Below are positions 1 through 64,000 of a stretch of 64,000 bases of DNA, one piece after another (positions within the stretch are counted from its first letter, which is position 1; the number at the start of each line of letters is the position of its first letter). The DNA lies in the NCBI GenBank assembly GCA_022750155.1, contig JAKIWG010000003.1, positions 35,351 to 99,350 of the forward strand, given 5' to 3'. Under the pieces are notes generated by a model. The model did not search any database and was not told where the DNA came from. It was given only the letters and a program-made list of their open reading frames with translations. The translations under genes were made by a program, and so were the position numbers. Source of the stretch: Thermoplasmata archaeon (GTDB taxonomy: Archaea > Thermoplasmatota > Thermoplasmata > Lutacidiplasmatales > UBA184).

Positions 1-95
1 GGGACATCCCCGGCGTCCGATACAAGGTCATCCAGGTCAACGGGACGTCGCTCGACGAGCTCGTCCGCGGACGCAAGGAGAAGCCGCAGCGATGA
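1..95 (+). CDS. rps12: 30S ribosomal protein S12 (uS12), C-terminal fragment
   Basis: Only the last 30 codons are in the window. The reading frame beginning at base 3 gives [14 protein letters not shown] and then [12 protein letters not shown] before TGA at 93-95, which is the conserved C-terminus of archaeal uS12, a decoding-centre protein of the small ribosomal subunit. Its stop overlaps the start of rps7 as ATGA (92-95), so the two are translationally coupled, as in the usual archaeal rps12-rps7-fusA string. The 5' part of the gene lies outside the window. Confidence 0.93.
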
Positions 96-757
96 GCGGA
101 GCCCCGAACCCCCTACGACCCCCACCGGAGATCATCGACGAGGTCACCGGTCCGATCATCCAGCGGCCGGCGCCCCCACCGCCCCCCCCGTTCCCGCTCC
201 CTCCCCTGTTCGGGAAGTATTCGTTCGAGGGGATCGAGGTGCACGACACCGGCCTCCAGCCGTACCTCTACCTCCACCCGATCTACGCGGCCCACACCGA
301 GGGAAAGCTCTCGGGACGCCCGTTCATGAAGACCCACATGCACCTGGTCGAGCGGCTCGCCAACCACCTGATGAAGGGGGGCAAGTTCACCGGGAAGAAG
401 TCGAAGGCCCTCGCGACGGTCCGGATGGCGTTCGACGAGGTCCACGCGACGACCCAGAAGAATCCCCTGCAGATGCTGGTGGACGCGGTCGAGAACGCGG
501 CCCCTCGCGAGGAGGTCACCCGGCTCCAGTTCGGCGGCATCTCGGTCCCTCGGGCCGTCGACGCCTCCCCCGCCCGCAGGGTGAGCGTCGCGATCCGCAA
601 CCTCGCCGACGGAGCGATCGCCGGCTCCCGCAAGTCCACCCGACCGATCCACTCCTGCCTCGCCAACGAGATCGTCCTGGCGGCGAAGGGGGACCTCACC
701 AGCTACGCCGTAGGCCGCAAGGAAGAGGTCGAGCGGGTCGCCCAGTCGGCGCGCTAG
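92..757 (+). CDS. rps7: 30S ribosomal protein S7 (uS7)
   Basis: This is the small-subunit head protein that binds the 3' domain of 16S rRNA. The 221-residue product carries the family core from about residue 45 to the end ([47 protein letters not shown] and the C-terminal [12 protein letters not shown]). The first 45 residues are a proline-rich extension with a run of six prolines; such N-terminal extensions vary among archaea. It sits between rps12 (4-nt overlap) and fusA (19-nt gap), so it is surely in one operon with them. Confidence 0.96.
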
Positions 758-776
758 GCAGGGGGGTCGGAGCGAG

Positions 777-2978
777 ATGACGCACATCCGTGCCGAGTTG
801 GCGAAAGCCATCCCGGACATGATGAAGAACCTCGACCGGATCCGCAACATCGGGATCGTCGCCCACATCCATCACGGCAAGACGACCCTCTCGGACAACC
901 TGCTCGCCGCCGCGGGGATGATCTCCAACGAGCTCGCGGGCAAGCAACTGTATCTCAACTTTGACGAGCAGGAACAGGCCCGCCTGCTCACGATCAACAA
1001 CGCCGACGTCACCATCGTCCACGAGTTCGAGGGCCAGCAGCACCTGATCAACCTCATCGACACGCCCGGCCACGTCGATTTCGGCGGGGACGTGACGCGG
1101 GCCATGCGGGCGGTCGACGGGGCGGTCGTCGTCGTCTGCGCCGTCGAGGGGGTCATGGCCCAGACGGAGACGGTGCTCCGCCAGGCGCTCCGCGAGAAGG
1201 TCCAGCCGGTGCTGTTCATCAACAAGGTCGACCGGGCCATCAAGGAGCTCCAGCTCACCCCGGAATCGCTGCAGAAGCGGTTCACCACGATCATCTCCGA
1301 GGTCAACGAGCTCATCCGTCGGATGGCGCCGGAGGAGTTCGTCGACACGTGGTCGGTGGACCCGCGCGACGGCTCGGTGGCGTTCGGATCCGGCTACGAG
1401 AACTGGGCGATCAGCGTGCCCTACATGCTGAAGACCGGGGTCAAGTTCAAGGACATCATCGACTACGTTTCGACCGGCCGCTCCCGCGAGATCGCGCTCA
1501 AGGCGAGGATCAACGACGTCGTCTTCGACATGGTCGTCAAGCACCTTCCCTCGCCGTCCGTCGCCCAGAAGTACCGCATCCCGAACATCTGGAAGGGGGA
1601 CATCAACTCCACCGTCGGCCAGGCGATGATGACCACGAACGCGGAGGGGCCCACCGCCTTCATGGTCACCGACATCACGATGGACCCGAACGCCGGGGAG
1701 ATCGCGACCGGCCGCGTCTTTTCCGGTCGGCTCCAGAAGGGCATGGAGCTCTCGGTCGTCGGCACCAAGCTGAAGAACCGCGTCCAGCACGTCTCGCTGT
1801 TCATGGGACCGGAGCGCCTCATGGTCGAGGAGGTCCAGGCCGGGAACATCGCGGCGATCATCGGCCTCAGCGATGCGTTCGCCGGGACGACGATGTCGAA
1901 CGCGCCGGAGATGGTCCCGTTCGAAGAGATCCGGCACGTCTCGGAGCCGGTCGTCACCGTCGCCATCGAGCCGAAGCACATGGGCGACCTCCCGAAGCTC
2001 ATCGAGACGATGCGCAAGATCGGGAAGGAGGACGCTTCCCTGAAGGTCGAGATCAACCAGGAGACCGGCGAGCACCTGCTCTCGGGCATGGGCGAGCTCC
2101 ACCTGGAGATCACCCAATACCGGATCACCAACGATTACAAGGTGGAGATCTCGGCGAGCAAGCCGATCGTCGTCTACCGGGAGACGGTCGGGGGACCCGG
2201 GGGCCCGTTCGAGGGCAAGTCGCCGAACAAGCACAACAAGTTCTACTTCGAAGTCGAGACGCTGCCCGCCGGGATCATCCAGGCGATCAAGGAGGGCGAG
2301 ATCCCCCAGGGGAAGTCGTTCAAGGACCTCAAGACGCTCGTGACGAAGATGGACGCCCTCGGCCTGTCGCGCGAGGAGGGTCGGGGCCTCATCGCCGTCG
2401 AGGGGACGAACATGCTCGTCGACGTCACGAAGGGGATCCAGTACCTCAACGAGACGATGGACCTGGTCGTCGACGCGTTCAAGGAGGCGATGAACCGCGG
2501 GCCGCTCGCCAACGAGAAGGTCTACGGGCTCAAGCTCCGCCTCGTCGATGCGAAGCTGCACGAGGACTCGATCCACCGCGGGCCGGCCCAGACGATCCCC
2601 GCCGCCCGTTCCGGAGCCTACGGGGCCATGTGCCTCGCCGGCCGCGTGCTCCTCGAGCCGCTCCAGAAGGTCACGGTCAACGTCCCCCAGGAGATCCTCT
2701 CCTCCGCCACCCGCGAGCTCCAGCGGCGCCGCGGAGAGATCCTCGACATGACGAGCGTCGGGGACCTCCAGACGATCATCGCCAAGGTGCCCGTCGCCGA
2801 GATGTTCGGGTTCGCCTCGGATATCCGTAGCGCGACGGCCGGCAAGGTCCTCTGGGCGACGGAATCGCTCGGGTTCGAGGTGCTGCCGAAGGAATTGCAG
2901 AAGCCGGTGGTCGCCGAGATCCGGCAGCGCCGCGGCCTCAAGCCCGAACCGTACGACGCGGCATACTACTCCGGGTAG
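777..2978 (+). CDS. fusA: Translation elongation factor 2 (aEF-2)
   Basis: This GTPase drives ribosomal translocation. The 733-residue length and order (G domain, domains II-V) are normal. Visible are G1 (residues 29-37), DTPGH (95-99), NKVD (149-152) and the domain IV loop LHEDSIHRGPAQ with the histidine (about residue 600) that is converted to diphthamide. Two positions differ from the textbook EF-2/EF-G pattern: G1 reads AHIHHGKTT with His32 where Asp is usual, and switch I reads ARLLTI where RGITI is usual; the essential Thr (residue 72) is kept. It is the third gene of the rps12-rps7 operon. Identity is certain; the effect of the substitutions is not. Confidence 0.97.
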   Translation: MTHIRAELAKAIPDMMKNLDRIRNIGIVAHIHHGKTTLSDNLLAAAGMISNELAGKQLYLNFDEQEQARLLTINNADVTIVHEFEGQQHLINLIDTPGHVDFGGDVTRAMRAVDGAVVVVCAVEGVMAQTETVLRQALREKVQPVLFINKVDRAIKELQLTPESLQKRFTTIISEVNELIRRMAPEEFVDTWSVDPRDGSVAFGSGYENWAISVPYMLKTGVKFKDIIDYVSTGRSREIALKARINDVVFDMVVKHLPSPSVAQKYRIPNIWKGDINSTVGQAMMTTNAEGPTAFMVTDITMDPNAGEIATGRVFSGRLQKGMELSVVGTKLKNRVQHVSLFMGPERLMVEEVQAGNIAAIIGLSDAFAGTTMSNAPEMVPFEEIRHVSEPVVTVAIEPKHMGDLPKLIETMRKIGKEDASLKVEINQETGEHLLSGMGELHLEITQYRITNDYKVEISASKPIVVYRETVGGPGGPFEGKSPNKHNKFYFEVETLPAGIIQAIKEGEIPQGKSFKDLKTLVTKMDALGLSREEGRGLIAVEGTNMLVDVTKGIQYLNETMDLVVDAFKEAMNRGPLANEKVYGLKLRLVDAKLHEDSIHRGPAQTIPAARSGAYGAMCLAGRVLLEPLQKVTVNVPQEILSSATRELQRRRGEILDMTSVGDLQTIIAKVPVAEMFGFASDIRSATAGKVLWATESLGFEVLPKELQKPVVAEIRQRRGLKPEPYDAAYYSG

Positions 2979-3022
2979 GTCGATGGACAGGCCCGTCCGG
3001 GCCTCGCCTAGTGGGAACGAAG

Positions 3023-3604
3023 CTACCGGGCCCGTGGGCCGCGGGGCGACCGACCGTCGAGGGTCCGTTGGGCCGGGTCTCGCGGACCTTCCGGCGTCTT
3101 CGACCGGAGCGGCCAGGCCCCTTCCCGGTCGAGGAGCCAGCGCTTTCGCCACAGCCCGAGACCAAAGCCCGTGAGCGAGCCGGTCTCGCCGACGACCCGG
3201 TGGCACGGAATGATGATCGGGATGGGGTTGCGATGCATCGCCCCGCCGACCGCCCGGGCCGAGCCCGGGTGACCGGCGCGCCGGGCGAGCTCGCCGTAGG
3301 TGACGGTCTCGCCGGCCGGGACTCGGCAGAGCTCCGCCCATACCGCGGCATCGAACGCCGAGCCCCCCGGAGTCTGCGGCTCGAGCTCGAAGGTGGTCCG
3401 CTTCCCCCGGAAGTACTCCGAGAGCTGGCGAGGGGCACTCCCGGCGGGGAACGGGGGCCGGCGGACCTTCACGCCTTCGGGGACGCCCGATTGCTCGAGA
3501 CCGCGCTCCAGCAGATCGACGACGCGGACCGTGCGGCCGCGGTACAGGATTCGGAAGGTACCGATGGGCGTCGGGACGTCGGCGCACTCCAACGGTTCGC
3601 TCAT
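3023..3604 (-). CDS. ogt: Methylated-DNA--protein-cysteine methyltransferase
   Basis: This suicide enzyme removes alkyl groups from O6-alkylguanine in DNA. The active-site motif PCHRV is at residues 133-137 (Cys134 nucleophile), preceded by the helix-turn-helix segment TYGELARRAG and RAVGGAMHRNP. A longer frame reaches 3649, but ATG at 3604 is preferred because an AT-rich box (3626-3635) lies 22-31 nt upstream, as expected for a leaderless transcript. About 30 residues after the domain are basic and probably not conserved. It follows radB on the same strand after 59 nt; both are DNA-repair proteins. Confidence 0.93.
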   Translation of the reverse strand: MSEPLECADVPTPIGTFRILYRGRTVRVVDLLERGLEQSGVPEGVKVRRPPFPAGSAPRQLSEYFRGKRTTFELEPQTPGGSAFDAAVWAELCRVPAGETVTYGELARRAGHPGSARAVGGAMHRNPIPIIIPCHRVVGETGSLTGFGLGLWRKRWLLDREGAWPLRSKTPEGPRDPAQRTLDGRSPRGPRAR

Positions 3605-3625
3605 GGCGCCCGGACCCGTTCCGGG

Positions 3626-3635
3626 ACTTAAGGAA
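3626..3635 (-). promoter_or_regulatory. Possible TATA box for the methyltransferase gene
   Basis: On the minus strand the sequence reads TCCTTAAGTC, 22-31 nt upstream of the ATG at 3604, in an otherwise GC-rich gap. It is a weak match to an archaeal TATA element. Confidence 0.3.
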
Positions 3636-3663
3636 ATGGCCCGACCCACCGCTCCTCGGCGCG

Positions 3664-4338
3664 CTAGGCGAGGCCGGAGTCGCTGATCGAGAACTCCGCG
3701 GCCTGCTCCGGCCGGGAGCGGTGCTTGACGAGGACGACCCGCCGGCGATTTCCGTTGAGCCGGTCGAACCGAAGGATCGTCTTCGCCGCATGGTTGACGA
3801 ACGATCCCCCCAGCGGCTCGATCGTCCCGGCCTTCATGCTCCGCCAGACCTGGTTGGTGAAGACGACGGGTACCGCCGTCGCGAGCGACGTCGAGAGCAG
3901 GTCCCCGAGCTCGAGGGCCATCGCGAGCCGTCCTGAATCCTCGTCGTCGCCGGAGAGCGTCAGCCGATAGAACAGGGTCGCCGAGTCGACGACGATGAGG
4001 CCGACCGGCCGCTGGCCTTCACGGGTCAGCGCGCACGCCGTGGCGACCGCCCGGTTCTGCTCGTCGAGGTTCTTCGGCGTCGACAACAGGACCCGGCGGA
4101 GGACGTCCTGGGCACGTCCGCCGGAGATCGACTCGATCCGGTCGACCGAAACCCCTTCGGTATCGATGTAGAATACCCAACGGTCGGCGAGGGCGACGCG
4201 GGCCGCCAGCTGCAGGCAGAAGAGCGTCTTGCCGCTCCCGCCCTCCCCGTAGAGCTCGGTCAGCCCGTCGGTCTCGATGCCACCGCCGAGGATCGCGTCG
4301 ACGGAGGGGATCCCCGTCGAGAGGCGGTCCTCAGGCAT
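3664..4338 (-). CDS. radB: DNA repair and recombination protein RadB
   Basis: RadB is the short euryarchaeal RecA/RadA paralogue thought to assist the RadA recombinase. The 224-residue product lacks the N-terminal DNA-binding domain of RadA and starts directly with the ATPase core: Walker A GEGGSGKT at residues 31-38, Walker B VGLIVVDSATLFYR, and an L2-like region ending in TNQVWRS. ATG at 4338 is chosen over an upstream start at 4365 because a TATA-like box lies just before it. It is followed by the methyltransferase gene, giving a small repair cluster. Confidence 0.93.
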   Translation of the reverse strand: MPEDRLSTGIPSVDAILGGGIETDGLTELYGEGGSGKTLFCLQLAARVALADRWVFYIDTEGVSVDRIESISGGRAQDVLRRVLLSTPKNLDEQNRAVATACALTREGQRPVGLIVVDSATLFYRLTLSGDDEDSGRLAMALELGDLLSTSLATAVPVVFTNQVWRSMKAGTIEPLGGSFVNHAAKTILRFDRLNGNRRRVVLVKHRSRPEQAAEFSISDSGLA

Positions 4339-4361
4339 CGACCCAAGGACGGGTCCGGAGC

Positions 4362-4369
4362 GCATAACC
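4362..4369 (-). promoter_or_regulatory. TATA box for radB
   Basis: The minus strand reads GGTTATGC, 24-31 nt upstream of the ATG at 4338. The spacing implies transcription beginning at or next to the start codon. Confidence 0.45.
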
Positions 4370-4387
4370 TCCGACCCGACGCGCGGC

Positions 4388-5728
4388 TCACGAACGGAGC
4401 GGGTAGCGCTCCCCCTTCACCGGAGGCAAGGAGCTCGGCCCGTACCCGGCGAACTCCTCCGGGTGCTCGGTGTGCACGGGGAACACGGTGCCGGGGCCGA
4501 TCTGGCGGGCCACCTGGGCGAGTTCCGGCCCCGCGCAGTGGCCGGAGGCATGGTACTGGTGGAACGCGAGGCCGAAATGGTCGAGCCAGTTGTGCAATAC
4601 CTGGTCGTCGACATCGTCCTCGGAGAATGGCTCGCTCATCGAGTGGATGAACGGGCTTCCCCGGGGAGGGCGCACATCGATCAGTTCGGCGAAGTGGGGC
4701 AGGTCCAGCGAGAGCAGGATCTCGCTCCCGTGCCGGCCGACGTAGGCGGCGTCGACGGCGTCGTCGAGGAACGGTCGCTCCCATTTGAACGTCTTCTTCT
4801 TCGAACGCGCGTAGACGCGCAACCCCTCGGAGCGACCGGGGGTCGGCACCTGGGGGCCCAAGGTCGGGGCCATGGAGGTGAGCAGGTGCGCGGTCTTGAC
4901 CGGGACCACGAACTCCCTCCCCGCCTCCCGAGCTGCGTGGTAGAGCGTGGTGAGCCGGTCGATGTCCCTCGGGTAGCAGCTGACGAGGGCCAGACGATCG
5001 CTCTTCTCGAGGAGCCCATCCACCCCTTCGCGTACGCCGGCCTCGGAGAAATTGCGTCGCGGGTCGGGTCCGGCCCGCGTCCCTTCCATGATCAGGGCGA
5101 CGGGCTTCTCCGAGGCCGCCTGTTCGACGAAGGCGTGGGTTTGGGCGGCCCGGGGCCCGTGCATCCGGAAATCGCCGGTGTAGGCGATCGTGCCCTGGCG
5201 GGTGCGGATGAGGAAGCCGTACGCCGACGGGATGGAGTGGTCGACCGGGACCGGCTCGACCTCGAGGTGGCCGATCTGCACGCGGGTCCCGTCCGGGACG
5301 ACCCTCCAGTCATGGTCCCCGTATTTCTGGGTCCCGGCCGTCTGGATCGTGTCCAGTAGCTGCTTCGTGCCCGGGGCGACGTACACCGGGATCTCCGGGT
5401 CGACGAGGTCGAGGTGACCGGCGTGGTCCAGGTGGGCGTGGCTGACGAATAGGCCGTGGACCTCTGGGGCCTTGTAGGGGAGGTCGGAACCCGCGAGGGC
5501 ATCGGCGGAGTAGAGCCCGTCAAGCCGGGGCAGGAGGTCGAACTCGAGGAGGTCCTTCACCGGGCTCACCGACCTCGGTTGGAGGAAGTTGATGTAGAAC
5601 TGCTCCCACCGGTCGGAGAACGAGGGGCCGAAATCGAAGAGGATACGGTCGGGGCCGTCCTCGACCAGTATCTTGTTCCCCCCGATCTCGTGGACCCCGC
5701 CAAGGAACGTGATGGACGGTCCCGGCAT
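4388..5728 (-). CDS. MBL-fold beta-CASP ribonuclease, RNase J-related
   Basis: This is a metallo-beta-lactamase-fold nuclease of the RNase J/CPSF type, probably acting on RNA. It opens with ITFLGGVHEIGGNKILVE, the characteristic RNase J start, followed by the metal-binding motif SHAHLDH (residues 96-102), GDFRMHGP (metal Asp and His) and, near the end, HASGHCAG and PVHTEHPEEF, which match the beta-CASP motif B/C region. The frame extends to 5872, but ATG at 5728 begins right at the conserved domain, giving 446 residues. It lies upstream of radB on the same strand. It could be either a 5'-3' exonuclease or an endonuclease; sequence alone does not decide. Confidence 0.85.
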   Translation of the reverse strand: MPGPSITFLGGVHEIGGNKILVEDGPDRILFDFGPSFSDRWEQFYINFLQPRSVSPVKDLLEFDLLPRLDGLYSADALAGSDLPYKAPEVHGLFVSHAHLDHAGHLDLVDPEIPVYVAPGTKQLLDTIQTAGTQKYGDHDWRVVPDGTRVQIGHLEVEPVPVDHSIPSAYGFLIRTRQGTIAYTGDFRMHGPRAAQTHAFVEQAASEKPVALIMEGTRAGPDPRRNFSEAGVREGVDGLLEKSDRLALVSCYPRDIDRLTTLYHAAREAGREFVVPVKTAHLLTSMAPTLGPQVPTPGRSEGLRVYARSKKKTFKWERPFLDDAVDAAYVGRHGSEILLSLDLPHFAELIDVRPPRGSPFIHSMSEPFSEDDVDDQVLHNWLDHFGLAFHQYHASGHCAGPELAQVARQIGPGTVFPVHTEHPEEFAGYGPSSLPPVKGERYPLRS

Positions 5729-5901
5729 GTCATCGCCACCCCCGACTTCGGTGAAAGGGTTTCCTGGCGCCGTCCCCCCTCGCGTCCCGATCTCGCGACG
5801 CCGCGATGCGTTGCGGTCGCCCGGCCCGCCGGAGGAGAAACTCGGCCGAACCTCGCGGAAACCACGGCTCACCGGCCGTCCGGAGAACCGGCCAAATGCG
5901 C

Positions 5902-5910
5902 CCTTTTATG
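5902..5910 (+). promoter_or_regulatory. TATA box for first kelch gene
   Basis: CCTTTTATG in a GC-rich surrounding, about 41 nt before the ATG at 5945. An AT-rich box at the same distance precedes the second kelch gene, supporting it as the promoter element. Confidence 0.5.
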
Positions 5911-5944
5911 GGGGGCCACAGAATCGCCCGGTCGAGCGGCGGTC

Positions 5945-6985
5945 ATGCGAGCTCTTCGCGCCCTGGTGCGCTCCGGCCTGGTGGCGACCCTCCCGATGTC
6001 GGCGTTGGTCCTGCTCTTGGTCGTCCCGACCGGGATCGGGTCTTCAATGGCTTCTTCCCACGTTTCCGGGGGACCTGCTGCCACGGTCCACCCCACCGCC
6101 GTTCACCCTGCTCCCCGATGGGTCGACCCGATGGTGTACGATGCGAAGGATGGCTACGTGGTACTGTTCGGCGGCGGCGGACCCACCAAGAATTTCGCCG
6201 ACACTTGGACCTATCAGGCCGGGGTCTGGACCAAGCTGACGCCTCCCACGCACCCCAGCGCCCGGAACGTCGAAGGGTTGGTCTACGATGCGAGGGATGG
6301 GAAGGTCCTGCTGTTCGGGGGGGGAGACTCCACCGGCTACCTCGGGGACACCTGGGAGTTCAGTGCCGGCCTCTGGACGCAACTCCACCTGGCCCTGGCT
6401 CCGTCGCCGCGCGGCGCCATGGGGATGGCCTATGACGCGAAGAACCGGTACGTGGTCCTGTTCGGGGGAGAGGGGCCGGGCCCGATGCTCAACGACACGT
6501 GGGCATTCGCGAACGGCCACTGGAAGCTCCTTTCCCCCACCACGGCGCCGACCCCGCGGCGCTCCTTTGGCATGACGTACGACGCGGCGGACGGCTACGT
6601 CGTGCTGTTCGGCGGGCTGGCCGCGGGCGACGCGAACGACACCTGGACGTTCTCGGGTGGCGTGTGGACCCAGCTCTCGCCGACGACCGCCCCCGGGGTC
6701 CGGGTCGCCCTGGCGATGGTATACGACTCGAAGGCGGGGACGGTCATCCTGTTCGGCGGGCGCGACGACAACACGCTCAGCCTCTACCACGACACGTGGG
6801 CGTTCCTCGGCGGAGCCTGGACGCTCCAGAACACCACGACGAGCCCGCCCGCTCGGCAGTGGCCCGGGATGGCCTACGACGGCGCCAGCGGGCGCGTGGT
6901 GCTGTTCGGCGGCGGCTCTACCGCCTACGCCCCGGTGTCGGTCCTTGGCGACACGCACACGTACTCGGCGGGCGTCTGGAGCTAG
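5945..6985 (+). CDS. Secreted six-bladed kelch-repeat protein (copy 1)
   Basis: The 346-residue product begins with a signal peptide (hydrophobic core about residues 12-32, then a small-residue region) followed by six repeats of about 48-54 residues. Each contains a variant of MxYDAxDGYVVLFGG, then DTWTF, a Gly-Val-Trp-Thr segment and a PxxR turn, which is the galactose-oxidase/kelch pattern. Six repeats predict one closed propeller. There is no C-terminal membrane anchor, so it is likely released or loosely held outside the cell. ATG at 5945 is chosen because the same GGCGGTCATG context starts the neighbouring paralogue. Ligand and function are unknown; kelch propellers usually bind proteins or glycans. 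Confidence 0.85.
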   Translation: MRALRALVRSGLVATLPMSALVLLLVVPTGIGSSMASSHVSGGPAATVHPTAVHPAPRWVDPMVYDAKDGYVVLFGGGGPTKNFADTWTYQAGVWTKLTPPTHPSARNVEGLVYDARDGKVLLFGGGDSTGYLGDTWEFSAGLWTQLHLALAPSPRGAMGMAYDAKNRYVVLFGGEGPGPMLNDTWAFANGHWKLLSPTTAPTPRRSFGMTYDAADGYVVLFGGLAAGDANDTWTFSGGVWTQLSPTTAPGVRVALAMVYDSKAGTVILFGGRDDNTLSLYHDTWAFLGGAWTLQNTTTSPPARQWPGMAYDGASGRVVLFGGGSTAYAPVSVLGDTHTYSAGVWS

Positions 6986-7301
6986 CCGGGGGCCGCTAGG
7001 AGCAGTCGGCCGGGCGACCCGCAATGGGTAGGACCGGACCTGAACCGGTCGAGTTCGAGCCGGGGCCCAACCCAGATCAGACCGTGGCGACGACCCGGGC
7101 GACCCGGGCGACCGGGGGGACGCGGCGGCCTCGCCTCCCGAGCGGGCCGAAGCGGTCGGCGCGTTCCTCCACGACCACGCTCCTGGGGGGGGCCTCCCGC
7201 CCTCAACGGACCGCAAGATCGCAGCTGGGTCACCGCCACGCGCCACTATGAATGGCGAACCTATTTGGGGGACGACGGATTGCGCGATTCGGGTGGCGGT
7301 C
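6986..7301 (+). other. Gap between kelch paralogues; promoter of copy 2, otherwise no gene seen
   Basis: These 316 bases hold no convincing gene. There is a short tandem of GACCCGGGC units around 7087-7110 and, near the end, CTATTTGG (7260-7267), an AT-rich element 35-41 nt upstream of the second kelch start at 7302. Short frames in this stretch are arginine/proline-rich and look like GC-rich noise. Confidence 0.5.
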
Positions 7302-8333
7302 ATGCAGGGTGGGCGTGGGTATCTGGGCTCCGGAGTTATTGCCTCACTCCCGGTGTCGGTGGTTCTTCTTCTTCTGGTGCCCGCGGGCCTCGCTGCCTCG
7401 ACCGGCGCGGCCCATTCCGGGGCCTCCCCGGCGGCGGTTCACCCATCGGCGAGATGGTCCACCCCGATGGCCTACGATGCCAAGGACGGGTACGTCGTCC
7501 TGTTCGGTGGCGGCGGAGCAACCAAGATGCTCAGCGACACTTGGACGTACAAGGCCGGGACCTGGACGAAGCTCGCCCCCACGACCCATCCCTCGGCCCG
7601 ATTCACCCAGGCAATGGTCTACGACGCGGCCGATGGCTATGTGCTGCTCTTCGGAGGGAACACGAACAACGGGGCGACCTTGTTCGGGGATACCTGGACA
7701 TTCAGCGCGGGGGTCTGGACCAAGCTCCACACCTCCGTGGCCCCCTCCCCTCGATACGGCATGTCGATGGCCTTTGATGCGAAGGACCACTACGTCGTGC
7801 TGTTCGGGGGTCAGGGCCCCACGACATTGTACAACGACACCTGGACCTTCTCCCATGGACACTGGACGCAGCTGACCCCGACCACCGTTCCGCCCCCCCG
7901 CCGCTCGGGCGGCATGGCGTACGACGCCGCCGATGGGTACGTCCTGATGTTCGGGGGCCTCAGCTACTCCGACGCGAATGACACGTGGGAGTTCGTCGGA
8001 GGGGCCTGGACTCAGATCTCGCAGATCAACACCACCGCCCCCGGGGTCCGGGTGGCCCCCGCGATGGTCTACGATGCCAAGGATCGGCACGTGGTGTTGT
8101 TCGGAGGGCGCGACGACAATTCGTTCACCCTGTACGCGGATACCTGGACCTTCCACTCCGGGGTCTGGACCCTTCGCCACCCGTCCACCTCCCCCGCGGC
8201 CCGTCAGTGGCCCAGCGCGGCGTTCGACGGGGCCGATGGGTACGTGGTCATGTTCGGCGGGGGGTCGAGCAACAGCGTGCCGGTGACCGTGCTCTCGGAC
8301 ACTCATACCTACCTGGCGGGGACCTGGACGTAG
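7302..8333 (+). CDS. Secreted six-bladed kelch-repeat protein (copy 2)
   Basis: A close paralogue of the upstream gene in tandem: signal peptide (about residues 10-33), then six YDAxDGYVVLFGG-type kelch blades spaced about 50 residues apart, with no membrane anchor, 343 residues. The frame is open from an ATG at 7248, but the ATG at 7302 aligns exactly with the paralogue's start (identical GGCGGTCATG context and LxSGVIASLPxS signal-peptide match) and is preferred. The two copies share the same blade order and the same promoter-to-start distance, so this is a recent tandem duplication that included the promoter. Confidence 0.85.
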   Translation: MQGGRGYLGSGVIASLPVSVVLLLLVPAGLAASTGAAHSGASPAAVHPSARWSTPMAYDAKDGYVVLFGGGGATKMLSDTWTYKAGTWTKLAPTTHPSARFTQAMVYDAADGYVLLFGGNTNNGATLFGDTWTFSAGVWTKLHTSVAPSPRYGMSMAFDAKDHYVVLFGGQGPTTLYNDTWTFSHGHWTQLTPTTVPPPRRSGGMAYDAADGYVLMFGGLSYSDANDTWEFVGGAWTQISQINTTAPGVRVAPAMVYDAKDRHVVLFGGRDDNSFTLYADTWTFHSGVWTLRHPSTSPAARQWPSAAFDGADGYVVMFGGGSSNSVPVTVLSDTHTYLAGTWT

Positions 8334-8449
8334 GGCGGCGTCGGCCCCCGCGCCTGCCCTGGGGCGCCCCGCACGCGCGTCATGGCGCAGAGGATTCCGG
8401 GCCGTTTCAGCGGGCCGGCCCGACGGCCGGGTGACCGAAGAGGTGCTAC

Positions 8450-8584
8450 CTATCGGGCCTTCAGGGTCTTCTTGACGTTGGGGTGCTCTTTGGTGAAGAT
8501 CTTCCCACCGCAGTTGTCGCAGCGGACCCCGAACAGGTTCGAGTCGCTCGGCAGCGCTTCCCCGCACCGGATGCAACGGAACAT
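8450..8584 (-). CDS. rpo12: DNA-directed RNA polymerase subunit Rpo12 (RpoP)
   Basis: A 44-residue protein starting at ATG 8584: MFRCIRCGEALPSDSN, then VRCDNCGGKIF and the basic tail VKKTLKAR. The CxxC...CxxC zinc ribbon (Cys4, Cys7, Cys22, Cys25) and the KIFTKE...VKKTLKAR ending are the hallmarks of archaeal Rpo12/eukaryotic Rpb12, a small assembly subunit of RNA polymerase. It is the last gene of the psmA-exosome-rpl37ae operon, following rpl37ae after 29 nt, a position often seen for rpoP in archaea. Confidence 0.92.
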   Translation of the reverse strand: MFRCIRCGEALPSDSNLFGVRCDNCGGKIFTKEHPNVKKTLKAR

Positions 8585-8613
8585 ATCTCACTCCTGAAAG
8601 GCGGATCTCCGAC

Positions 8614-8886
8614 TCAGGCCTCGCCCTTGGCGTCGGCGACCTTCTCCGAACGGGTGATTGGAGGCGCCGGGGTGAACAGGTAGGCCCCGCTGGCGAACTT
8701 CGTCCCGCAGCGGCTGCACTCGAAGACCCCGCTCGCCACGCGCGACACGGTGACGGTCGAGCACCGGGGGCAGGCGGCGTCGAGCTCGCGCTGGCGGTCG
8801 AGCTCGAGCACGCGGCGCCGGATGCGGATCCCGTAGCGGGGGCCCATCCAGCCCGTGTTGCCGACCTTCTTCGTCCGCTTGCTCAT
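8614..8886 (-). CDS. rpl37ae: 50S ribosomal protein L37Ae (eL43)
   Basis: A 90-residue zinc-ribbon protein of the large subunit. It starts MSKRTKKVGNTGWMGPRYG, continues with the basic IRRRVLELD segment and has two cysteine pairs, CPRC and CSRC, about 18 residues apart, then KFASGAYLFTP, all matching eL43. It lies 6 nt after rrp42 in the exosome operon. The C-terminal 15 residues are acidic and variable. Confidence 0.95.
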   Translation of the reverse strand: MSKRTKKVGNTGWMGPRYGIRIRRRVLELDRQRELDAACPRCSTVTVSRVASGVFECSRCGTKFASGAYLFTPAPPITRSEKVADAKGEA

Positions 8887-8892
8887 CGGTCC

Positions 8893-9675
8893 TCAGACTC
8901 CCCGGGCGATGGCCCGGAGCCGGTCGCCGTGCCGGAAGGCACGCTCGGCCATCTCCTTGACGTCTTCGGGGGAGAACGCCCCGATTAAACCCTTTTGCAT
9001 CGCGACGATGTTGCCGGCTTCGTCGGTCGCGATCGTCACGCGGCCCTGTCCGGCCTTCTCCTCGTCGAACGTCGCGTCGACCACGATGGTCTCACCGAGC
9101 CGCGTGAACGTGCATTCGACCGGGAAGTGGGCGACGGCGAGCGGGATGTCGTGCTCGGCGATCCCGAACCGTTTCTGGGGGAGGGTGGCGTGGGTGAGGG
9201 CCCCCAGGGCGGCCAGGGAGGCGGCATCGATGAGGTTGCCGGAGTGGTCGAGTACGTGGATGTCGACGAAGCAGCTCCAGCACTTCTCTCCGGGCGTCAC
9301 GCACAGCTTCTTCAGGTCGATCGTCTCGGCGGCGCGGATCGCCCGGTCGACGACCCGCGAGACCTCGATCGCCCTTGGATGCGGGGGCCCGGGCTCGAAG
9401 GTCGGGGAGGAGAGCGGGATGAGCTCGGCGTTCGTCGTCAGGACCCCCGCGTTCGGGGTGTCGGGGTAGGGCTTGCCGGGCTCGAGCTTGATGCCCGAGA
9501 GGACGGTCGTGTCCCCGATTCGGGCGAGCGCCGAGCCGTCGGCGGTGACCACGAATCCCGGCTCCACCTCGACGCGTCGGTACTCGTCCGGGGTGCGCCC
9601 GTCGAGGCGCTTTCCCTGGCGGGCGAGGTCGAGGATGTGGGTGGAGAGGATCTCCGCGGTGACCTCGTCGCTCAT
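8893..9675 (-). CDS. rrp42: Exosome complex subunit Rrp42
   Basis: An RNase PH-fold protein that pairs with Rrp41 to make the hexameric ring of the archaeal exosome; Rrp42 itself is not catalytic but shapes the active site. The 260-residue product starts at ATG 9675 (MSDEVTAEILSTHILDL), then LDGRTPDEYR and VTADGSALARIGDTTVLSGIKLE, typical of the family. The frame is open far upstream inside rrp41, but the ATGA overlap with the rrp41 stop (9672-9675) fixes the start. Its order rrp4-rrp41-rrp42 is the classical one. Confidence 0.95.
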   Translation of the reverse strand: MSDEVTAEILSTHILDLARQGKRLDGRTPDEYRRVEVEPGFVVTADGSALARIGDTTVLSGIKLEPGKPYPDTPNAGVLTTNAELIPLSSPTFEPGPPHPRAIEVSRVVDRAIRAAETIDLKKLCVTPGEKCWSCFVDIHVLDHSGNLIDAASLAALGALTHATLPQKRFGIAEHDIPLAVAHFPVECTFTRLGETIVVDATFDEEKAGQGRVTIATDEAGNIVAMQKGLIGAFSPEDVKEMAERAFRHGDRLRAIARGV

Positions 9676-10433
9676 TGGGCGGCCCCCGTGGACGCGCCCA
9701 CCGGAGCGACCGCGTAGCGGTCCCGAAGGGCCGCCTTCATCTTCTCGTAGATCCCGCGGCACCCGGCGACGCCCATGTCGAGCGCCTGGCCGAGCTCGTC
9801 GCGGTGCATGTGGCCTTCCATCTGCATGAGCACGAGCCGACCGGATTGGGGGACCAGCGCCATCGGCAGGTCCGCTTCGCCGAAGTTGTCCTCGAGCTTG
9901 TTGAGGTCGAGCACGAGCTTGCCGCCGACCTTCCCGACGGCGACGGCCGGGAGCAGGTCGACCATCGGGATGCCCGCGTCGGCGAGGGCGACGGAGGCGG
10001 CGACGACGCCGGCGCAACGGGTGCCGGCGTTCGCCTGCAGGACCTCGATGTAGACGTCCACGGATGTGCGGGGGTACTCCTCGGCGAAGATCACCGATTC
10101 GAACGCCTCGGCGATCACCTTGCTGATCTCCTGGGAACGACGGTCGAGGCCGGGGCGCTTGCGTTCGTCGACGCTGAACGCCGCCATGTTGTACCGGCAC
10201 TGCACGATCGCCTTGTGGTTCTCCTGGAGGTGGCGGGGGTGAACCTCCCGTGGCCCGTAGACCGCGGCCATGACCTTGTTGAAGCCCCACTCCACGAACG
10301 CCGAGCCGTCGGCCTGGTGGAGCGGTCCGGCGGTGATCTTCAGGGGTCGCAGCTCATCGGGACGCCGGCCATCGGTCCTCAGTCCGTCAGGCCCGAACAG
10401 CTCCGGGATCTCTTTCGCTCCTACGTTGCCCAT
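9672..10433 (-). CDS. rrp41: Exosome complex exonuclease subunit Rrp41
   Basis: The catalytic RNase PH-fold subunit of the archaeal exosome, which degrades RNA 3'-5' phosphorolytically and can add tails. The 253-residue product shows RTDGRRPDELRPLKI, the arginine-rich phosphate-binding region ERKRPGLDRRSQEISK, NAGTRCAGVVAASVALADAG, and the acidic active-site segment LDLNKLEDNFGEADLP. It overlaps rrp42 by 4 nt and follows rrp4 by 25 nt. Confidence 0.96.
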   Translation of the reverse strand: MGNVGAKEIPELFGPDGLRTDGRRPDELRPLKITAGPLHQADGSAFVEWGFNKVMAAVYGPREVHPRHLQENHKAIVQCRYNMAAFSVDERKRPGLDRRSQEISKVIAEAFESVIFAEEYPRTSVDVYIEVLQANAGTRCAGVVAASVALADAGIPMVDLLPAVAVGKVGGKLVLDLNKLEDNFGEADLPMALVPQSGRLVLMQMEGHMHRDELGQALDMGVAGCRGIYEKMKAALRDRYAVAPVGASTGAAQ

Positions 10434-10458
10434 GGTGTGGTTCTCCTTGGAATGGAAT

Positions 10459-11355
10459 TCAGTACTCGGTCGGCGGGGGTTCGTCCGGCGGTCCGTCCGG
10501 TTCCGGCTCGGGGACGGTCTCCGGGAGCCTCGTGAGGGGGTGGGGACCCGGCGGCCCGTCGAACTCCGGTCGGGCGGACCCGTCCGAATCGAGCCGGGGC
10601 CGAGCCGGCCGAGCGCCGCCGCGGGGGTCCGGGTCCTCGGTCGAATCGAGATACTCCTGGATGCGCGCGGTGAGGCCGGAGCGTTGACCCTCCTCCTCGA
10701 TGATCCTCAGGCATTCGCGGGCCCGACGGATGCCCTCCTCCGGCCCATCGACCCAGACCCGCCCGTTCTGGCCGACGGCGACCTTCGTACCGGTCATCCG
10801 CGTGATCGTCTGGATCATCGACCCGCCGCGCCCGATGAGGCGCGGGATCTTGGCCGGGGAGAGGGTGACGATGGTCCCCCCTTCGAGCTTGCCGAGACCG
10901 TCGCCGTTCATGGTGACGCCGATGCGTCCGGTGTTCTCGATCGATTCGACGGCGACGACGACGGAGTCCTTGACGCCCAGGTACTGGCCCGTCTCGCCGA
11001 AGTCGATCTTCCAGGGGGTCCCGGTCATGTGGAGCGGGGCCCACCGGGGGGCGCCGATGTCCAATAGCCAGAACGTCCCCTGGACGTCGGTGACCGTGCC
11101 GATGACCACGTCGTTCGCCTTGGGGATGTAGCGACCGGAAAGCGGGACGACCCGGACCACGGGCGGTTTGGAGGAGAGCAGCCCGAGGACGCTCGCGTAG
11201 ATCCGGCCGTTCACCCGGTAGGTCCCGGGACCCGGCGTGAGACCGTGACCGGGGATCTCCTCCCCCGGAAGAACTAGTATGCGGTCCCCGCTCGGTGGCG
11301 GGGCACTCGCGTCGTGGCCACGCCCTCGGTGGCCCGGCCGATGTCCATGACCCAT
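10459..11355 (-). CDS. rrp4: Exosome complex RNA-binding subunit Rrp4
   Basis: The cap subunit that feeds RNA to the Rrp41/42 ring. After a histidine/glycine-rich start come an N-terminal strand domain (VLPGEEIPGHG), an S1 domain (NDVVIGTVTDVQGTFWLLDIGA) and a KH domain with the IGRGG loop (about residues 175-180). The last 60 residues are a low-complexity Pro/Asp/Arg tail without known role, making it longer (298 residues) than the usual 230-250. Start ATG 11355 lies 36 nt after the sdo1 stop. Confidence 0.95.
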   Translation of the reverse strand: MGHGHRPGHRGRGHDASAPPPSGDRILVLPGEEIPGHGLTPGPGTYRVNGRIYASVLGLLSSKPPVVRVVPLSGRYIPKANDVVIGTVTDVQGTFWLLDIGAPRWAPLHMTGTPWKIDFGETGQYLGVKDSVVVAVESIENTGRIGVTMNGDGLGKLEGGTIVTLSPAKIPRLIGRGGSMIQTITRMTGTKVAVGQNGRVWVDGPEEGIRRARECLRIIEEEGQRSGLTARIQEYLDSTEDPDPRGGARPARPRLDSDGSARPEFDGPPGPHPLTRLPETVPEPEPDGPPDEPPPTEY

Positions 11356-11391
11356 AGGTTTTCTTGCACCGGGGCGTCGGACCGGGGTTCG

Positions 11392-12087
11392 CTATTTAAC
11401 GAGCGCGGTCTCGGCGGTCCCTTTCGTGCGCGCGCTGAGCTTCTCGTACAGCTCGGTCTGGACGCCGGCCGGGATCTCCAGGATCGCCGTCCACGACCCG
11501 TCCGATTGCCAGAGCTCGTCGCCCAGCTTCCCGAGCCCCTTGACCTCCGCGATCACCTTCGGGTAGTGCTGGCCCGGGACCTTGATCCGCACCCGGACGA
11601 CGTCGAAGCGGATCGGCAGCAGCGGGCGGAGCTTCGCGAGGATCTCCTGGATCTGCACGTCGGCAGGACGGAACGGGTCGACGTGGACCTTCGCCTCCAC
11701 CATCGCCGCCTCGATCCGGGCCGGCGGGTGGGGGGCCCCGGTTTGGGGGTTCATCGCGTTCCGGGCGATCGTCGCGACGATCTGCCGGTGCTTCTCCTGG
11801 GCCAACTGGTGGCGCTGCTCGGTCGTGACCTGCACCTCGCCCTTGAGGATGATCTGGCGAGCGATCTCGGCGAGGTCGCGGGTGTGGAACGTCTTTTCCA
11901 GGTGCTCGTCGGAGATCCGGTCGCCCTTCTTGGCGTCCTTGAAGACCTGGTCGAGGGCGAGCTTGTCGCGTAGGTCAACCGACTTTCCGTCCTTGATATC
12001 CTGGACCGCCTTCGGGTCGACGAGGACCTCGAACCGGGAGCCCGCGTGCTCCCAACGGGCCACGACCGCGTCTTCGACCGTCACCAT
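11392..12087 (-). CDS. sdo1: Ribosome maturation protein SDO1 (SBDS homologue)
   Basis: The archaeal SBDS protein acts in late 60S-type subunit maturation with EF-2-like GTPases. The 231-residue product has the N-terminal fold (VARWEHAGSRFEVLVDPKAV), the conserved helix LDQVFKDAKKGDRIS, the ILKGEVQVTTEQR segment and the C-terminal ferredoxin-like domain (VRVRIKVPGQHYPKVI). The frame continues upstream, but ATG at 12087 begins at the conserved MVTVEDAVVARWE. It lies between psmA (32-nt gap) and rrp4, the standard archaeal order. Confidence 0.96.
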   Translation of the reverse strand: MVTVEDAVVARWEHAGSRFEVLVDPKAVQDIKDGKSVDLRDKLALDQVFKDAKKGDRISDEHLEKTFHTRDLAEIARQIILKGEVQVTTEQRHQLAQEKHRQIVATIARNAMNPQTGAPHPPARIEAAMVEAKVHVDPFRPADVQIQEILAKLRPLLPIRFDVVRVRIKVPGQHYPKVIAEVKGLGKLGDELWQSDGSWTAILEIPAGVQTELYEKLSARTKGTAETALVK

Positions 12088-12119
12088 GGGAGGACTCTCT
12101 CCCCGCCCACCATCGCCGA

Positions 12120-12869
12120 CTAGCTGCGGCTCTTGGCCGGGGGCGCCGGGGGAAGTCGGGCCAGATACTTCTGGATTTCCTCGGGGAGGAGGCGGTGCCA
12201 GCCCTTTCCGCGCTGCAAGATGCACACCTCGACGGTCGCGAGCGTGGCCCCGTCGTCGAGGGACTGTCGAAGACCCTCGAGCGCCAGCAGGGTCGCCGCG
12301 TCGGCGTCGATGTTGGGCTTGTACTTCTGTTCGAACAGCTCCATGACGGGCCCCTTGTTCCCGCCGGTGGAGGTCGCCTTGAAGCTGGTCAGCGACCCGG
12401 AAGGTTCGGTCTCGAACAGGTGCACGCCGGACTCATCATAGCCTCCGACCAATAGCGCGGTGCCGAACGGTCGGACGCCGCCGAACTGGGTGTACTGCTG
12501 CTTGTAGTCGCAGATCCGCCGGACCAGGAGCTCGACCGAGATCCCATCGGCGTAGGTGACGCGGTTGATCTGGCCGGTGAGTCGGGCGTAGTCGACGAGG
12601 ACCCGCGCGTCGGCCACTAGGCCGGCGGTGGCGCACCCGATGTGCTCGTCGATCTGGTGGATCTTCTCCAGGCTCGCCGGTTCGGCGAGCTTGGGGTTCG
12701 GGATGCGCCGGTCGGCGACCAGGACGACGCCGTCCTCGAAGACCACTCCGGCCGTCGTGGCGCCCCGGCGGACCGCCTCGCGCGCGTACTCGACCTGGAA
12801 GAGCCGGCCGTCGGGCGAGAAGACGGTGATCGCCCGGTCGTAGGCCATCTGGCCCGGTTGCATCTCCAT
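12120..12869 (-). CDS. psmA: Proteasome alpha subunit
   Basis: Forms the outer rings of the 20S proteasome and gates substrate entry. The 249-residue product has the diagnostic alpha-subunit start (QMAYDRAITVFSPDGRLFQVEYAREAVRRG) and the ATTAGVVFEDGVVLVADRR strand; as expected for an alpha subunit there is no propeptide with a catalytic Thr. It is the first gene of the operon running to rpo12, with a clear TATA box about 40 nt upstream. The true start could be Met8 (MAYDR), where many archaeal alpha subunits begin. Confidence 0.96.
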   Translation of the reverse strand: MEMQPGQMAYDRAITVFSPDGRLFQVEYAREAVRRGATTAGVVFEDGVVLVADRRIPNPKLAEPASLEKIHQIDEHIGCATAGLVADARVLVDYARLTGQINRVTYADGISVELLVRRICDYKQQYTQFGGVRPFGTALLVGGYDESGVHLFETEPSGSLTSFKATSTGGNKGPVMELFEQKYKPNIDADAATLLALEGLRQSLDDGATLATVEVCILQRGKGWHRLLPEEIQKYLARLPPAPPAKSRS

Positions 12870-12906
12870 GAAATGACCTCGAGTTCGCGGGGGGCACCTG
12901 GGAGGG

Positions 12907-12915
12907 CCTTATAAC
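12907..12915 (-). promoter_or_regulatory. TATA box of the psmA-exosome operon
   Basis: The minus strand reads GTTATAAGG, a near-consensus archaeal TATA element, 38-46 nt upstream of psmA. It predicts a transcript start near 12885 and a leader of about 16 nt. No other strong TATA box is seen between psmA and rpo12, so the seven genes probably form one unit. Confidence 0.65.
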
Positions 12916-13018
12916 GCTCCCGCGGGCGGTTTCGCTCGGGTAGCCCGGTTACGCGAGTTCCCCGGCGGCGACGACGCCCGGGGCGAAGCGTAAAGACCCG
13001 CGGACGAGGTTGAGCGGC

Positions 13019-15142
13019 ATGGGCGACCCCGAGCGTTCCGGTGCGAAGCCTCCCGGCGCCCGGCGCCTGGCGTCCGCGACCTCCGCCTACCTGCGCAGCG
13101 CCTCCGAGCAACCGATCGAGTGGTTCCCCTGGGGCTCGGAGCCGTTCGAGCTCGCCGAGCGGACCCAGCGACCGGTCCTTCTCGACATCGGGGCGGCGTG
13201 GTGCCACTGGTGCCACGTGATGGACGAGGGCACGTACGCCGATGCCGAGGTCGCGCGTCTGCTTCGGGAGCACTTCATCGCCGTGAAGGTCGACCGGGAC
13301 GAGCACCCGGAGGTCGACCGGAGATACCAGCGTCAGGTCGGGGTCCTCACCGGAGAAGGCGGATGGCCGCTCACGGCATTCCTCACCCCGAAAGGGGAGG
13401 TGTTCCTCGGGGGGACGTACTTTCCTCCGGAGGACGGGCAGGGGCGGCCCGGATTCCGCCGGGTCCTTCAGGAGGTCGCCCGCCTATGGACGCAGGAACC
13501 GGAAAAGATCCGGGGGAACCTGGGTGCGATCCAAGAAGCGCTCCATCGGATCCGGGACCAGGAGAACCCCGCCGCGGTCTCCCGCTCCTCCTTCCTGCAG
13601 CAGGTCCGTTCCCGCATCTGGCAGAGCTACGACCCGGTCCACGCGGGATTCGGGCACGCCCCGAAATTTCCCCATCCGACCGCCGTCTCGCTCCTGTTCT
13701 ACGAGGCGTTCGCCTCGGAGACGCCGGAGCCGGCATCGCGGGCGCTGGAGACCCTTCGTCGGATGGCGGACGGCGGGATGTACGACCACGTGGGCGGGGG
13801 GTTCCACCGCTACTCGGTCGACGAGGGCTGGCACATCCCCCATTTCGAGAAGATGGCGATCGACAACGCCGCGCTGCTCTCGGCGTATGGGGAAGGGGCA
13901 CGATGGTCGCCGGATCCTGGGCTGATCGACACGGCCCGAGGGATCGTGGCGTGGTCGACCGGAACGCTCGGTGACCCGCACGGTGGGTTCGCGGCGAGTC
14001 AGGACGCCGACAACGCGCCGGGGGACGACGGCAGCTATTTCACCTGGAGCCGGGCCGAGCTCAAGCAGGTCCTGGAGGGGCCGGAGCTTTCGGTCGCGGT
14101 CCGCTACTTCGGGGTGGGCAGCGAGGGCCGGATGCCTCACGACCCGGATCGGAACGTGTTGTTCCGGCTGATGAGCCCCGCCGAGGCCGGCAAGCCCTCG
14201 GGCCTTTCGGAACCGGCCGCGAAAGCAGCCGTGGAACGGGTCGTGGCGAAGCTGCGGGCGGCCCGCTCCCGGCGCTCGGCGCCGGTCGTGGACCGGGCGC
14301 TCTACGCCGCTCTCAACGGGGCCTACATCCGCGCGCTCGCCCAGAGCTCGCCCGTCCTCCAGGATCCCGGGGCGCTCTCGACCGCGCGCCGGGCGGCCGA
14401 CCGGTTCCTCCGTCAGGCGTTCGTTCCGGGTCGCGGGGTCGCCCATCGCCTCGAAGGCGAGGGGGCGAGCGGCTTCGGCCTGTTGGAGGACCAGGCGGAG
14501 TTCGCTCTGGGGTTGGTGGAGCTGGCTGGGATGACCCTCGACCGCGGGTACTTCGATTCGGCGCGTTCCCTGTTGGAGACGATCGAGGCGGAGTTCCGGG
14601 CCCCGAACGGGCTGCTTCGGGACATCGCACCGCGCCTGTACGACGGCCCCGTCGTCGGTTCTTTGGCCGAGGCCTCCTACCCGGTCGAGGACAACCCGCA
14701 CCTGTCCGCCAATGCGGCAGCCGCCCTGGCGATGATCCGGTTCTCCTCCCTGAGCGGTCACGAAGAGTGGAGGGTCAAGGCGGAGGCGATCGTCGAGGCC
14801 ATGCAGGGGCGGGTCGCGAGCGCGGGCCTGTTCGCGGCCGGGGCCGCGCTCGGGGCGGGGACCCTCGGCGCACCGCCGGCCCGCGTGGTGATCGAGGGAG
14901 AAGGGGCCGAGGCCGATGCCCTCGAGCGGGCTGCGCGGGGGAGCTGGCACCCGGACCTGTGGGTATTCCGGGGCGTCCCGCCCGAGCCGTTCTCCCTCCC
15001 CGAGGAACTCGGTGCGGGGTCGGGCGGCCCCCCCCGGGCCCGAGCTCTGGTCTGCTTTGGAACCCGCTGCTTGGCACCGGTTACGGTCGCGGCCGAGCTC
15101 CCGAAGAAGATTCGCTCGGCCGGTCGGGGCGGATCGTCGTAG
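13019..15142 (+). CDS. DUF255 (YyaL/SPATA20-like) thioredoxin-fold protein
   Basis: A 707-residue protein with an N-terminal thioredoxin-like domain followed by a long alpha/alpha-barrel glycoside-processing-like domain, the standard YyaL/COG1331 layout. The redox motif is AWCHWCHVMDEGTY (about residues 60-73), followed by EHFIAVKVDRDEHPEVD and the GGWPLTAFLTPKGEVFLGGTYFPPE signature; the barrel contains MYDHVGGGFHRYSVDEGWHIPHFEKM. Function is not firmly known for the family. ATG 13019 is preferred to a TTG at 13010. Its last 62 nt overlap the convergent phosphoesterase gene. Confidence 0.9.
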   Translation: MGDPERSGAKPPGARRLASATSAYLRSASEQPIEWFPWGSEPFELAERTQRPVLLDIGAAWCHWCHVMDEGTYADAEVARLLREHFIAVKVDRDEHPEVDRRYQRQVGVLTGEGGWPLTAFLTPKGEVFLGGTYFPPEDGQGRPGFRRVLQEVARLWTQEPEKIRGNLGAIQEALHRIRDQENPAAVSRSSFLQQVRSRIWQSYDPVHAGFGHAPKFPHPTAVSLLFYEAFASETPEPASRALETLRRMADGGMYDHVGGGFHRYSVDEGWHIPHFEKMAIDNAALLSAYGEGARWSPDPGLIDTARGIVAWSTGTLGDPHGGFAASQDADNAPGDDGSYFTWSRAELKQVLEGPELSVAVRYFGVGSEGRMPHDPDRNVLFRLMSPAEAGKPSGLSEPAAKAAVERVVAKLRAARSRRSAPVVDRALYAALNGAYIRALAQSSPVLQDPGALSTARRAADRFLRQAFVPGRGVAHRLEGEGASGFGLLEDQAEFALGLVELAGMTLDRGYFDSARSLLETIEAEFRAPNGLLRDIAPRLYDGPVVGSLAEASYPVEDNPHLSANAAAALAMIRFSSLSGHEEWRVKAEAIVEAMQGRVASAGLFAAGAALGAGTLGAPPARVVIEGEGAEADALERAARGSWHPDLWVFRGVPPEPFSLPEELGAGSGGPPRARALVCFGTRCLAPVTVAAELPKKIRSAGRGGSS

Positions 15143-15911
15143 CCACCGGACCCACGTCGGTCCCGTCCAGCAGGTACGCCCGCGGGGAACCTCGCGAGAG
15201 AAATCGGCGCACCAGGAACGTGCGACCGCGCGAGGGCCGGAGCCGGTTGAGCGCTTCGTTCGCGCAGAGCGGATGGAACGCCGGCAGGACGATCAACTCG
15301 CGGGCGGCGAGTTCGGCGTGCCGGCGGCGGCGTTTCGTCGGCCGCACGGGGAATTCTGGGAACTCGACCCGGACCCAGCAGCGTTGCTTGCCGATCGCCT
15401 CGTCGGGCGTCGGTGCAAATCGATAGGCCGGATGGAGGTGACCGCAGACGATGGTGCCCGCTCTCAGCACGGCGTCCGACGGCCAGCCGTGTCCGTGAAA
15501 GATCCCCACCCCGTGTCGTACCACTCCGGTCGCCGGGTGCACGACGACCTCGCGGGGGAGATGCCGGGCAAGTCCGACGTCGTGGTTGCCGGGCACGAGT
15601 TCCACGGTGAACCCCTCGGCGAGCAGGGTCGAGAAGAAGTCGAACACGACCGGCCGAAGAGGCGCTGGGACGCCGACGATCGGATGCTTGGCGTCGCCGG
15701 CCACGAGGAACCCCTTCGCCGAACGGGCGCGGGCGAGCTCCACCAGGGACCAGCTCATCGACGCCGCGGAGCTGAGGTGGGGGCCGGGTCGCGAGCCTTC
15801 GATGCCCAGGTGGAGGTCGGCGAGCACGAGCGTTCCGCCCTGCTCGCGTCCCGCGGGGAGCAGCTCCAGGACGGGCCAATCCGGGACCGGTCGGATCGAC
15901 GCACGCGCCAC
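15081..15911 (-). CDS. Metallophosphoesterase, SbcD/Mre11-related archaeal family
   Basis: A calcineurin-like phosphoesterase of the archaeal family related to SbcD/Mre11 (276 residues). Metal-binding motifs in order are ADLHLG, GDAKH, PGNHD and GHGWP...CGHLHP. In many archaea this family sits next to an Lhr-type helicase; here the Lhr-like gene is 16 kb away. The C-terminal 20 residues are encoded opposite the end of the DUF255 gene (62-nt convergent overlap). Substrate is unknown; a role in nucleic-acid metabolism is inferred from the family name only. Confidence 0.85.
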   Translation of the reverse strand: MARASIRPVPDWPVLELLPAGREQGGTLVLADLHLGIEGSRPGPHLSSAASMSWSLVELARARSAKGFLVAGDAKHPIVGVPAPLRPVVFDFFSTLLAEGFTVELVPGNHDVGLARHLPREVVVHPATGVVRHGVGIFHGHGWPSDAVLRAGTIVCGHLHPAYRFAPTPDEAIGKQRCWVRVEFPEFPVRPTKRRRRHAELAARELIVLPAFHPLCANEALNRLRPSRGRTFLVRRFLSRGSPRAYLLDGTDVGPVATTIRPDRPSESSSGARPRP

Positions 15912-15990
15912 GGGGTGCGAGCCCCTCGAGACGATTGAGGGTTTGCGCCCCGAGACCGGTGCGTCGCCCTCCGAGAGAGGACGACCCCTT

Positions 15991-16000
15991 CTTTTATATA
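15991..16000 (+). promoter_or_regulatory. TATA box of the COG1395-type regulator gene
   Basis: CTTTTATATA, one of the best TATA matches in the window, about 39-48 nt before the GTG start at 16039. A Shine-Dalgarno-like GGGAGG at 16025-16030 lies between, so this transcript probably has a short leader with a ribosome binding site. Confidence 0.65.
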
Positions 16001-16038
16001 GAAGTCATCTGGGTAAACCTCGTAGGGAGGCGACCGGC

Positions 16039-17091
16039 GTGGCGGGACAGGCACGGGAGGATTCGATCGACCGGATCCAGTCCCTTCTGGAGAGCGCGGG
16101 ATTCTACGTCTCCGACGCGCACAGCCTTCGACCGTCGAGCTTCGACCTCCTCGCCCGGCGGGATTCCTTCCTGCTCATCGTCAAGGTACTGAAGAACATC
16201 GATGCCCTCGACCCGGAGGAGGCCGGACGCCTTCGGGAGCTGGCCGAGCTGTTCCCGGCGGTGCCGATCCTGATCGGCCAGACCTCGGGCGCGATGGAGC
16301 TCGAGTCCGGCGTGGTCTACAACCGATACGGGATCCCGATCATCGTCGAAGAGAGCCTGCGGGACTACCTATCGAAGGGGATCCCCCCGTTCCTCGTCTC
16401 GAGCCCGGGGGGCATTTTTGCTCGCGTCGACGGGGTCCGGCTGCGGAGGCTCAGGGAGGACCGACAGATCTCCCTCGGCACCCTCGCGTCGGTCGCCGGG
16501 GTGTCGCGGCGTACGATCCAGCTGTACGAGGACGGCTCCGGGGCGGAGGTGACGGTCATCGAACGGATCGAGCGGTTTCTCGGGGAGCCGGTGGCCGTTC
16601 CCATCGAGCTGTTCCGCGCGCCCGGGCGCCCCCGCGACTCCGAGGAGGATGGCCCGGGCGACGAGGAGGGATCGGCGAAGCGAACCGGAACGGATGCCGG
16701 CTCCTCGCCGGACCGGCCGGCCCGTCGAGGTCGTCGACCGGCCTCCACCGGCGACCCGCTACGCGATGGGGTCTTCCGACAGCTCGATGGCATGGGCTGG
16801 GAGGTCGTCGTGACGGTGCGTGCCCCCTTCGATGCGTTCACCCGCGGCACTCCGCGCACCGAGCAGGAGATCCTCCTGACCTCGGTCGGAAGCTTCCGCA
16901 ATGCGCAACACCGGGCGGAGATCCTCCAACAGCTCGCGAAGGTCGCCGAAGGGCACGCGCTGTTCGTGGTCCGCGAGGCGCTCTCCCGGACGTCGATCGA
17001 CGGCCTGCCGATCGTCACCATGCCCGAGCTCAAGCGCCACCGCGACCGCGACGAGCTCCTCGACACGATTACCGAGCGCGAGGGCTCGTGA
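16039..17091 (+). CDS. Transcriptional regulator with Xre-type helix-turn-helix (COG1395-like)
   Basis: A 350-residue archaeal regulator. The N-terminal half (DSIDRIQSLLESAGFYVSD...FDLLARRDSFLLIVKVLKNID) is the restriction-endonuclease-like domain of this family. A Cro/C1-type helix-turn-helix follows at about residues 133-190 (RLREDRQISLGTLASVAGVSRRTIQLYEDG). After a charged linker comes a second alpha/beta domain (VVVTVRAPFDAFTRG). GTG 16039 is supported by the GGGAGG nine bases upstream and a strong TATA box. It overlaps the next gene by 4 nt (GTGA). Family members are conserved in Euryarchaeota; targets are unknown. Confidence 0.85.
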   Translation: MAGQAREDSIDRIQSLLESAGFYVSDAHSLRPSSFDLLARRDSFLLIVKVLKNIDALDPEEAGRLRELAELFPAVPILIGQTSGAMELESGVVYNRYGIPIIVEESLRDYLSKGIPPFLVSSPGGIFARVDGVRLRRLREDRQISLGTLASVAGVSRRTIQLYEDGSGAEVTVIERIERFLGEPVAVPIELFRAPGRPRDSEEDGPGDEEGSAKRTGTDAGSSPDRPARRGRRPASTGDPLRDGVFRQLDGMGWEVVVTVRAPFDAFTRGTPRTEQEILLTSVGSFRNAQHRAEILQQLAKVAEGHALFVVREALSRTSIDGLPIVTMPELKRHRDRDELLDTITEREGS

Positions 17092-17726
17092 TCCGCCGGG
17101 AGCTCCCCGGCTCGCCGCGCTTCCTGTTGGTCGGCGTCGTCCGGGGTCTTCCCTCGGAAGTGCCTCCCCTCGTGGGCGCGCTGAACGCATTCGCCCCGGA
17201 GCGCGTGGGCGTCGGACTCTCTTCGGACGAGGCGCGTGGTCTCGAGGACCATTTCGGCGCGACCGAGACGGAACCGATCGTCCCGCTCGCACCGACCGAG
17301 GAGGCGGAGATCCGGGGTCTGAGCCGGTTCGGGGAGGTCCAGGTGCCGCATCCGGGATTCCTCGGCGCCCTCGACTGGGGCCGGGTAAACCAGGTGCCCG
17401 TGGAACCGCTCGACACCTCGGACGAGGGCTACGCGACGATGTTCACCGACCACATCAGCTACCTCGAGCTGGTCCGCCGCACGCTGCGCGAACGCCGTCT
17501 GACGAAGAACCCGCCCGCGGCGGCCAACGGCGACGAGTACGTGATGACCTGGGAGCGGACCGTCGGGGGCGGCCGGGAATCGGAACGCTTCGCCCTCGCC
17601 CGCGACGGAGCGCTGGCCTCGGCCGCCTTGCGGCTCGGGGTCGGTCGACGCACCGTGGCGATCGTCGTCGACCGGGAGCGGTTCGAGCGCGTGAGCACGC
17701 TGATGGCGGCGCCGCGACCTACGTGA
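17088..17726 (+). CDS. Uncharacterised protein, weakly TraB-like, coupled to regulator
   Basis: A 212-residue soluble protein starting at GTG 17088 inside the GTGA overlap with the upstream regulator, so the two are translated together. The start RFLLVGVVRGLPSEVPPLVGALNAFAPERVGVGLS faintly resembles the TraB/PrgY pattern (a strand ending in Gly-x-x, then a conserved VGVxL), and there is an EGYATMFTDHISYLELVRRTL segment. No membrane segment or catalytic motif is recognised. The function is unknown; the coupling suggests it works with or senses for the regulator. Confidence 0.75.
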   Translation: MIRRELPGSPRFLLVGVVRGLPSEVPPLVGALNAFAPERVGVGLSSDEARGLEDHFGATETEPIVPLAPTEEAEIRGLSRFGEVQVPHPGFLGALDWGRVNQVPVEPLDTSDEGYATMFTDHISYLELVRRTLRERRLTKNPPAAANGDEYVMTWERTVGGGRESERFALARDGALASAALRLGVGRRTVAIVVDRERFERVSTLMAAPRPT

Positions 17727-17808
17727 GCGATGGTCCCGACCCTCGATCGTCCCATCCCTACACGAAAGCTATGAACTTCGCCGCCGACCGGAGCCGGAGG
17801 GCGGCTCA

Positions 17809-19362
17809 ATGAATATGGCCGTCCGCTTGGCCCCCCCGATGCCGAAGGTCCGGGCGGGCGGGGCGCTCGCCGTGATGGATGTCGGGTCGAACACGGCCCG
17901 TCTGGTGGTCTTCGAAACGACGCCGGAAGGGGGCTTCCGCTCGACGTTCGAAACGAAAGAGGTCCCACGCCTCGGAAAGTCCGTGGCGGCCGATGGCTCG
18001 CTCTCCGCCTCCGCGCGGGCCCGTGGCGTCGCGGCGATCCGGCGATTCGCCCGTCAGCTGGACGCCGCCGGCCGTCCCCCGACGGTGGCGGTCGCCACCA
18101 GCGCCGTGCGCGATGCGCCGAACGGGAAGGCGTTCCTCTCAGAAGTCCGGCGGGAGACCGGGATCGAGGTGCGACTGCTGACCGGCGAGGAGGAAGGCCG
18201 GTTCGCCTACCTCGGCGTAGGCGCCTCCTTCGAGCTGGCCGACGACCTCGTCGTCGACCTCGGCGGCGGCTCGCTGCAGGCGGCGTCGACCCGCTCGGGC
18301 CGCCCCGAAGGGATCGTGAGCCTTCCGCTCGGAGCGCTGCGTCTCACCCAGAGATTCCTACGCCACGACCCTCCGAAGCCCCGGGAGCTCGACGCGCTGC
18401 GCGGGCACGTGCGGGAGCACCTGAGGCTCCTCCCCCCCGAGAGCGGGGCCGTGCCGCGCCGCCTGTTCGGCGTCGGAGGGACGATCCGATGCCTCGCCCG
18501 GGTCTCGATCGAGCTCGACCGGTATCCGCTCCCGCAGGTCCACGGCTACACGCTGACGCGCTCGGAGCTTGCCCGGATCCTTCACCGGATCGGGCCGATG
18601 GAGCCGGACCGACGTCGGCAGGTGCCGGGGATCACGGGGACCCGCGCCGATGTGATCGTCGCCGGCCTGGTGGTCGTGGACGAGCTCCTCCGAAAGGTCC
18701 CGGACGAGTCGATGACCGTCTGCGGGACCGGCATCCGCGAGGGGATCGTCGTCGACCGGATCGGGGCCGAGGTGCCCGCATCGGCCGAGAAGCTCGCCTT
18801 CCGCTCCGTCACCGCGGCCTCCCGCTCCTTCGGCTTCTCCCTCGCCCACGGTCGGGAGGTCGAGCGCGTGGCCCTCACGCTGTTCGACCTGTTGCAGCCC
18901 CGCTACGAATGGGGCAAGGACGTGCGGCGCTCGCTGCGCGTCGGCGCCTGGATGCACGACGTCGGAACCGTGGTGGAGATCTGGCGGCACCCCCGGCATT
19001 CCGCCTACCTGCTCCGCTACGCGTCGATCCTCGGTCTGACCCATCGCGAGACCGCCCTCGCCGCGCTCGCCGTCGCCCAGCACCACGGGGACCCGCTCAC
19101 CGCCGCCTCGAAGAAGGAATGGCGCTCCATCTTATCCCGCGAGGACCTTTCGGTCGCCGAGGAGCTGGGCGCGATCCTGTTCTTCGCCGAGACGTTGGAT
19201 GGGGCGCAGGTCCACCTCGCGCTCGCCCGCGGCTCCGACCGGCTTCGGATCACCCCGATCGGGGGACCCGGCTCGGAGGCCTCGGAACGCGCCATCGAAC
19301 GGCTGACGAGGGCGATGGAGCGCGCCTTCGACCTCGAGGTGGTCGTCTACGGCCGGAACTGA
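17809..19362 (+). CDS. ppx: Exopolyphosphatase/pppGpp phosphatase (Ppx/GppA) with HD domain
   Basis: A 517-residue protein with an ASKHA-fold Ppx/GppA domain: AVMDVGSNTARLVVF (phosphate loop 1), AVATSAVRDAPN, LTGEEEGRFAYLGV, and DDLVVDLGGGSLQ (phosphate loop 2). The C-terminal third has an HD-type domain (GAWMHDVG and LAVAQHHGDP). The full-length Ppx-plus-HD layout is common in bacteria and several archaea; the enzyme releases phosphate from polyphosphate ends or hydrolyses pppGpp. It is followed after 46 nt by two thymidylate-kinase homologues. Confidence 0.9.
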   Translation: MNMAVRLAPPMPKVRAGGALAVMDVGSNTARLVVFETTPEGGFRSTFETKEVPRLGKSVAADGSLSASARARGVAAIRRFARQLDAAGRPPTVAVATSAVRDAPNGKAFLSEVRRETGIEVRLLTGEEEGRFAYLGVGASFELADDLVVDLGGGSLQAASTRSGRPEGIVSLPLGALRLTQRFLRHDPPKPRELDALRGHVREHLRLLPPESGAVPRRLFGVGGTIRCLARVSIELDRYPLPQVHGYTLTRSELARILHRIGPMEPDRRRQVPGITGTRADVIVAGLVVVDELLRKVPDESMTVCGTGIREGIVVDRIGAEVPASAEKLAFRSVTAASRSFGFSLAHGREVERVALTLFDLLQPRYEWGKDVRRSLRVGAWMHDVGTVVEIWRHPRHSAYLLRYASILGLTHRETALAALAVAQHHGDPLTAASKKEWRSILSREDLSVAEELGAILFFAETLDGAQVHLALARGSDRLRITPIGGPGSEASERAIERLTRAMERAFDLEVVVYGRN

Positions 19363-19408
19363 CCCCCCCGCGCGGCCCGGGCCCCGCTCCGGCCAACCCG
19401 GACGCCTG

Positions 19409-20059
19409 TTGGTGTTCGAGGGACTGGACGGGAGCGGCAAGTCGACGCAGGCCCGACTGCTCGTCAAGTGGCTCCAGGCGAAGGGATACCGGGTCTTCTT
19501 CACCGAGTGGAACTCGTCCGAGCTGGTCTCCAACACGATCCGCCGCGGGAAGAAGCGCGGCCTTCTCACCCCCACCACGTTCTCGTTGTTGCATGCCACC
19601 GACTTCGCGGACCGTTTCGACCGGCACATCCTCCCCCCGCTCCGGGCCGGGTACATCGTCGTCGCCGACCGGTACGTCTATACCGCCTTCGTCCGGGACG
19701 CCGCCCGCGGATGCGACCCGGCGTGGGTGCGGAACATGTACTCCTTCGCGCCGGTGCCCGACCGGACGTTCTACTTCCAGGTCCCGGTCTCGACCTCGCT
19801 GAAGCGAAAGGTCGCTTCCCGTCAGAAGATCTCCTACTACGAGGCCGGGATGGACCTCGGACTGTCGGACGACGTCCACGCGAGCTACGAGCGTTTCCAG
19901 TCCCGCCTGAAGCGCGAGTACGACCACCTCGCGACGACCGACGGGTTCATCGTGATCGACGCCGACCGGCCGGTCGAGACGGTCCTCGCCCAGGTTCGCA
20001 AGGGGGTGAGGCCGCTGTTGTCGAACTTCCCGAAGACCGCGACGCTGACCCATGCATAG
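19409..20059 (+). CDS. tmk: Thymidylate kinase homologue (intact P-loop)
   Basis: dTMP kinase makes dTDP for DNA synthesis. The 216-residue product has the P-loop FEGLDGSGKSTQ (Lys at residue 11), the DRYVYTA motif that matches the family DR(Y/F) signature, and a lid-like region KISYYEAGMDLGLSDD. Only TTG 19409 or GTG 19412 is available as a start in frame after the ppx stop, which leaves a very short first strand. The stop overlaps the next gene by 8 nt; the two are homologous and probably act together. Confidence 0.85.
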   Translation: MVFEGLDGSGKSTQARLLVKWLQAKGYRVFFTEWNSSELVSNTIRRGKKRGLLTPTTFSLLHATDFADRFDRHILPPLRAGYIVVADRYVYTAFVRDAARGCDPAWVRNMYSFAPVPDRTFYFQVPVSTSLKRKVASRQKISYYEAGMDLGLSDDVHASYERFQSRLKREYDHLATTDGFIVIDADRPVETVLAQVRKGVRPLLSNFPKTATLTHA

Positions 20060-20759
20060 GACGTATGGGACCCCGCTTCCCGGGATGACCAAGGAGCACC
20101 TGCGGGGCCGGCTGATCGTCGTCGAGGGCGCGGACGGCTCCGGACGCACCACCGAGGTCGAGCTGCTCCGGGACTGGCTCGAGATCCAGGGGCATCCGGT
20201 CGTCGACACGGGCCTGCGACGCTCCACCCTCGTCGGGGAGCAGATCGACCAGGCGAAGCAGGGGCACACCCTCGGCTGGACGACGATGGCGCTGTTCTAC
20301 GCGGCGGACTTCGCCGACCAATTGGAGAACAAGATCCTCCCCTCGCTCGCCGCCGGCAGCACGGTGCTCGCCGACCGCTACATCTACACCCTGATGGCCC
20401 GCGCCGTCGTCCGCGGGGCGTCCCGGGAGTGGGCCCGCGAGCTCTACGGCTTCGCCCTCGTGCCGGACCTGACGATCTTTCTCGATGCGCGCCCGGACAT
20501 CCTGCTCCACCGGGCGATCGCCAAGTACGGGAGCCTCGACTACTGGGAGAGCGGGATGGACCTTTGCCTGTCTCGCGACCGGTTCGAGAGCTTCTTCACC
20601 TACCAGGGGCTCCTGAAGACCGAGTTCGACTGGATGGGGAAGGAGCACCGATTCCGGCGAGTCGACGCGAACCGGACCCCGGAGCTCGTCCACCGGGAGG
20701 TCCGTGCGCTCGTGGCGCCGCTCTACGGCCTGTCGGCCAAGATCAACGCGCCGGCATAG
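20052..20759 (+). CDS. Thymidylate kinase homologue with Arg in the P-loop
   Basis: A 235-residue paralogue of the preceding kinase, overlapping it by 8 nt. The fold signatures are kept (LIVVEGADGSG, DRYIYTLMARAVVRG, GSLDYWESGMDLCLSRDRF), but the Walker A lysine is replaced: codon CGC gives GADGSGRTT, with Arg32. The catalytic lysine is nearly invariant in P-loop kinases, so this copy may be weakly active, regulatory, or a partner that forms a heterodimer with the upstream enzyme. The full length and intact lid argue against simple decay. Start ATG 20052; Met12 is an alternative. Confidence 0.85.
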   Translation: MHRTYGTPLPGMTKEHLRGRLIVVEGADGSGRTTEVELLRDWLEIQGHPVVDTGLRRSTLVGEQIDQAKQGHTLGWTTMALFYAADFADQLENKILPSLAAGSTVLADRYIYTLMARAVVRGASREWARELYGFALVPDLTIFLDARPDILLHRAIAKYGSLDYWESGMDLCLSRDRFESFFTYQGLLKTEFDWMGKEHRFRRVDANRTPELVHREVRALVAPLYGLSAKINAPA

Positions 20760-20770
20760 GCCCACCGCGC

Positions 20771-21280
20771 TCAGGCCCGGAGCCGCGCGAGGCTCCGGCG
20801 GTCGAGCATCCAATCGACCAGCCCACCACCGGGCGTCACCGCGCGGCCGAACCGCAGGTGCACCGCTCCGGCGCGACCGAGTCGCACCAGCGAGATCTCG
20901 TCGCCGGTCAGGGCGTAGCCGACGAGCTCCCCCAGCGTGGGCTCGTGCCCCACGATCATCGGGAACCGACCCCGGGCCACCTCCTCGGCGGCCTTGGAAA
21001 GGATGGGTGCGGCGGGCGAGTCGGGCGCCAGCTCCTCCCAGAGCTCCACGGCGGGGCGTACGCCGAGCGCGCGGCGGGCGATCTCGGCCGTGCGAACGGC
21101 CCGTGTCGCGGGGCTCGACACGACGTGCGTGATCCCCGGGGCAAGGCGTCGGATGCCGCGGGCTGCCTTCTCCGTCTCGACGACCCCGGAGGTGGAGAGG
21201 GGCCGCTCCGTGTCGTCGACCCACCGGCGCGGGTCGCGTTCGGCGGCCGGGCCGTGGCGGAAGAGGACGAGCTCGCTCAT
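20771..21280 (-). CDS. sixA: Phosphohistidine phosphatase SixA-like (histidine phosphatase superfamily)
   Basis: A 169-residue member of the RHG phosphatase family. The catalytic motif is LVLFRHGPA (His9) near the N-terminus, with the arginine in SSPATRAVRTAEI and the second histidine in MIVGHEPTLGELV, the usual SixA pattern. SixA removes phosphate from phosphohistidine; the archaeal substrate is unknown. ATG 21280 is chosen; a frame upstream continues into the neighbouring gene. It lies 17 nt after the UPF0200 gene and is probably co-transcribed with it. Confidence 0.88.
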   Translation of the reverse strand: MSELVLFRHGPAAERDPRRWVDDTERPLSTSGVVETEKAARGIRRLAPGITHVVSSPATRAVRTAEIARRALGVRPAVELWEELAPDSPAAPILSKAAEEVARGRFPMIVGHEPTLGELVGYALTGDEISLVRLGRAGAVHLRFGRAVTPGGGLVDWMLDRRSLARLRA

Positions 21281-21297
21281 CGGGGGACGGGGAGGCC

Positions 21298-21840
21298 TTA
21301 GGCTTCCTTCTTGAGGATCTCTTCGAGGACGCGACGCGAATTGCGCCGGAACTCCTCGAGGCTGCCCTCGTTGTTCAACATCCCGTCGGCGAGGGCGAAG
21401 GCACTTCCGATGCCCCACTTGAGCTCGCGCCGGTCCCGGTCGAAGAACTCCTGGAGGCTGACCCCGTCGTCGCCCCGGTTGCGGCGTTCCATCCGGTCGT
21501 AGCGGGCCTCGGGCGAGGAGAAGATGCCGAGGACGAACAGGTCCCCGAAGTTGTGGCGGAAGACGGTGACCTCGGTGTCCGACCGGCACCCGTCCACGAG
21601 CATCTTCGTCTCGATGAGCTTCGGGACGGCCCGCTGGGCCCACACCCCCGGGCCGTGCTTCTCGCGTTCCTCGTTGGCGACGCGTCCGACGTTCGCGTTC
21701 GTGAGCGGCAGGCCCCGCCGGCGCGTCTCGTCGCGGACGAGGTCACCCATCTTGAGCGTGGCGAGTCCCATCTGGCGCGCCACCTCGACCAACTCGTCCT
21801 TGCCGGAGCCCGGCATGCCGACGGTGACGATCAGTTTCAT
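21298..21840 (-). CDS. UPF0200 family P-loop kinase (dephospho-CoA kinase-like)
   Basis: A 180-residue archaeal P-loop protein: Walker A VGMPGSGKDE (residues 7-16), then KMGDLVRDETRRRGLPLT and VDGCRSDTEV. This is the UPF0200 group, distantly like adenylate and dephospho-CoA kinases; the physiological substrate is not known. Its start overlaps the coiled-coil gene stop (ATGA at 21837-21840), and sixA follows, so the three form a likely operon. Confidence 0.88.
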   Translation of the reverse strand: MKLIVTVGMPGSGKDELVEVARQMGLATLKMGDLVRDETRRRGLPLTNANVGRVANEEREKHGPGVWAQRAVPKLIETKMLVDGCRSDTEVTVFRHNFGDLFVLGIFSSPEARYDRMERRNRGDDGVSLQEFFDRDRRELKWGIGSAFALADGMLNNEGSLEEFRRNSRRVLEEILKKEA

Positions 21841-22493
21841 GCCGGGCCGGACCCACCGAGGGTAGGTGCGTTCGGCGGAGGCGGGGGAGGCAGGTTGGCG
21901 GTCAGCTGGCCTTCCGTGGCCATCTGGAGCCGGTCGGCGCGTTCCCGGTACGCCCTCGCCTCCTGTTCCTCGAGCTTGGACAGCTCGAGGTAGTGGTCGG
22001 CCCGGACCTTGAGCTCCGCGCTCTTCTGGGTCTTGCGGGCCGCGCTGAACTCGTATCCGTGCGACTTGTGCTGGAGGTTGACGATCTTCTGCTGAAGCTT
22101 GCGGATCCGGTACTGCAGGTTCGTCACGTCCGACCCGACCTGGATCCCGTGGGTCCGGTTCGTCGAGGCGGTGATGTCCCGGTTGTACTGGGCGATCTCC
22201 TGCTCGATCTCGGGAATCCGGCCCAGCGTGTTCTGGGACTTCTCCCGAAGGATGGTGGCGTGGTGGCGGAGCTTCTCCATCCGGACCTGGAGACGCGACG
22301 CCCGCTGCTGGTTGCGAGTGCTCAGGCGGTCGTGCTTGGCCGCGATCTCGCGGAGCTTGGTGATGTCGGCGTACCCCTGGCCCCGCCAGCGGGACTCGCG
22401 GTGGGCGAGGGGGGAGCCCATCGACATCGGCGGTTGGGAAGGTGGTTCACCGCCCGCCGGCATATCGTCACCCATTGAGAGGAGGTTCGCCAT
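21837..22493 (-). CDS. Coiled-coil protein of unknown function
   Basis: A protein of up to 218 residues that is almost wholly helical with heptad-like charge patterns from about residue 45 to 195 (KLREIAAKHDRLSTRNQQRAS, RIRKLQQKIVNLQHK), flanked by proline-rich ends. It lacks a signal peptide and membrane segment. It is coupled to the UPF0200 gene by an ATGA overlap. The first ATG (22493) lies inside a TATA-like box, so ATG 22475 or 22463 is more probable as the true start. No family is recognised. Confidence 0.75.
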   Translation of the reverse strand: MANLLSMGDDMPAGGEPPSQPPMSMGSPLAHRESRWRGQGYADITKLREIAAKHDRLSTRNQQRASRLQVRMEKLRHHATILREKSQNTLGRIPEIEQEIAQYNRDITASTNRTHGIQVGSDVTNLQYRIRKLQQKIVNLQHKSHGYEFSAARKTQKSAELKVRADHYLELSKLEEQEARAYRERADRLQMATEGQLTANLPPPPPPNAPTLGGSGPA

Positions 22494-22499
22494 ATATCG
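22491..22499 (-). promoter_or_regulatory. TATA box of the coiled-coil/UPF0200/sixA operon
   Basis: The minus strand reads CGATATATG. A start of transcription about 25-27 nt downstream would fall near 22469, just ahead of an ATG at 22463, and after the first annotated ATG, which argues for a shorter protein. Confidence 0.5.
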
Positions 22500-22552
22500 A
22501 TTCCCTCGCGGGTGTCCTGAGCGGGCGGCTGGGGGCCGACCCGAAAGCGCTC

Positions 22553-24055
22553 TCAGTGCACCGCCGGTCTCGGCAGGGAGAGGCGGGGGCGGAGCCGGTC
22601 GGCCAATCCCTCGATCGCCACGCGCTCCTGGCTCTTCGAGTCCCGTTCACGCACGGTCACCGTCCCGGCCATCGGGCCGGCGGTGAGGGTGTCGCCGTCC
22701 ACGGTCACGCAGTACGGAGTTCCGGCCTCGTCCATCCGGGCGTAGCGCTTGCCGATCGAGCCTCCCTCGTCGTAGACCGCGCGGATCCCCGCCGACTGGA
22801 GCTCTCGGGCGACCCGCCGCGCCGTCGGGCCGTGCTCCTTCCAGAGCAGCGGGAAGATGCCGACACTGGCCGGGGCGAGGTAGGCCGGGATCCTCCAGAG
22901 CGTGCGGTCCCCGTCGGTGTGGAGCCCGGCGTCAGCGAGGGCCCAGAGGCTCCGGTCGACCCCGAGCGTGACCTCGAGGACGTGGGGCAGCAGCGTCCGG
23001 CCGTCCTTCGACACGGAGAGGTCTCGGCCGGCACCCGCCCCGTGCCGGGTCAGGTCGTAGTCCCCCCGATAGTGGACCGCTCCGATCTCCTTGAACCCGC
23101 CCAGGCTCTCCAGGTGGACCTCCACGTCGAACTGGATCCGATTGTAGAAGGCGCGCTCCTTCTCCGACTTCTCGAACAGGCGGATCCGCTCACCGGGGAC
23201 GCCGAGGACATCGCGGAAGAACCGGAACATGTGGACGAGGTGATAGACGTAGAACTCCGGCAGGCCTCCCGAGACCACCAGCTCGGTCGCCGAGGTCCAC
23301 TGCGGGCTCTCCTCCCCGTGGGCGCGGCGGTCGGCGCGAAGGACCGGGAGCCGTTCGTCGGCCACCGTGGGGAACGAAATGGGGAACCCCGCGGGGTCGA
23401 AGAAGATCTGGAGCTCGGCCTGGGTGAACGCCCGCATCCGGAACAGCACCTGTCGGGGAGCGATCTCGTTCCGGTAGACCTTCCCGATGATCGCGATCCC
23501 GAGGGGGAGCGCCTTCCGGCCGACGTCCCACATGCGAGGGAACGCCAGGAAGCTCGACTGCGCCGTCTCCGGCCTCAGGTAGACCTTCTCCTTCCCCGTG
23601 ACCCCGAACTCGACGCCGAACATCATGTTGAACGGCCTCGGCACCGAGAGCTTCGGTTGCCCGCATGACGGGCATTTCACTCCGTGGGCTTTGACCAGCT
23701 CGGCGATCTGCGTCGGGTCGAGCCCGTCGACGCCCTCGGGCCGGAACTTCTCGAGCACGGTGTCCGCCCGGAAGGCGGCGTGGCAGTTCTCGCACCTCAT
23801 CTCCGGGTCGGTGAAGTTCTCCAGGTGGCCGGAGGCACGAACCACCGCCTCCGGGAGCATCTCGGCCGCGTCGATGAGATGGTAGTCGTCGGAGAGGCCG
23901 AGGAAGTAGGCACACCAGGCGTCCTCGACGCGGCGCTTGAGCGAGGTGCCGAGCGGGCCGTAATCGTAGAGCCCCGCGGCCCCCCCGTAGAGCTCGGAGC
24001 TCGGCCACAGGTAGCCGCGCCGGCGCAGGAGGGCGAACAGCTCCTCGGCCTTCAT
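22553..24055 (-). CDS. glyS: Glycyl-tRNA synthetase (class II)
   Basis: Charges tRNA-Gly. The 500-residue product begins MKAEELFALLRRRGYLWPSSELYGGAAGLYDYGP, the hallmark of the archaeal/eukaryotic alpha2 GlyRS. It has cysteine pairs in RCENCHAAF and KCPSCGQPK, the YLRPETAQSSFL loop, the motif 2 region FRMRAFTQAELQIFFDP, and a C-terminal anticodon-binding domain (GIFPLLWKEHGPTARRVAREL). It lies 13 nt after the amidohydrolase gene on the same strand. Confidence 0.96.
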   Translation of the reverse strand: MKAEELFALLRRRGYLWPSSELYGGAAGLYDYGPLGTSLKRRVEDAWCAYFLGLSDDYHLIDAAEMLPEAVVRASGHLENFTDPEMRCENCHAAFRADTVLEKFRPEGVDGLDPTQIAELVKAHGVKCPSCGQPKLSVPRPFNMMFGVEFGVTGKEKVYLRPETAQSSFLAFPRMWDVGRKALPLGIAIIGKVYRNEIAPRQVLFRMRAFTQAELQIFFDPAGFPISFPTVADERLPVLRADRRAHGEESPQWTSATELVVSGGLPEFYVYHLVHMFRFFRDVLGVPGERIRLFEKSEKERAFYNRIQFDVEVHLESLGGFKEIGAVHYRGDYDLTRHGAGAGRDLSVSKDGRTLLPHVLEVTLGVDRSLWALADAGLHTDGDRTLWRIPAYLAPASVGIFPLLWKEHGPTARRVARELQSAGIRAVYDEGGSIGKRYARMDEAGTPYCVTVDGDTLTAGPMAGTVTVRERDSKSQERVAIEGLADRLRPRLSLPRPAVH

Positions 24056-24068
24056 CGCGAGCGCCCTC

Positions 24069-25151
24069 TCAAGGGTCCCTCGGTCCGGGCCGGACGATAA
24101 GGTGTTCGGTGGCGCGGGTCGCGAGCTGGTACTCCGGCTGCTCGGGCGGCAGCCGGAACACGAGGGGGCGGCCGGGTCCGCCGGCCTGCACGCGCGCCCA
24201 ACGGGGGCGGCCGAGGAACCGCCATGGTTCGATGTACGCCGCCCGAACCAGGAAACCCGGGGGCACCGGGCGTCGGGCCAGGCGGGCGGTCACGTAGGCG
24301 AACTCCACCTCGCGGAGCATCGACGGGGCGTGGAACATCGCGTTGTCGGTGCCGAGCATCGTCGGGACGCCCACCTTCGCGAAGGTGGCGAGGTCCGGGC
24401 GCCGGCCGAAGAGAGCGTTCGACCTGGGGCAGACGGCGACGGTCGAACCGGCCTCGACGACGGCTTCCAGGTCGTCGCGGGTCGCGAAGGTGAGGTGGAC
24501 GAGCAGGTCGGGGCGGGGTTTGAGGTAGGAGTCCGGGGACTCTCGACGGACCTCGCTCGCGTGCAGTCCGTAGTATTTCCCCCTCCGACGGCACGCCGAG
24601 GCGAGGAGGCTACGGACCCGTTCGGGTTCCTCCAGGGCGGAGCTGATCCCGACCCCGTCGGCGACGTCGAGCAGCCGCTCGACCTCCGTTCGGTCGACCG
24701 GGCGCCGGAGCGGACGGCCGAAGATCACGGTCCGGACCCCGGTCCCTCGGGAGGCGGCCCGCAGGAGCCGCGTGCCCTCCAGGCCCTCCTCGCGGAAGTC
24801 GAGCGTCGCGGCGACGCCCTCGGCCCTCATTCGGCCGAGGGCCGCCCGCATCGCCCGTCGCTTGGGGCCCGGAGGGGTATCGGCGAGGAGACGGAACTTG
24901 TAGCCGTCGGGGGCCCGGACGATCTCCTCGATCGGGGCGTGCGGCGGCTCCCGATCCGACACCGCGTCGCCGAGGTGGGTATGCCCGTTCACCGGCGCGG
25001 GTACGACGATCCCTCGGATACGACGCACCCGGCCCCTCGTGGAGTCGGTGCCGAGGGTCCCGACCTCGGTGACCGCCCCTCGCTGGAACCGGACGTACCC
25101 CGGTCTCGCCCCGTCGACGTCCACGATCGCCCCCTCCACGATCCACGACAC
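24069..25151 (-). CDS. Amidohydrolase (COG0402, deaminase-like)
   Basis: A metal-dependent TIM-barrel amidohydrolase of about 360 residues. Metal ligands are visible in order: NGHTHLGD (HxH), KYYGLHASEV, LLVHLTFAT and the C-terminal LGTDNAMFH (Asp), the pattern of SAH/MTA/guanine-type deaminases. The substrate cannot be read from sequence. GTG at 25151 is preferred to GTG at 25166, because a TATA box (25175-25184) lies 24-33 nt upstream of it. It is divergent from the PfkB kinase and precedes glyS. Confidence 0.85.
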   Translation of the reverse strand: MSWIVEGAIVDVDGARPGYVRFQRGAVTEVGTLGTDSTRGRVRRIRGIVVPAPVNGHTHLGDAVSDREPPHAPIEEIVRAPDGYKFRLLADTPPGPKRRAMRAALGRMRAEGVAATLDFREEGLEGTRLLRAASRGTGVRTVIFGRPLRRPVDRTEVERLLDVADGVGISSALEEPERVRSLLASACRRRGKYYGLHASEVRRESPDSYLKPRPDLLVHLTFATRDDLEAVVEAGSTVAVCPRSNALFGRRPDLATFAKVGVPTMLGTDNAMFHAPSMLREVEFAYVTARLARRPVPPGFLVRAAYIEPWRFLGRPRWARVQAGGPGRPLVFRLPPEQPEYQLATRATEHLIVRPGPRDP

Positions 25152-25174
25152 GACATCGCCGAGCACCGCGACGG

Positions 25175-25184
25175 ATTATGTAAG
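25175..25184 (-). promoter_or_regulatory. TATA box of the amidohydrolase-glyS unit
   Basis: The minus strand reads CTTACATAAT, 24-33 nt before GTG 25151. It decides between the two candidate GTG starts. Confidence 0.45.
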
Positions 25185-25212
25185 AGCCCCACCCCGCCGA
25201 GGAACCCGGCAA

Positions 25213-25222
25213 CCCATATGCC
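25213..25222 (+). promoter_or_regulatory. TATA box of the pfkB-moeA unit
   Basis: CCCATATGCC lies 21-30 nt upstream of the GTG start at 25243 in a C-rich stretch; the spacing fits a leaderless transcript. Confidence 0.4.
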
Positions 25223-25242
25223 CCCCCGCGGGTGAACCGGTC

Positions 25243-26163
25243 GTGGGCGATCGACCTCCCGCGGACCCAGCGAGCGGCCGTCGGCTCGACCTCGCCGTGG
25301 TCGGCCACATCAACCTCGACCATTTCCTGGACGTCGGCGAACTTCCCGAGCGCGACCGCACGGTGCCGATCACCGCACAGCGGACCGAGCTCGGGGGCAC
25401 GGCCACCAACATCGCACGGGTGGCGGCCCATTGGGGAGTCGCCGTGGGCCTCGTCAGCCGCATCGGGGAGGACTTTCCGGCGGGCTTCGAACGGCGGCTG
25501 CTGGAGGAGCGGGTCGACCTGTCGGGGGTCGAGCGGGTGCGCGGCGCGGTGTGTTCCGCGTGCTACATCGTCGAGGACGGCAACGGCGCGCAAATGACAT
25601 TCATCGACCAGGGTCCGATGCGCGACGCACGTCGTGCCGCGCTCCCGAGCACGCTGTGGGCGAATGTCGATTGGGTGCATCTCGGAACCGGGGATCCAGA
25701 GTATCTCGAGCGCATCGCCACCGCGGCCCGCTCGGGCGGGGCCCACCTGGCCGCCGACCCCGCCCAGGAGATCCATTACCGATGGGACCGCGCGCGCCTC
25801 CTCAAGATGCTCGGGAAGGCGGAGATCTTCTTCGGGAACCGGTCCGAGGTCGACCGGGCCCTCGAGCTGCTGAAGCTTCCCGATCGCCGTGCGCTCCTGA
25901 AGGTCGTCCCGATGGTGGTGGAGACCCGCGGGGCGAAGGGGGCCATCGCCCATACCCGCGCGGGCACCGTGAGCGTGGCCGCCCGGACCCCCCGGCGTTT
26001 GCGGCAGGTCACCGGGGCGGGCGATGCCTTCCGGGGCGGGTTCTATGCCGGATGGTTCGCCGGTCAGACGCTGCGGGGCTGCCTCGTGGCCGGTACCCGG
26101 GCGGCCAGCGCGTGGATGCAGGGGGACCACGCCGTGCCGGCCGGGCGGGGGTCGGATCGATGA
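25243..26163 (+). CDS. PfkB-family sugar/nucleoside kinase
   Basis: A ribokinase-fold kinase of 306 residues: N-terminal LAVVGHINLDHFLDVGELP, the ELGGTATNIARVAAHWG signature, and the C-terminal catalytic motif VTGAGDAFRGGFYAGW with the base Asp. The substrate is not evident; family members act on ribose, adenosine, fructose derivatives and others. Start GTG 25243 is in frame with a TATA box before it. Its stop overlaps the moeA start (ATGA, 26160-26163). Confidence 0.88.
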   Translation: MGDRPPADPASGRRLDLAVVGHINLDHFLDVGELPERDRTVPITAQRTELGGTATNIARVAAHWGVAVGLVSRIGEDFPAGFERRLLEERVDLSGVERVRGAVCSACYIVEDGNGAQMTFIDQGPMRDARRAALPSTLWANVDWVHLGTGDPEYLERIATAARSGGAHLAADPAQEIHYRWDRARLLKMLGKAEIFFGNRSEVDRALELLKLPDRRALLKVVPMVVETRGAKGAIAHTRAGTVSVAARTPRRLRQVTGAGDAFRGGFYAGWFAGQTLRGCLVAGTRAASAWMQGDHAVPAGRGSDR

Positions 26164-27407
26164 AGATGCGCCCGTTCGGACGGCTGCTCGCGGCGGAGAC
26201 CGCTCGGGAGAGGCTGCTGCGTGCGGTCCGGCCGGTCCGAAGGACCGAGGAGGTTCCCCTGGTGGAGTCCGTCGGCCGAGTGGCCGCCCTCTCCTACTCC
26301 GCGCCGTCGCCCGTCCCTGCCTTCGCTCGGGCCACTTGGGACGGCTATGCGCTGCGCTCGAGCAGCACCCGGGCAGCACGGTCGAAGACGCCGGTTCGTC
26401 TGCGGCTCGTCGGCGAAGTTCACGCGGAGGACGCCCTCGGCCGGTCGGTGGCCGCCGAGGAAGCGGTCGCCATCGCGACCGGCGGCGCGATGCCGGCCGG
26501 GACGGACTCGGTGATCATCTTCGAGGAGGTCAGGACCGTGGGGGGCGAACTGCTCGTCCCGCGGCCGGTGCGGGTCGGGGAACATGTGGCCGAGCCCGGG
26601 GACGATTTCGAGAAGGGAGACCGGCTCGTCGGGGCGGGCGAGGAGCTCACCCCGGCCGCGCTCGGCGCCCTCGCGGCCACGGGCCGGACCGAGGTCGACG
26701 TCTTCGCGCGACCCGTGGTCAGCGTGATCCCAAACGGGAACGAGCTCGTCGCCCCCGGCGGGCGGCTCGGACCGGGCCAGATCCACGAAACGAACAACGT
26801 CACGTTGGGGGCGCTCGTCGCGGCCGCCGGGGGGATCCCCCGGCTCGTCCCGCCGGTGATCGACGATCCCGACGCCATCGAACGCGCCATCCGCGCCGCC
26901 ATCCCCGAGAGCGATCTCGTGCTCGTCACCGGCGGCAGCTCGGTGGGCGACCACGACTATCTCCCGGCCATCTTCCCCCGGATCGGGCGACTCCTGTTCC
27001 ACGGGATCGCGGTGCGTCCCGGAAAGCCGACGCTCGCGGCGGCCGCGGGTCCAAAGTTGGTCATCGGGATGCCGGGCCACCCCACCTCCTGCCTTTCGAA
27101 CGGCTTCTGGCTGCTCCTTCCGGTCCTCCGCCGTCTCGGCCATCGATCCGGTCCGGGGTGGGTGGACATGACGCTCCGTATGGCCGAGCCGTACCGCGTC
27201 CCCACGGCCGGGCTCTCTACGGTGGTTCCCCTGCACATCGAGGGCGGATCCGGGACCCCGACGTTCCGCGACTCATCCGCGATCACCTCCCTCAGCGCCG
27301 CGAACGGCTTCGTCTTCCTCCCCCCCGGGAGGAGCCAGCTCCGCCGGGGCGAGCGCGTCCTCGCGCACCTGCTCCCCTTCCCTATCTCGGCGCCGGCGAA
27401 TCCTTGA
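26160..27407 (+). CDS. moeA: Molybdopterin molybdenumtransferase MoeA
   Basis: Inserts molybdate (or tungstate) into molybdopterin-AMP to finish molybdenum cofactor. The 415-residue product has PAFARATWDGYALRSS, AIATGGAMPAGTDSVIIFEEV, VIPNGNELV, GPGQIHETNN, the VTGGSSVGDHDYLP motif and VRPGKPTLAA followed by IGMPGHPTSCLSN. The C-terminal domain IV is present. It overlaps the PfkB gene by 4 nt and is followed by moaA after 55 nt, so the pair contributes both ends of the cofactor pathway. Confidence 0.94.
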   Translation: MKMRPFGRLLAAETARERLLRAVRPVRRTEEVPLVESVGRVAALSYSAPSPVPAFARATWDGYALRSSSTRAARSKTPVRLRLVGEVHAEDALGRSVAAEEAVAIATGGAMPAGTDSVIIFEEVRTVGGELLVPRPVRVGEHVAEPGDDFEKGDRLVGAGEELTPAALGALAATGRTEVDVFARPVVSVIPNGNELVAPGGRLGPGQIHETNNVTLGALVAAAGGIPRLVPPVIDDPDAIERAIRAAIPESDLVLVTGGSSVGDHDYLPAIFPRIGRLLFHGIAVRPGKPTLAAAAGPKLVIGMPGHPTSCLSNGFWLLLPVLRRLGHRSGPGWVDMTLRMAEPYRVPTAGLSTVVPLHIEGGSGTPTFRDSSAITSLSAANGFVFLPPGRSQLRRGERVLAHLLPFPISAPANP

Positions 27408-27430
27408 GCCGGTCGGCGCCGGACTCCAAA

Positions 27431-27438
27431 GGCTATTG
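27431..27438 (+). promoter_or_regulatory. Possible TATA box of moaA
   Basis: GGCTATTG lies 25-32 nt upstream of the moaA GTG at 27463. It suggests moaA can also be transcribed separately from moeA. Confidence 0.3.
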
Positions 27439-27462
27439 TCTCGGGCGGGTCATCCCCCGGCC

Positions 27463-28485
27463 GTGAAGGACCGCTACGGCCGGGAGGTCTCCGACCTCCG
27501 GATCTCCTTGACCCAACGGTGCAACCTCACCTGCGTGTTCTGCCACATGGAGGGCCAACCCGCCTCACGCGAGGAGCTCACCCCCGCGGAGATCGAGACG
27601 CTCGTACGCGCTTCGGTCGAGGTGGGGGTGGACCGGGTCAAGCTCACCGGGGGCGAACCCACCCTCCGCACCGACCTCGTCGAGATCGTCCGACGCATCC
27701 GCCCGCTCGTCCGGGAGGTCTCGATGACGACGAACGGGCTGCTGCTCGAGCGGCTCGCCCTGCCGTTGCGCGAGGCGGGGCTCGCCCGGGTGAACGTCAG
27801 CCTTCCAAGCCTCGACCGGGCGGTCTACCAACGTCTGACGGGGGTGGACGGCGTCGATCGGGTCATCCGGGGCGTGCACGCCGCACGCGACGCCGGGTTG
27901 GCGCCGATCAAGCTCAACGTGGTCGCCCTGTCGGGCACCAGTGCCGAACCGGATTCCGTAGAGCCCCTCGTGACGTTCGCCCAGGAGACCGGGGCGATCG
28001 TGCAGGTCATCGAGTTCGAGAACGTGAAAGGGCGCGTGGACCCGAGGGTCTACCGAGCGCTGCATTCGGAGCTCGGCCGCTTGAGCGAGGAGGCGGCCTC
28101 CCGGGCCTTTCGGACGGAGCACAACCGGCTGCACGACCGTCCCCGCTACACGTTCGAGCGCGCCGGAAAGCCGATCACTCTCGAGGTGGTCCAGCCCGTC
28201 GAGAACCCGGCCTTCTGCATGGCGTGCCACCGACTTCGCATCACCAGCGACGGTCGGCTCAAGGGATGCCTGATGACGAACTCGGGCCTTGTCGACGTGC
28301 GTGGCCTACTCCGCGACGGGGCTCCGTTCGAGGAACTCGTCAAAGCCTTCCGGACCGCGGTCCGGCTCCGCGCCCCGTTCTTCCAGGGCCCGGAGACGAG
28401 CCGACCGACCCCAGCCGGGCCCGACGATGTGCCGGAGTTCGGCGCCACCCTCCCGGTCGTGGGCGCCCGGGCCGGCAATAGTTAA
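27463..28485 (+). CDS. moaA: GTP 3',8-cyclase MoaA
   Basis: Radical-SAM enzyme for the first step of molybdopterin synthesis. From GTG 27463 the product (340 residues) begins KDRYGREVSDLRISLTQRCNLTCVFCHMEG, with the CxxxCxxC cluster at Cys20, Cys24 and Cys27, then LTGGEPTLR. The C-terminal second [4Fe-4S] site appears as FCMACHRLRITSDGRLKGCLM. A TTG at 27436 opens the frame earlier, but the GTG start aligns with the family. It lies downstream of moeA. Confidence 0.94.
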   Translation: MKDRYGREVSDLRISLTQRCNLTCVFCHMEGQPASREELTPAEIETLVRASVEVGVDRVKLTGGEPTLRTDLVEIVRRIRPLVREVSMTTNGLLLERLALPLREAGLARVNVSLPSLDRAVYQRLTGVDGVDRVIRGVHAARDAGLAPIKLNVVALSGTSAEPDSVEPLVTFAQETGAIVQVIEFENVKGRVDPRVYRALHSELGRLSEEAASRAFRTEHNRLHDRPRYTFERAGKPITLEVVQPVENPAFCMACHRLRITSDGRLKGCLMTNSGLVDVRGLLRDGAPFEELVKAFRTAVRLRAPFFQGPETSRPTPAGPDDVPEFGATLPVVGARAGNS

Positions 28486-28486
28486 G
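28477..28486 (+). promoter_or_regulatory. TATA box of purQ
   Basis: AATAGTTAAG overlaps the end of moaA and ends 23 nt before the purQ GTG at 28509, a leaderless spacing. Confidence 0.45.
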
Positions 28487-28508
28487 CCCGGCTCGGCCTC
28501 CGAGCGCC

Positions 28509-29339
28509 GTGACCCGTCGCTCGCTGCGGATCGCGATCGTCGCCATCGAGGGGACGAACAATGATTCGGAGTTGTTCGTCGCCCTTCGGACGCTCGGCGC
28601 CCGCCCGGAGGTCGTCCACCTCAAGCAGCTCGAGGGCCGAGATGTCGAGCCGAAGGCGCGTCGCCGCGTGATGGACTACCAGATCCTCCTGTTCCCGGGG
28701 GGTTTCTCCGGGGGGGACTACGTCCGCGCCGGGGCGATCCTCGCCGCGAGGACCCGCGCGGCCATCGGGCCCGAGCTCGAGGAGTTCGTCCGCTCCGGGC
28801 GACTCGTGGGCGGGATCTGCAACGGGTTTCAGGTCCTGACGGAGTTGGGCCTCCTTCCCGGGCGCCCGGGGGGCCGCCTGGGTCCACCGGAGGCCGCGCT
28901 CATGACGAACGACTCCGGGCGCTACGAGTGCCGTCCGACGTTCCTCGCCTGGCAGGGCGGATCGTTCCCGCCGATGAAGGACCGACCGCTCGGGGAACGC
29001 TACCTCTTCCCGAGCGGCCACGGTGAGGGGAAACTCGTTCTCGCGGGCGAGCCCGGGGTCCGTCGGAAGGAGCTCGAGGCAAACGGCCAGGTGCTCTTCC
29101 GATGGGTGGCGCCGGACGGGAGCGAGGCGAGCTACCCGTGGAACCCGAACGGCTCGGAAGGGAACCTCGCCGGGATCACGAATCCCGAGGGGAACGTCTT
29201 CGGCCTGATGCCCCATCCCGAGCGCGGATTCTTCCGCGCCCAGGCACCGGACTGGACCCGCGGGGGTTCCGCCGAAGGGTTCGGCGACGGCCACCGATTC
29301 CTCGACGGACTGCTCCGGTACGCCGAACGTCGGAACTGA
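28509..29339 (+). CDS. purQ: Phosphoribosylformylglycinamidine synthase subunit PurQ
   Basis: The glutaminase subunit of FGAM synthase in purine synthesis. The 276-residue product has IAIVAIEGTNNDSE, FPGGFSGGDYVRAG, the nucleophile elbow LVGGICNGFQVL (Cys) and the catalytic His/Glu in LMPHPERGFF. Start is GTG 28509. No purL or purS is in the window. The last 164 nt are overlapped by the convergent HemK-like gene. Confidence 0.93.
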   Translation: MTRRSLRIAIVAIEGTNNDSELFVALRTLGARPEVVHLKQLEGRDVEPKARRRVMDYQILLFPGGFSGGDYVRAGAILAARTRAAIGPELEEFVRSGRLVGGICNGFQVLTELGLLPGRPGGRLGPPEAALMTNDSGRYECRPTFLAWQGGSFPPMKDRPLGERYLFPSGHGEGKLVLAGEPGVRRKELEANGQVLFRWVAPDGSEASYPWNPNGSEGNLAGITNPEGNVFGLMPHPERGFFRAQAPDWTRGGSAEGFGDGHRFLDGLLRYAERRN

Positions 29340-29976
29340 CCGGGCCGTACCGCGCGACCCGGGGCGCGCGGAGGGCTTCGACGCTCAGTCGCTCCCCCTC
29401 GAGGGCCCGTGCCGCGACCCGGCGCCATCGGCCCCCGGCCCGGCGCCAGCGGCGTCGCAGCGAGGCGACGCCCTCTCCGTCCTGACGGGTGGAGAAGACG
29501 ATGAACGCCACTCCGCCCGGTGCCAGGTGATCTCGGAGCGTGGCGAGCAGGCGACGCGTCGTCTCGAGGCCGTCCGGACCTCCGTCCAACGCCAGGTGAT
29601 GCCAACGATCCGAGTCCTCCGAGCCTCGCGGCGTCGGCAGGTACGGCGGGTTCGCGAGGATCCGGTCGAACTTCCCGAGGCCGTTCGCGAGGTCGGCGAG
29701 CACGGGGCGGACGCAGAGCCCCTCGCCCTGGGCGCGACACGAGAGGCTCGTGAGGGCCTCCGGATTGAGGTCGGTCGCCACCACCCAGAGCCCGGCGCGC
29801 GCGGCGGCGAGGGAGGCGACGCCGCTCCCGCAGCCTACCTCGAGCACCCTCGACGCCCCCGGTAGGCGGGCGAACGGCAGGAGCATCACCGAATCCTCGC
29901 GCGGCGGGTACACCGAGGTCGCGAGCCCGATCGGGGTCGTGCGCGTGCCTTGGCCTAGCACTCCGGGCCGCCTCAC
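29176..29976 (-). CDS. HemK2/Mtq2-like N5-glutamine or N6-adenine methyltransferase
   Basis: A class I SAM methyltransferase of the archaeal HemK-related group, likely modifying a glutamine of release factor aRF1. It shows VYPPREDS (residues 22-29), the SAM loop VLEVGCGSG (44-52) and the catalytic NPPY (109-112). The family is normally about 200 residues; here the frame runs to 266 residues, and the last 54 codons, very rich in Arg and Gly, are antisense to the end of purQ. The start may be GTG 29976 or GTG 29961. The tail looks like stop-codon loss into the neighbour rather than a domain. Confidence 0.85.
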   Translation of the reverse strand: MRRPGVLGQGTRTTPIGLATSVYPPREDSVMLLPFARLPGASRVLEVGCGSGVASLAAARAGLWVVATDLNPEALTSLSCRAQGEGLCVRPVLADLANGLGKFDRILANPPYLPTPRGSEDSDRWHHLALDGGPDGLETTRRLLATLRDHLAPGGVAFIVFSTRQDGEGVASLRRRWRRAGGRWRRVAARALEGERLSVEALRAPRVARYGPVSSDVRRTGAVRRGIGGRRRTLRRNPRGSSPVPGRGRIRARDGASGRRRSPRDS

Positions 29977-30035
29977 CGGGACACCTTCTTATTCCTCAGG
30001 GGGATTACCGGCCTGCTTCTCGGAGTTATCTGCCT

Positions 30036-30593
30036 GTGCCTCGTCGGCTAGCCGCCCCAGTCAAAATCGGCATCACTGGGCTACCGGGCTCGGGAAAGAC
30101 CCAGACGTTGCTGCGGATCATCCAGCTCCTCGAGCAGGAGGGGATCAAGGTCGGGGGCATGGTCACCGAGCCGATCATCGAACGCCAGCGTCGCACGGGG
30201 TTCCAGATCACCAACTGGCTCACGAAAGAGCACGCCGTCTTCGCCCACGAGGGCCTGAAGTCGCGCGTCAAGTCCGGCCGCTACGGGGTGAACCTCGAGG
30301 CGCTCGAAGGGCTGGGCACGCGCTCGCTCCTGGAGGCCCGCGAGTCGGCCGATGTGATCGTCATCGACGAGGTCGGCAAGATGGAGGTCGAGAGCGACGT
30401 GTTCACCAAGAGCGTGACCGAGACCCTCGACACCAACAAATCTATCGTCATGACGCTCCATAAGAAGTCGCGGAACCCGCTCCTGCAGGACATCCGACGG
30501 AGGGACGAACTACGACTGCTCGAGGTCACGCCGGTGAACAAGAACCTCCTCGCGTTCAAGATCGTCCGCCTGCTGACCGGTCGCGCCCACTGA
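30036..30593 (+). CDS. Nucleoside-triphosphatase THEP1
   Basis: A 185-residue P-loop NTPase of the THEP1 family. Walker A is GLPGSGKT (residues 14-21) and Walker B VIVIDEVGKMEVES; the HKKSRNPLLQDIRRR segment is also typical. THEP1 proteins hydrolyse NTPs in vitro; the cellular role is unknown. It starts at GTG 30036 (MPRRLAAPVKIGITG) and is followed by trm1 after 5 nt, suggesting co-transcription. Confidence 0.9.
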   Translation: MPRRLAAPVKIGITGLPGSGKTQTLLRIIQLLEQEGIKVGGMVTEPIIERQRRTGFQITNWLTKEHAVFAHEGLKSRVKSGRYGVNLEALEGLGTRSLLEARESADVIVIDEVGKMEVESDVFTKSVTETLDTNKSIVMTLHKKSRNPLLQDIRRRDELRLLEVTPVNKNLLAFKIVRLLTGRAH

Positions 30594-30598
30594 CGACG

Positions 30599-31711
30599 GT
30601 GACCCTCTCGCGCGAGGGCGCGACCGAGCTCGAACTTCCCGAATCGCCCTCCGACCGGGGCCCGGCGTCGAAGGCGGCGGTGTTCTACAATGCCGCGATG
30701 GCCGTCGACCGGGACCTGGGGGTGGCCCTTGCCCGTACCCTTCGCGAGCAGGGGCAGGGGCCCCTCCGAGGCTGGGAGATGCTCGCGGCCACGGGCGTCC
30801 GCGGCCTCCGGCTAGTGCACGAGAGCGACCTGTTCGGGGAAATGTGGTTCACCGAACAGAATCCGCAGGCGCTCGAGGTCCTCCGGCGCAACGTCGCCCG
30901 GTACTCCTCTCGCGGCGCCCACGCCCGTGCCCACAACGCCCATTCGCCGCTGCGCGAGGGGCCGTTCGACTACGTCGACGTCGACCCGTACGGGACCCCG
31001 GCCCCGTTCCTTCCGACCGCGCTCGACGCGCTGCGCCCGGGGGGGCTGCTCGGCGTGACCGCGACGGACATGATGGTCCTCGCCGGGGTCCTCAAGGGGA
31101 CGTGCGAGGCACGCTACGGGGCCCGCCCGCTCCGCGGTCGGTTCGGCCCGGAAGGGGGGCTCAGGGTGCTCCTCGCCTACGTCGCCCGCCTCGCGGCGGA
31201 GCGCGGCCGCCAGGTCCACCCGATCCTCGCCTACGTCCACGACCACCACGTCCGTGCGTACCTTCGGGTCGACCTCACCTCGGAGCGGGAGATGCCGGTC
31301 CCCGTCGGGATGCTCTCGGAGCCGTGGGACGGTCCGGCCGTCATCGGTGGCCCGTTCGGCCCCATGTGGCTGGGCCGGCTCTTCGACCCGGCGATCGTCG
31401 CGCGCGTGGGGACCCCCCCGGGGGCGGCGCGGGCGAAGGACCTCGAGCGCATGCTGGGCGCCTTCCGGGGCGAATCGCGCGCCGACCGGCCCCTCTTCTA
31501 CGAGCCCAACGAGCTCGCCTCCACCCTGCATCTCGCCAATCCCCCCGCGATCGACGCGCTGCTCGACCGCCTGGAGTCCGGGGGATGGAGCGCCGGTCGC
31601 TCCCACGTCCGCGCGGCGGCGTTCCGCACGACGGCGCCGCGCGTAGATGTGCTCCTCGCGGCGAAGGCCGTTTCCGAAGGTCAGGCCCAGAAACCCCGCG
31701 TCCGGGCGTAG
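30599..31711 (+). CDS. trm1: tRNA (guanine26-N2)-dimethyltransferase
   Basis: Methylates G26 of tRNAs using SAM. The 370-residue product has the Trm1 signatures SKAAVFYNAAMAVDRDL, MLAATGVRGLRL and FDYVDVDPYGTPAPFLP, then TATDMMVLAG. The C-terminal half carries the tRNA-binding domain (LAYVHDHHVRAYLRV). Start GTG 30599. The last 31 nt overlap the convergent helicase gene. Confidence 0.94.
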   Translation: MTLSREGATELELPESPSDRGPASKAAVFYNAAMAVDRDLGVALARTLREQGQGPLRGWEMLAATGVRGLRLVHESDLFGEMWFTEQNPQALEVLRRNVARYSSRGAHARAHNAHSPLREGPFDYVDVDPYGTPAPFLPTALDALRPGGLLGVTATDMMVLAGVLKGTCEARYGARPLRGRFGPEGGLRVLLAYVARLAAERGRQVHPILAYVHDHHVRAYLRVDLTSEREMPVPVGMLSEPWDGPAVIGGPFGPMWLGRLFDPAIVARVGTPPGAARAKDLERMLGAFRGESRADRPLFYEPNELASTLHLANPPAIDALLDRLESGGWSAGRSHVRAAAFRTTAPRVDVLLAAKAVSEGQAQKPRVRA

Positions 31712-34512
31712 CTTCGCTCGGCCCGCAGTATCTCCGTCAGCAGGTCGCTCTCGTTCCGGTAGAGACGTGACAGTAGGCGTCGCGCGGTGTCCGGACCGAC
31801 CCCGCGCGCCGCCAGGCAGAGGAGCGCGTTCTCCCCGTACGTCGCGAGCAGCTCGGCGGACGTGTAGGCCGTCCTAAGCAGGGTCGTCATCGCCTCCGAC
31901 GGCGCCCGGGGGAGCTTGGCCGTCTTCCGACCTTTCCATTTGCGCTTGGCGTAGGCGGCCACCTGGGTGACATCCTCCGGCCGACGAGGGGAGAGGACCG
32001 CCGAGAGCGAGCCGCCGCAGATGCCGCAGAGGCTGCCGCCCGCGGCGACGTACCGGGCCGGGGTGATCGTCCGCGTGAAGCCGCAGCGCAGGCACACCAG
32101 GGTCTGTTCCTCCTGGCGGAGCCGGTCGGCGACGGCCTTGAGGAGGGTGGGCGGTGGCACGTCCGGGAGCTCCCGCCACTTGAGCCGGGAAAGCGGCAGG
32201 TCGGTCCAGGTCCCCGGCGGGGTGGCATGGACCTCGATCCGTCCGTCGGCGATCGCTTCGAGCACCTCGCGCCCGTGCAGCGGGTCATGCCGGTCGTGGA
32301 GGGTCTTGTCGAGCACCTCTTCGCCGAGGGGCTGCTGGCGGGAGTGTTCGAGGAGCGGCTCGATGACCCGAAGGTCCCGCGGGTCGGCGGTCGGGGGAAG
32401 GACCCCGAACTTGCGGGCCACGGTGAGGAAGATCCATCGGTAATCGTACCCGGAGGGGACGAGCTTCTCCAGGATTCCGTCCAATGCGTCGGCCGGCACG
32501 GCGAGCGCCTGGCGGAGGGTCTCGAAGTCGACGGCGACGGGAAGTCCGAGGACGAACCACGTGGGTTCGACGGAGAGGACCTCGACCCGGGCTCCGAGAC
32601 GCGAGGTGAGCTGCGCGGAGGTGGCGAGGGAGAGGGTCTCATTCGTTCGAGTCCCGAAGCACGCGCCGAAGACGACCATCCGGCCCTGCAGGGTGATCGT
32701 GATCCGGCGGTCGTCCGGGAACACGCCGGTCTCCCGGCCGGCGGCGAGCCGGGTCTCCAGGTGGCGACGCGCGAGGGGGTCGAGCGGGTAGGCGTCGAGC
32801 GACCCGTCCCGTCGCATCCGTCCGATCTCCTGGGCGACGTCGAAGGGAACGGGCAGCTCCTCGCCGACCCATCGAGGTTCCTGACCGATCTCCGCGACGG
32901 TCTCGACGAGGAGTTCGGCCTCCCGAGACTCCACGACGCGCCACGTCTGGCCGTGAAGGAGGAAGATCTGGTCGGGCTGGGCGATGATCTGCGTCAGCAC
33001 GAACCGCTCGTCGAGGGTTCCGATCAGCCGACGGGTGGCGATGTCCCTCAGCCGGTACGTCCGTTCCTCCGGGATCAGCGAGAGCGTGCTGTAGAAGCGA
33101 TGCAGGGTCCCGCGCCCGGGGCGAAGCTGCCCGCCCTCCTCGCGCAGCGATCCGATCCCCGAGAGATACGTCGCGAGCCTCGTCCAGTCGGACTCCGTCA
33201 GGCCGGCGGCCGGTGCGGCCCGCCCGAGCTTGGCCGCGAGGAGATGGGGCTCCGCCTGCCCCTCGGCCCTCAGTTCGGCGATCACCTGCTGGGCGGCCGC
33301 GAGCCGGTTCCGGGTCCGCCACGTGGTCGGCTCGACCTCGGCGTGCATCGCCCGGCGGGCGAGGACGGCCGCCTCCTCGAGGTCCTCGTCGTCGATGGCG
33401 ATGACCACCCCTTCCACCGCCCGCCCGATGCGGTGGCCCGAGCGCCCGACGCGCTGGAGGAGACGGCCGGATTGGTGGGGCGAACCGAATTGGATCACGA
33501 GGTCGACGCTGCCGATGTCGATCCCGAGCTCGAGCGAGGAGGTGGCGATCAGCGCCCTCAGCTTCCCCTCTCGGAACCGCTGTTCGGCCTCCTCCCGGAC
33601 CTCGCGAGACAGGGAACCGTGGTGGACGGCGACGGCGAGGTCGGGGGCGAGCCGAGCGAGCCGCGCCGCGAGACCCTCGGCCGTCGGCCGGGTGTTCACG
33701 AACACCAGGGTCGTCCGGTGGGCCCGGACCTCCTCCTCGACGGTGCGTAGCGCCGCCAGGAGCGGGCCATCGGCCTTCAACTCGCGGGCCAACTCCGCCG
33801 GGAGAGGAGGACGGTCCGCCGGGGGCAATCGGGCCCGGATGGTGATCTTCCGCGGGATCCTCGCCTGCCGGACCTCGACCTCACGCGGGGCCGGCGAAAG
33901 GAAGCGGGCGACCTCCTCCGGGTTCCCGACGGTGGCCGATAGGCCCACGCGCCGGACCGGACGACCGACCCAGGCATCCAGCCGTTCCAGGGTGAGGGCG
34001 AGCTGGGCTCCCCGGTCGTTGGGCGCCAGCTCGTGGACCTCGTCGATCACGACGGCCCGAACGTTCCGAAGGCCTTCGCGAAGGCGCTTTCCCACGAGGA
34101 GCAACTGGAGCGTCTCCGGCGTGGTGAGCAGGAGATCCGGCGGGTGCTTCGATTGGCGCAGCCGGTCGGAGGCGGTCGTGTCGCCGTGGCGTACCGCCGC
34201 GGTCAATCCCACCTCGCGGACGAACGAGACCAGCCGGTGTTCGAGGTCCCGGTTGAGCGCCCGCAGCGGCGTGACATACAGCAGGCTGACGGGCGGCGAT
34301 GGGTCCTTGAGCTGACGGGAGAGGAGAGGGAGGAGCGCCGCCTCGGTCTTTCCGGTGCCGGTCGGGGAGATCAGGAGCGCGTCGGCGGCGGTCTCGAGCA
34401 GGGGGAGGGCGAGCTGCTGGATCTCGGTGAGCTCGGTGATCCCGCGCCCTTCCACGGCGGTCCGTAGCCGGGGATGCAAACGGTGCCGGGGGTCGAGCGC
34501 GTCGATCGACAT
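31681..34512 (-). CDS. lhr: Lhr-type superfamily 2 ATP-dependent helicase
   Basis: A 943-residue DEAD/DEAH-box helicase of the Lhr family, thought to unwind or anneal nucleic acids in repair. Motif Q/I: TEIQQLALPLL and SPTGTGKTEA; motif Ia VTPLRALNRDL; motif II VVIDEVHELAPNDRG; motif III GLSATVGN; motif VI region QRVGRSGHRIGR. The C-terminal part holds winged-helix and beta domains, then CxxC...CxxC (LVCLRCG, LCGICGG), a zinc finger, and a helix-hairpin-helix-like end (LAARGVGPDTARRLLSRLY). It runs convergently with trm1, overlapping by 31 nt. Confidence 0.92.
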   Translation of the reverse strand: MSIDALDPRHRLHPRLRTAVEGRGITELTEIQQLALPLLETAADALLISPTGTGKTEAALLPLLSRQLKDPSPPVSLLYVTPLRALNRDLEHRLVSFVREVGLTAAVRHGDTTASDRLRQSKHPPDLLLTTPETLQLLLVGKRLREGLRNVRAVVIDEVHELAPNDRGAQLALTLERLDAWVGRPVRRVGLSATVGNPEEVARFLSPAPREVEVRQARIPRKITIRARLPPADRPPLPAELARELKADGPLLAALRTVEEEVRAHRTTLVFVNTRPTAEGLAARLARLAPDLAVAVHHGSLSREVREEAEQRFREGKLRALIATSSLELGIDIGSVDLVIQFGSPHQSGRLLQRVGRSGHRIGRAVEGVVIAIDDEDLEEAAVLARRAMHAEVEPTTWRTRNRLAAAQQVIAELRAEGQAEPHLLAAKLGRAAPAAGLTESDWTRLATYLSGIGSLREEGGQLRPGRGTLHRFYSTLSLIPEERTYRLRDIATRRLIGTLDERFVLTQIIAQPDQIFLLHGQTWRVVESREAELLVETVAEIGQEPRWVGEELPVPFDVAQEIGRMRRDGSLDAYPLDPLARRHLETRLAAGRETGVFPDDRRITITLQGRMVVFGACFGTRTNETLSLATSAQLTSRLGARVEVLSVEPTWFVLGLPVAVDFETLRQALAVPADALDGILEKLVPSGYDYRWIFLTVARKFGVLPPTADPRDLRVIEPLLEHSRQQPLGEEVLDKTLHDRHDPLHGREVLEAIADGRIEVHATPPGTWTDLPLSRLKWRELPDVPPPTLLKAVADRLRQEEQTLVCLRCGFTRTITPARYVAAGGSLCGICGGSLSAVLSPRRPEDVTQVAAYAKRKWKGRKTAKLPRAPSEAMTTLLRTAYTSAELLATYGENALLCLAARGVGPDTARRLLSRLYRNESDLLTEILRAERSYARTRGFWA

Positions 34513-34590
34513 CGGAGGGCGGCGGCGAAAGTTCCCCGGCGGAAAGAGATGGCGGGCCCCCCCGCGGCGGTCCCGGAGACCCGCCCGCGT

Positions 34591-35403
34591 CTACGGGGGG
34601 GCCGCGCCCATTCCAGCCGAGACCGCCGCGGCGGCCAGACCGACTCCCAGCAGCAGGACCACTCCCACCCCGATCAGGATGCCCCCGACCGTTCTGCGGA
34701 GCGTCGCCTCGGAGAGCTTGCCCGTCAGGCGCGCCCCCAGGAACGCCCCCACGACCGCGGAGGGCACCAAGTAGAGGGCGAGCCACAGGTCGACGGTGCC
34801 CCCCGCGAGGTGCCCGGCGAGTCCCGCGATCCCGACGAGGACACCGACGGCCAGGTTCGTCCCGACGGCGTCCTTCACGCCGACCCCCGCCCGAAGCAAC
34901 GCGGGAAGCCGGATCGTTCCCAGGATCAACCCGACCAAGCCTCCGAGAAGCCCGATGGCGAGCCCGGCCGCGGCGATCGCCCAACGTCGACGGGAGGGCG
35001 ACAACGCCTTCTCGCTACCTGCCCGTTCGTCGGCGGCCTTCGCACGGAATCGGAGCAGTTCGTATCCCTGCTCGATCACGATCGCGGAGATCACGACGAG
35101 CAGGAGCGTCCCCGGGACCCACCCGGCAAGCAGGCCGCCGACGATCGCCCCCACGACCGAGGGGGGAGCCATGGCCACGAACGCCTCCCGATCGAACCGA
35201 CCGGCCTTGAGATGCGTGAGGGCTCCGGCTCCGGCTCCCGCCCCGGAGATCGTGATGTTCGTCCCGCCGGCGACCGCCGGCGGAAGGGTCGCCAGGAGGA
35301 GCGGGAGGCGGAGGTTGCCGAGGACGAGCCCGGCGATACTTCCGAGGAGCCCAATGGCGAATGTCGCCGAGATGAGGATCAGGAGCAGGAGGTCACCCGT
35401 CAC
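34591..35403 (-). CDS. TauE/SafE-family membrane permease
   Basis: A 270-residue polytopic membrane protein with eight or so hydrophobic segments in two repeated halves (SATFAIGLLGSIAGLVLGNLRLPLLL and AAGLAIGLLGGLVGLILGTIRLPALL are internal duplicates). This is the TauE/SafE (COG0730) layout; members export sulfite, sulfoacetate or other organic anions. GTG 35403 is chosen because the upstream 20 residues are charged and hydrophilic. The substrate is unknown; the permease lies next to no obvious sulfur gene. Confidence 0.88.
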   Translation of the reverse strand: MTGDLLLLILISATFAIGLLGSIAGLVLGNLRLPLLLATLPPAVAGGTNITISGAGAGAGALTHLKAGRFDREAFVAMAPPSVVGAIVGGLLAGWVPGTLLLVVISAIVIEQGYELLRFRAKAADERAGSEKALSPSRRRWAIAAAGLAIGLLGGLVGLILGTIRLPALLRAGVGVKDAVGTNLAVGVLVGIAGLAGHLAGGTVDLWLALYLVPSAVVGAFLGARLTGKLSEATLRRTVGGILIGVGVVLLLGVGLAAAAVSAGMGAAPP

Positions 35404-35540
35404 ATTCCCTCCCCAGGGGCCGTGCGGGCGGCTCGCACGGGAGCCCGCCTCCCGGAGCCGCACCTACCCCGGGGGCGCACCACATCCCCCGCAGGGACGG
35501 ATCCCGGCCCACCGCCTGCCCCCTCCGAGTGCTCGCGGGA

Positions 35541-35975
35541 TCAGATCGGTCCGGGGTCGAGGTCGAGCGTCCGAAGTCCGAGGGATTCGTTCATCGGTCG
35601 ACCAAAGGTCCGCCCCGGGAACGTCTCCAAGCAGACCTCACCGACCACCGCCACCGTTGCCCGCAGGAGGTGCCCCCCAATGACCTGATGGTGCGGGTTC
35701 GCCAATTGGGCGTGGAGGTGGATCGAAGGTCCTTCGTCGAGCGACGCGATGGACCCCTGGAGCCCGACCAGCTCGTGGGGGGTGTCGATGTGTTCCACTT
35801 CGTACTCTCGCCCGGTCCAGTAGCCGAGATCGGCCGCCTTGATCATTCCGATCCCCGAGACCACGGCCGCCGCGCGGATTCCCCGTTCCCGAGCGGCCTG
35901 ACCGATCGCGGCGAACAGGTCCTGGCCGTCGTCGAGACGCAGCATCACGTGAGAGCCTTCCTGGACGGTTTGCAT
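35541..35975 (-). CDS. PPC-domain (DUF296) protein
   Basis: A 144-residue single-domain protein of the PPC/DUF296 family. It has LFAAIGQAARERGIRAAAVVSGIGMIKAADLGYW, DTPHELVGLQGSIA, the histidine-rich SIHLHAQLANPHHQVIGGHL, and ends with the strand TFGRPMNESLGLRTLDL, all typical. In plants this domain is joined to AT-hooks; stand-alone archaeal forms form trimers with a metal site and have unknown roles. It is divergent from larE across a gap with a perfect inverted repeat. Confidence 0.88.
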   Translation of the reverse strand: MQTVQEGSHVMLRLDDGQDLFAAIGQAARERGIRAAAVVSGIGMIKAADLGYWTGREYEVEHIDTPHELVGLQGSIASLDEGPSIHLHAQLANPHHQVIGGHLLRATVAVVGEVCLETFPGRTFGRPMNESLGLRTLDLDPGPI

Positions 35976-36018
35976 CCTCGGGCACAGGCCGACCCACCGT
36001 AAGGAACTGCCGGGGGAC

Positions 36019-36045
36019 GCGGGTGGTCACTGAAACACCACCCGC
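36019..36045. promoter_or_regulatory. Perfect 9-bp inverted repeat between DUF296 and larE
   Basis: GCGGGTGGT and ACCACCCGC flank a 9-nt spacer (CACTGAAAC) in the divergent gap, 44 nt upstream of the DUF296 start and 73 nt upstream of larE. It could be an operator bound by a dimer or an RNA hairpin in a leader. Confidence 0.45.
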
Positions 36046-36117
36046 CGCAGGCGTTGCGGGCCGAGTCCCCGGAGAGGGAGGCAAACGGTTTCCCTACCCC
36101 GGAGTACCAACCCATCG

Positions 36118-36939
36118 GTGCCGCCCCATTCGTCCGGGAAGTTCGCCGACGCCCCCGAGCCTCCCTCCAAGATCGTGGAGTGGTTTCGGGCGGGGCCGCC
36201 CCCCCTCGTCGCCCTCTCCGGAGGCGTCGACTCCGCCGCCGCGGCGACCCTCGCCCGCGACGCGTGGGGGGAACGCGCGGTCGCCGTGACGCTCACCGGT
36301 CCCGCCATCTCCGCGCGCGAGACGTCGCGGGCCCGAGAGGTGGCCCGGGAGATCGGGATCGAGCTCGTCGAGCTCCCGGTAGACTCGATGTCTTCGGAAG
36401 GGTACCGATCCAACCCGTCCGACCGCTGCTACTTCTGCCGGTCCACCGAGACGTCCGTCCTGCGAACCTGGGGTGACTCGAAGGGGATCTCCCGGTACGT
36501 GGACGGGGTCCACCTGGACGACCTCGGCGAGGACCGACCGGGGCTGCGGGCGATGGCCGAGGCGGGATTCGAACATCCCCTGCTCTGGGCCAGATGGCGG
36601 AAGTCGGAGGTTCGGAACTTCGCCCGGGAGCGCGATCTTCCGAATTGGGACCAGCCGTCCGACGCCTGCCTCGCCTCACGTATCCGCCACGGCCAGCCGA
36701 TCACGGTGGACGGCCTGCGCCGCGTCGAGCGCGCCGAGAGCTTCCTGACCGACCTCGGGTTCCGCCGGGTCCGGGTCCGCGTGGACGATGGGGCGGCGCG
36801 GGTCGAGGTCGACCCCGAGGAGGTCCCCCGCCTGGAATTGCCCGAGGTCGCCGAGGCGACCCGGTCTCACCTCCTCCGTCTCGGGTTCCGGGAGGTCCGC
36901 ATCGACCCTCACGGATACGCTCCGCGGCCCGGGGCCTGA
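36118..36939 (+). CDS. larE: LarE-type ATP-dependent sulfur transferase (PP-loop)
   Basis: A 273-residue PP-loop ATPase with ALSGGVDSAA (34-39), DRCYFCRST (Cys104, Cys107) and PSDACLASRIRHGQP (Cys184). LarE adds sulfur to the pyridinium precursor of the nickel-pincer cofactor. In some members the single Cys is consumed as sulfur donor; members with all three cysteines hold a [4Fe-4S] cluster and can act catalytically. The three-Cys type is present here. LarA/B/C are not in the window, so the end use is open. It starts at GTG 36118 and is followed by uvrB after 16 nt. Confidence 0.88.
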   Translation: MPPHSSGKFADAPEPPSKIVEWFRAGPPPLVALSGGVDSAAAATLARDAWGERAVAVTLTGPAISARETSRAREVAREIGIELVELPVDSMSSEGYRSNPSDRCYFCRSTETSVLRTWGDSKGISRYVDGVHLDDLGEDRPGLRAMAEAGFEHPLLWARWRKSEVRNFARERDLPNWDQPSDACLASRIRHGQPITVDGLRRVERAESFLTDLGFRRVRVRVDDGAARVEVDPEEVPRLELPEVAEATRSHLLRLGFREVRIDPHGYAPRPGA

Positions 36940-36955
36940 TCGTCGGGGGGAACCG

Positions 36956-39040
36956 ATGCCGAAACAAGCCTCCAAGGGTTCGAGCGTTGGACCCGCGCCC
37001 GCTCCCGCGACCTCGGCCGTCACCGGTCGATTTTCCCTCGAAACGGAGCTCGTGCCCCAAGGGGACCAACCGGCCGCGATCGACCAGCTGGCCGAGCAGG
37101 TCGCAAGTGGGGAGAAGTTCGTCACCCTGTTGGGCGTCACCGGATCCGGCAAGACGTTCACGATGGCCCACGTCGTCAATCGCCTGCAGCGGCCGACGCT
37201 CGTCATCTCCCCGAACAAGACCCTCGCCGCGCAACTCGTCAGCGAGTTCCGCGCGCTCTTCCCGAACAACGCGGTCGAGTACTTCGTCAGCTACTACGAC
37301 TACTACCAACCGGAGGCGTACGTCCCCCAGATCGACCTCTACGTGGAAAAGGACGCTTCGATCAACGAGGAGATCGACCGATTGCGTCATCGAGCCACCC
37401 AGGCGCTGCTCACGCGACGGGACGTGCTCATCGTCGCATCGGTGAGCTGTATCTACGGCCTCGGCTCGCCGGAGGACTACCGGTCGGGTGTGGTCGAGCT
37501 CCATCAAGGGGAGGAGCGGCGTCGCCAGGAGTTCCTCGAACAACTGGTGCGCACGAAGTACGTCCGCAACGACATCGAGCTCAAGCGAGGCCGATTCCGG
37601 GTCCGCGGCGGGACCGTCGACGTCATGGGCGCGGGGGAAGCCGTCCACCGGGTCGTGTTCGAAGGGAACACCGTCGCCTCCATCCTGGAGCTCGACAAGG
37701 TGACCCAGGAAGAGATCCGGGAGGTCAGTGAACTGACCATCTTCCCCGCCACCCACTTCATCACCGTCGACGAGCGGATCGAGCGGATCCTCCGCGAGAT
37801 CGACGAGGAGAAGGTCGAGCGGGTCGCCGACCTGCAACGCCAGGAGAAGATCGTCGAGGCGCAGCGCCTGAAGAGCCGCACCGAGTACGACATCGAGATG
37901 ATCCGGGAGACGGGCTACTGTTCGGGCATCGAGAACTACGCCCGATACTTCGCCGAGCGGAAGCCGGGGGATCCGCCCTACACGCTCCTCGACTTCTTCC
38001 CGGCGGACTCCCTCGTCTTCATCGACGAGTCCCACGTGACGGTTCCCCAGCTCCAGGGGATGTACAAGGGAGACCGCTCCCGCAAGGACAACCTCGTGGA
38101 GTTCGGCTGGCGCCTCCCCTCCTGCCGCGACAATCGGCCGCTCAAGTTCCCCGAGTTCCTGGGGCATGTTCCCCAGGTCGTCTTCGTCTCGGCGACGCCG
38201 GGGGCGTTCGAGCGGAAGGCCTCCAAGGTCGTCGTCGAGCAGATCATCCGGCCCACGGGCCTCGTGGACCCGGAGATCGAGGTCCGGCCCGTCAAGGGCC
38301 ACATCGCCGACCTCGTCCAGGAGCTCAAGGTCGTCACGGGCCGGGGCGAACGTGCCCTCGTGACCACCCTCACCAAAGCGACCGCCGAGGAACTCTCCAA
38401 CTATCTGGCCAATCTGGGGTTCAAGGTCCGTTACCTCCACTCCGATGTGGAGACGATGAAGCGGATCGAGATCCTCCGCGACCTGCGCGTCGGTCAGTTC
38501 GACATCCTCGTGGGGATCAACCTGTTGAGGGAGGGCCTCGACCTCCCCGAAGTGAGCCTGGTCGCGATCCTCGATGCCGACAAGGAGGGATACCTTCGGA
38601 GTGAGACCTCGCTCATCCAGACGGCCGGCCGGGCCTCGAGGAACGTGCTCGGGAGGGTCCTCCTGTACGCCGACCGGACCACGGGCTCGATGGAGCGGGC
38701 GATCGGCGAGATGCGCCGACGCCGGACCGCCCAGGTCGAGTACAACGCGGCCCACGACATCGTGCCGACCTCGATCCGCAAGGCGGTGCGATCGCTCCTC
38801 GCCCCCGAGGCGGAAGCCGCGAGCGGAGACCTGTCCGTCGAGGGGCTCGGGAAGCGTTGGAAGGACAAGCTCCCGTTGTTGTTGGCCAACCTCGAGGAGG
38901 AGATGCGCCTCGCCTCCGAGCGGCTCGATTTCGAGGAGGCGGCGCGCATCCGGGACCGGATCCGCGAGCTCGAACGCCGAGCCATCGAAGAAGGAGGGCG
39001 GCGCACCTCCCAATCGGCCCAGAGGCTGCGCGCCCGGTAG
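36956..39040 (+). CDS. uvrB: Excinuclease ABC subunit UvrB
   Basis: The damage-verifying helicase of bacterial nucleotide excision repair. The 694-residue product is complete: GVTGSGKT Walker A (60-67), FVSYYDYYQPEAYVPQ beta-hairpin region, IDESHVT motif, FVSATPG, GINLLREGLDLPEV, QTAGRAS helicase motifs, and a C-terminal UVR domain (MRLASERLDFEEAARIRDRIREL) that contacts UvrC. The first 25 residues are extra. UvrB is a bacterial gene found in some mesophilic archaea by transfer; uvrA and uvrC are not in the window. Start ATG 36956 has GGGGGG upstream. Confidence 0.96.
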   Translation: MPKQASKGSSVGPAPAPATSAVTGRFSLETELVPQGDQPAAIDQLAEQVASGEKFVTLLGVTGSGKTFTMAHVVNRLQRPTLVISPNKTLAAQLVSEFRALFPNNAVEYFVSYYDYYQPEAYVPQIDLYVEKDASINEEIDRLRHRATQALLTRRDVLIVASVSCIYGLGSPEDYRSGVVELHQGEERRRQEFLEQLVRTKYVRNDIELKRGRFRVRGGTVDVMGAGEAVHRVVFEGNTVASILELDKVTQEEIREVSELTIFPATHFITVDERIERILREIDEEKVERVADLQRQEKIVEAQRLKSRTEYDIEMIRETGYCSGIENYARYFAERKPGDPPYTLLDFFPADSLVFIDESHVTVPQLQGMYKGDRSRKDNLVEFGWRLPSCRDNRPLKFPEFLGHVPQVVFVSATPGAFERKASKVVVEQIIRPTGLVDPEIEVRPVKGHIADLVQELKVVTGRGERALVTTLTKATAEELSNYLANLGFKVRYLHSDVETMKRIEILRDLRVGQFDILVGINLLREGLDLPEVSLVAILDADKEGYLRSETSLIQTAGRASRNVLGRVLLYADRTTGSMERAIGEMRRRRTAQVEYNAAHDIVPTSIRKAVRSLLAPEAEAASGDLSVEGLGKRWKDKLPLLLANLEEEMRLASERLDFEEAARIRDRIRELERRAIEEGGRRTSQSAQRLRAR

Positions 39041-39202
39041 GCGCCCAGCGCTGGCGTACCGCCCGTCCCCAGGCGGTTCGAATCGCCGGCTGACCTCGAC
39101 CCTCGTCGCGGGTGGGCCTGAATGGCTCACGCGTGGACCGCGCCAGGGAATCTCAGCACCCTCCGACGTCGGCGCCTCCGTGGACCGCGCGACCTCTCCG
39201 GC

Positions 39203-39212
39203 GGATTCATAG
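39203..39212 (+). promoter_or_regulatory. Possible TATA box of the beta-helix protein gene
   Basis: GGATTCATAG lies about 22-31 nt before the GTG at 39234. Confidence 0.3.
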
Positions 39213-39233
39213 CCCGAGGGCCGATAGGCCCGC

Positions 39234-41882
39234 GTGGCCGCGAAGCGCCGATCTCGGGTCGGCCGGCTGATGCCCGCGGTGCCATTCGTCCTGGTCCTGC
39301 TCCTCGTGATCGCATGGCCCGGGACCGCGCCGCGGCGCCCCCCACCCGCCGCGCACACCGTTCCCACCGTTCCGACGCGTGCGTTCCCGCAGGCGAGGGG
39401 TCCCGTGACGTTCGAGCACCCGTTTCCGGCCGGCCCGTTCGCCGACGCCCGCGCACGTACCCCGACGCTCGGAACCGGGACCACGTACTATCTCGCTCCG
39501 AGCGGCAGCGACAGCAACTCCTGCGGCCCGAGCACCCCCTGCCGGCAGGTGGCGCGCGCCCTCGCCCTCGTCGGAGCGGGCGATACGATCGAACTCGCCA
39601 ATGGTACGTACATGGGGTTCAACATGACGTCGCTCTCCGGCGCTCGGGGCAACCCGATCACGCTGTGGGCGCCCGGCGGGGACGCCGTGATCGCCGCGCC
39701 GGGCTGCTACATCGAGAACTGCGACAACATGTACATGGTGTTCTGCTCGTGGATCGTCCTCGATGGGCTCCGAAGTTACGATGCGGGGCGCTCGGAGATC
39801 CGCATCGACCGCTCCGACAACATCACCGTGCGCAACACCGTGTTCGGGAACGGGACGACCCTCGGCGCGAACGGGGCCAACCTGTTCACGGACATCGCCA
39901 CCAATCTCACGATCGAGTTCGACGACGTCTACGGGTCGGTCTACTCCCACGGGATCTACCTGTCGGCCGGGTACAACGGCGACGGGATCCCCGGATACCG
40001 CACGGAGTTCGGGGACGTGATCCGCAACAATGTGCTCTACGACAACAACTGGACCGGGATCCAGATCGCCGGGGGGATCAACGAGACCGTCGAGCAGAAC
40101 ATCTTCTACGGGAACGGGGCCGGGGGTTCCGGGGCAATCAGCCTGAGGGGAATCGTCGCCTCGCGGATCGTGAACAACCTGATCTACAACGAGTCCGGCG
40201 GCGGGATCATCCTGTACTACGGCAGCGACGCCCCGACCCCCAACTCCGGCAATCTGGTCGCGTACAACACCGTGCTCACGACGAGTACCGGGCGCTACGG
40301 GATCTACCTGAACGGGAGCGGCGCGACCAACACGCTGCGGGACAACATCCTCTACACCGGCGATCAGACCTACTGGTCATCGATATTCTATTCCACGACG
40401 GTCGACCGCAACGCCACGGACAGCGACTACAATCTCCTCCAGAATGTCATGGACCCCTCCGGGAACTACTCGCTCGCCCAGTGGCAGGCGCTCGGGCGCG
40501 AGTCCCACTCCCTCGCCGCGGCACCCTTCGCGGTGTTCGTCGACGCGACCGCCGCCGATTACCACCTGGCACCGAGCTCGCCAGCGATCGGGGCGGGGAT
40601 CGGGATCGCCGCCGTCCCTGTCGACCTGTCGGGGACCCCGCGTCAGACGACGGGGTCGACCGATATCGGCTGTTACGCGAGCGGCGTGGGCGCCCTCGCC
40701 GTGACGGTGCACGCCACCCCGGTTTCCGGAACCGTACCGTTGACGGTCTACCTGAACAGCACTCCCCGGGGCGGGGTACAGCCCTACACCTACGACTGGA
40801 ACTTCGACGACGGGTTGCCCCACTCCAGCACCCAGAACACGTTACACACCTATCGGGTCACGGGGGACTTCCCCGTCCGTCTCCAGGTCACGGATTCGTC
40901 CCTCCGCGTCGCGAACGGGACCGTGCACGTCACCGTCTCTCCGAGCCCGCTTGTGCCCATGCCCAGTGCGGCCCCGCTCGCCGGCCCGGCTCCGTTGAAC
41001 GTGTCGTTCCGTGGCTCCGCTTCGGGAGGGGAACCGCCCTACACCCCGTGGCACTGGGACTTCGGCGACGGGTCGAACTCCTCCCTGCAGAACCCGAATC
41101 ACACCTTCGCCAGCGCGGGGACCTATCTGGTTTCCTTCACCGTCACGGATAGCACTCCGACGTCCAAGTCCGGCACGGTGAAGATCACGGTCGGACCGAC
41201 GCCGCTCGTGGTGACGGCGACGGCATCGCCCGGGACGGGGGTCGCGCCTCTCCGGGTCTCCTTCGCGGCGGCCCCGACGGGCGGAGAGCCGCCGTACTCG
41301 TATGCCTGGCAGTTCGGGGACGGCGCAGGCTCCCCCCTTCCGAATCCGAGCCACCTCTATCCTTCGTCGGGAACCTACGCCGCGTGGCTGTTCTTGAACG
41401 ACTCGGCAGCCCCCCGGGATATGTCGACGGTCATGGTCCACGTGCTGGTCGACCCCCAACTATCGGTGAACCTGACGGCGGTCCCTGCCGCGATCACCAT
41501 CGGGGGAGGCACGGTGTTGACCGCTTCGGCGCACGGCGGGACTCGGTCCTTCGAGCGCTATGCGTGGGCGCACCTTCCGTCGGGGTGTTTCTCCGCGAAC
41601 CGTTCCACCCTCTCCTGCACGCCTACCTCCGTGGGTTCGTGGAACGTCACGGTCACGGTCATGGATTCGGGGGGCGACACCGGATCGAACGCGACGGGAG
41701 TCGAAGTCCGTAACACCACGGGGGCCGGAGGAGGAGGTGGAGCGACGGCACCTGCCGGCGGAGCCCCCGCGTGGGAGTGGCTCTCCGCGAGTGGGCTCCT
41801 CGCGGCCGGCCTGGTCGCCGCCTTCGTCCTGATTCGCCGGCATCGACCGGGGTCGGGGACCGACTCTCCCCCTGGAAGGTAG
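39234..41882 (+). CDS. Secreted right-handed beta-helix protein with PKD repeats and membrane anchor
   Basis: An 882-residue surface protein. A signal segment (residues 13-28) is followed by TYYLAPSGSDSNSCGPSTPCRQVARAL, the typical start of parallel beta-helix (PbH1) proteins. Many N-rich coils follow to about residue 480 (RNNVLYDNNWTGIQIAGG, RIVNNLIYNESGGGIIL). Then come three PKD-type Ig domains (YDWNFDDGLPHSSTQNTLHTY, WHWDFGDGSNSSLQNPNHTF, YAWQFGDGAGSPLPNPSHLY), a fourth Ig-like domain, a Gly/Ala linker and a C-terminal membrane helix with a basic tail. It probably binds or cleaves polysaccharide; no catalytic residues are identified. Start GTG 39234. Confidence 0.87.
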   Translation: MAAKRRSRVGRLMPAVPFVLVLLLVIAWPGTAPRRPPPAAHTVPTVPTRAFPQARGPVTFEHPFPAGPFADARARTPTLGTGTTYYLAPSGSDSNSCGPSTPCRQVARALALVGAGDTIELANGTYMGFNMTSLSGARGNPITLWAPGGDAVIAAPGCYIENCDNMYMVFCSWIVLDGLRSYDAGRSEIRIDRSDNITVRNTVFGNGTTLGANGANLFTDIATNLTIEFDDVYGSVYSHGIYLSAGYNGDGIPGYRTEFGDVIRNNVLYDNNWTGIQIAGGINETVEQNIFYGNGAGGSGAISLRGIVASRIVNNLIYNESGGGIILYYGSDAPTPNSGNLVAYNTVLTTSTGRYGIYLNGSGATNTLRDNILYTGDQTYWSSIFYSTTVDRNATDSDYNLLQNVMDPSGNYSLAQWQALGRESHSLAAAPFAVFVDATAADYHLAPSSPAIGAGIGIAAVPVDLSGTPRQTTGSTDIGCYASGVGALAVTVHATPVSGTVPLTVYLNSTPRGGVQPYTYDWNFDDGLPHSSTQNTLHTYRVTGDFPVRLQVTDSSLRVANGTVHVTVSPSPLVPMPSAAPLAGPAPLNVSFRGSASGGEPPYTPWHWDFGDGSNSSLQNPNHTFASAGTYLVSFTVTDSTPTSKSGTVKITVGPTPLVVTATASPGTGVAPLRVSFAAAPTGGEPPYSYAWQFGDGAGSPLPNPSHLYPSSGTYAAWLFLNDSAAPRDMSTVMVHVLVDPQLSVNLTAVPAAITIGGGTVLTASAHGGTRSFERYAWAHLPSGCFSANRSTLSCTPTSVGSWNVTVTVMDSGGDTGSNATGVEVRNTTGAGGGGGATAPAGGAPAWEWLSASGLLAAGLVAAFVLIRRHRPGSGTDSPPGR

Positions 41883-41974
41883 CAGTGAACTAAACCCAGA
41901 CTCGAGCCGCCGCCTCCGGGGGGGTGCAGCTCCCGACGGGAAGGGTCGCAGATTCAGCGGGTTCGACAGGTCGG

Positions 41975-42994
41975 CTAGTTTTGTGGGAGTCCCGGAAATC
42001 GCTCTGGATATCGATGGGCCACCCGCTCCTCGATCGCCTCGACCGGCTCGATGAGGACGTCGGCGGGATCCAGATACCGCGAGAGGACCGACATCACCGG
42101 CCGGGCCGCGGAGGGCACCGGGACCCGCCCGGGTCGCTCCGAATCGGTTTGCCCGAGGCCGGCGAACAGCACCTTTCCGGAGGCCTCGGCGAACAGGAAG
42201 GGGTAGACCTGGCAATCGGCCGTCAACTCGTTGAGGAGTTGGGAAGGTCGGGCGCTCGCCCGGAGCGAACCGCGGACGAAGATCACCTCGGCGATACGAC
42301 GACGGCCGAACGGAGGGACTCGGGCGAGCGAGAGCATGCTGCGGGGCTGAATCACCGCGGCGAGGTCCTCCGCTCGGGGGTCGTGGTGCTCGTGGACGGA
42401 TTCGGCCGAGAGCGCATGGGAGGCGGTGCGCTGGCGGTCCGTGCGGATCCGGCCCTGCGCGAGGAGCAGGCTGCGACGCGCGGCGGTCTCCGAAGAGGTC
42501 CGGAGTCCCCGGGGGTACCCGGCGGGCGGCTCCGCTCCCCCGAACCGGGCCCACAGCCCGGAGTAGTCATAGAACACGGGAACGGATCCGGACCCGCGGA
42601 CCACGAGAAGCTGTGCCGCGCGCTCGTCCCCCGCGAGGGGATCCTGAACCGGCCGAGGTCCCGCTTCGGTCTGTCGGAAGAATATCCCGAAGAGCACGTG
42701 GACTCCTGCCCATAGGAGGACGCACTCCGGGTCCGAACTCCAGCGCTCGGATTGGACCGAGCGCTGCGCCAGGGTCGGTCGGGCCAGGAGGAACTCGATC
42801 GCCGCGAAGCCGCAGGGGCCCGGATCCGGTACTATCGTGTCGTAGAGCCAGCCTTCGGCGTAGATGCGCCGACGGGCCACGTTGTACGTAGAACTGGCCA
42901 GTCCGGAGCTCCTGATCCTCTCGCGCTCGGTCGTTCCGGGATTCGCAAGAATCGCCAGGGCGGCACGAAACTCGGCGGGTGACAATTCTCGCAC
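41975..42994 (-). CDS. Putative winged-helix transcriptional regulator
   Basis: About 339 residues. The N-terminal 60 residues look like a winged helix (ELSPAEFRAALAILANPGTTERERIRSSGLASSTYNVARRRIYAEGWL); the rest has no recognised domain, lacks membrane segments and ends with VEAIEERVAHRYPERFPGL. GTG 42994 is chosen over TTG 43042, as AT-rich boxes (43024-43050) would then sit at promoter distance. It is divergent from the small surface protein and the Asp-box gene and could control them. Confidence 0.6.
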   Translation of the reverse strand: MRELSPAEFRAALAILANPGTTERERIRSSGLASSTYNVARRRIYAEGWLYDTIVPDPGPCGFAAIEFLLARPTLAQRSVQSERWSSDPECVLLWAGVHVLFGIFFRQTEAGPRPVQDPLAGDERAAQLLVVRGSGSVPVFYDYSGLWARFGGAEPPAGYPRGLRTSSETAARRSLLLAQGRIRTDRQRTASHALSAESVHEHHDPRAEDLAAVIQPRSMLSLARVPPFGRRRIAEVIFVRGSLRASARPSQLLNELTADCQVYPFLFAEASGKVLFAGLGQTDSERPGRVPVPSAARPVMSVLSRYLDPADVLIEPVEAIEERVAHRYPERFPGLPQN

Positions 42995-43087
42995 GGCCGA
43001 ACGCAGTCCCCCGGTGTGGGAGATGGTACAACTTCCGGTCAATAACTTGTAGACTGGTTGAAAGGCCCGCTCCCCATCCAGGGACTG

Positions 43088-43738
43088 ATGGCATTCCGGT
43101 TGGCGAAACCCCCCGCGGCATGGACGTGGATCGCCCTATTGGTGGTCGCTTTCTCGTCGCTCCTGCCGAGTGCGCTCGGTGCGCCTCCGCGATCGCCGGC
43201 CCAGGCCTCGCAGGTCCACCTAGGGTCCACCTCGCGCTACGAAGCGGTTCCCACGTACGCCGTGAACGTGACCGAGAGATACCTGCCGAGCGGCACCAAC
43301 TGGACCCTGGCGGTCGGCGGGCGCATGTGGAACTCGTCGATTCCCTCGATCCTTCTCGCCGAGCCGAACGGAACCTACCCTTATACCGCGTCCGCCCCGA
43401 CGTGGCCCGGCGGCCCTTCGGTATCCGGATCCTTCGTCGTGGCGGGGTCCCCCGTGACGGTCCTCGTGAACCTGACATCCGCCCCTGGTTCGACCGAACC
43501 TCCCGCTTCGGCGGCCAGCTCGAGTGCTCCCGTGTCCCCCTCCTTCGTGTTCGCCCTCGCGGTCGTGGTGCTCGCGAGCGGCGTAGGCGGGGTCCTCGTC
43601 GTGGCGCGTCGGCGAACACGCGCGATCTCCCCGCCCGCACCGCGGGATTCGACCAGGTCGGAGACCCAGGATGCGCCTGCGGGCGGAGCCTCTCGGAGGG
43701 AACCGGAGGACGCGGACCCGCTGGGACACATGCTGTAG
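43088..43738 (+). CDS. Small exported membrane-anchored protein with Ig-like segment
   Basis: A 216-residue protein with an N-terminal signal segment (WIALLVVAFSSLLPSALGA), a domain containing VTERYLPSGTNWTLAVGGRMWNSS and PNGTYPYTASAP, and a C-terminal membrane helix (FVFALAVVVLASGVGGVLVV) followed by a basic, polar tail. The LPSGTNWTLxxGG...NGTYPYT pattern is the recurring Ig-like module of thermopsin and other archaeal surface proteins. It precedes the Asp-box membrane protein by 12 nt with AGGAAGGA before that start, so they are co-expressed. ATG 43088 is chosen over TTG 43058. Confidence 0.7.
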   Translation: MAFRLAKPPAAWTWIALLVVAFSSLLPSALGAPPRSPAQASQVHLGSTSRYEAVPTYAVNVTERYLPSGTNWTLAVGGRMWNSSIPSILLAEPNGTYPYTASAPTWPGGPSVSGSFVVAGSPVTVLVNLTSAPGSTEPPASAASSSAPVSPSFVFALAVVVLASGVGGVLVVARRRTRAISPPAPRDSTRSETQDAPAGGASRREPEDADPLGHML

Positions 43739-43750
43739 GAAGGACGGACG

Positions 43751-46168
43751 ATGGACGGGAACGAAGGGATGGCTCCGACGGACGCCGAGCCCGGGAATGC
43801 AGTCGCGGGGGGGGCTCCATCGGGGCCCCTCACGCACGGCTTGCCTGACCCCGGCTCGCACATGGAGGCCGATGGACGGGGTGGGTCGCCGGGAGCGAGG
43901 CCCGGCGCGCGCCCATCCGTTCTCCGGAATCGATCCGTCCAGTTGGGGGTCGCGGTCCTCCTCATCCTCGGGGGTCTGACCATCGCGATCCTGGGTGGGA
44001 CGACTCCGCTCTATACCGCGAGTTCGCTCGCCGAATCCGGTTCCTTCTTCGCGCTCGCGTCGTCCGGGGACTTTCTGTATGCGGCCTCGGACAACGGGGG
44101 GTCGATCCTTCTCGAACAGAGTACCGACCGCGGCGCGAGCTGGTCCGCGAGCCCGGTGCCATATTCCGCGGTCGCCGGGGGGGCGCCATGGACCCACGCG
44201 GCGGTGGCCGTGGACGGCTCGCACGTGATCCTCGCCGCGGCCACGGGCGGGGGAAGCGGCTACCTTCCCTACCCGCAAGCCCCCGGGGTCGCCATGAGCT
44301 CCGGGCCGCTCGGTCTCTGTGGGACGGATTCCACCATCTTGGTGGCGTCGAGTCCCGACCGCGGGATCACCTGGAAGACGACGACGTTCGTCACCGCCAA
44401 CCTCAGCGTCGGTTCGCTCCAGACCGGCATCGAGGGGAACCTCGCCACCGTCGGTTGGCTCGGCGGCTCCACCTACTGCGGCGCCTCGGCCGGCGCCGTC
44501 GAGGTACTGACGAGCCGGGACGCGGGCCAAGACTGGTCGAGCGTCCAGCCGGTCCGTTCTCCCGGCGTGGCGGTCCCGACCGCCGAGGGGCTGGAGATCG
44601 CCCCCGAGAACCAGGGGATCCTGATCGCCTTCGGGGTGAGCGCGGGGAATGGGTCGACGAGCGAGCTCAGTCTGTGGTTGTTCCCCCTCAACGGCTCCGG
44701 TGGCATCACGGACCTCACCCAGCTCCCCGCCCCCACGAGTTGGACGCTCCAGGGCGACCCGAGCACCCCGGCGTACCTGCTCACGCCCACCTACCTGATC
44801 CCGCTCACGACCCCTCCGTACACCGCGCTGCCGTTCAACCAGCTCCAGCAGGACGGGAGCGGCGTCGGGCAGCTCCCGAGCGTGGTCGCCCTCGTTCCCA
44901 CGGGCCCGAACACGTTGGAGATCGCGGCGACGACCTCGAACAACCTCGGGGTCGACTGCTGGACGATGGACACCTCGGACTATCGGGTCTCACAAACCTG
45001 CCACGTGAGCCTCGGCTCCGCGCTGCTCCCGTCGGGCAGCGCACTCCCGATCGTCGCGCTGATCGATGGCGGGGGCTGGTGGCTCGCGGTCGGGGCTTCG
45101 GGTCCCTCGTGCACGTACGATTGCTACGGCCCGCCGACGGCCGGCAGTTCCAGCGGGGCTCCGGCCTCCGTCGGGACGTCCGTCTGCATCACCGGCTGTT
45201 CCTCCACTGCGGGGCTCGCGGCGTACTCCTTCAGCGAAACCACCCGCGCCCACGAGGCGGAGTTCGAATGGGTCGGCGCGCTCCTGGCCGTCGTCGGCGT
45301 TTTGTGGCTGATCGCTGCCGCCTGGGTTCAGCGGGGCGCGGTCTCGTACCGGTGGGGACCTTCCGAAAGCCATCACGACCCGCGGTCCGCGGAAGCCCCC
45401 GCGTGGTCCGCGCGGAGGTCATTGAAACTGAACTATGTCGAGGCGCTCGCGATCTGGGCCCTGGCCTGGCTGCCGCTCGCGCTGCTCGCCTTCTCCCCTT
45501 CGGCCAGCCAGTCCCCCCTCCTGCCGTACGTGATCGTCCTCGGGGCCGCGCTGGGAGCCGTCGCGGGCGCGCCTCTCCACCACCGGCTCCGACTTCGGCT
45601 TCGGGAAGAGTCCGCGCTCCCCCCCGATTGGCTGTTCGGCGGGTCGCAGTCGCCGGCGGGGTCGGGCCGGTCCGAGCGCGTTCGCCTGACCTGCGGCCTC
45701 GCCTACGCGAGCTGGCTCGTGGGGGGGGCCCTCCTCCTCCTGATCGGGTTCGGTCCCGCGGGCGGCCTCGACCTCAACTCCTCCAGCGGAACCGGTCCCG
45801 CCCTAGGGTTCGCCCTCCCGCCCCCAGGGGCCCTGGTCCTGGGGGTCGTGATCCTGTGCGTCGTGGGATTGCGGGCCCTATACCACGTGAGGCTCGCGGC
45901 GTCGGTCTCGGAGGGGACCACCCTCTATCCGGCGACCGGAGCGGACTGGATGGACCGTTCCTCCATCCGGCGGACGCAGCTGGGGGCCGCGTTGCTGCCG
46001 TTCAACCCGATGACCGGGTTGCTGCTGGGGTGGGCATTCCAGTCCGCGCTTCCTTGGAGCCCGTTCGTTCTGGCGTGGGCGTTCCTCCCGGTGACCATCC
46101 TCGGGATGGCCCTTCTGGGTGGATGCTTCGGTAGGAGCGCTTGGGCCGGGACCCCCCGAGCGGTGTAA
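43751..46168 (+). CDS. Large membrane protein with Asp-box (BNR) propeller domain
   Basis: An 805-residue protein. After a cytosolic proline/glycine-rich start a membrane helix (residues 65-85) leads to an exterior domain of about 430 residues with at least three Asp-box repeats (STDRGASWSASP, SSPDRGITWKTTT, TSRDAGQDWSSV), as in sialidase-like propellers. Cysteine pairs (SCTYDCYG, VCITGCSS) near its end may form disulfides. The C-terminal part has about five further helices with cytosolic loops. No sialidase catalytic residues are recognised, so it more likely binds than cleaves. It is coupled to the gene at 43088. Confidence 0.7.
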   Translation: MDGNEGMAPTDAEPGNAVAGGAPSGPLTHGLPDPGSHMEADGRGGSPGARPGARPSVLRNRSVQLGVAVLLILGGLTIAILGGTTPLYTASSLAESGSFFALASSGDFLYAASDNGGSILLEQSTDRGASWSASPVPYSAVAGGAPWTHAAVAVDGSHVILAAATGGGSGYLPYPQAPGVAMSSGPLGLCGTDSTILVASSPDRGITWKTTTFVTANLSVGSLQTGIEGNLATVGWLGGSTYCGASAGAVEVLTSRDAGQDWSSVQPVRSPGVAVPTAEGLEIAPENQGILIAFGVSAGNGSTSELSLWLFPLNGSGGITDLTQLPAPTSWTLQGDPSTPAYLLTPTYLIPLTTPPYTALPFNQLQQDGSGVGQLPSVVALVPTGPNTLEIAATTSNNLGVDCWTMDTSDYRVSQTCHVSLGSALLPSGSALPIVALIDGGGWWLAVGASGPSCTYDCYGPPTAGSSSGAPASVGTSVCITGCSSTAGLAAYSFSETTRAHEAEFEWVGALLAVVGVLWLIAAAWVQRGAVSYRWGPSESHHDPRSAEAPAWSARRSLKLNYVEALAIWALAWLPLALLAFSPSASQSPLLPYVIVLGAALGAVAGAPLHHRLRLRLREESALPPDWLFGGSQSPAGSGRSERVRLTCGLAYASWLVGGALLLLIGFGPAGGLDLNSSSGTGPALGFALPPPGALVLGVVILCVVGLRALYHVRLAASVSEGTTLYPATGADWMDRSSIRRTQLGAALLPFNPMTGLLLGWAFQSALPWSPFVLAWAFLPVTILGMALLGGCFGRSAWAGTPRAV

Positions 46169-46220
46169 CGCGGGCCCCGCCACGGAGATCCGGCGCAAAC
46201 GCCGCGCCGTGACGGTCCGC

Positions 46221-46742
46221 TCAGCGAACTGGTGCGGTGCCGGGCCCCGGGGTGCCACCGGGAGCGGGCGGGGAGACCTTCCGTGCCATGAGCAGATTCG
46301 TGGGCTCGAACCCGAGCTTTTCGTAGAGGGCCCGCGCCCGGAGGTTGTCGCCAAAGACCTGCAGGGCGATCCTGGACGCCCCCAACCTCACCGCGTCGAC
46401 CTCCAGCCTCTGGAAGGTATCCGAGGCGTAGCCCCGCCGCCGGAATCGGTCATCGATTCCAATCCAGTACACGTACAGGTCGATCCTCGACGAGACCCGG
46501 CGGAGCGCGTACCACAGCGACCCCACCGGTTCACGGCTCGGACCGCCAAGGATCGAGTAGAGGAAGTGGTCGGCCGTCTCGATCCCTTTCGGCAGCAGCC
46601 CTTGGATCTCCGACGCCGAGCGAGCCGCCGCCTCTTCTGCGCTCCAGTTACCCGCCCGGACATGATCTTCGGCGTAACTCACCGTCGACCGCTCGATGAA
46701 CCGGCGAAACTCGGCCGGGGTCATCGGAGCGAGGTCGATCAT
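46221..46742 (-). CDS. GNAT-family N-acetyltransferase
   Basis: A 173-residue Gcn5-related acetyltransferase: IDLYVYWIGIDDRFRRRGYASDTFQRLE with the acetyl-CoA loop RFRRRGYA, then IALQVFGDNLRARALYEKLGF, motif B. The substrate is unknown. ATG 46742 is preferred to GTG 46778, since a TATTCC-type box (46763-46773) lies just upstream. It is divergent from an HTH regulator. Confidence 0.88.
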   Translation of the reverse strand: MIDLAPMTPAEFRRFIERSTVSYAEDHVRAGNWSAEEAAARSASEIQGLLPKGIETADHFLYSILGGPSREPVGSLWYALRRVSSRIDLYVYWIGIDDRFRRRGYASDTFQRLEVDAVRLGASRIALQVFGDNLRARALYEKLGFEPTNLLMARKVSPPAPGGTPGPGTAPVR

Positions 46743-46762
46743 GGGGCCGGTCCCATTCTCTT

Positions 46763-46773
46763 CCGGGAATAAA
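46763..46773 (-). promoter_or_regulatory. Promoter element of the GNAT gene, shared with the HTH gene
   Basis: The minus strand reads TTTATTCCCGG, starting 31 nt before ATG 46742. The identical 11-mer occurs at the promoter position of the divergent HTH gene (46989-46999). Confidence 0.45.
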
Positions 46774-46988
46774 TCCACGACCGCTCCGGGCCGGCCCGGG
46801 CCGGGGGGTCACGAGGAGACCCTCCCGACCTTTGGATAGCGGTCCCGGTCCGTGGTCGTTCGAAGGAGGCGGGAACCCAGAACCATCGGGGTGACGATCC
46901 CCCGGCCCACGCGGCCCGACGGGGGCGCGCCTCGGCCGACGCTCCGGCGGGAACGAGGCCGCGGCGCGTCTCCCGCACGGAGAGCGCC

Positions 46989-46999
46989 TTTATTCCCGG
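46989..46999 (+). promoter_or_regulatory. Promoter element of the HTH regulator gene
   Basis: TTTATTCCCGG, 17-27 nt upstream of ATG 47016, identical to the element upstream of the divergent GNAT gene. It combines a TATA-like core with a GC flank. Confidence 0.45.
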
Positions 47000-47015
47000 G
47001 CGGCTCGAGACGGGA

Positions 47016-47846
47016 ATGGCAGCGCGCCCCCCCACATCTGGACTTGCCGACCTGCGTCGGAGCGGCGCCATCACAGAACTTCTGTTCCTGTACGCCTGTG
47101 CGACCGTCGAGCCCACCCAGCTCCGTCCGATCGCGATCGAACTCGGCGTGACGGTCCAGGCGGTCTCTCACTCCTACCGACAACTCGCGCGCCGCGGCCT
47201 CGCCGAAGTACGCGGGGGCCACTACCTTCCGACCGTGAAGGGCGTCGCCTGGCTACACCGGTCGCTCGGAAGGTTGGGAGAGGATGTCCACGGTCGGCTC
47301 GGCCGCCTGAGGGTCATCCGGAGCTGCCGGGCCGTCGCCCTCTCGGAGATCCACGACGGGGACCCGGTCTCGCTCCAGATGGTCGATGGGGTCCTCTCCG
47401 CCCACCGGGGCAGCGCAGGGCCTTCCAAGGGGGTCGCCGCACGAGGGGGTCCGGCGGGGAGCCTCGTCGAGGTGGGTGAGCTCGAGGGGATCGTTCCCAT
47501 CTCCCCGGCGCCCGTGACCATTCGCACCCTCTCCGATTCGGACCTGCACGACCGGCGCATCAGTTCGCGACTACGCTCGGCCATCTCACGCGAAGGCTCC
47601 GGAGTTCTGGGGGCCCAGGGGCTGGAGGCGTACCATCTGCTCCGCTCGGCGTCGCGGCGGCCCGTAACCCGCTTCGCCGTGGCGGCCGCGGCCCAGGAGG
47701 CCTCCCGGATCGGAGTTCCCGCGACGGTAGTCGTGCTGGACTCCGAGCTGCCCCGATTCCTGGCCGAGTTCGCCGGGAGCGCTCCGCCCCCCCTCCAGGT
47801 CGTTCCGCTAGGACGGGAGCGCAGGAGCGGCCGCCGGAACCGCTGA
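47016..47846 (+). CDS. Winged-helix transcriptional regulator (MarR-like N-terminus)
   Basis: A 276-residue regulator. The first 85 residues form a winged helix (AITELLFLYACATVEPTQLRPIAIELGVTVQAVSHSYRQLARRGLAEVRGGHYLPTVKG). The middle holds a small beta-rich domain (VDGVLSAHRG...LEGIVPISPAPVTI) and the C-terminus an alpha/beta domain (FAVAAAAQEASRIGVPATVVVL). This N-HTH plus sensor layout is found in archaeal regulators of unknown ligand. It is convergent with the ABC transporter operon, overlapping the btuD-like gene by 39 nt. Confidence 0.75.
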   Translation: MAARPPTSGLADLRRSGAITELLFLYACATVEPTQLRPIAIELGVTVQAVSHSYRQLARRGLAEVRGGHYLPTVKGVAWLHRSLGRLGEDVHGRLGRLRVIRSCRAVALSEIHDGDPVSLQMVDGVLSAHRGSAGPSKGVAARGGPAGSLVEVGELEGIVPISPAPVTIRTLSDSDLHDRRISSRLRSAISREGSGVLGAQGLEAYHLLRSASRRPVTRFAVAAAAQEASRIGVPATVVVLDSELPRFLAEFAGSAPPPLQVVPLGRERRSGRRNR

Positions 47847-49145
47847 ACGCCACCGGGCCTCGAGCGACCGGAGCTCCGCCTGGAGCGCGGGTAGACCGTC
47901 GACCTCCCGGGCCCCGGCCGAGCGAAGGGCCTCCCAGGCCCTCGCTCCGGCGCCCCCGGCGAAGTCCCGTTGGTCGATGGGGGTCGGTGCCAGGAGGTAG
48001 GTCGGCGTCTGTGGGACGAACGGTTCGAGGTCGTCGAGGTTGGCGATGTTCGATGGGCCCACGGCGAACGGGGCCACGACGATCACGCGGGCCTGCTCGA
48101 GAAGCCGACGGTGCGCCGAGCGCACCTCCGCTCCGAGAGGAGCGAACGGGACTTCGACCACCATCGGGATCCCGAGGACCTCGGCCGTCTCGGCGTCCGT
48201 GTCCAGCAGGTGGAGCGCCCCGGTCGTCACCCGATACCCATCGTCCGAGAGCGCCCGAAGGACGGGGGCCCCCGCCCCCCCTCCGCCGACCACGTGGACC
48301 GGACCGAATCCCGGACCCGCCAGGATCGCCGGGCCTTCGACGACCCTCTGGTGCGGCAGCAGGTAGGGCACGCCGGTGCGGGGGTCGCGGCGAAGGTCGG
48401 CCGTGACCCCCCACACGCGAGCGAGCAACCCCTCGGAGAGTACCCTGGCAGGGTCGCCATCGTCGTACTTGCGACCCCGGGAGAGAATGACGACCCGGTC
48501 TGCGAAGCGGGCGGCGAGGTTGAGGTCGTGGAGCGCCGCGATGACGGTGGTCCCCCGACGGCGCGAGAGGGTGCGCACCCGTTCGAGGATGTCGAGCTGG
48601 TGACCGATGTCGAGATGGGACGTCGGCTCGTCCAGGAGGATCAGCGGGGTATCCTGCGCCAAGGCGCGTCCGAGAACCGCCCGTTGCCGCTCTCCTCCGC
48701 TCAGGGTCTGGACCCCATCGTCCCCCCGGTCCCCCAGTCCGAGATCGCTCAGCGATTCTTCCACCCGCTCCCGATCCACGGCCGACTCCGCCTGGAACCG
48801 ACCCCGGTACGGGTAGCGCCCGTAGCCCACGTACTCCCGGACCGTAGGATTGTCGCGGTTGGCCTCCTCTTGGGGCACCCAGGCGACGCGCCGAGCCCGC
48901 TCGGTGATCGGGAGCTCGTCGACGGGGGTCCCGAAGAGCGTGGCCCGTCCCGCGCTCGGCCGGATGAACCCCAGGAGGACCCGGAGGAGGGTGGTCTTTC
49001 CCGAGCCGTTCGGGCCGGCGAGCGCCACGAACTCTCCGGCCCCGACGGAAAGGTCGACCTCGTGGAGGACGGTCCGGGACCCGAAACGGACGGTCACCCC
49101 CTCGAGACCGGCCACCGCCCTGCCGGAAGCCGACGGCGCCCTCAC
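47808..49145 (-). CDS. btuD: Cobalamin/Fe-siderophore ABC transporter ATP-binding protein (BtuD-like) with extra C-terminal domain
   Basis: Residues 1-250 are a FecE/BtuD-type ATPase: Walker A GPNGSGKT (44-51), signature TLSGGERQRAVLGRAL, Walker B LILLDEPTSHLD and the ALHDLNLAARFADR switch. About 180 further residues form a Rossmann-like domain (GPVHVVGGGGAGAPVLRALSDDGYRVTTGALHLLDTDAETA...VIVVAPFAVGPSNIANLDDL) found on some archaeal corrinoid transporter ATPases. The start GTG 49145 overlaps the permease stop (GTGA). The three-gene set (F, C, D) imports a corrinoid or a chelated metal. Confidence 0.9.
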   Translation of the reverse strand: MRAPSASGRAVAGLEGVTVRFGSRTVLHEVDLSVGAGEFVALAGPNGSGKTTLLRVLLGFIRPSAGRATLFGTPVDELPITERARRVAWVPQEEANRDNPTVREYVGYGRYPYRGRFQAESAVDRERVEESLSDLGLGDRGDDGVQTLSGGERQRAVLGRALAQDTPLILLDEPTSHLDIGHQLDILERVRTLSRRRGTTVIAALHDLNLAARFADRVVILSRGRKYDDGDPARVLSEGLLARVWGVTADLRRDPRTGVPYLLPHQRVVEGPAILAGPGFGPVHVVGGGGAGAPVLRALSDDGYRVTTGALHLLDTDAETAEVLGIPMVVEVPFAPLGAEVRSAHRRLLEQARVIVVAPFAVGPSNIANLDDLEPFVPQTPTYLLAPTPIDQRDFAGGAGARAWEALRSAGAREVDGLPALQAELRSLEARWRSAVPAAAPALPS

Positions 49146-50257
49146 GAATCCCCCATGGTACTCGCCTGGCGGCGTCGGTAGAGGAGCGTCAGGAAGAACG
49201 GTGCGCCCGCGAACGAGGTGAAGATTCCGACCGGGAGCTGGGTGCCCGGTAGGACCGTGACGGCGAGGTCGTTGGCTGCGAGGAGGAACAGACCGCCCGT
49301 CATCGCGCTGAGCGGCAGCACCACCCGGTAGTCCGAGCTTACGGTCCTCCGGACGATGTGTGGAGCGACCAGCCCCACGAATCCCACGACTCCAGTGAAT
49401 GCGACGGCCATCGCGGTGACGAGGGAAGCGAGCAGGATCAGCCGTTGCCGGAGCCGTGCGGTCGGCACCCCGATGCTCTGGGCGACGTCGTTTCCCAACT
49501 GCATGACGTTGAGTTCCCGCCCATGGAGGACGAGAAGGGTTGAGGCGATGAGGATCCCTCCGAACGCGACCCCATCGCGGTTCCACGTCGCGCCGCCGAC
49601 CCCCCCTAACAGCCAGAAGCTCACCTGGAGACTGCCGGTAGGATTGTACAGCAGGACGATCGTCAGCGTGGCCGAGAGGAAGCTCGCCAATGCGACTCCC
49701 GTGAGCAACAGGGTCTCGACCGAGCCGGACCGGCCCCGGGCGGCGAGCAGGATCGCCACGCCCGCCCCCAACGACCCGGCGAACGCCAACACCGGAAGGA
49801 CCAGGCTCGCCTCGGCCTCGCCGATCCGGAACACGTAGACGAACGCCGCTCCGAGCGCGCCGCCGCTCGAGAGTCCGAGCAGGTACGGGTCGGCGAGGGG
49901 GTTCCGGAACACCCCCTGGAGCGTCGCGCCCGATATCCCGAGCGCCGCGCCCGCGAGGAGGGCCAGGAGCAAGACGGGCAGCCGCTCGTCCCAGACGATC
50001 TCAACGTAGGCGGAGCAGAGCGGAGCCGAGTCGGTCACGCCCGCGCAGGGCTGGGCGTACACCGCCCCGCCCGACAGTTGGTGGAGAATGATCCGGAAGA
50101 CCTCCGTCGGGGGGATGGGGACCGACCCGACGAGGGGAGAGAGGAGCACGAGGGCAACCCCGAGAAGGGTGATCGCCAGCGCCGATCGCCATCGCCCCGG
50201 ATGGGGGGGGCGGGAGTGGGGCGACGCGGCGTCCACCGCGTCCGCCGCGGCCGACAC
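49142..50257 (-). CDS. btuC: FecCD/BtuC-type ABC transporter permease
   Basis: A 371-residue inner-membrane permease with about ten hydrophobic helices. It carries RLPVLLLALLAGAALGISGATLQGVFRNPLADPYLLGLSSGGALGA, the FecCD hallmark, and the cytosolic coupling segment QLGNDVAQSIGVPTARLRQR, then GFVGLVAPHIVRRT. A short Cys-containing loop (QPCAGVTDSAPLCS) lies outside after the first helix. Start GTG 50257 is 3 nt after the binding-protein stop. Confidence 0.93.
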   Translation of the reverse strand: MSAAADAVDAASPHSRPPHPGRWRSALAITLLGVALVLLSPLVGSVPIPPTEVFRIILHQLSGGAVYAQPCAGVTDSAPLCSAYVEIVWDERLPVLLLALLAGAALGISGATLQGVFRNPLADPYLLGLSSGGALGAAFVYVFRIGEAEASLVLPVLAFAGSLGAGVAILLAARGRSGSVETLLLTGVALASFLSATLTIVLLYNPTGSLQVSFWLLGGVGGATWNRDGVAFGGILIASTLLVLHGRELNVMQLGNDVAQSIGVPTARLRQRLILLASLVTAMAVAFTGVVGFVGLVAPHIVRRTVSSDYRVVLPLSAMTGGLFLLAANDLAVTVLPGTQLPVGIFTSFAGAPFFLTLLYRRRQASTMGDS

Positions 50258-50260
50258 GAT

Positions 50261-51307
50261 TCAGACCGGGACCCCGGGATGGAACAGGGCGAGCAGGGCC
50301 GGAAGGCCGTCCAGGATCATGGTAGGGTCAGGTTCCGTGAGGAAGTTCGAGTTCAGCCCGATCGCCCGACCGGACTGCACCGCGGCAAAGCTCGACCAGT
50401 CGGGCCCTTGGGCGTAGTCGGGGAGACCGAGGCCGAACCCCGTCCCATAGACGATGAACTGAGGTCGGGCGGCGAGCACGGCCGAGCCGCTGAGCTCTGG
50501 GTAAGGCAGGGTCGAGTTGGCCGAGATGCTCGTCGCGCTCGCGAGTTCGATGAGGGAGGTCCCGAAGGTCCCGGGTCCGAACGAATAGTACCCCGGCGAG
50601 GGGCTACCGGCAGCCACTGGCGAGTAGGTCACCATGACCGTGGGGAACGGTGTGCCGGCGTTGGTGAGGTTCTGCGCGACCCGAGTCGCGTTCCCCAGTC
50701 CCAGGGCAAGGTCGGCGCTGAGCAGGCTCGCCGATGCACTGGCATGGAAGAGGCTGCCGAGGAGGTCGACATCGAGCACGATCCCGCTCAGCGTCGTGGG
50801 CTGAAGGATCAGGACCGGGATCCCGTACGTAGTGCTGATCTCCTCGACGTCGGCGACCGAGATGATGGTGGAGGCGAGTACGAGTTGGGGGGAAACCGCG
50901 AGGAGCTGCTCTACGTTCAAGGTAGGCCCGACCTGCACACACATTGAGCTCGAGAGGTTCCACAGGGAGACTTGGTCCGAAGAGTAGTCGGCGGAGAGGC
51001 CACCGAACGCCGCACTGTAACAGTCGACGGCGACAACGTGGGAACGCAGCCCCAGACGGTACATGGAGTCCATGATGCTCGGGGAGAGCACCGCGACGCG
51101 GGATGGGTTCACGGGGACGTTGACCGTCCGGCCGACATCGTCGGTCAGGCTCATCGTGGTCGCGGAGGCGGAGGGGTGGTTCTGACGGATCTCGAAATAC
51201 GCCGCTGTGGCCGCCACGGCCGCGCCGGCCGCGACCAGGACGGCTACGGCGAACCACGCGAACGAGATAGACCGTGCCGGGCCGGTACTGGGGGGATTCA
51301 ATGACAT
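50261..51307 (-). CDS. btuF: BtuF/FepB-type periplasmic-binding-like protein
   Basis: A 348-residue substrate-binding protein with an N-terminal membrane anchor (residues 15-40) followed by the PBP2 domain: MSLTDDVGRTVNVPVNPSRVAVLSPSIMDSMYRLGLRSHVVAVDCY, VEQLLAVSPQLVLAS and the C-terminal AARPQFIVYG and AQGPDWSSFAAVQSGR. It captures a corrinoid or metal chelate for BtuC/BtuD. A TATA-like CCTTATGTG lies 24-32 nt upstream. Confidence 0.92.
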   Translation of the reverse strand: MSLNPPSTGPARSISFAWFAVAVLVAAGAAVAATAAYFEIRQNHPSASATTMSLTDDVGRTVNVPVNPSRVAVLSPSIMDSMYRLGLRSHVVAVDCYSAAFGGLSADYSSDQVSLWNLSSSMCVQVGPTLNVEQLLAVSPQLVLASTIISVADVEEISTTYGIPVLILQPTTLSGIVLDVDLLGSLFHASASASLLSADLALGLGNATRVAQNLTNAGTPFPTVMVTYSPVAAGSPSPGYYSFGPGTFGTSLIELASATSISANSTLPYPELSGSAVLAARPQFIVYGTGFGLGLPDYAQGPDWSSFAAVQSGRAIGLNSNFLTEPDPTMILDGLPALLALFHPGVPV

Positions 51308-51330
51308 TGGATTTCAGGCAAACGTCCTTT

Positions 51331-51339
51331 CACATAAGG
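51331..51339 (-). promoter_or_regulatory. TATA box of the btuFCD operon
   Basis: The minus strand reads CCTTATGTG, 24-32 nt before the ATG at 51307. It lies within a short imperfect palindrome CCTT-tcacat-AAGG. Confidence 0.4.
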
Positions 51340-51402
51340 GTTCCGACGGTCTATCCGGCCGGGCGATGGTCGAACGCGGCGGGAGACTCCGCGGAGCACG
51401 AC

Positions 51403-51412
51403 AAAGCATATC
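51403..51412 (+). promoter_or_regulatory. Possible TATA box of tRNA-Trp
   Basis: AAAGCATATC, an AT-rich run 26-35 nt upstream of the tRNA 5' end at 51438. Confidence 0.35.
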
Positions 51413-51437
51413 TTCTCGGACCCTCCGGGTCCGATGG

Positions 51438-51597
51438 GGGAGCATAGGCTAATTTGGTAGACCAGCGGGCTCCAGTCAGGCTCGCCGACCGGCGTGCCTG
51501 CGATTAGGTTCTGCGGAGGGACCCATGGGTCCCGATGACGAGTGACTGGAGCGCGCGGAGAGACCCGCATATCGGGGTTCAAATCCCCGTGCTCCCA
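51438..51597 (+). tRNA. tRNA-Trp (CCA) with an 87-nt intron
   Basis: Exon 1 is 51438-51475 and exon 2 51563-51597 (73 nt joined). Acceptor stem GGGAGCA/TGCTCCC with discriminator A73; D-arm with GG at 56-57; anticodon stem GCGGG/CCCGC; loop CT-CCA-G; T-stem CGGGG/CCCCG with TTCAAAT. Anticodon CCA reads Trp. The intron follows position 37: positions 32-35 (CTCC) pair with GGAG (51557-51560), leaving bulges AG^T and AG^A, a relaxed bulge-helix-bulge site as expected for the archaeal splicing endonuclease. CCA is not encoded. Confidence 0.9.
51476..51562 (+). ncRNA. tRNA-Trp intron, possible box C/D guide
   Basis: The 87-nt intron holds a C-box-like GATGA (51534-51538) followed by GACTGGAG (51544-51551), which is exactly complementary to CTCCAGTC spanning the anticodon (51470-51477). 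In many Euryarchaeota the tRNA-Trp intron is a C/D guide that directs 2'-O-methylation of C34. A clear D box (CTGA) is not found where the N+5 rule would want it, so this is suggestive only. Confidence 0.4.
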
Positions 51598-51818
51598 TCC
51601 CCCCTCCCGAATACGTACGGCATTCCGAGGACGGAGGTGAGGGCGCCCGGACCGGGCGGCAACTCCATCGACCTCCGCGGGAGCCGGCGGACCGGGTGGC
51701 CCGCGCCCACGCTTCGGTGGCCGTGCGGACGCTACGGTTAGACCACCCGACGAATCGAAGGCTGGGCGAAGGAGGCCGAATCACGGGCCTCCCCCGCCGA
51801 AAGGGTTCGCCCGATTCC

Positions 51819-52703
51819 CTAAGTCTCGACTATGGAGACCAGTTGGTACCCGTTGCCCAGCGTTCCCATGTTGATGTAGCCGGTCGCCACGCCGGTGTAG
51901 GTTTGCATCTCCATCACGACGTCGCCGCCAATGTAGGTGGCGATAGCGTACCGGTCGGCGCTGTTCGTCACGGCGGTGATCCCGTAGTGGAGCAGGGTGG
52001 TGCCTGAGAACGCGCTCAGCGCGGTGTGGGCCGAGGAGTTGTAGTAGCTGCACGAGGTCGCGTTGTAGCAGTACGAGTAGTTATCGACGAAGTTGTAGGC
52101 GTATGGCCCATTGGTGAAGAACGAGGGGTACGTGACCACGCCCGTCGTCATGTCCACGAGCGTCGCGTCGACGATGACCTGGCTGATCGCCTCTGCCACG
52201 CACTGCGAGTAACCGTAGCCACGGGACGCGTTGTATACCGCATTGGGGCACTTCCCCGAGTATACCAGGCTGTAATTCCCCATGGCCGTTAGGTTCCAGG
52301 TCACGTTGAAGGTCGTCGTCACCGCGGAGCCGAGGGGAACGTGGACCGGTAGGCTGACCTGGACCGCGTCCTGAATGAGGGCGTAGCTTGCCGGGGACGC
52401 CTTGCCCGCGGGGCCTGTGCAGGTCGAAGCCCGCGCCGCGCCCGTCCAATGCCCGAATCCCGTGCTCGCGCTGAAAACGGCCGGCTTACCGGAGATCTTC
52501 CCGCATCCGCTCAGCTCGGTGATGTCGTTGTACGGGGTGACTAGCGCATGGTGGTAGGGTGCGTGATAGGTCACGGTGGCCGGAACGGTACCCCCCGCGG
52601 CCGTCGACGAGACCATGATCAGGCACGTGAAGACGGCGATCGCCCCGCTCGCCCACCACGCACCGAGTCCCCGCAATCGTCCTTCGTTTCGCTTCGTACT
52701 CAT
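51819..52703 (-). CDS. Secreted protein of unknown function, Cys-containing
   Basis: A 294-residue exported protein starting at ATG 52703, with a signal peptide (ASGAIAVFTCLIMVSSTAAG), then a domain rich in Tyr, Ser, Thr and Asn, including N-glycosylation-like NxS/T sites (FNVTWNLTAMGNYS, YNASRG). At least six cysteines (CGK, CTG, KCPN, QCVA, YCYN, CSYY) could form disulfides. There is no C-terminal anchor. No family is recognised. A strong TATA box lies 59-67 nt upstream, so it is probably well expressed. Confidence 0.75.
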   Translation of the reverse strand: MSTKRNEGRLRGLGAWWASGAIAVFTCLIMVSSTAAGGTVPATVTYHAPYHHALVTPYNDITELSGCGKISGKPAVFSASTGFGHWTGAARASTCTGPAGKASPASYALIQDAVQVSLPVHVPLGSAVTTTFNVTWNLTAMGNYSLVYSGKCPNAVYNASRGYGYSQCVAEAISQVIVDATLVDMTTGVVTYPSFFTNGPYAYNFVDNYSYCYNATSCSYYNSSAHTALSAFSGTTLLHYGITAVTNSADRYAIATYIGGDVVMEMQTYTGVATGYINMGTLGNGYQLVSIVET

Positions 52704-53048
52704 TGTTCTGCTCCGGCATTGACCCCCGAAGGGGGCCAAGCCGGCGTTTGAATCGCCTGAACCTATATAGACCTCCCACACGATTCTCGTCCCGAACACG
52801 TTCCGCCGACGCCGCATCCGGAAAATCGATTCGCCGGTCGGCCCGCCGGGGGTCGGACCCCCGTGCTGGGATCCGAGGGTTCGTCCCACCGTCGGTAGGG
52901 GGCTCACGGAGAGTAGCTTCCGACGGCACGTTCCCCGGCGGGCTATCGGCCGACATCGGGCGGGGCATCCAGGAACCGAGGGAATCGGCCAGTGGGGCCG
53001 GCCGAGCGAGACCCGGACGGGTCTGGGACGTGTGCAGACCGCCCAGGT
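52704..53048 (-). other. Gap of 345 nt with a TATA box but no gene seen
   Basis: It lies between the secreted protein and the next minus-strand gene. Apart from the TATA element at 52762-52770 it is GC-rich and its short frames show no recognisable protein or RNA. Confidence 0.5.
52762..52770 (-). promoter_or_regulatory. TATA box of the secreted-protein gene
   Basis: The minus strand reads CTATATAGG, close to consensus; transcription would start near 52735-52740 and give a leader of about 35 nt. Confidence 0.6.
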
Positions 53049-53681
53049 CTACTCGATCTCGCGACGGCGCCCATCCCGGGAATCGAAGAAGGTCCACCCT
53101 TGCGTGGAGTCGAGCACCAGGTCGCCGTGGATGCGAGCCTCCCGAGTGCCCTTGGCGATGACGAAGCTCACCTCGAGCTGGTGGCGCGTCGCTTCCGGCC
53201 CCGAGTCCGAGAGGCTGGCCGCCTTGATCGCCTCGATCCTCTGCCAATGGACCTCGGTGAATCGCGAGACCGCGATCGAGGGCGAGTAGTCGAGGTCCAC
53301 CCCATCCAACCGGACGCGAACGTCCCGGACGACCTCTGGGCTGCAATTGTAGAGGAAGATCCTCCACGACCCCGACGCAACGGCTGGGGATGGGACGAAC
53401 GAAGGCTCGGCCTCCCGACGCTGGCGTTCTCCGACGGGCCACAAATACGGGAACAGATGGCGGACACCGGTTCCCGCACCCCGGCCCTTCGCCCCGGCGC
53501 GCCATCGCTGGATCGCCCGCAGGCGCGAGCGAAGGTTAGGAGTCTCGTCGCGCCAACCCCCGTAGGCGACGGGAGCGCGGCGGGCGAGCTCGGTTTCCAT
53601 CTGCGACGCCGTCTGTTTCGGGCGTTCCCGTTCCAGGGTCTGGACCTGTCGCTCCAACTCCTGCCGAATCTGTCGCGTCAC
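53049..53681 (-). CDS. Uncharacterised protein
   Basis: A 210-residue soluble protein from GTG 53681. The first 90 residues are charged and basic (RQELERQVQTLERERPKQTASQM, then an Arg-rich stretch). The second half is a beta-rich domain (SGSWRIFLYNCSPEVVRDVRVRLDGVDLDYSPSIAVSRF... LEVSFVIAKGTREARIHGDLVLDSTQGWTFF) resembling no family I recognise. An AT-rich TTTAACTAC (53717-53725 on the minus strand) may be its promoter. Confidence 0.6.
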   Translation of the reverse strand: MTRQIRQELERQVQTLERERPKQTASQMETELARRAPVAYGGWRDETPNLRSRLRAIQRWRAGAKGRGAGTGVRHLFPYLWPVGERQRREAEPSFVPSPAVASGSWRIFLYNCSPEVVRDVRVRLDGVDLDYSPSIAVSRFTEVHWQRIEAIKAASLSDSGPEATRHQLEVSFVIAKGTREARIHGDLVLDSTQGWTFFDSRDGRRREIE

Positions 53682-53830
53682 CTCATGGCCCCGACAACTG
53701 TCGTGGTACCATCGGCCGAGTAGTTAAACCGCCACGACCCCGAGTGCGGCCGCTGGCTTCGCGGGAGAGAGGTCCGGTCGGGCCCTCCTCTTCACGGAGA
53801 GGAGGAACACATCCTGACGAGGACCCGTCG

Positions 53831-54316
53831 TCACGTCGACGTCGGAGTCCCGTCGGGGACTGGCTCGGGGACGGCACCACGACGCATCCTCCACAGGGTC
53901 CAGGAAAGCGCGACCACCGCTGCCCCGGAGAGATACGCGCCGAGGCAGATCGGGCAGAGTGCGTGGACAATCTCGAGTTCGACGTACGCGAAGACCGCGG
54001 CGAGCGCCAGGCCTAGCAGCGAGAGAACGAAGACCGCCTGGAGCAGTCGCGGGTCGTACGACCGGAGCAGAGGGAGGTCGAGCGCCAGCAGCGCGACGAA
54101 CCCGGCGACCCCCCAGTACCAGTCCTCTACCCCGCTCCCCGGCGGGAAGGTGGTGTCTCCGCTGTGCAGGACCGTGCCGCACGAGACGAACGAGTTGACC
54201 GAACACGCGTTCGCCAGCGATGGGCTCGCCACCTCGAACCCGGCGTACACGCTGAACGATAATCCGACCAGGATCGCGGCGAGGAGCGCGCGGTGGAGGA
54301 CGCGGGCGTCGACCAT
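53831..54316 (-). CDS. Vitamin K epoxide reductase (VKOR) family protein
   Basis: A 161-residue membrane protein with four hydrophobic helices. It has the loop cysteine pair in NACSVNSFVSCGTVL (Cys38, Cys46) and the active-site CPIC (121-124) near the end of a helix, the arrangement of bacterial/archaeal VKOR. These enzymes use quinone to reoxidise a DsbA-like partner and so drive disulfide formation outside the cell. It follows the DUF929 gene by 12 nt; the partner is likely that protein. Confidence 0.9.
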   Translation of the reverse strand: MVDARVLHRALLAAILVGLSFSVYAGFEVASPSLANACSVNSFVSCGTVLHSGDTTFPPGSGVEDWYWGVAGFVALLALDLPLLRSYDPRLLQAVFVLSLLGLALAAVFAYVELEIVHALCPICLGAYLSGAAVVALSWTLWRMRRGAVPEPVPDGTPTST

Positions 54317-54328
54317 CCCGACGGACCC

Positions 54329-55474
54329 CTATATCTGAGCCATGATCGCGGACACCGACGAGTCGCCAGTAACCGCCGAGGGGGGAGTGAGCCCCGCGTT
54401 CTGGCAGGCCTTGGCGAAGTACGCCTCCAGGTAGACGACCTGTGCCTCGATGGTCGCGTAGACCGGGTCGTTCGGATTCGCGGTCTGCAGGCTCTGTTGA
54501 ACGGAGGTCACGGTCTGACCCTGCAACGCCTGGGGGTCCACGATGGTGCCCACATGAATGTACGTGCCGCCGACCACGAAGAACGGGATTCCGCCCGTAT
54601 CGTAGGCGTTGAGGTACGCCTGCTCGGTGAGGCTCACGTCGGGTTCCGAGATCCTGGACGTGTCCGACCCCTCCTTGACATCCCAAGAAAGGTAGGCGCT
54701 CAGCAGCGAGCTGGACGAAAGGGCGACCTCGGGGGTATTCGGATAGGTGTCCGCGGGGTTGGAGGACGCATAGCTGAGCCCGGACCAGGTCCCGAAGGAA
54801 GCCATCGCCCGCTCGATCGCCCAGCTGGACGCCGAGCAGAACGGGCAGGCTTCCGACCCGTAGAAGAAGACGACGGGCTTGCCGGCGCTTTCCCAGTTAG
54901 GGTTCGGGGCCTTCTCCCAACCCACTCCGGGTCCCTGCGTCGTATCCGGGCTTAGGTTCGGGATTCCCGCGGCAATCGCGAGCAGCCCGGAACCCCCCGC
55001 GAGCACCACGGCGAGAGCGAGCCCGGCAGCCAGTCCCTTTTTCCAATGGTCGGCGAACGGGGCGAGACCGAGGACGAGCGGAACCAGCAAGACCGCTATC
55101 CCGGCGATCACGACGAGGAAGATATCCGGAACCCGAGGGGGGAGCGCAGGGATCAACACCGCGACGCTGGGGAACGCGAGGGCCACCGCGACCCAGACCA
55201 GGCCAGCGATGATCAGGGCGACGCCGAGCACCTCCAGGCGGCCACCCCATCGGCGGGGCGCCGCCGTCGGAGAGTCCTCGCCCGATTCGCCCGGAGTACC
55301 GGGTTTCCCGCTGCGAGTCGATCGGGACTTTCGGGTGAGGTACAGTGCCTTCAGGGCGCGGCCGGGGTCGCCGGAGTCGTCGGAATGCGTGAATCCGACC
55401 TTGGGGTCGTCCGCGATTGATTTCCAGTCGTACCCTTTGGCGCGTAGACGGTTCACGCGATTCCAGTCGGTCAC
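54329..55474 (-). CDS. DUF929 membrane protein with thioredoxin-like domain
   Basis: A 381-residue protein. Residues 1-30 (TDWNRVNRLRAKGYDWKSIADDPKVGF) are a short motif seen in many archaeal membrane proteins. Three membrane helices follow (about 82-170). The exterior C-terminal domain has YGSEACPFCSASSWAIERAMASFG (CPFC at 210-213) and the cis-Pro-like GGIPFFVVGG, the DUF929 signature and a thioredoxin-fold pattern. Partner of the VKOR gene 12 nt downstream: an oxidant/isomerase couple. GTG 55474 has a TATA box 26-36 nt upstream. Confidence 0.85.
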   Translation of the reverse strand: MTDWNRVNRLRAKGYDWKSIADDPKVGFTHSDDSGDPGRALKALYLTRKSRSTRSGKPGTPGESGEDSPTAAPRRWGGRLEVLGVALIIAGLVWVAVALAFPSVAVLIPALPPRVPDIFLVVIAGIAVLLVPLVLGLAPFADHWKKGLAAGLALAVVLAGGSGLLAIAAGIPNLSPDTTQGPGVGWEKAPNPNWESAGKPVVFFYGSEACPFCSASSWAIERAMASFGTWSGLSYASSNPADTYPNTPEVALSSSSLLSAYLSWDVKEGSDTSRISEPDVSLTEQAYLNAYDTGGIPFFVVGGTYIHVGTIVDPQALQGQTVTSVQQSLQTANPNDPVYATIEAQVVYLEAYFAKACQNAGLTPPSAVTGDSSVSAIMAQI

Positions 55475-55499
55475 GTCGGAGGTTCAAGCCCCATGGCCG

Positions 55500-55510
55500 A
55501 CATTAAGTTT
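55500..55510 (-). promoter_or_regulatory. TATA box of the DUF929-VKOR operon
   Basis: The minus strand reads AACTTAATGTC, centred about 30 nt before the GTG at 55474. Confidence 0.4.
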
Positions 55511-55703
55511 GAGGCCCGCACGGCCACCGGCGCCCCCGAGCGCGAGCATGCACCCGAGACGGGCGGAACGTGGTCAGGGGGGTGGGCCGAACGGTCCATG
55601 ACGGCTCTGCACCCCCCGAGCCCGGCTGCCGGAACGGTTCCGGCGGCACCCCCCCTCTCCCATGATGGGAAGGTGTGCTATATCGGGTGGGATTGGTCCT
55701 GGC

Positions 55704-56105
55704 ATGCTAGAATACACCGGGATCCGGGTCCGCGACCTCGACCGGGCACGGAAGTTCTACTGCGACGGCCTGGGCCTGCGGTCGCTCCGAGCGGGACGGA
55801 TGGCGGCTGGGGGTCAGTGGGAAGAGCTGGAGGACCCGGAGAGCCACCAGAAGCTCGAGCTGAACTTCTATCCGGACCACCCGCCGTACCGGGAGGGGGA
55901 CGAACTGGACCACCTCGGCTTCCAGGTGGAGGACCTCGAAGGCATGATCCGTCGCCTCGAGGCGATGGGGGCCCGCGTCCGGATCCCCCCGTTCGAGGAT
56001 CACGGCGTGCGCCTCGCCTTCCTCTCCGACCCGGATGGGGTCTGGGTGGAGTTGAACCAGCGGTTCCAGAGTGACGAACCCCCGACGTCACGACCCATGG
56101 AGTGA
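55704..56105 (+). CDS. VOC/glyoxalase-family protein
   Basis: A 133-residue vicinal-oxygen-chelate protein: LEYTGIRVRDLDRARKFYCDGLGL in the first beta-alpha-beta unit, DELDHLGFQVEDLEG in the second, and the C-terminal AFLSDPDGVWVEL with a metal-ligand Glu. This resembles lactoylglutathione lyase and epimerase relatives; the substrate is unknown. ATG 55704 is used; the longer frame to 55662 includes a non-conserved start. The flippase gene overlaps its stop (GTGA). Confidence 0.85.
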   Translation: MLEYTGIRVRDLDRARKFYCDGLGLRSLRAGRMAAGGQWEELEDPESHQKLELNFYPDHPPYREGDELDHLGFQVEDLEGMIRRLEAMGARVRIPPFEDHGVRLAFLSDPDGVWVELNQRFQSDEPPTSRPME

Positions 56106-57877
56106 CCGGAACGCCACGAAACGGGGCGCCGTCGTCATCGATAAGAGAGCGACCCGGTGTCGTACGCGGGGTCGGACCGGTGGGAGGGGGAGCCGAATCG
56201 GGGGAGGCGGTTCCCCCCCCGACGCCCGTCGGGACCGGTAAGGTCGGGCTCAGTTCGACCGGGGTCTTCCTCGTCACGATCCTGATCCAACTGGTCGGCT
56301 ACGTTCCGACCTTCTTCTTCGCCCGGGGGATCGGCCAGGCGGTCGACGGCAAGGCGCTCCTCGGGACGATCCAGCTGTTCCTGCTCGTCGCGAGCTCGAT
56401 CAACGGGATCGGCGACCTCCGGATCGGGTCGGCGTTCATCTACTTCGTCGCGCGCGGCCAGTCCCCGAAGGAGGGGGCCACGACGTACCTCGGGTTCCGG
56501 CTGGCGATGGTCGGACTCGCCGGGACGGTCCTGTTCCTGCTCGCCCCCTCGCTCCATCTGTCGATGACCGACACCTTGGAGATGTTCGGGATTTGGATGA
56601 CGTTCCCCGTATTCTGGTCCCTTTCGACCCTCTACACCCAGGTCTATGTGGCGACCGGCCGTTCGACGTTCAGCCAGACCCCATTGCTCATCGAGTCGAT
56701 CGTGCGAGGGGCCGCACTCACCTACGTGGCCCTGTACCTGACGGGGCTCAACGACCCCACCGGCGTGCCGGTCCCGCTGGCGACGGTCAACAGCCCGCTG
56801 ACCGCCCTTTGGGCGATGACCATCGCCTACGCGCTGGGCGTCGCGGCCTCGACGATCTACTCGCTACCCGTGGTCGTGAGGAACTGGGGGAAGTTCAGCG
56901 TGAGGGAGGGGACCCGCCTCTTCCGGTGGGCCTGGCCGCTGATGGGGAGCCTCATCCTCCTCTATCTCTCGGGCAACGTCATCCAGTTTTTCGTCGTCGC
57001 CGAGCTCAACACCCACTGGTACAACGTCTTCCTCGCGGCGAACGGCTACCGGATTCTCGCCCTCGCCCTGCCGACGGCGGTCGCGGTGCCCCTCTTCCCG
57101 CACCTGTCCTCCCTCCACAAGCACCTGGAGTACCACGCGATCCGTTCACGGACGTGGCAGGCCCTTCGGTACACGGCGATGGTCGTCGTGCCGGGGGTCG
57201 TCGCCCTCGTGGTCTATCGGGTGAATTTCCTCAACATCATGTATTCCTCCACGTACGCCACCGAGGGGTCGGACATGCTCGCGCTTCTGGCCCTCTCGGC
57301 GATCCCCACCGCGTTGAGCGGGATCATCGGTACCTCCCTCAATTCGGTCGGGCAGCAGCGATTGGAGCTCTACCTGACCTCGCTACAGGTCGTGATCCTG
57401 GTCATCGTGGCGGTGCTCCTGATCCGCCCGGTCTACCCCGCCACTCTCCTGAACATCCCCGGCAACGACGGGGCCGGGTGGGCCGTCTTGCTCTCCTCGA
57501 TCGGCGCCCTCGCGCTCAACACGTACTTCATGGAACGGCTGCTCGCCGTCCGGATCCAGTGGCGGCCGATCATGACGATCGCGGCGAGCGCGGGGGTGGC
57601 GTTCCTCGCCGTGGCGAGCCTCAACGACTTCGTGAACGTCAACCGGTACTACATCCTCGCCGGGGCCCTCGCGCTGGGATTCGGGGTGTACGGCCTCATG
57701 CTCGTCGCGAGCGGAGAGCTGACGAAGGAGGACGCCCGACGCATCAGTCAGTTCTTGGGATTGCCCCGCTCCGTGGGGGTCGCCGTCGCGAAGATATGCT
57801 GGCGGGAGTCGTGGCCGGACCTGGAACCGGCAGGACCCGGCGAGGCGAAGGGCCTCACGGAGCCGCCCGGGGGTTGA
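56102..57877 (+). CDS. Polysaccharide/lipid flippase (MOP superfamily, Wzx-like)
   Basis: A 591-residue membrane protein with about 14 hydrophobic helices after a 45-residue cytosolic start, the length and shape of Wzx/MurJ/Alg-type flippases. Helix content is high (GVFLVTILIQLVGYVPTFFFARGIGQ, LALPTAVAVPLFPHLSSLHK, IMYSSTYATEGSDMLALLALSAIPTAL). It may export glycolipid units used in archaeal glycosylation. It begins at GTG 56102 inside the stop of the VOC gene. Confidence 0.82.
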   Translation: MTGTPRNGAPSSSIRERPGVVRGVGPVGGGAESGEAVPPPTPVGTGKVGLSSTGVFLVTILIQLVGYVPTFFFARGIGQAVDGKALLGTIQLFLLVASSINGIGDLRIGSAFIYFVARGQSPKEGATTYLGFRLAMVGLAGTVLFLLAPSLHLSMTDTLEMFGIWMTFPVFWSLSTLYTQVYVATGRSTFSQTPLLIESIVRGAALTYVALYLTGLNDPTGVPVPLATVNSPLTALWAMTIAYALGVAASTIYSLPVVVRNWGKFSVREGTRLFRWAWPLMGSLILLYLSGNVIQFFVVAELNTHWYNVFLAANGYRILALALPTAVAVPLFPHLSSLHKHLEYHAIRSRTWQALRYTAMVVVPGVVALVVYRVNFLNIMYSSTYATEGSDMLALLALSAIPTALSGIIGTSLNSVGQQRLELYLTSLQVVILVIVAVLLIRPVYPATLLNIPGNDGAGWAVLLSSIGALALNTYFMERLLAVRIQWRPIMTIAASAGVAFLAVASLNDFVNVNRYYILAGALALGFGVYGLMLVASGELTKEDARRISQFLGLPRSVGVAVAKICWRESWPDLEPAGPGEAKGLTEPPGG

Positions 57878-57987
57878 GCGGGAATCCACGGGGCGAGCCC
57901 CCATCCGAAGACGGGGAATGAGACACCCACTCATGGGGCGAACTCTTAAGACGGCCTCCGGCGTTTCGTAGGGTGAGGCGATTCACC

Positions 57988-58380
57988 ATGATCCAAGTGG
58001 AGGTCAAGCCCGAAGCGATGAGCCAGGTCCGCCGACTCATCGCGGGTCAAAAGCCCGACATCGCGGTCCGCGTCTACGCCCAGCCCGGCGGCGGAGGCTG
58101 CTGCGGAGGGGGAGGCGGTGCCGTCCAGTTCGGCATGGCGTTCGCCAAGCCGCGGGCGGATGACGAGGTCGTGAAGATCGACGGGTTCTCGGTCATCGTC
58201 GACCCGACGAGCGCCCAGTTCGTGAACGGCGCGGTCATCGACTACGTCGAGGACATCCAGGAGTCCGGATTCAAGATCACCAACCCTAGCCTGCCCGAGC
58301 CGGACGACGCGGGGAAGGCGGGCGGTTGCGGCTCCTGCGGCAGCAGCTCGGAAAAGGGCGGCGGCTGCGGCTGCGGATAG
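57988..58380 (+). CDS. IscA/HesB-like protein with Cys-rich C-terminus
   Basis: A 130-residue protein of the A-type Fe-S carrier fold. Residues 1-100 contain MIQVEVKPEAMSQVRRLI, the first cysteine site as GGGGCCGGGGGAVQF (Cys38, Cys39), DGFSVIVDPTSAQFVNGAVIDYVED and SGFKITNP. The tail is enriched in Cys and Gly (GGCGSCG... GGGCGCG), giving four more cysteines; classical IscA has only CGCG there. It may bind or deliver Fe-S clusters. ATG 57988 has GGTGAGG upstream; GTG 57973 is an alternative. Confidence 0.75.
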   Translation: MIQVEVKPEAMSQVRRLIAGQKPDIAVRVYAQPGGGGCCGGGGGAVQFGMAFAKPRADDEVVKIDGFSVIVDPTSAQFVNGAVIDYVEDIQESGFKITNPSLPEPDDAGKAGGCGSCGSSSEKGGGCGCG

Positions 58381-58392
58381 CGCGGGGGCCCT

Positions 58393-58410
58393 GACCGCCG
58401 TCAGGCGGTC
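58393..58410. terminator. Hairpin after the IscA-like gene
   Basis: GACCGCC and GGCGGTC around GTCA form a perfect 7-bp stem between the convergent IscA-like gene and the Cys-rich ORF. No T-tract follows, so its role as a terminator is inferred. Confidence 0.35.
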
Positions 58411-58419
58411 TGGCACCGG

Positions 58420-58557
58420 TTAGCGTTCCGAAGAGCATCCCGGGCAGCACGGGGCGTTCACCGAGCAACAGGCGCAGCACCGGCAGCACGCGGCGCAATC
58501 GCAACAGGCACAGGAGAGTCTCGGGAGCGCGTCCACTGGAGGATCTCGATCGCTCAC
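58420..58557 (-). CDS. Tiny cysteine-rich protein (hypothetical)
   Basis: A possible 45-residue protein from GTG 58557: MSDRDPPVDALPRLS, then a run with 13 cysteines (CACCDCAACCRCCACC followed by SVNAPCCPGCSSER). The cysteine density is similar to metallothioneins and far above the window's average. The frame is open further upstream in GC-rich sequence, so the start is unsure. It faces the Cys-rich IscA-like gene. It could be a real metal-binding peptide or a frame produced by GC-rich repeats. Confidence 0.35.
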   Translation of the reverse strand: MSDRDPPVDALPRLSCACCDCAACCRCCACCSVNAPCCPGCSSER

Positions 58558-58744
58558 CGCTCGTCCCGGAAGACCCCCAACCCCCTTGGGGTCAAAGAAA
58601 TGTTCGGTCGGAGCGATTTGGGGTGGGGTCAGCCTCCCCCCCGTAACGGAGGGGGGAGACGGCGTGGAAGTGGCCAGGTCGGTCGGACCGTGAGGGGCCG
58701 AAGCGACCGGCTCCCAGGACGGGCCCGGGCCGCGCGAGTTAGTT

Positions 58745-58754
58745 CCATTTAATA
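58745..58754 (+). promoter_or_regulatory. TATA box of the ABC exporter operon
   Basis: CATTTAATAG, 25-34 nt before ATG 58779, a good TATA match with leaderless spacing. Confidence 0.5.
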
Positions 58755-58778
58755 GCCGCACGAAGGTCGGCGGTCCCC

Positions 58779-59708
58779 ATGTCGCCCGAGGCGCTCGTCG
58801 CGGACCGAGTCCGCAAGACCTACCGGGTCCGGGGAGGCGCCCCGGTCGACGCCCTGTCCGGGGTGTCGCTGCGCGTGGGGAAGGGCGAACGCGTGGCCCT
58901 CCTGGGCCGCAACGGCGCGGGCAAGACGACGTTCTTGAAGATTGCCTCCACCCTGCTCGCCCCGACCTCCGGCACCGTGTCGGTGTTTGGTCACGAGGTC
59001 CAGGCCGAGGCGGACATCGTGCGGTCGTCGATCGCCGTCGTACCCCAGGAAGGCAAACCGTTCTTCCACTTGACGCCGCGAGAGCAGGTCTACACCTACC
59101 TGCGCGCCCGGGGATTCGATCGGGCGAGCGCCAAGACGCGTACCGGGGAGGCGCTCGCGCAGATGGAGCTCGAGGAGGTCGCCGACCGGCTCAACATCAC
59201 GCTCTCCGGGGGTCAGCGTCAGAGGACGATGGTGGCGACGGTGATCGCCACGGAGGCGCCGCTCCTCTTCCTGGACGAACCGACCATCGGGATGGACCCG
59301 TTCGCCCGCCGCGGGGTTTGGGAGTCGATGCGCCGCCTGACGAGGAGGGGGTCGACGATCCTCCTGACCACCCACTACCTCGACGAGGCGGAGGCGCTCT
59401 CCCACCGGCTCTACATCATCGAGCGGGGCCGGGTGCTGGTCGACGGGAGCGCGGAAGGGCTCAAGAAAGAGGTCGGAGGCACCCTGCGGGTATCGATCCG
59501 AGGCGGGCAGGATCTCGCGGAGACGTTCTCCTCCTTCGGTTCCCTGGTCCGGGACCCGGAAGCGTTGCACATCATCACGACCCCCGAGCGGCTGGTCGAG
59601 ATCATGGGCGTGGCGGTGGGGATGCGCCTGACCGCCACCGTCGGTCCCGTCACGCTCGAAGAGGCGTTCCTGAAGGTCGTCGGCCGGTCGATCGACGCGG
59701 AGAACTGA
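58779..59708 (+). CDS. ABC-2 type transporter ATP-binding protein
   Basis: A 309-residue DrrA/CcmA-type ATPase: Walker A GRNGAGKTT (43-51), signature TLSGGQRQRTMVATVIAT, Walker B LLFLDEPTIGMDP and H-loop TTHYLDEAEALSH, followed by the C-terminal domain that binds the permease. It pairs with the two permeases that follow (6-nt gap, then adjacent). The cargo (drug, lipid or polymer) is not indicated. ATG 58779 follows a clear TATA box. Confidence 0.92.
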   Translation: MSPEALVADRVRKTYRVRGGAPVDALSGVSLRVGKGERVALLGRNGAGKTTFLKIASTLLAPTSGTVSVFGHEVQAEADIVRSSIAVVPQEGKPFFHLTPREQVYTYLRARGFDRASAKTRTGEALAQMELEEVADRLNITLSGGQRQRTMVATVIATEAPLLFLDEPTIGMDPFARRGVWESMRRLTRRGSTILLTTHYLDEAEALSHRLYIIERGRVLVDGSAEGLKKEVGGTLRVSIRGGQDLAETFSSFGSLVRDPEALHIITTPERLVEIMGVAVGMRLTATVGPVTLEEAFLKVVGRSIDAEN

Positions 59709-59713
59709 CGGGG

Positions 59714-60472
59714 TTGACGCTCTCGACCACCCGACCCCGCGCGTTCCGGGGGCTCCTCGCCTTCGCGGAGACGGAGCTGCGGGTCCAGCTCCACGAGGAG
59801 GCGGCGATCCTCACCTCGATGGTCGTCCAGGTCGTCCTGCTGATCTTCGTGTCGATCCTCGCCCCCTCCCTCCTCGGGGTGGCGCTCGTCGGGGCGATCG
59901 TCTTCTCGTTCTTCGCGCTGGGCCAGCGCGTCCTGAACGAGGCGGCGTTCATCCGGGTCGACCACCGGTTGAACGAGCTGTACCTCGCCTCCCCTCTCGC
60001 CCCGGAGTCCTACTTCTTCGGGTTGAGCCTCGGGGTCATGGTCGCCTACCTCGCACCGATCCTGTTGGTGGCCCTCGCCGCGGAGCTGGTCGTCCATTTC
60101 ACCCTCGTCTCAGCGGTCACCATCGTACTGAGTGTCGTCGCGGTCTGGCTGTTCTCCTGCTCCATCGGGTACATCGTCTCAACTCTGTTCCGGGACATGC
60201 GGGCGATATGGCCCTGGGCCAGCCTATTGTACAACCTGTTCGGCGTACTCCCGCCGGTCTTCTACCCGATCACGAGCGCCCCGGTGGCCATCCGCTGGAT
60301 CTCCCTCTTCCTGCCGCCGAGCGCGGCGACCGCGCTCATCAACGAGACGATCACCCCGGCGAACCTGACCGGCCTCCAGATCTTCCTCGCCGCGGCGTCG
60401 TTGGCCGTCGAGGCCGCCCTCGTCTTCCTGTTCGCGATCTACTGGGCGCGCCGGTCCGTCCGGGAGGAGTAG
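59714..60472 (+). CDS. ABC-2 type transporter permease (first)
   Basis: A 252-residue protein with six membrane helices and an ABC-2 fold: N-terminal amphipathic helix (FAETELRVQLHEEAAILTSMVVQ), then LASPLAPESYFFGLSLGVMVAYL and the C-terminal TLFRDMRAIWPWASLLYNLFGVLPPVFYPI loop. Start TTG 59714 is the only in-frame candidate near the end of the ATPase gene. Its stop is immediately followed by the second permease. Confidence 0.85.
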   Translation: MTLSTTRPRAFRGLLAFAETELRVQLHEEAAILTSMVVQVVLLIFVSILAPSLLGVALVGAIVFSFFALGQRVLNEAAFIRVDHRLNELYLASPLAPESYFFGLSLGVMVAYLAPILLVALAAELVVHFTLVSAVTIVLSVVAVWLFSCSIGYIVSTLFRDMRAIWPWASLLYNLFGVLPPVFYPITSAPVAIRWISLFLPPSAATALINETITPANLTGLQIFLAAASLAVEAALVFLFAIYWARRSVREE

Positions 60473-61237
60473 GTGGAGACCGACGCGGCCGCCCCGACCC
60501 TGCCCCGCGACGGAGAGGTCCTGCCGGCGTTCGCCATCATCGGCTGGCGGTGGATCAGCCGCAACCCGGCCTCGACGATCGCGCCCATCCTGCTCCCGTT
60601 CATCTTCCTCTACTTCCTGCGGATCATCTCGCCGGCGAGCCTGTTCCCGCTCGAGATCATCGGAGCGATGCTCTTCACGACGCAGAACATCGGTAGTTGG
60701 GTCCTCGGCGACTCGGCCACCTGGCGGTTGGAGAGCGGGCTCCAGAGCCTGTTCGTAGCCTCCCCGATGGGAAAGGTCCGCTACCTTCTGGGGATCGCGT
60801 TCTCGAACCTCATCCCCGCGGCCCCGGCGCTCGTGGTCCTTGCCGTGATGCTCGCCCTCGTCACGCCCGTTCCCCTCCTGGCGTGGCCGGTGCTCGTCGG
60901 GGCGATCCTCGTGCTCTGGGTCCTCTTCTCGGCGATCGGCGTCGCGATCTCGAGCCGCCTCAGCACCCAGCGGCAGATCTGGCCGATCGGGAACCTGACG
61001 TTCACGGTCCTCGGAATGCTCTCCCCTCTGTACTATCCGCTCTCGGTCCTCCCCCCGGCCTGGCAGTTCGCGGCGCGTTTCCTCCCGGCCACGTACGCCG
61101 CCCTCCTCGTCCAGGGGGTCGTCGGGGTGACCCCGGCGAGCTTCGGAACCCTGCTGAGCTATGGAGGGCTCCTCCTCGTCTCGGCAGGGGTGGGGACCCT
61201 GCTCGCGCTGCAGCTGTACAAGTGGCAGGAAGGCTGA
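60473..61237 (+). CDS. ABC-2 type transporter permease (second)
   Basis: A 254-residue six-helix ABC-2 permease homologous in layout to the first (YFLRIISPASLFPLEIIGAMLFTTQNIGSW, GVAISSRLSTQRQIWPIGNLTFTVLGMLSPLYYPLSVLP). Two different permeases and one ATPase imply a heterodimeric channel. It starts at GTG 60473 directly after the TAG of the first. Confidence 0.87.
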   Translation: METDAAAPTLPRDGEVLPAFAIIGWRWISRNPASTIAPILLPFIFLYFLRIISPASLFPLEIIGAMLFTTQNIGSWVLGDSATWRLESGLQSLFVASPMGKVRYLLGIAFSNLIPAAPALVVLAVMLALVTPVPLLAWPVLVGAILVLWVLFSAIGVAISSRLSTQRQIWPIGNLTFTVLGMLSPLYYPLSVLPPAWQFAARFLPATYAALLVQGVVGVTPASFGTLLSYGGLLLVSAGVGTLLALQLYKWQEG

Positions 61238-61409
61238 GTTCGGCCGCGCGACCGACCCACAACGTTCATGCCTACCGCCGGCATGGAACTGTCGGTGCGC
61301 TCCGAGAACGGCCTGGGTTGGCACGAGAGCCCGGTAGGGGCGGCGCATGGCCCGGGCACCCGAGCGATCGCCGCCGGTACATCCACAAAAGGAGGGTCGT
61401 AGACCACCG

Positions 61410-61727
61410 ATGGGGAACGATGAGTTCGATGAGATCCTGTCCGCCCTCGACCGGGAGACCGCTCGGATCCGCGTGCGCGCCGAGCCGAGACGCTACAACA
61501 AGCCGGCGACGGTCATCTCCGGGTTCCCCCCGGGCGTGGACCTCGCCGAGACCGTCCGCTCGCTGAAGAACCGGCTCGCCACCGGCGGTTCGGTCGTCGA
61601 CGGGGAGGTCTACCTGCAGGGGGACCACCGGGCGAGGATCCGCGATGAGCTCTCCAAGCTCGGGTTCGACCCGCAGACCGTCGAGGTCTCGAACGCCCAG
61701 TTGCCGAAGCGGGGCCGTCGCGGCTAG
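61410..61727 (+). CDS. sui1: Translation initiation factor aIF1 (SUI1)
   Basis: aIF1 guards start-codon choice on the small subunit. The 105-residue product has the SUI1 core: RIRVRAEPRRYNKPATVISGFPPGVDLAETVRSLKNRLATGGSVVDGEVYLQGDHRARIRDELSKLGF. ATG 61410 follows AAAAGGAGGG about 15 nt upstream; an earlier ATG at 61347 adds a proline-rich start. It stands alone between the ABC exporter and the rhodanese, with a hairpin after it. Confidence 0.93.
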   Translation: MGNDEFDEILSALDRETARIRVRAEPRRYNKPATVISGFPPGVDLAETVRSLKNRLATGGSVVDGEVYLQGDHRARIRDELSKLGFDPQTVEVSNAQLPKRGRRG

Positions 61728-61744
61728 GGTAGTTTGAGGGAGCG

Positions 61745-61759
61745 CCGCAGTTTCTGCGG
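61745..61759 (+). terminator. Hairpin after aIF1
   Basis: CCGCAG-TTT-CTGCGG forms a 6-bp stem 18 nt after the stop of aIF1, followed by a second small stem (CCTA-CCG-TAGG, 61773-61783). These may end the aIF1 transcript or be part of a small RNA. Confidence 0.35.
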
Positions 61760-61832
61760 TGGAAAACTCTGTCCTACCGTAGGGGCGGCGCCTTTTGGCC
61801 ATGAACGTGCGCCGAATGTGCCGTTCGTTGAC

Positions 61833-61841
61833 CCTATAAGT
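61833..61841 (+). promoter_or_regulatory. TATA box of the rhodanese gene
   Basis: CCTATAAGT-like sequence about 32-40 nt before ATG 61873, a good match to an archaeal TATA element. Confidence 0.5.
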
Positions 61842-61872
61842 CGCCGGGGCTCCGCCCTCGTGAGGGAGTCCG

Positions 61873-62730
61873 ATGGTCGCATATGCTCACCCCGAAGCGC
61901 TCGTCGAGAACGATTGGCTCGCCCAGCACCTCGATGACCCGAAGGTGCGGATCGCCGAGGTCGACTACGACCCTATGGCGAACTTTGCCGTCGGCCACAT
62001 CCCCGGCGCCCAGCTGTTCGACTGGCGGAAGGACATCAATGACCCCGTCAAGCGCGACCTGCTCTCGCGGGAGGCCCTCACGGCCTTGTTCCATCGGGCG
62101 GGGATCGCCCCGGACACGACCCTCGTGCTCTACGGCGACTTCAACAACTGGTTCGCGGCGTTCGCGTTCTGGGTGTTCAAGTACTACGGGTTCAAGGACG
62201 TCCGGATCCTGAACGGCGGCCGCAAGAAGTGGGTCTCCGAGGACCGGGCCTTCACCAAGGAGGTCGTCTCGGTCCCCCCCGGTTCGTTCCAGGCGCACGC
62301 GCCGGACGAGAAGCTGAGGGCGTACTACGACACGGTTCACGCCGGGCTCGACCACGTCAAATCCGGCGCGCTACGGCTCGTCGACGTACGGGGACCGAAG
62401 GAGTTCAGCGGCGAGATCACCGCACCCCCGGAGTACCCGACGGAGCACGCCCAGCGGGGGGGCCACATCCCCGGCGCCGCGAACATTCCGTGGGCCCAGG
62501 CCGTCAACGACGACGGGACGTTCAAGAGTCGCGAGCAGCTCGAGGCGATCTACCATCCCAAGGGGATCACCGGTCGAGAGCCGGTCATCACCTACTGCCG
62601 GATCGGGGAGCGCTCGAGCCACACCTGGTTCGTCCTCAGCTACCTGCTCGGATTTCCGGATGTGAAGAACTACGACGGGTCGTGGACGGAATGGGGAAAC
62701 CTGATCCGTTCCCCGATCGAGAAGCCGTAA
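61873..62730 (+). CDS. Thiosulfate sulfurtransferase (two-domain rhodanese)
   Basis: A 285-residue tandem rhodanese. The N-terminal domain (residues 1-135) shows FAVGHIPGAQLFDWRKDIND but Asp replaces the usual Cys region (LYGDFNNW), as in inactive first domains. The C-terminal domain has VDVRGPKEFSG, GHIPGAANIPW and the active loop TYCRIGERSSHTW with Cys242. It moves sulfane sulfur from thiosulfate or a similar donor. It is convergent with the GcvH-TusA fusion 19 nt away, which may accept its sulfur. Confidence 0.93.
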   Translation: MVAYAHPEALVENDWLAQHLDDPKVRIAEVDYDPMANFAVGHIPGAQLFDWRKDINDPVKRDLLSREALTALFHRAGIAPDTTLVLYGDFNNWFAAFAFWVFKYYGFKDVRILNGGRKKWVSEDRAFTKEVVSVPPGSFQAHAPDEKLRAYYDTVHAGLDHVKSGALRLVDVRGPKEFSGEITAPPEYPTEHAQRGGHIPGAANIPWAQAVNDDGTFKSREQLEAIYHPKGITGREPVITYCRIGERSSHTWFVLSYLLGFPDVKNYDGSWTEWGNLIRSPIEKP

Positions 62731-62749
62731 TCCCCGCGAAGCTCGCAGA

Positions 62750-63463
62750 CTATCGCCCGGCGGAGCCGTCGGCGCGGCGCCGCCTCGGTACGGGGCGTTC
62801 CTCCCGCCGTACGAGGAAATGGTGGAGGTTCCCATCGACCCGGTGGTGCAGCACCGAGTGCCCGGTCCGGTCGGACCACCGGACCATCTCGAGAGGGCTC
62901 GTTGCGTCGTCGGTGACCAGGAGCGTCACCTCGCCGGGGGGTCGCTGTTGAAGGGCCTCGTCCAGGCGCGCAAGGATCGCCTGGCACTCCGCCCCGATCT
63001 CGTACAGCTCCTGGTCCGGCATCGCCGGGTAGCAGTGGACCCGCCACTCTGCGACCTTGCGGCGCAGCGCCTCACGTACCTCGGGGGCCGGCGCGAGCCC
63101 GGAACCCGGACGGACCGGCTCAAAGGGACGGATCCGCGCGATCCATCCCTGCTCATAGGGGGCGTCGTTGATCGTTCGGGGACGGGCCTCGAGGGAACGG
63201 TTTCGCTCGACGACCTCGGCATCGACTGGCAACCGGACGGCGCCCGTGTACCGAACGCTCTCGACCGTCGCCACGCTCCGCCCGAGTGCCTGGACGCCCT
63301 CGATCGGACGGAAGCCGATGGATACGAACCGGCCGGCGAACGACGCGAGGACCGAGGTCACGCCGAGGGTGGCCGTCCCGTCCGCCGGGTCCGGCTTCAG
63401 CCAGACGTCCCGCTCGATGTCGTAGAGACGGTCGTCGGGCAGCGGGCATCCATCGACGTCCAC
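62750..63463 (-). CDS. GcvH-like and TusA-like fusion protein, lipoyl Lys replaced
   Basis: A 237-residue protein from GTG 63463. Residues 10-115 fit the glycine-cleavage H fold (DIERDVWLKPDPADGTATLGVTSVLASFAGRFVSIGF, ATVESVR, ERNRSLEARPRTINDAPYEQGWIARI). At the lipoylation site ESVK, codon CGG gives ESVR (Arg71), so lipoate attachment is unlikely. Residues 137-222 resemble TusA: a Cys in GAECQAILARLDEAL (Cys160; the usual CPxP is altered), PPGEVTLLVTDDATSPLEMVRWSDRTGHSVL, then VDGNLHHFLVRR. A Cys at 144 is also present. The pairing suggests a sulfur carrier scaffold. It is convergent with the rhodanese. Confidence 0.7.
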   Translation of the reverse strand: MDVDGCPLPDDRLYDIERDVWLKPDPADGTATLGVTSVLASFAGRFVSIGFRPIEGVQALGRSVATVESVRYTGAVRLPVDAEVVERNRSLEARPRTINDAPYEQGWIARIRPFEPVRPGSGLAPAPEVREALRRKVAEWRVHCYPAMPDQELYEIGAECQAILARLDEALQQRPPGEVTLLVTDDATSPLEMVRWSDRTGHSVLHHRVDGNLHHFLVRREERPVPRRRRADGSAGR

Positions 63464-63569
63464 CGTACTCGGAGACCGGGCGGGGTCTTACGGCTATCCA
63501 GTGTCCCGCGTCCGACCTCGAGCCGCCGTCACCAGTACTTTTTTCCCCCGCGACCGGTTCCCGCGGTGC

Positions 63570-63761
63570 GTGAGAGTGCACGCCGAGCTGCCGCTGGCGG
63601 AGCCTCCTAGGAACCGTTGCCGTTGCGGACACCCCCCGACGTCGCACATGAAGGTCGTACCGGTGTCGGAGCGCGCGGACGGGAGCTTCCGGCTGGACCC
63701 GGTGGGTCCGTGCGCGCAATGCGGCGAAGCTGCATGTCGGCGGTACACCGCCGGAGGCTGA
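63570..63761 (+). CDS. Small zinc-ribbon-like protein (hypothetical)
   Basis: A possible 63-residue protein from GTG 63570: RCRCGHPPTSHMKVV near residues 16-30 and GPCAQCGEAACRR near the end, so two Cys pairs that may hold zinc. GTACTTTTTT at 63536-63545 lies 25-34 nt upstream as a possible promoter. The frame is open from 63501 but the first part looks non-coding. No family is recognised. Confidence 0.4.
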   Translation: MRVHAELPLAEPPRNRCRCGHPPTSHMKVVPVSERADGSFRLDPVGPCAQCGEAACRRYTAGG

Positions 63762-63837
63762 ACTCGGCCGGTCCCGCGGTGGGGTGGCGCGCGACGGTCG
63801 GGTAAAGGTACATCTGCGGTCTCTTGGTGGGGGCTCC

Positions 63838-64000
63838 ATGCCACCGGTGGGCCGGGCTGCATGGGCCGCCGGCTCGACCCTCTTCATCGCCCTGCTCCTC
63901 TCGATCCCCGCGATCGGGTCTTCGTCCCACGCCACGCCGCCCAGACCAGGAACCATGCCGTCGATCGCGGCGGGCGTCCAGGAATCCTGGGTCGGGATGG
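63838..64000 (+). CDS. Secreted protein, N-terminal fragment (runs off the window)
   Basis: ATG 63838 opens 54 codons without a stop to the end of the window: MPPVGRAAWAAGSTLFIALLLSIP, a signal peptide, then an Ala/Ser/Pro-rich region. A GTAAAGGTACA (63802-63812) is a possible promoter about 30 nt upstream. The 3' end is outside the window, so the type of secreted protein is unknown. Confidence 0.5.
   Translation, partial: MPPVGRAAWAAGSTLFIALLLSIPAIGSSSHATPPRPGTMPSIAAGVQESWVGM

Follow-up and report, generated by a model that had tools for sequence, protein, structure and literature searches.

A pre-tRNA-Trp intron of Lutacidiplasmatales as a probable dual methylation guide on a single internal kink-turn

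The window, a stretch of 64,000 nucleotides from the 2.1-Mb MAG of a soil archaeon of the Lutacidiplasmatales (Thermoplasmatota), carries on its forward strand a tRNA-Trp(CCA) gene at 51438-51597, recognised in a local cmscan search as a split match to the Rfam tRNA model (44.5 bits) with an insert in the anticodon loop. Neither ARAGORN nor a whole-window Rfam scan at the gathering threshold returned this gene, presumably because of its intron. The 5' exon, nucleotides 1-37, spans 51438-51475 (+), with the anticodon CCA at 51472-51474 and C34 at 51472, while the 3' exon runs from A38 to A73 at 51563-51597 (+), with C39 at 51564; both assignments follow from the Rfam match and from the 89-gene alignment introduced below. 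Between G37 and A38 (position 37/38) lies the 87-nt intron at 51476-51562 (+), as originally predicted. Direct reading gives it a BHB motif with two 3-nt bulges, AG^U and AG^A, on either side of a 4-bp helix CUCC/GGAG, the anticodon stem GCGGG/CCCGC forming the outer helix. All of these pairs can form in 89/89 family members, making this a standard splice site. Beside the tRNA, on the reverse strand, lie a periplasmic binding protein-like ORF (50261-51307) and then permease-like and ABC ATPase-like ORFs (47808-50257), which by eye look like an ABC transporter of the B12 or siderophore type.

By the family we mean f1, the family of the window's host, in which the locus was matched in 91 of 103 genomes and yielded an alignment of 89 intron-bearing tRNA-Trp genes under six genus labels; stem covariation was scored on an alignment of 30 sequences. 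The family genomes lacking a match probably reflect assembly gaps, and pattern matches in them that suggested an intronless tRNA-Trp proved not to be tRNAs. A covariance model of the intron gave matches in 220 of 250 Thermoplasmata genomes, the weakest being other tRNAs, and 44 introns outside the family were read as an outgroup set that covers the two further families of Lutacidiplasmatales that were seen. The original prediction had named its own test, that close relatives should keep the box and the complement to the anticodon region, and the 89-gene alignment bears it out: kept across the family are the hairpin CAGG..CCUG, GGGUCUG-CGGA, a second hairpin, N-RUGACGA, NNGACUGGAG and CGYGC..GGAGA.

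The centre of the intron is occupied by a D'-type box absent from the original prediction, CGGA at 51514-51517 (+), which reads CGGA in 84, CUGA in four and CAGA in one of the 89 genes. It is followed by hairpin 2 (51518-51533, +), a 6-bp stem, GGGACC CAUG GGUCCC, that has six or five pairs in 89/89 members; in the 30-sequence alignment all six pairs vary on both strands, with 97.8% of cells paired. Downstream, at 51534-51541 (+), the alignment of 89 places a 3-nt bulge N-R-U (51534-51536) and a C' box RUGACGA (51535-51541; RTGACGA in 84, RTGAAGA in three, AGGACGA in two). The GATGA string of the original prediction is present at 51534-51538, although the conserved register, RTGACGA, starts one nucleotide later; GATGACGA is read in 37/89 genes, most of the others differing in the first one or two positions. 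With D' CNGA in 89/89, C' RTGANGA in 87/89 and a covarying stem, the internal C'/D' motif is fit for a kink-turn or k-loop, and D' box, stem, N-R-U bulge and GA-N-GA together make up a predicted kink-turn whose G.A and A.G pairs fall on invariant positions. The 3b.3n pair that follows them is Watson-Crick in 87/89 family members (C-G in 84; A-U in the three with D' CUGA and C' RUGAAGA) vs U.U in 39 of the 41 scorable relatives outside the family. According to PMC4382518, ions by themselves do not fold a kink-turn that has 3b = C and 3n = G, and the idea that the CGGA/RUGACGA kink-turn folds without protein was dropped on account of this reported rule.

Behind the C' box lies the downstream 12-nt guide, GUGACUGGAGCG, at 51542-51553 (+), hereafter guide 2. 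Its core GACUGGAG (51544-51551) pairs with C32-G37 and with intron nucleotides 1 and 2, placing G51549 opposite C34, so that the 8-nt complement GACTGGAG with C34 stands as predicted, and in the window it grows to 10 consecutive pairs (51543-51552). Taken alone, a complement of this length is weakly above chance, an 8-nt match including C34 appearing in 4.5% of dinucleotide shuffles of the GC-rich intron; it is real because of its conservation, GACUGGAG being kept in 89/89 members with an unchanging spacing from the C' box, a spacing that guide 2 shares with the relatives outside the family. Across the Thermoplasmata, intron nucleotide 2 is paired with guide 2 in 133/133 cases (C-G 95, U-A 32, U.G 4, G.U 1, A-U 1) vs 106 expected from shuffles. 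The shuffles, here and below, take no account of relatedness, so that the comparisons are not probabilities, but the pair types of both guides recur in several families. Counting from the D site, C34 in the window lies at position 5 of a guide paired at positions 2-11, position 1 being a G.G mismatch with G30. Since the family's guide 2 has no D box from which N+5 could be measured, the choice of C34 as its target rests on homology and on the canonical distance found via C' in 89/89. The guide's own GGAG competes for CUCC 32-35 with the GGAG that forms the intron strand of the central BHB helix (51557-51560, +), as the comparison of folds indicates.

The upstream 12-nt guide, GATTAGGTTCTG at 51502-51513 (+), or guide 1, has a family consensus of ...GGGUCUG that complements the 3' splice junction AG^ACCC, and the N+5 rule applied from D' points to C39. 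Its position 3 faces the last intron nucleotide and covaries with it, 124/130 being paired vs 91 in shuffles (G-C 90, A-U 24 and U-A 8); within the family the corresponding figures are 86/89 and 79. In L245, an intron outside the family, a C to U change at tRNA nucleotide 41 is matched by a G to A change in guide 1. Guide 1 is short, with 6 pairs. It is largely kept in the family, as its core GGGUCNG occurs in 76/89 members, and a G stands opposite C39 in 83/89 and is missing from six. The window itself has GGUUCUG, its guide stretch at 51507-51512 carrying a U opposite C39, and its closest sister L010, 95% identical, has G; the C39 guide may be inactive in the window's species, a second methylation having perhaps been lost recently. 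Two tRNA-Trp introns of family f9 (L267 and L275) carry an upstream guide without any match to the 3' junction, which may therefore have another target. Because both covarying positions paired with the guides are intron nucleotides, the pairing partner is the unspliced precursor.

Outside the family, all 44 introns sit at the same site and show the canonical order stem-C-guide 1-D'-loop-C'-guide 2-D-stem with four boxes. Guide 1 ends in GGGUNNN in most of them, D' is mostly CUGA, C' mostly RUGAUGA, and guide 2 reads NNRACUGGA..; guide 1 faces C39 five nucleotides before D', and guide 2 faces C34 five nucleotides before the D box. The outer D box is NNGA in 44/44 (ATGA 25, CTGA 8, GTGA 5, others 6), and by a crude test 33/44 have a perfect terminal stem of 3 bp or more. 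The corresponding D site in the window (51554-51557, +) reads CGCG, confirming that a D box is missing at the expected distance, and NNGA occurs there in 0/89 family members; the contrast gives a Fisher p of 3e-36, which overstates the evidence because the loss was probably one event on one branch. CGGA at 51556-51559 was rejected as an outer D box for guide 2, since it would put C32 rather than C34 at N+5 and since three additional nucleotides at this place in genera g2, g4 and g5 break its spacing. No conserved outer C box was found in the 89-gene alignment, so that the family lacks both terminal boxes together with their stem. In place of the relatives' terminal stem and outer C box, the family has a local hairpin 1, CAGG...CCUG (51477-51500, +), which covaries, three of its four basal pairs changing on both sides and 92.5% of cells being paired in the 30 sequences. 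From NNGA in 44/44 outside and 0/89 inside it follows that the outer D box was lost in the family ancestor. Divergence of the boxes, one of the options left by the original prediction, thus holds for the outer C/D pair, which is lost throughout the family; the inner D'/C' kink-turn persists, with the two guides still in position on either side of it.

The supposed kinship to euryarchaeal tRNA-Trp guide introns is strongly supported by these canonical introns with the same site and guides in other Thermoplasmata families. As these families carry the four-box version with both guides, the intron is, judged from its sequence, a homologue of the intron-encoded guides of Haloferax and Pyrococcus. 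The Haloferax volcanii intron and Pyrococcus sR50 are reported likewise to interrupt tRNA-Trp at 37/38, hold two guides with targets 34 and 39, and pair with intron nucleotides (PMC2584109, PMC7994747, PMC4090602). The Haloferax intron guides Cm34 and Um39 before splicing (PMC2584109); in vitro it can act in trans, and cells are viable without it (PMC4090602). The Haloferax and Pyrococcus guides have both C/D and C'/D', whereas in the family the outer pair is absent, the inner one is CGGA/RUGACGA with a Watson-Crick 3b.3n pair, and tRNA nucleotide 39 is C rather than U. The direct homologues are the other Thermoplasmata introns (L245-L288), which share the site, the two guide cores and their order; they differ by their outer C and D boxes and, in most cases, a short C'/D' loop, in contrast to hairpin 1 and the full internal kink-turn of the family. 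A match to sR-tMet (RF02163), in which a C box precedes a GACUGG-type guide, is weak (15.7 bits, E = 4.5, gathering score 50); sR-tMet is a free-standing gene with another target, tRNA-Met, and the match, far below the cut-off, probably reflects chance and shared box and guide letters. By its letters, then, the family intron is a derived homologue within a known class, lacking one of the features that define that class, the terminal C/D boxes; its pairing and targets are as in the Haloferax guide, and methylation by it is a prediction.

We favour the reading, to which we give odds of roughly three in four, that the pre-tRNA-Trp intron serves as a dual guide RNA for methylation, derived from a canonical box C/D sRNA and working on a single internal kink-turn. 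The internal D'-hairpin-C' kink-turn would be the assembly site for L7Ae, Nop5 and fibrillarin; the downstream guide, its pairing supported by covariation, spans the 5' exon-intron junction and would place C34 for 2'-O-methylation, and the upstream guide, with pairing supported in the same way, spans the 3' intron-exon junction and would place C39, so that in most family members C39 would be methylated as well. The pairing of both guides with intron nucleotides beside the splice sites makes the unspliced precursor the expected substrate. CUCC (32-35) would then be freed for the second GGAG, the BHB would form and the splicing endonuclease would cut out the intron. With the outer C/D kink-turn lost, one kink-turn carries the guides from within, instead of two flanking them, and the textbook design cannot apply because half of the usual protein-binding signals are gone.

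A different account, which we consider improbable, would have the complement serve pre-tRNA folding and splicing only, GACUGGAG keeping the anticodon loop sequestered up to BHB formation, and the C/D boxes being inactive relics. The two competing pre-tRNA folds are indeed predicted to be nearly isoenergetic (means of -74.8 and -75.2 kcal/mol over 89 sequences), the minimum free-energy fold is the one that uses the complement, by way of the CGCGC in the D box's place the pairing in the window reaches the anticodon stem, and the outer boxes are lost. Folding leaves unexplained, however, a covarying kink-turn with invariant G.A/A.G positions, a C'-to-guide distance fixed in 89/89 and a retained, covarying guide 1 paired with the 3' junction, and for these reasons folding instead of guiding, as the original prediction also allowed, is disfavoured as the sole role. 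More improbable still is an ordinary two-motif C/D RNP whose second kink-turn is present in unrecognised form, either through circularisation of the intron after splicing or in some other sequence. Archaeal C/D sRNAs and tRNA introns can be circular (PMC7994747), and circularisation would join the two guide ends around hairpin 1; yet inspection of the 89-gene alignment found no conserved G.A/A.G pattern on both sides of hairpin 1, and guides that pair with the exon-intron junctions act on the uncut precursor.

The host genome encodes fibrillarin, Nop5 and L7Ae, in keeping with the favoured reading. Two Nop5 genes were found in 29 of the 35 family genomes searched vs a single copy in all 112 other Thermoplasmata genomes that had a match. 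In the remaining six family genomes the single copy, wherever it is listed, is the divergent one, and the missing ordinary Nop5 probably lies in an assembly gap. The extra Nop5 adjoins an extra fibrillarin, the extra copies form their own clade with full support in the trees, and the methyltransferase core motifs of the divergent pair appear by eye to be kept; this tandem Nop5-fibrillarin pair, seen in the window's family only, lies in the host's own genome at G000:C50:24763-25835 (L301), listed beside C10:40317-40715 (L302) and C38:9846-10454 (L303). That it arose on the same branch as the loss of the outer boxes is suggestive, as one coincidence only.

Against the favoured reading stands the absence of the outer boxes, since PMC8413462 calls terminal C/D motifs crucial for activity and, for archaea, the second motif pair essential too; the shortness of guide 1, the six members lacking G opposite C39 and the mismatch in the window also weigh against it. 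The family may manage with one kink-turn, conceal a second site or carry a module in decay. That GACUGGAG and the kink-turn hardly vary across six genera argues against decay, although GACUGGAG could also be held by folding because it is paired with the invariant anticodon loop. We tentatively suggest, as a possibility of rather modest likelihood, an inside-out arrangement in which both guides sit on one hairpin-closed kink-turn and work without a terminal C/D motif, possibly as a dimer or with the second Nop5-fibrillarin pair.

Current understanding holds that an archaeal box C/D guide requires a pair of kink-turns that bracket the guide region. In some 90 related genomes, both guides have been kept, the outer kink-turn has gone and the inner one has acquired a full stem. 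The family therefore represents a natural experiment on the minimum needs of a methylation guide, and on which of the two, guiding or folding, maintains a tRNA intron.
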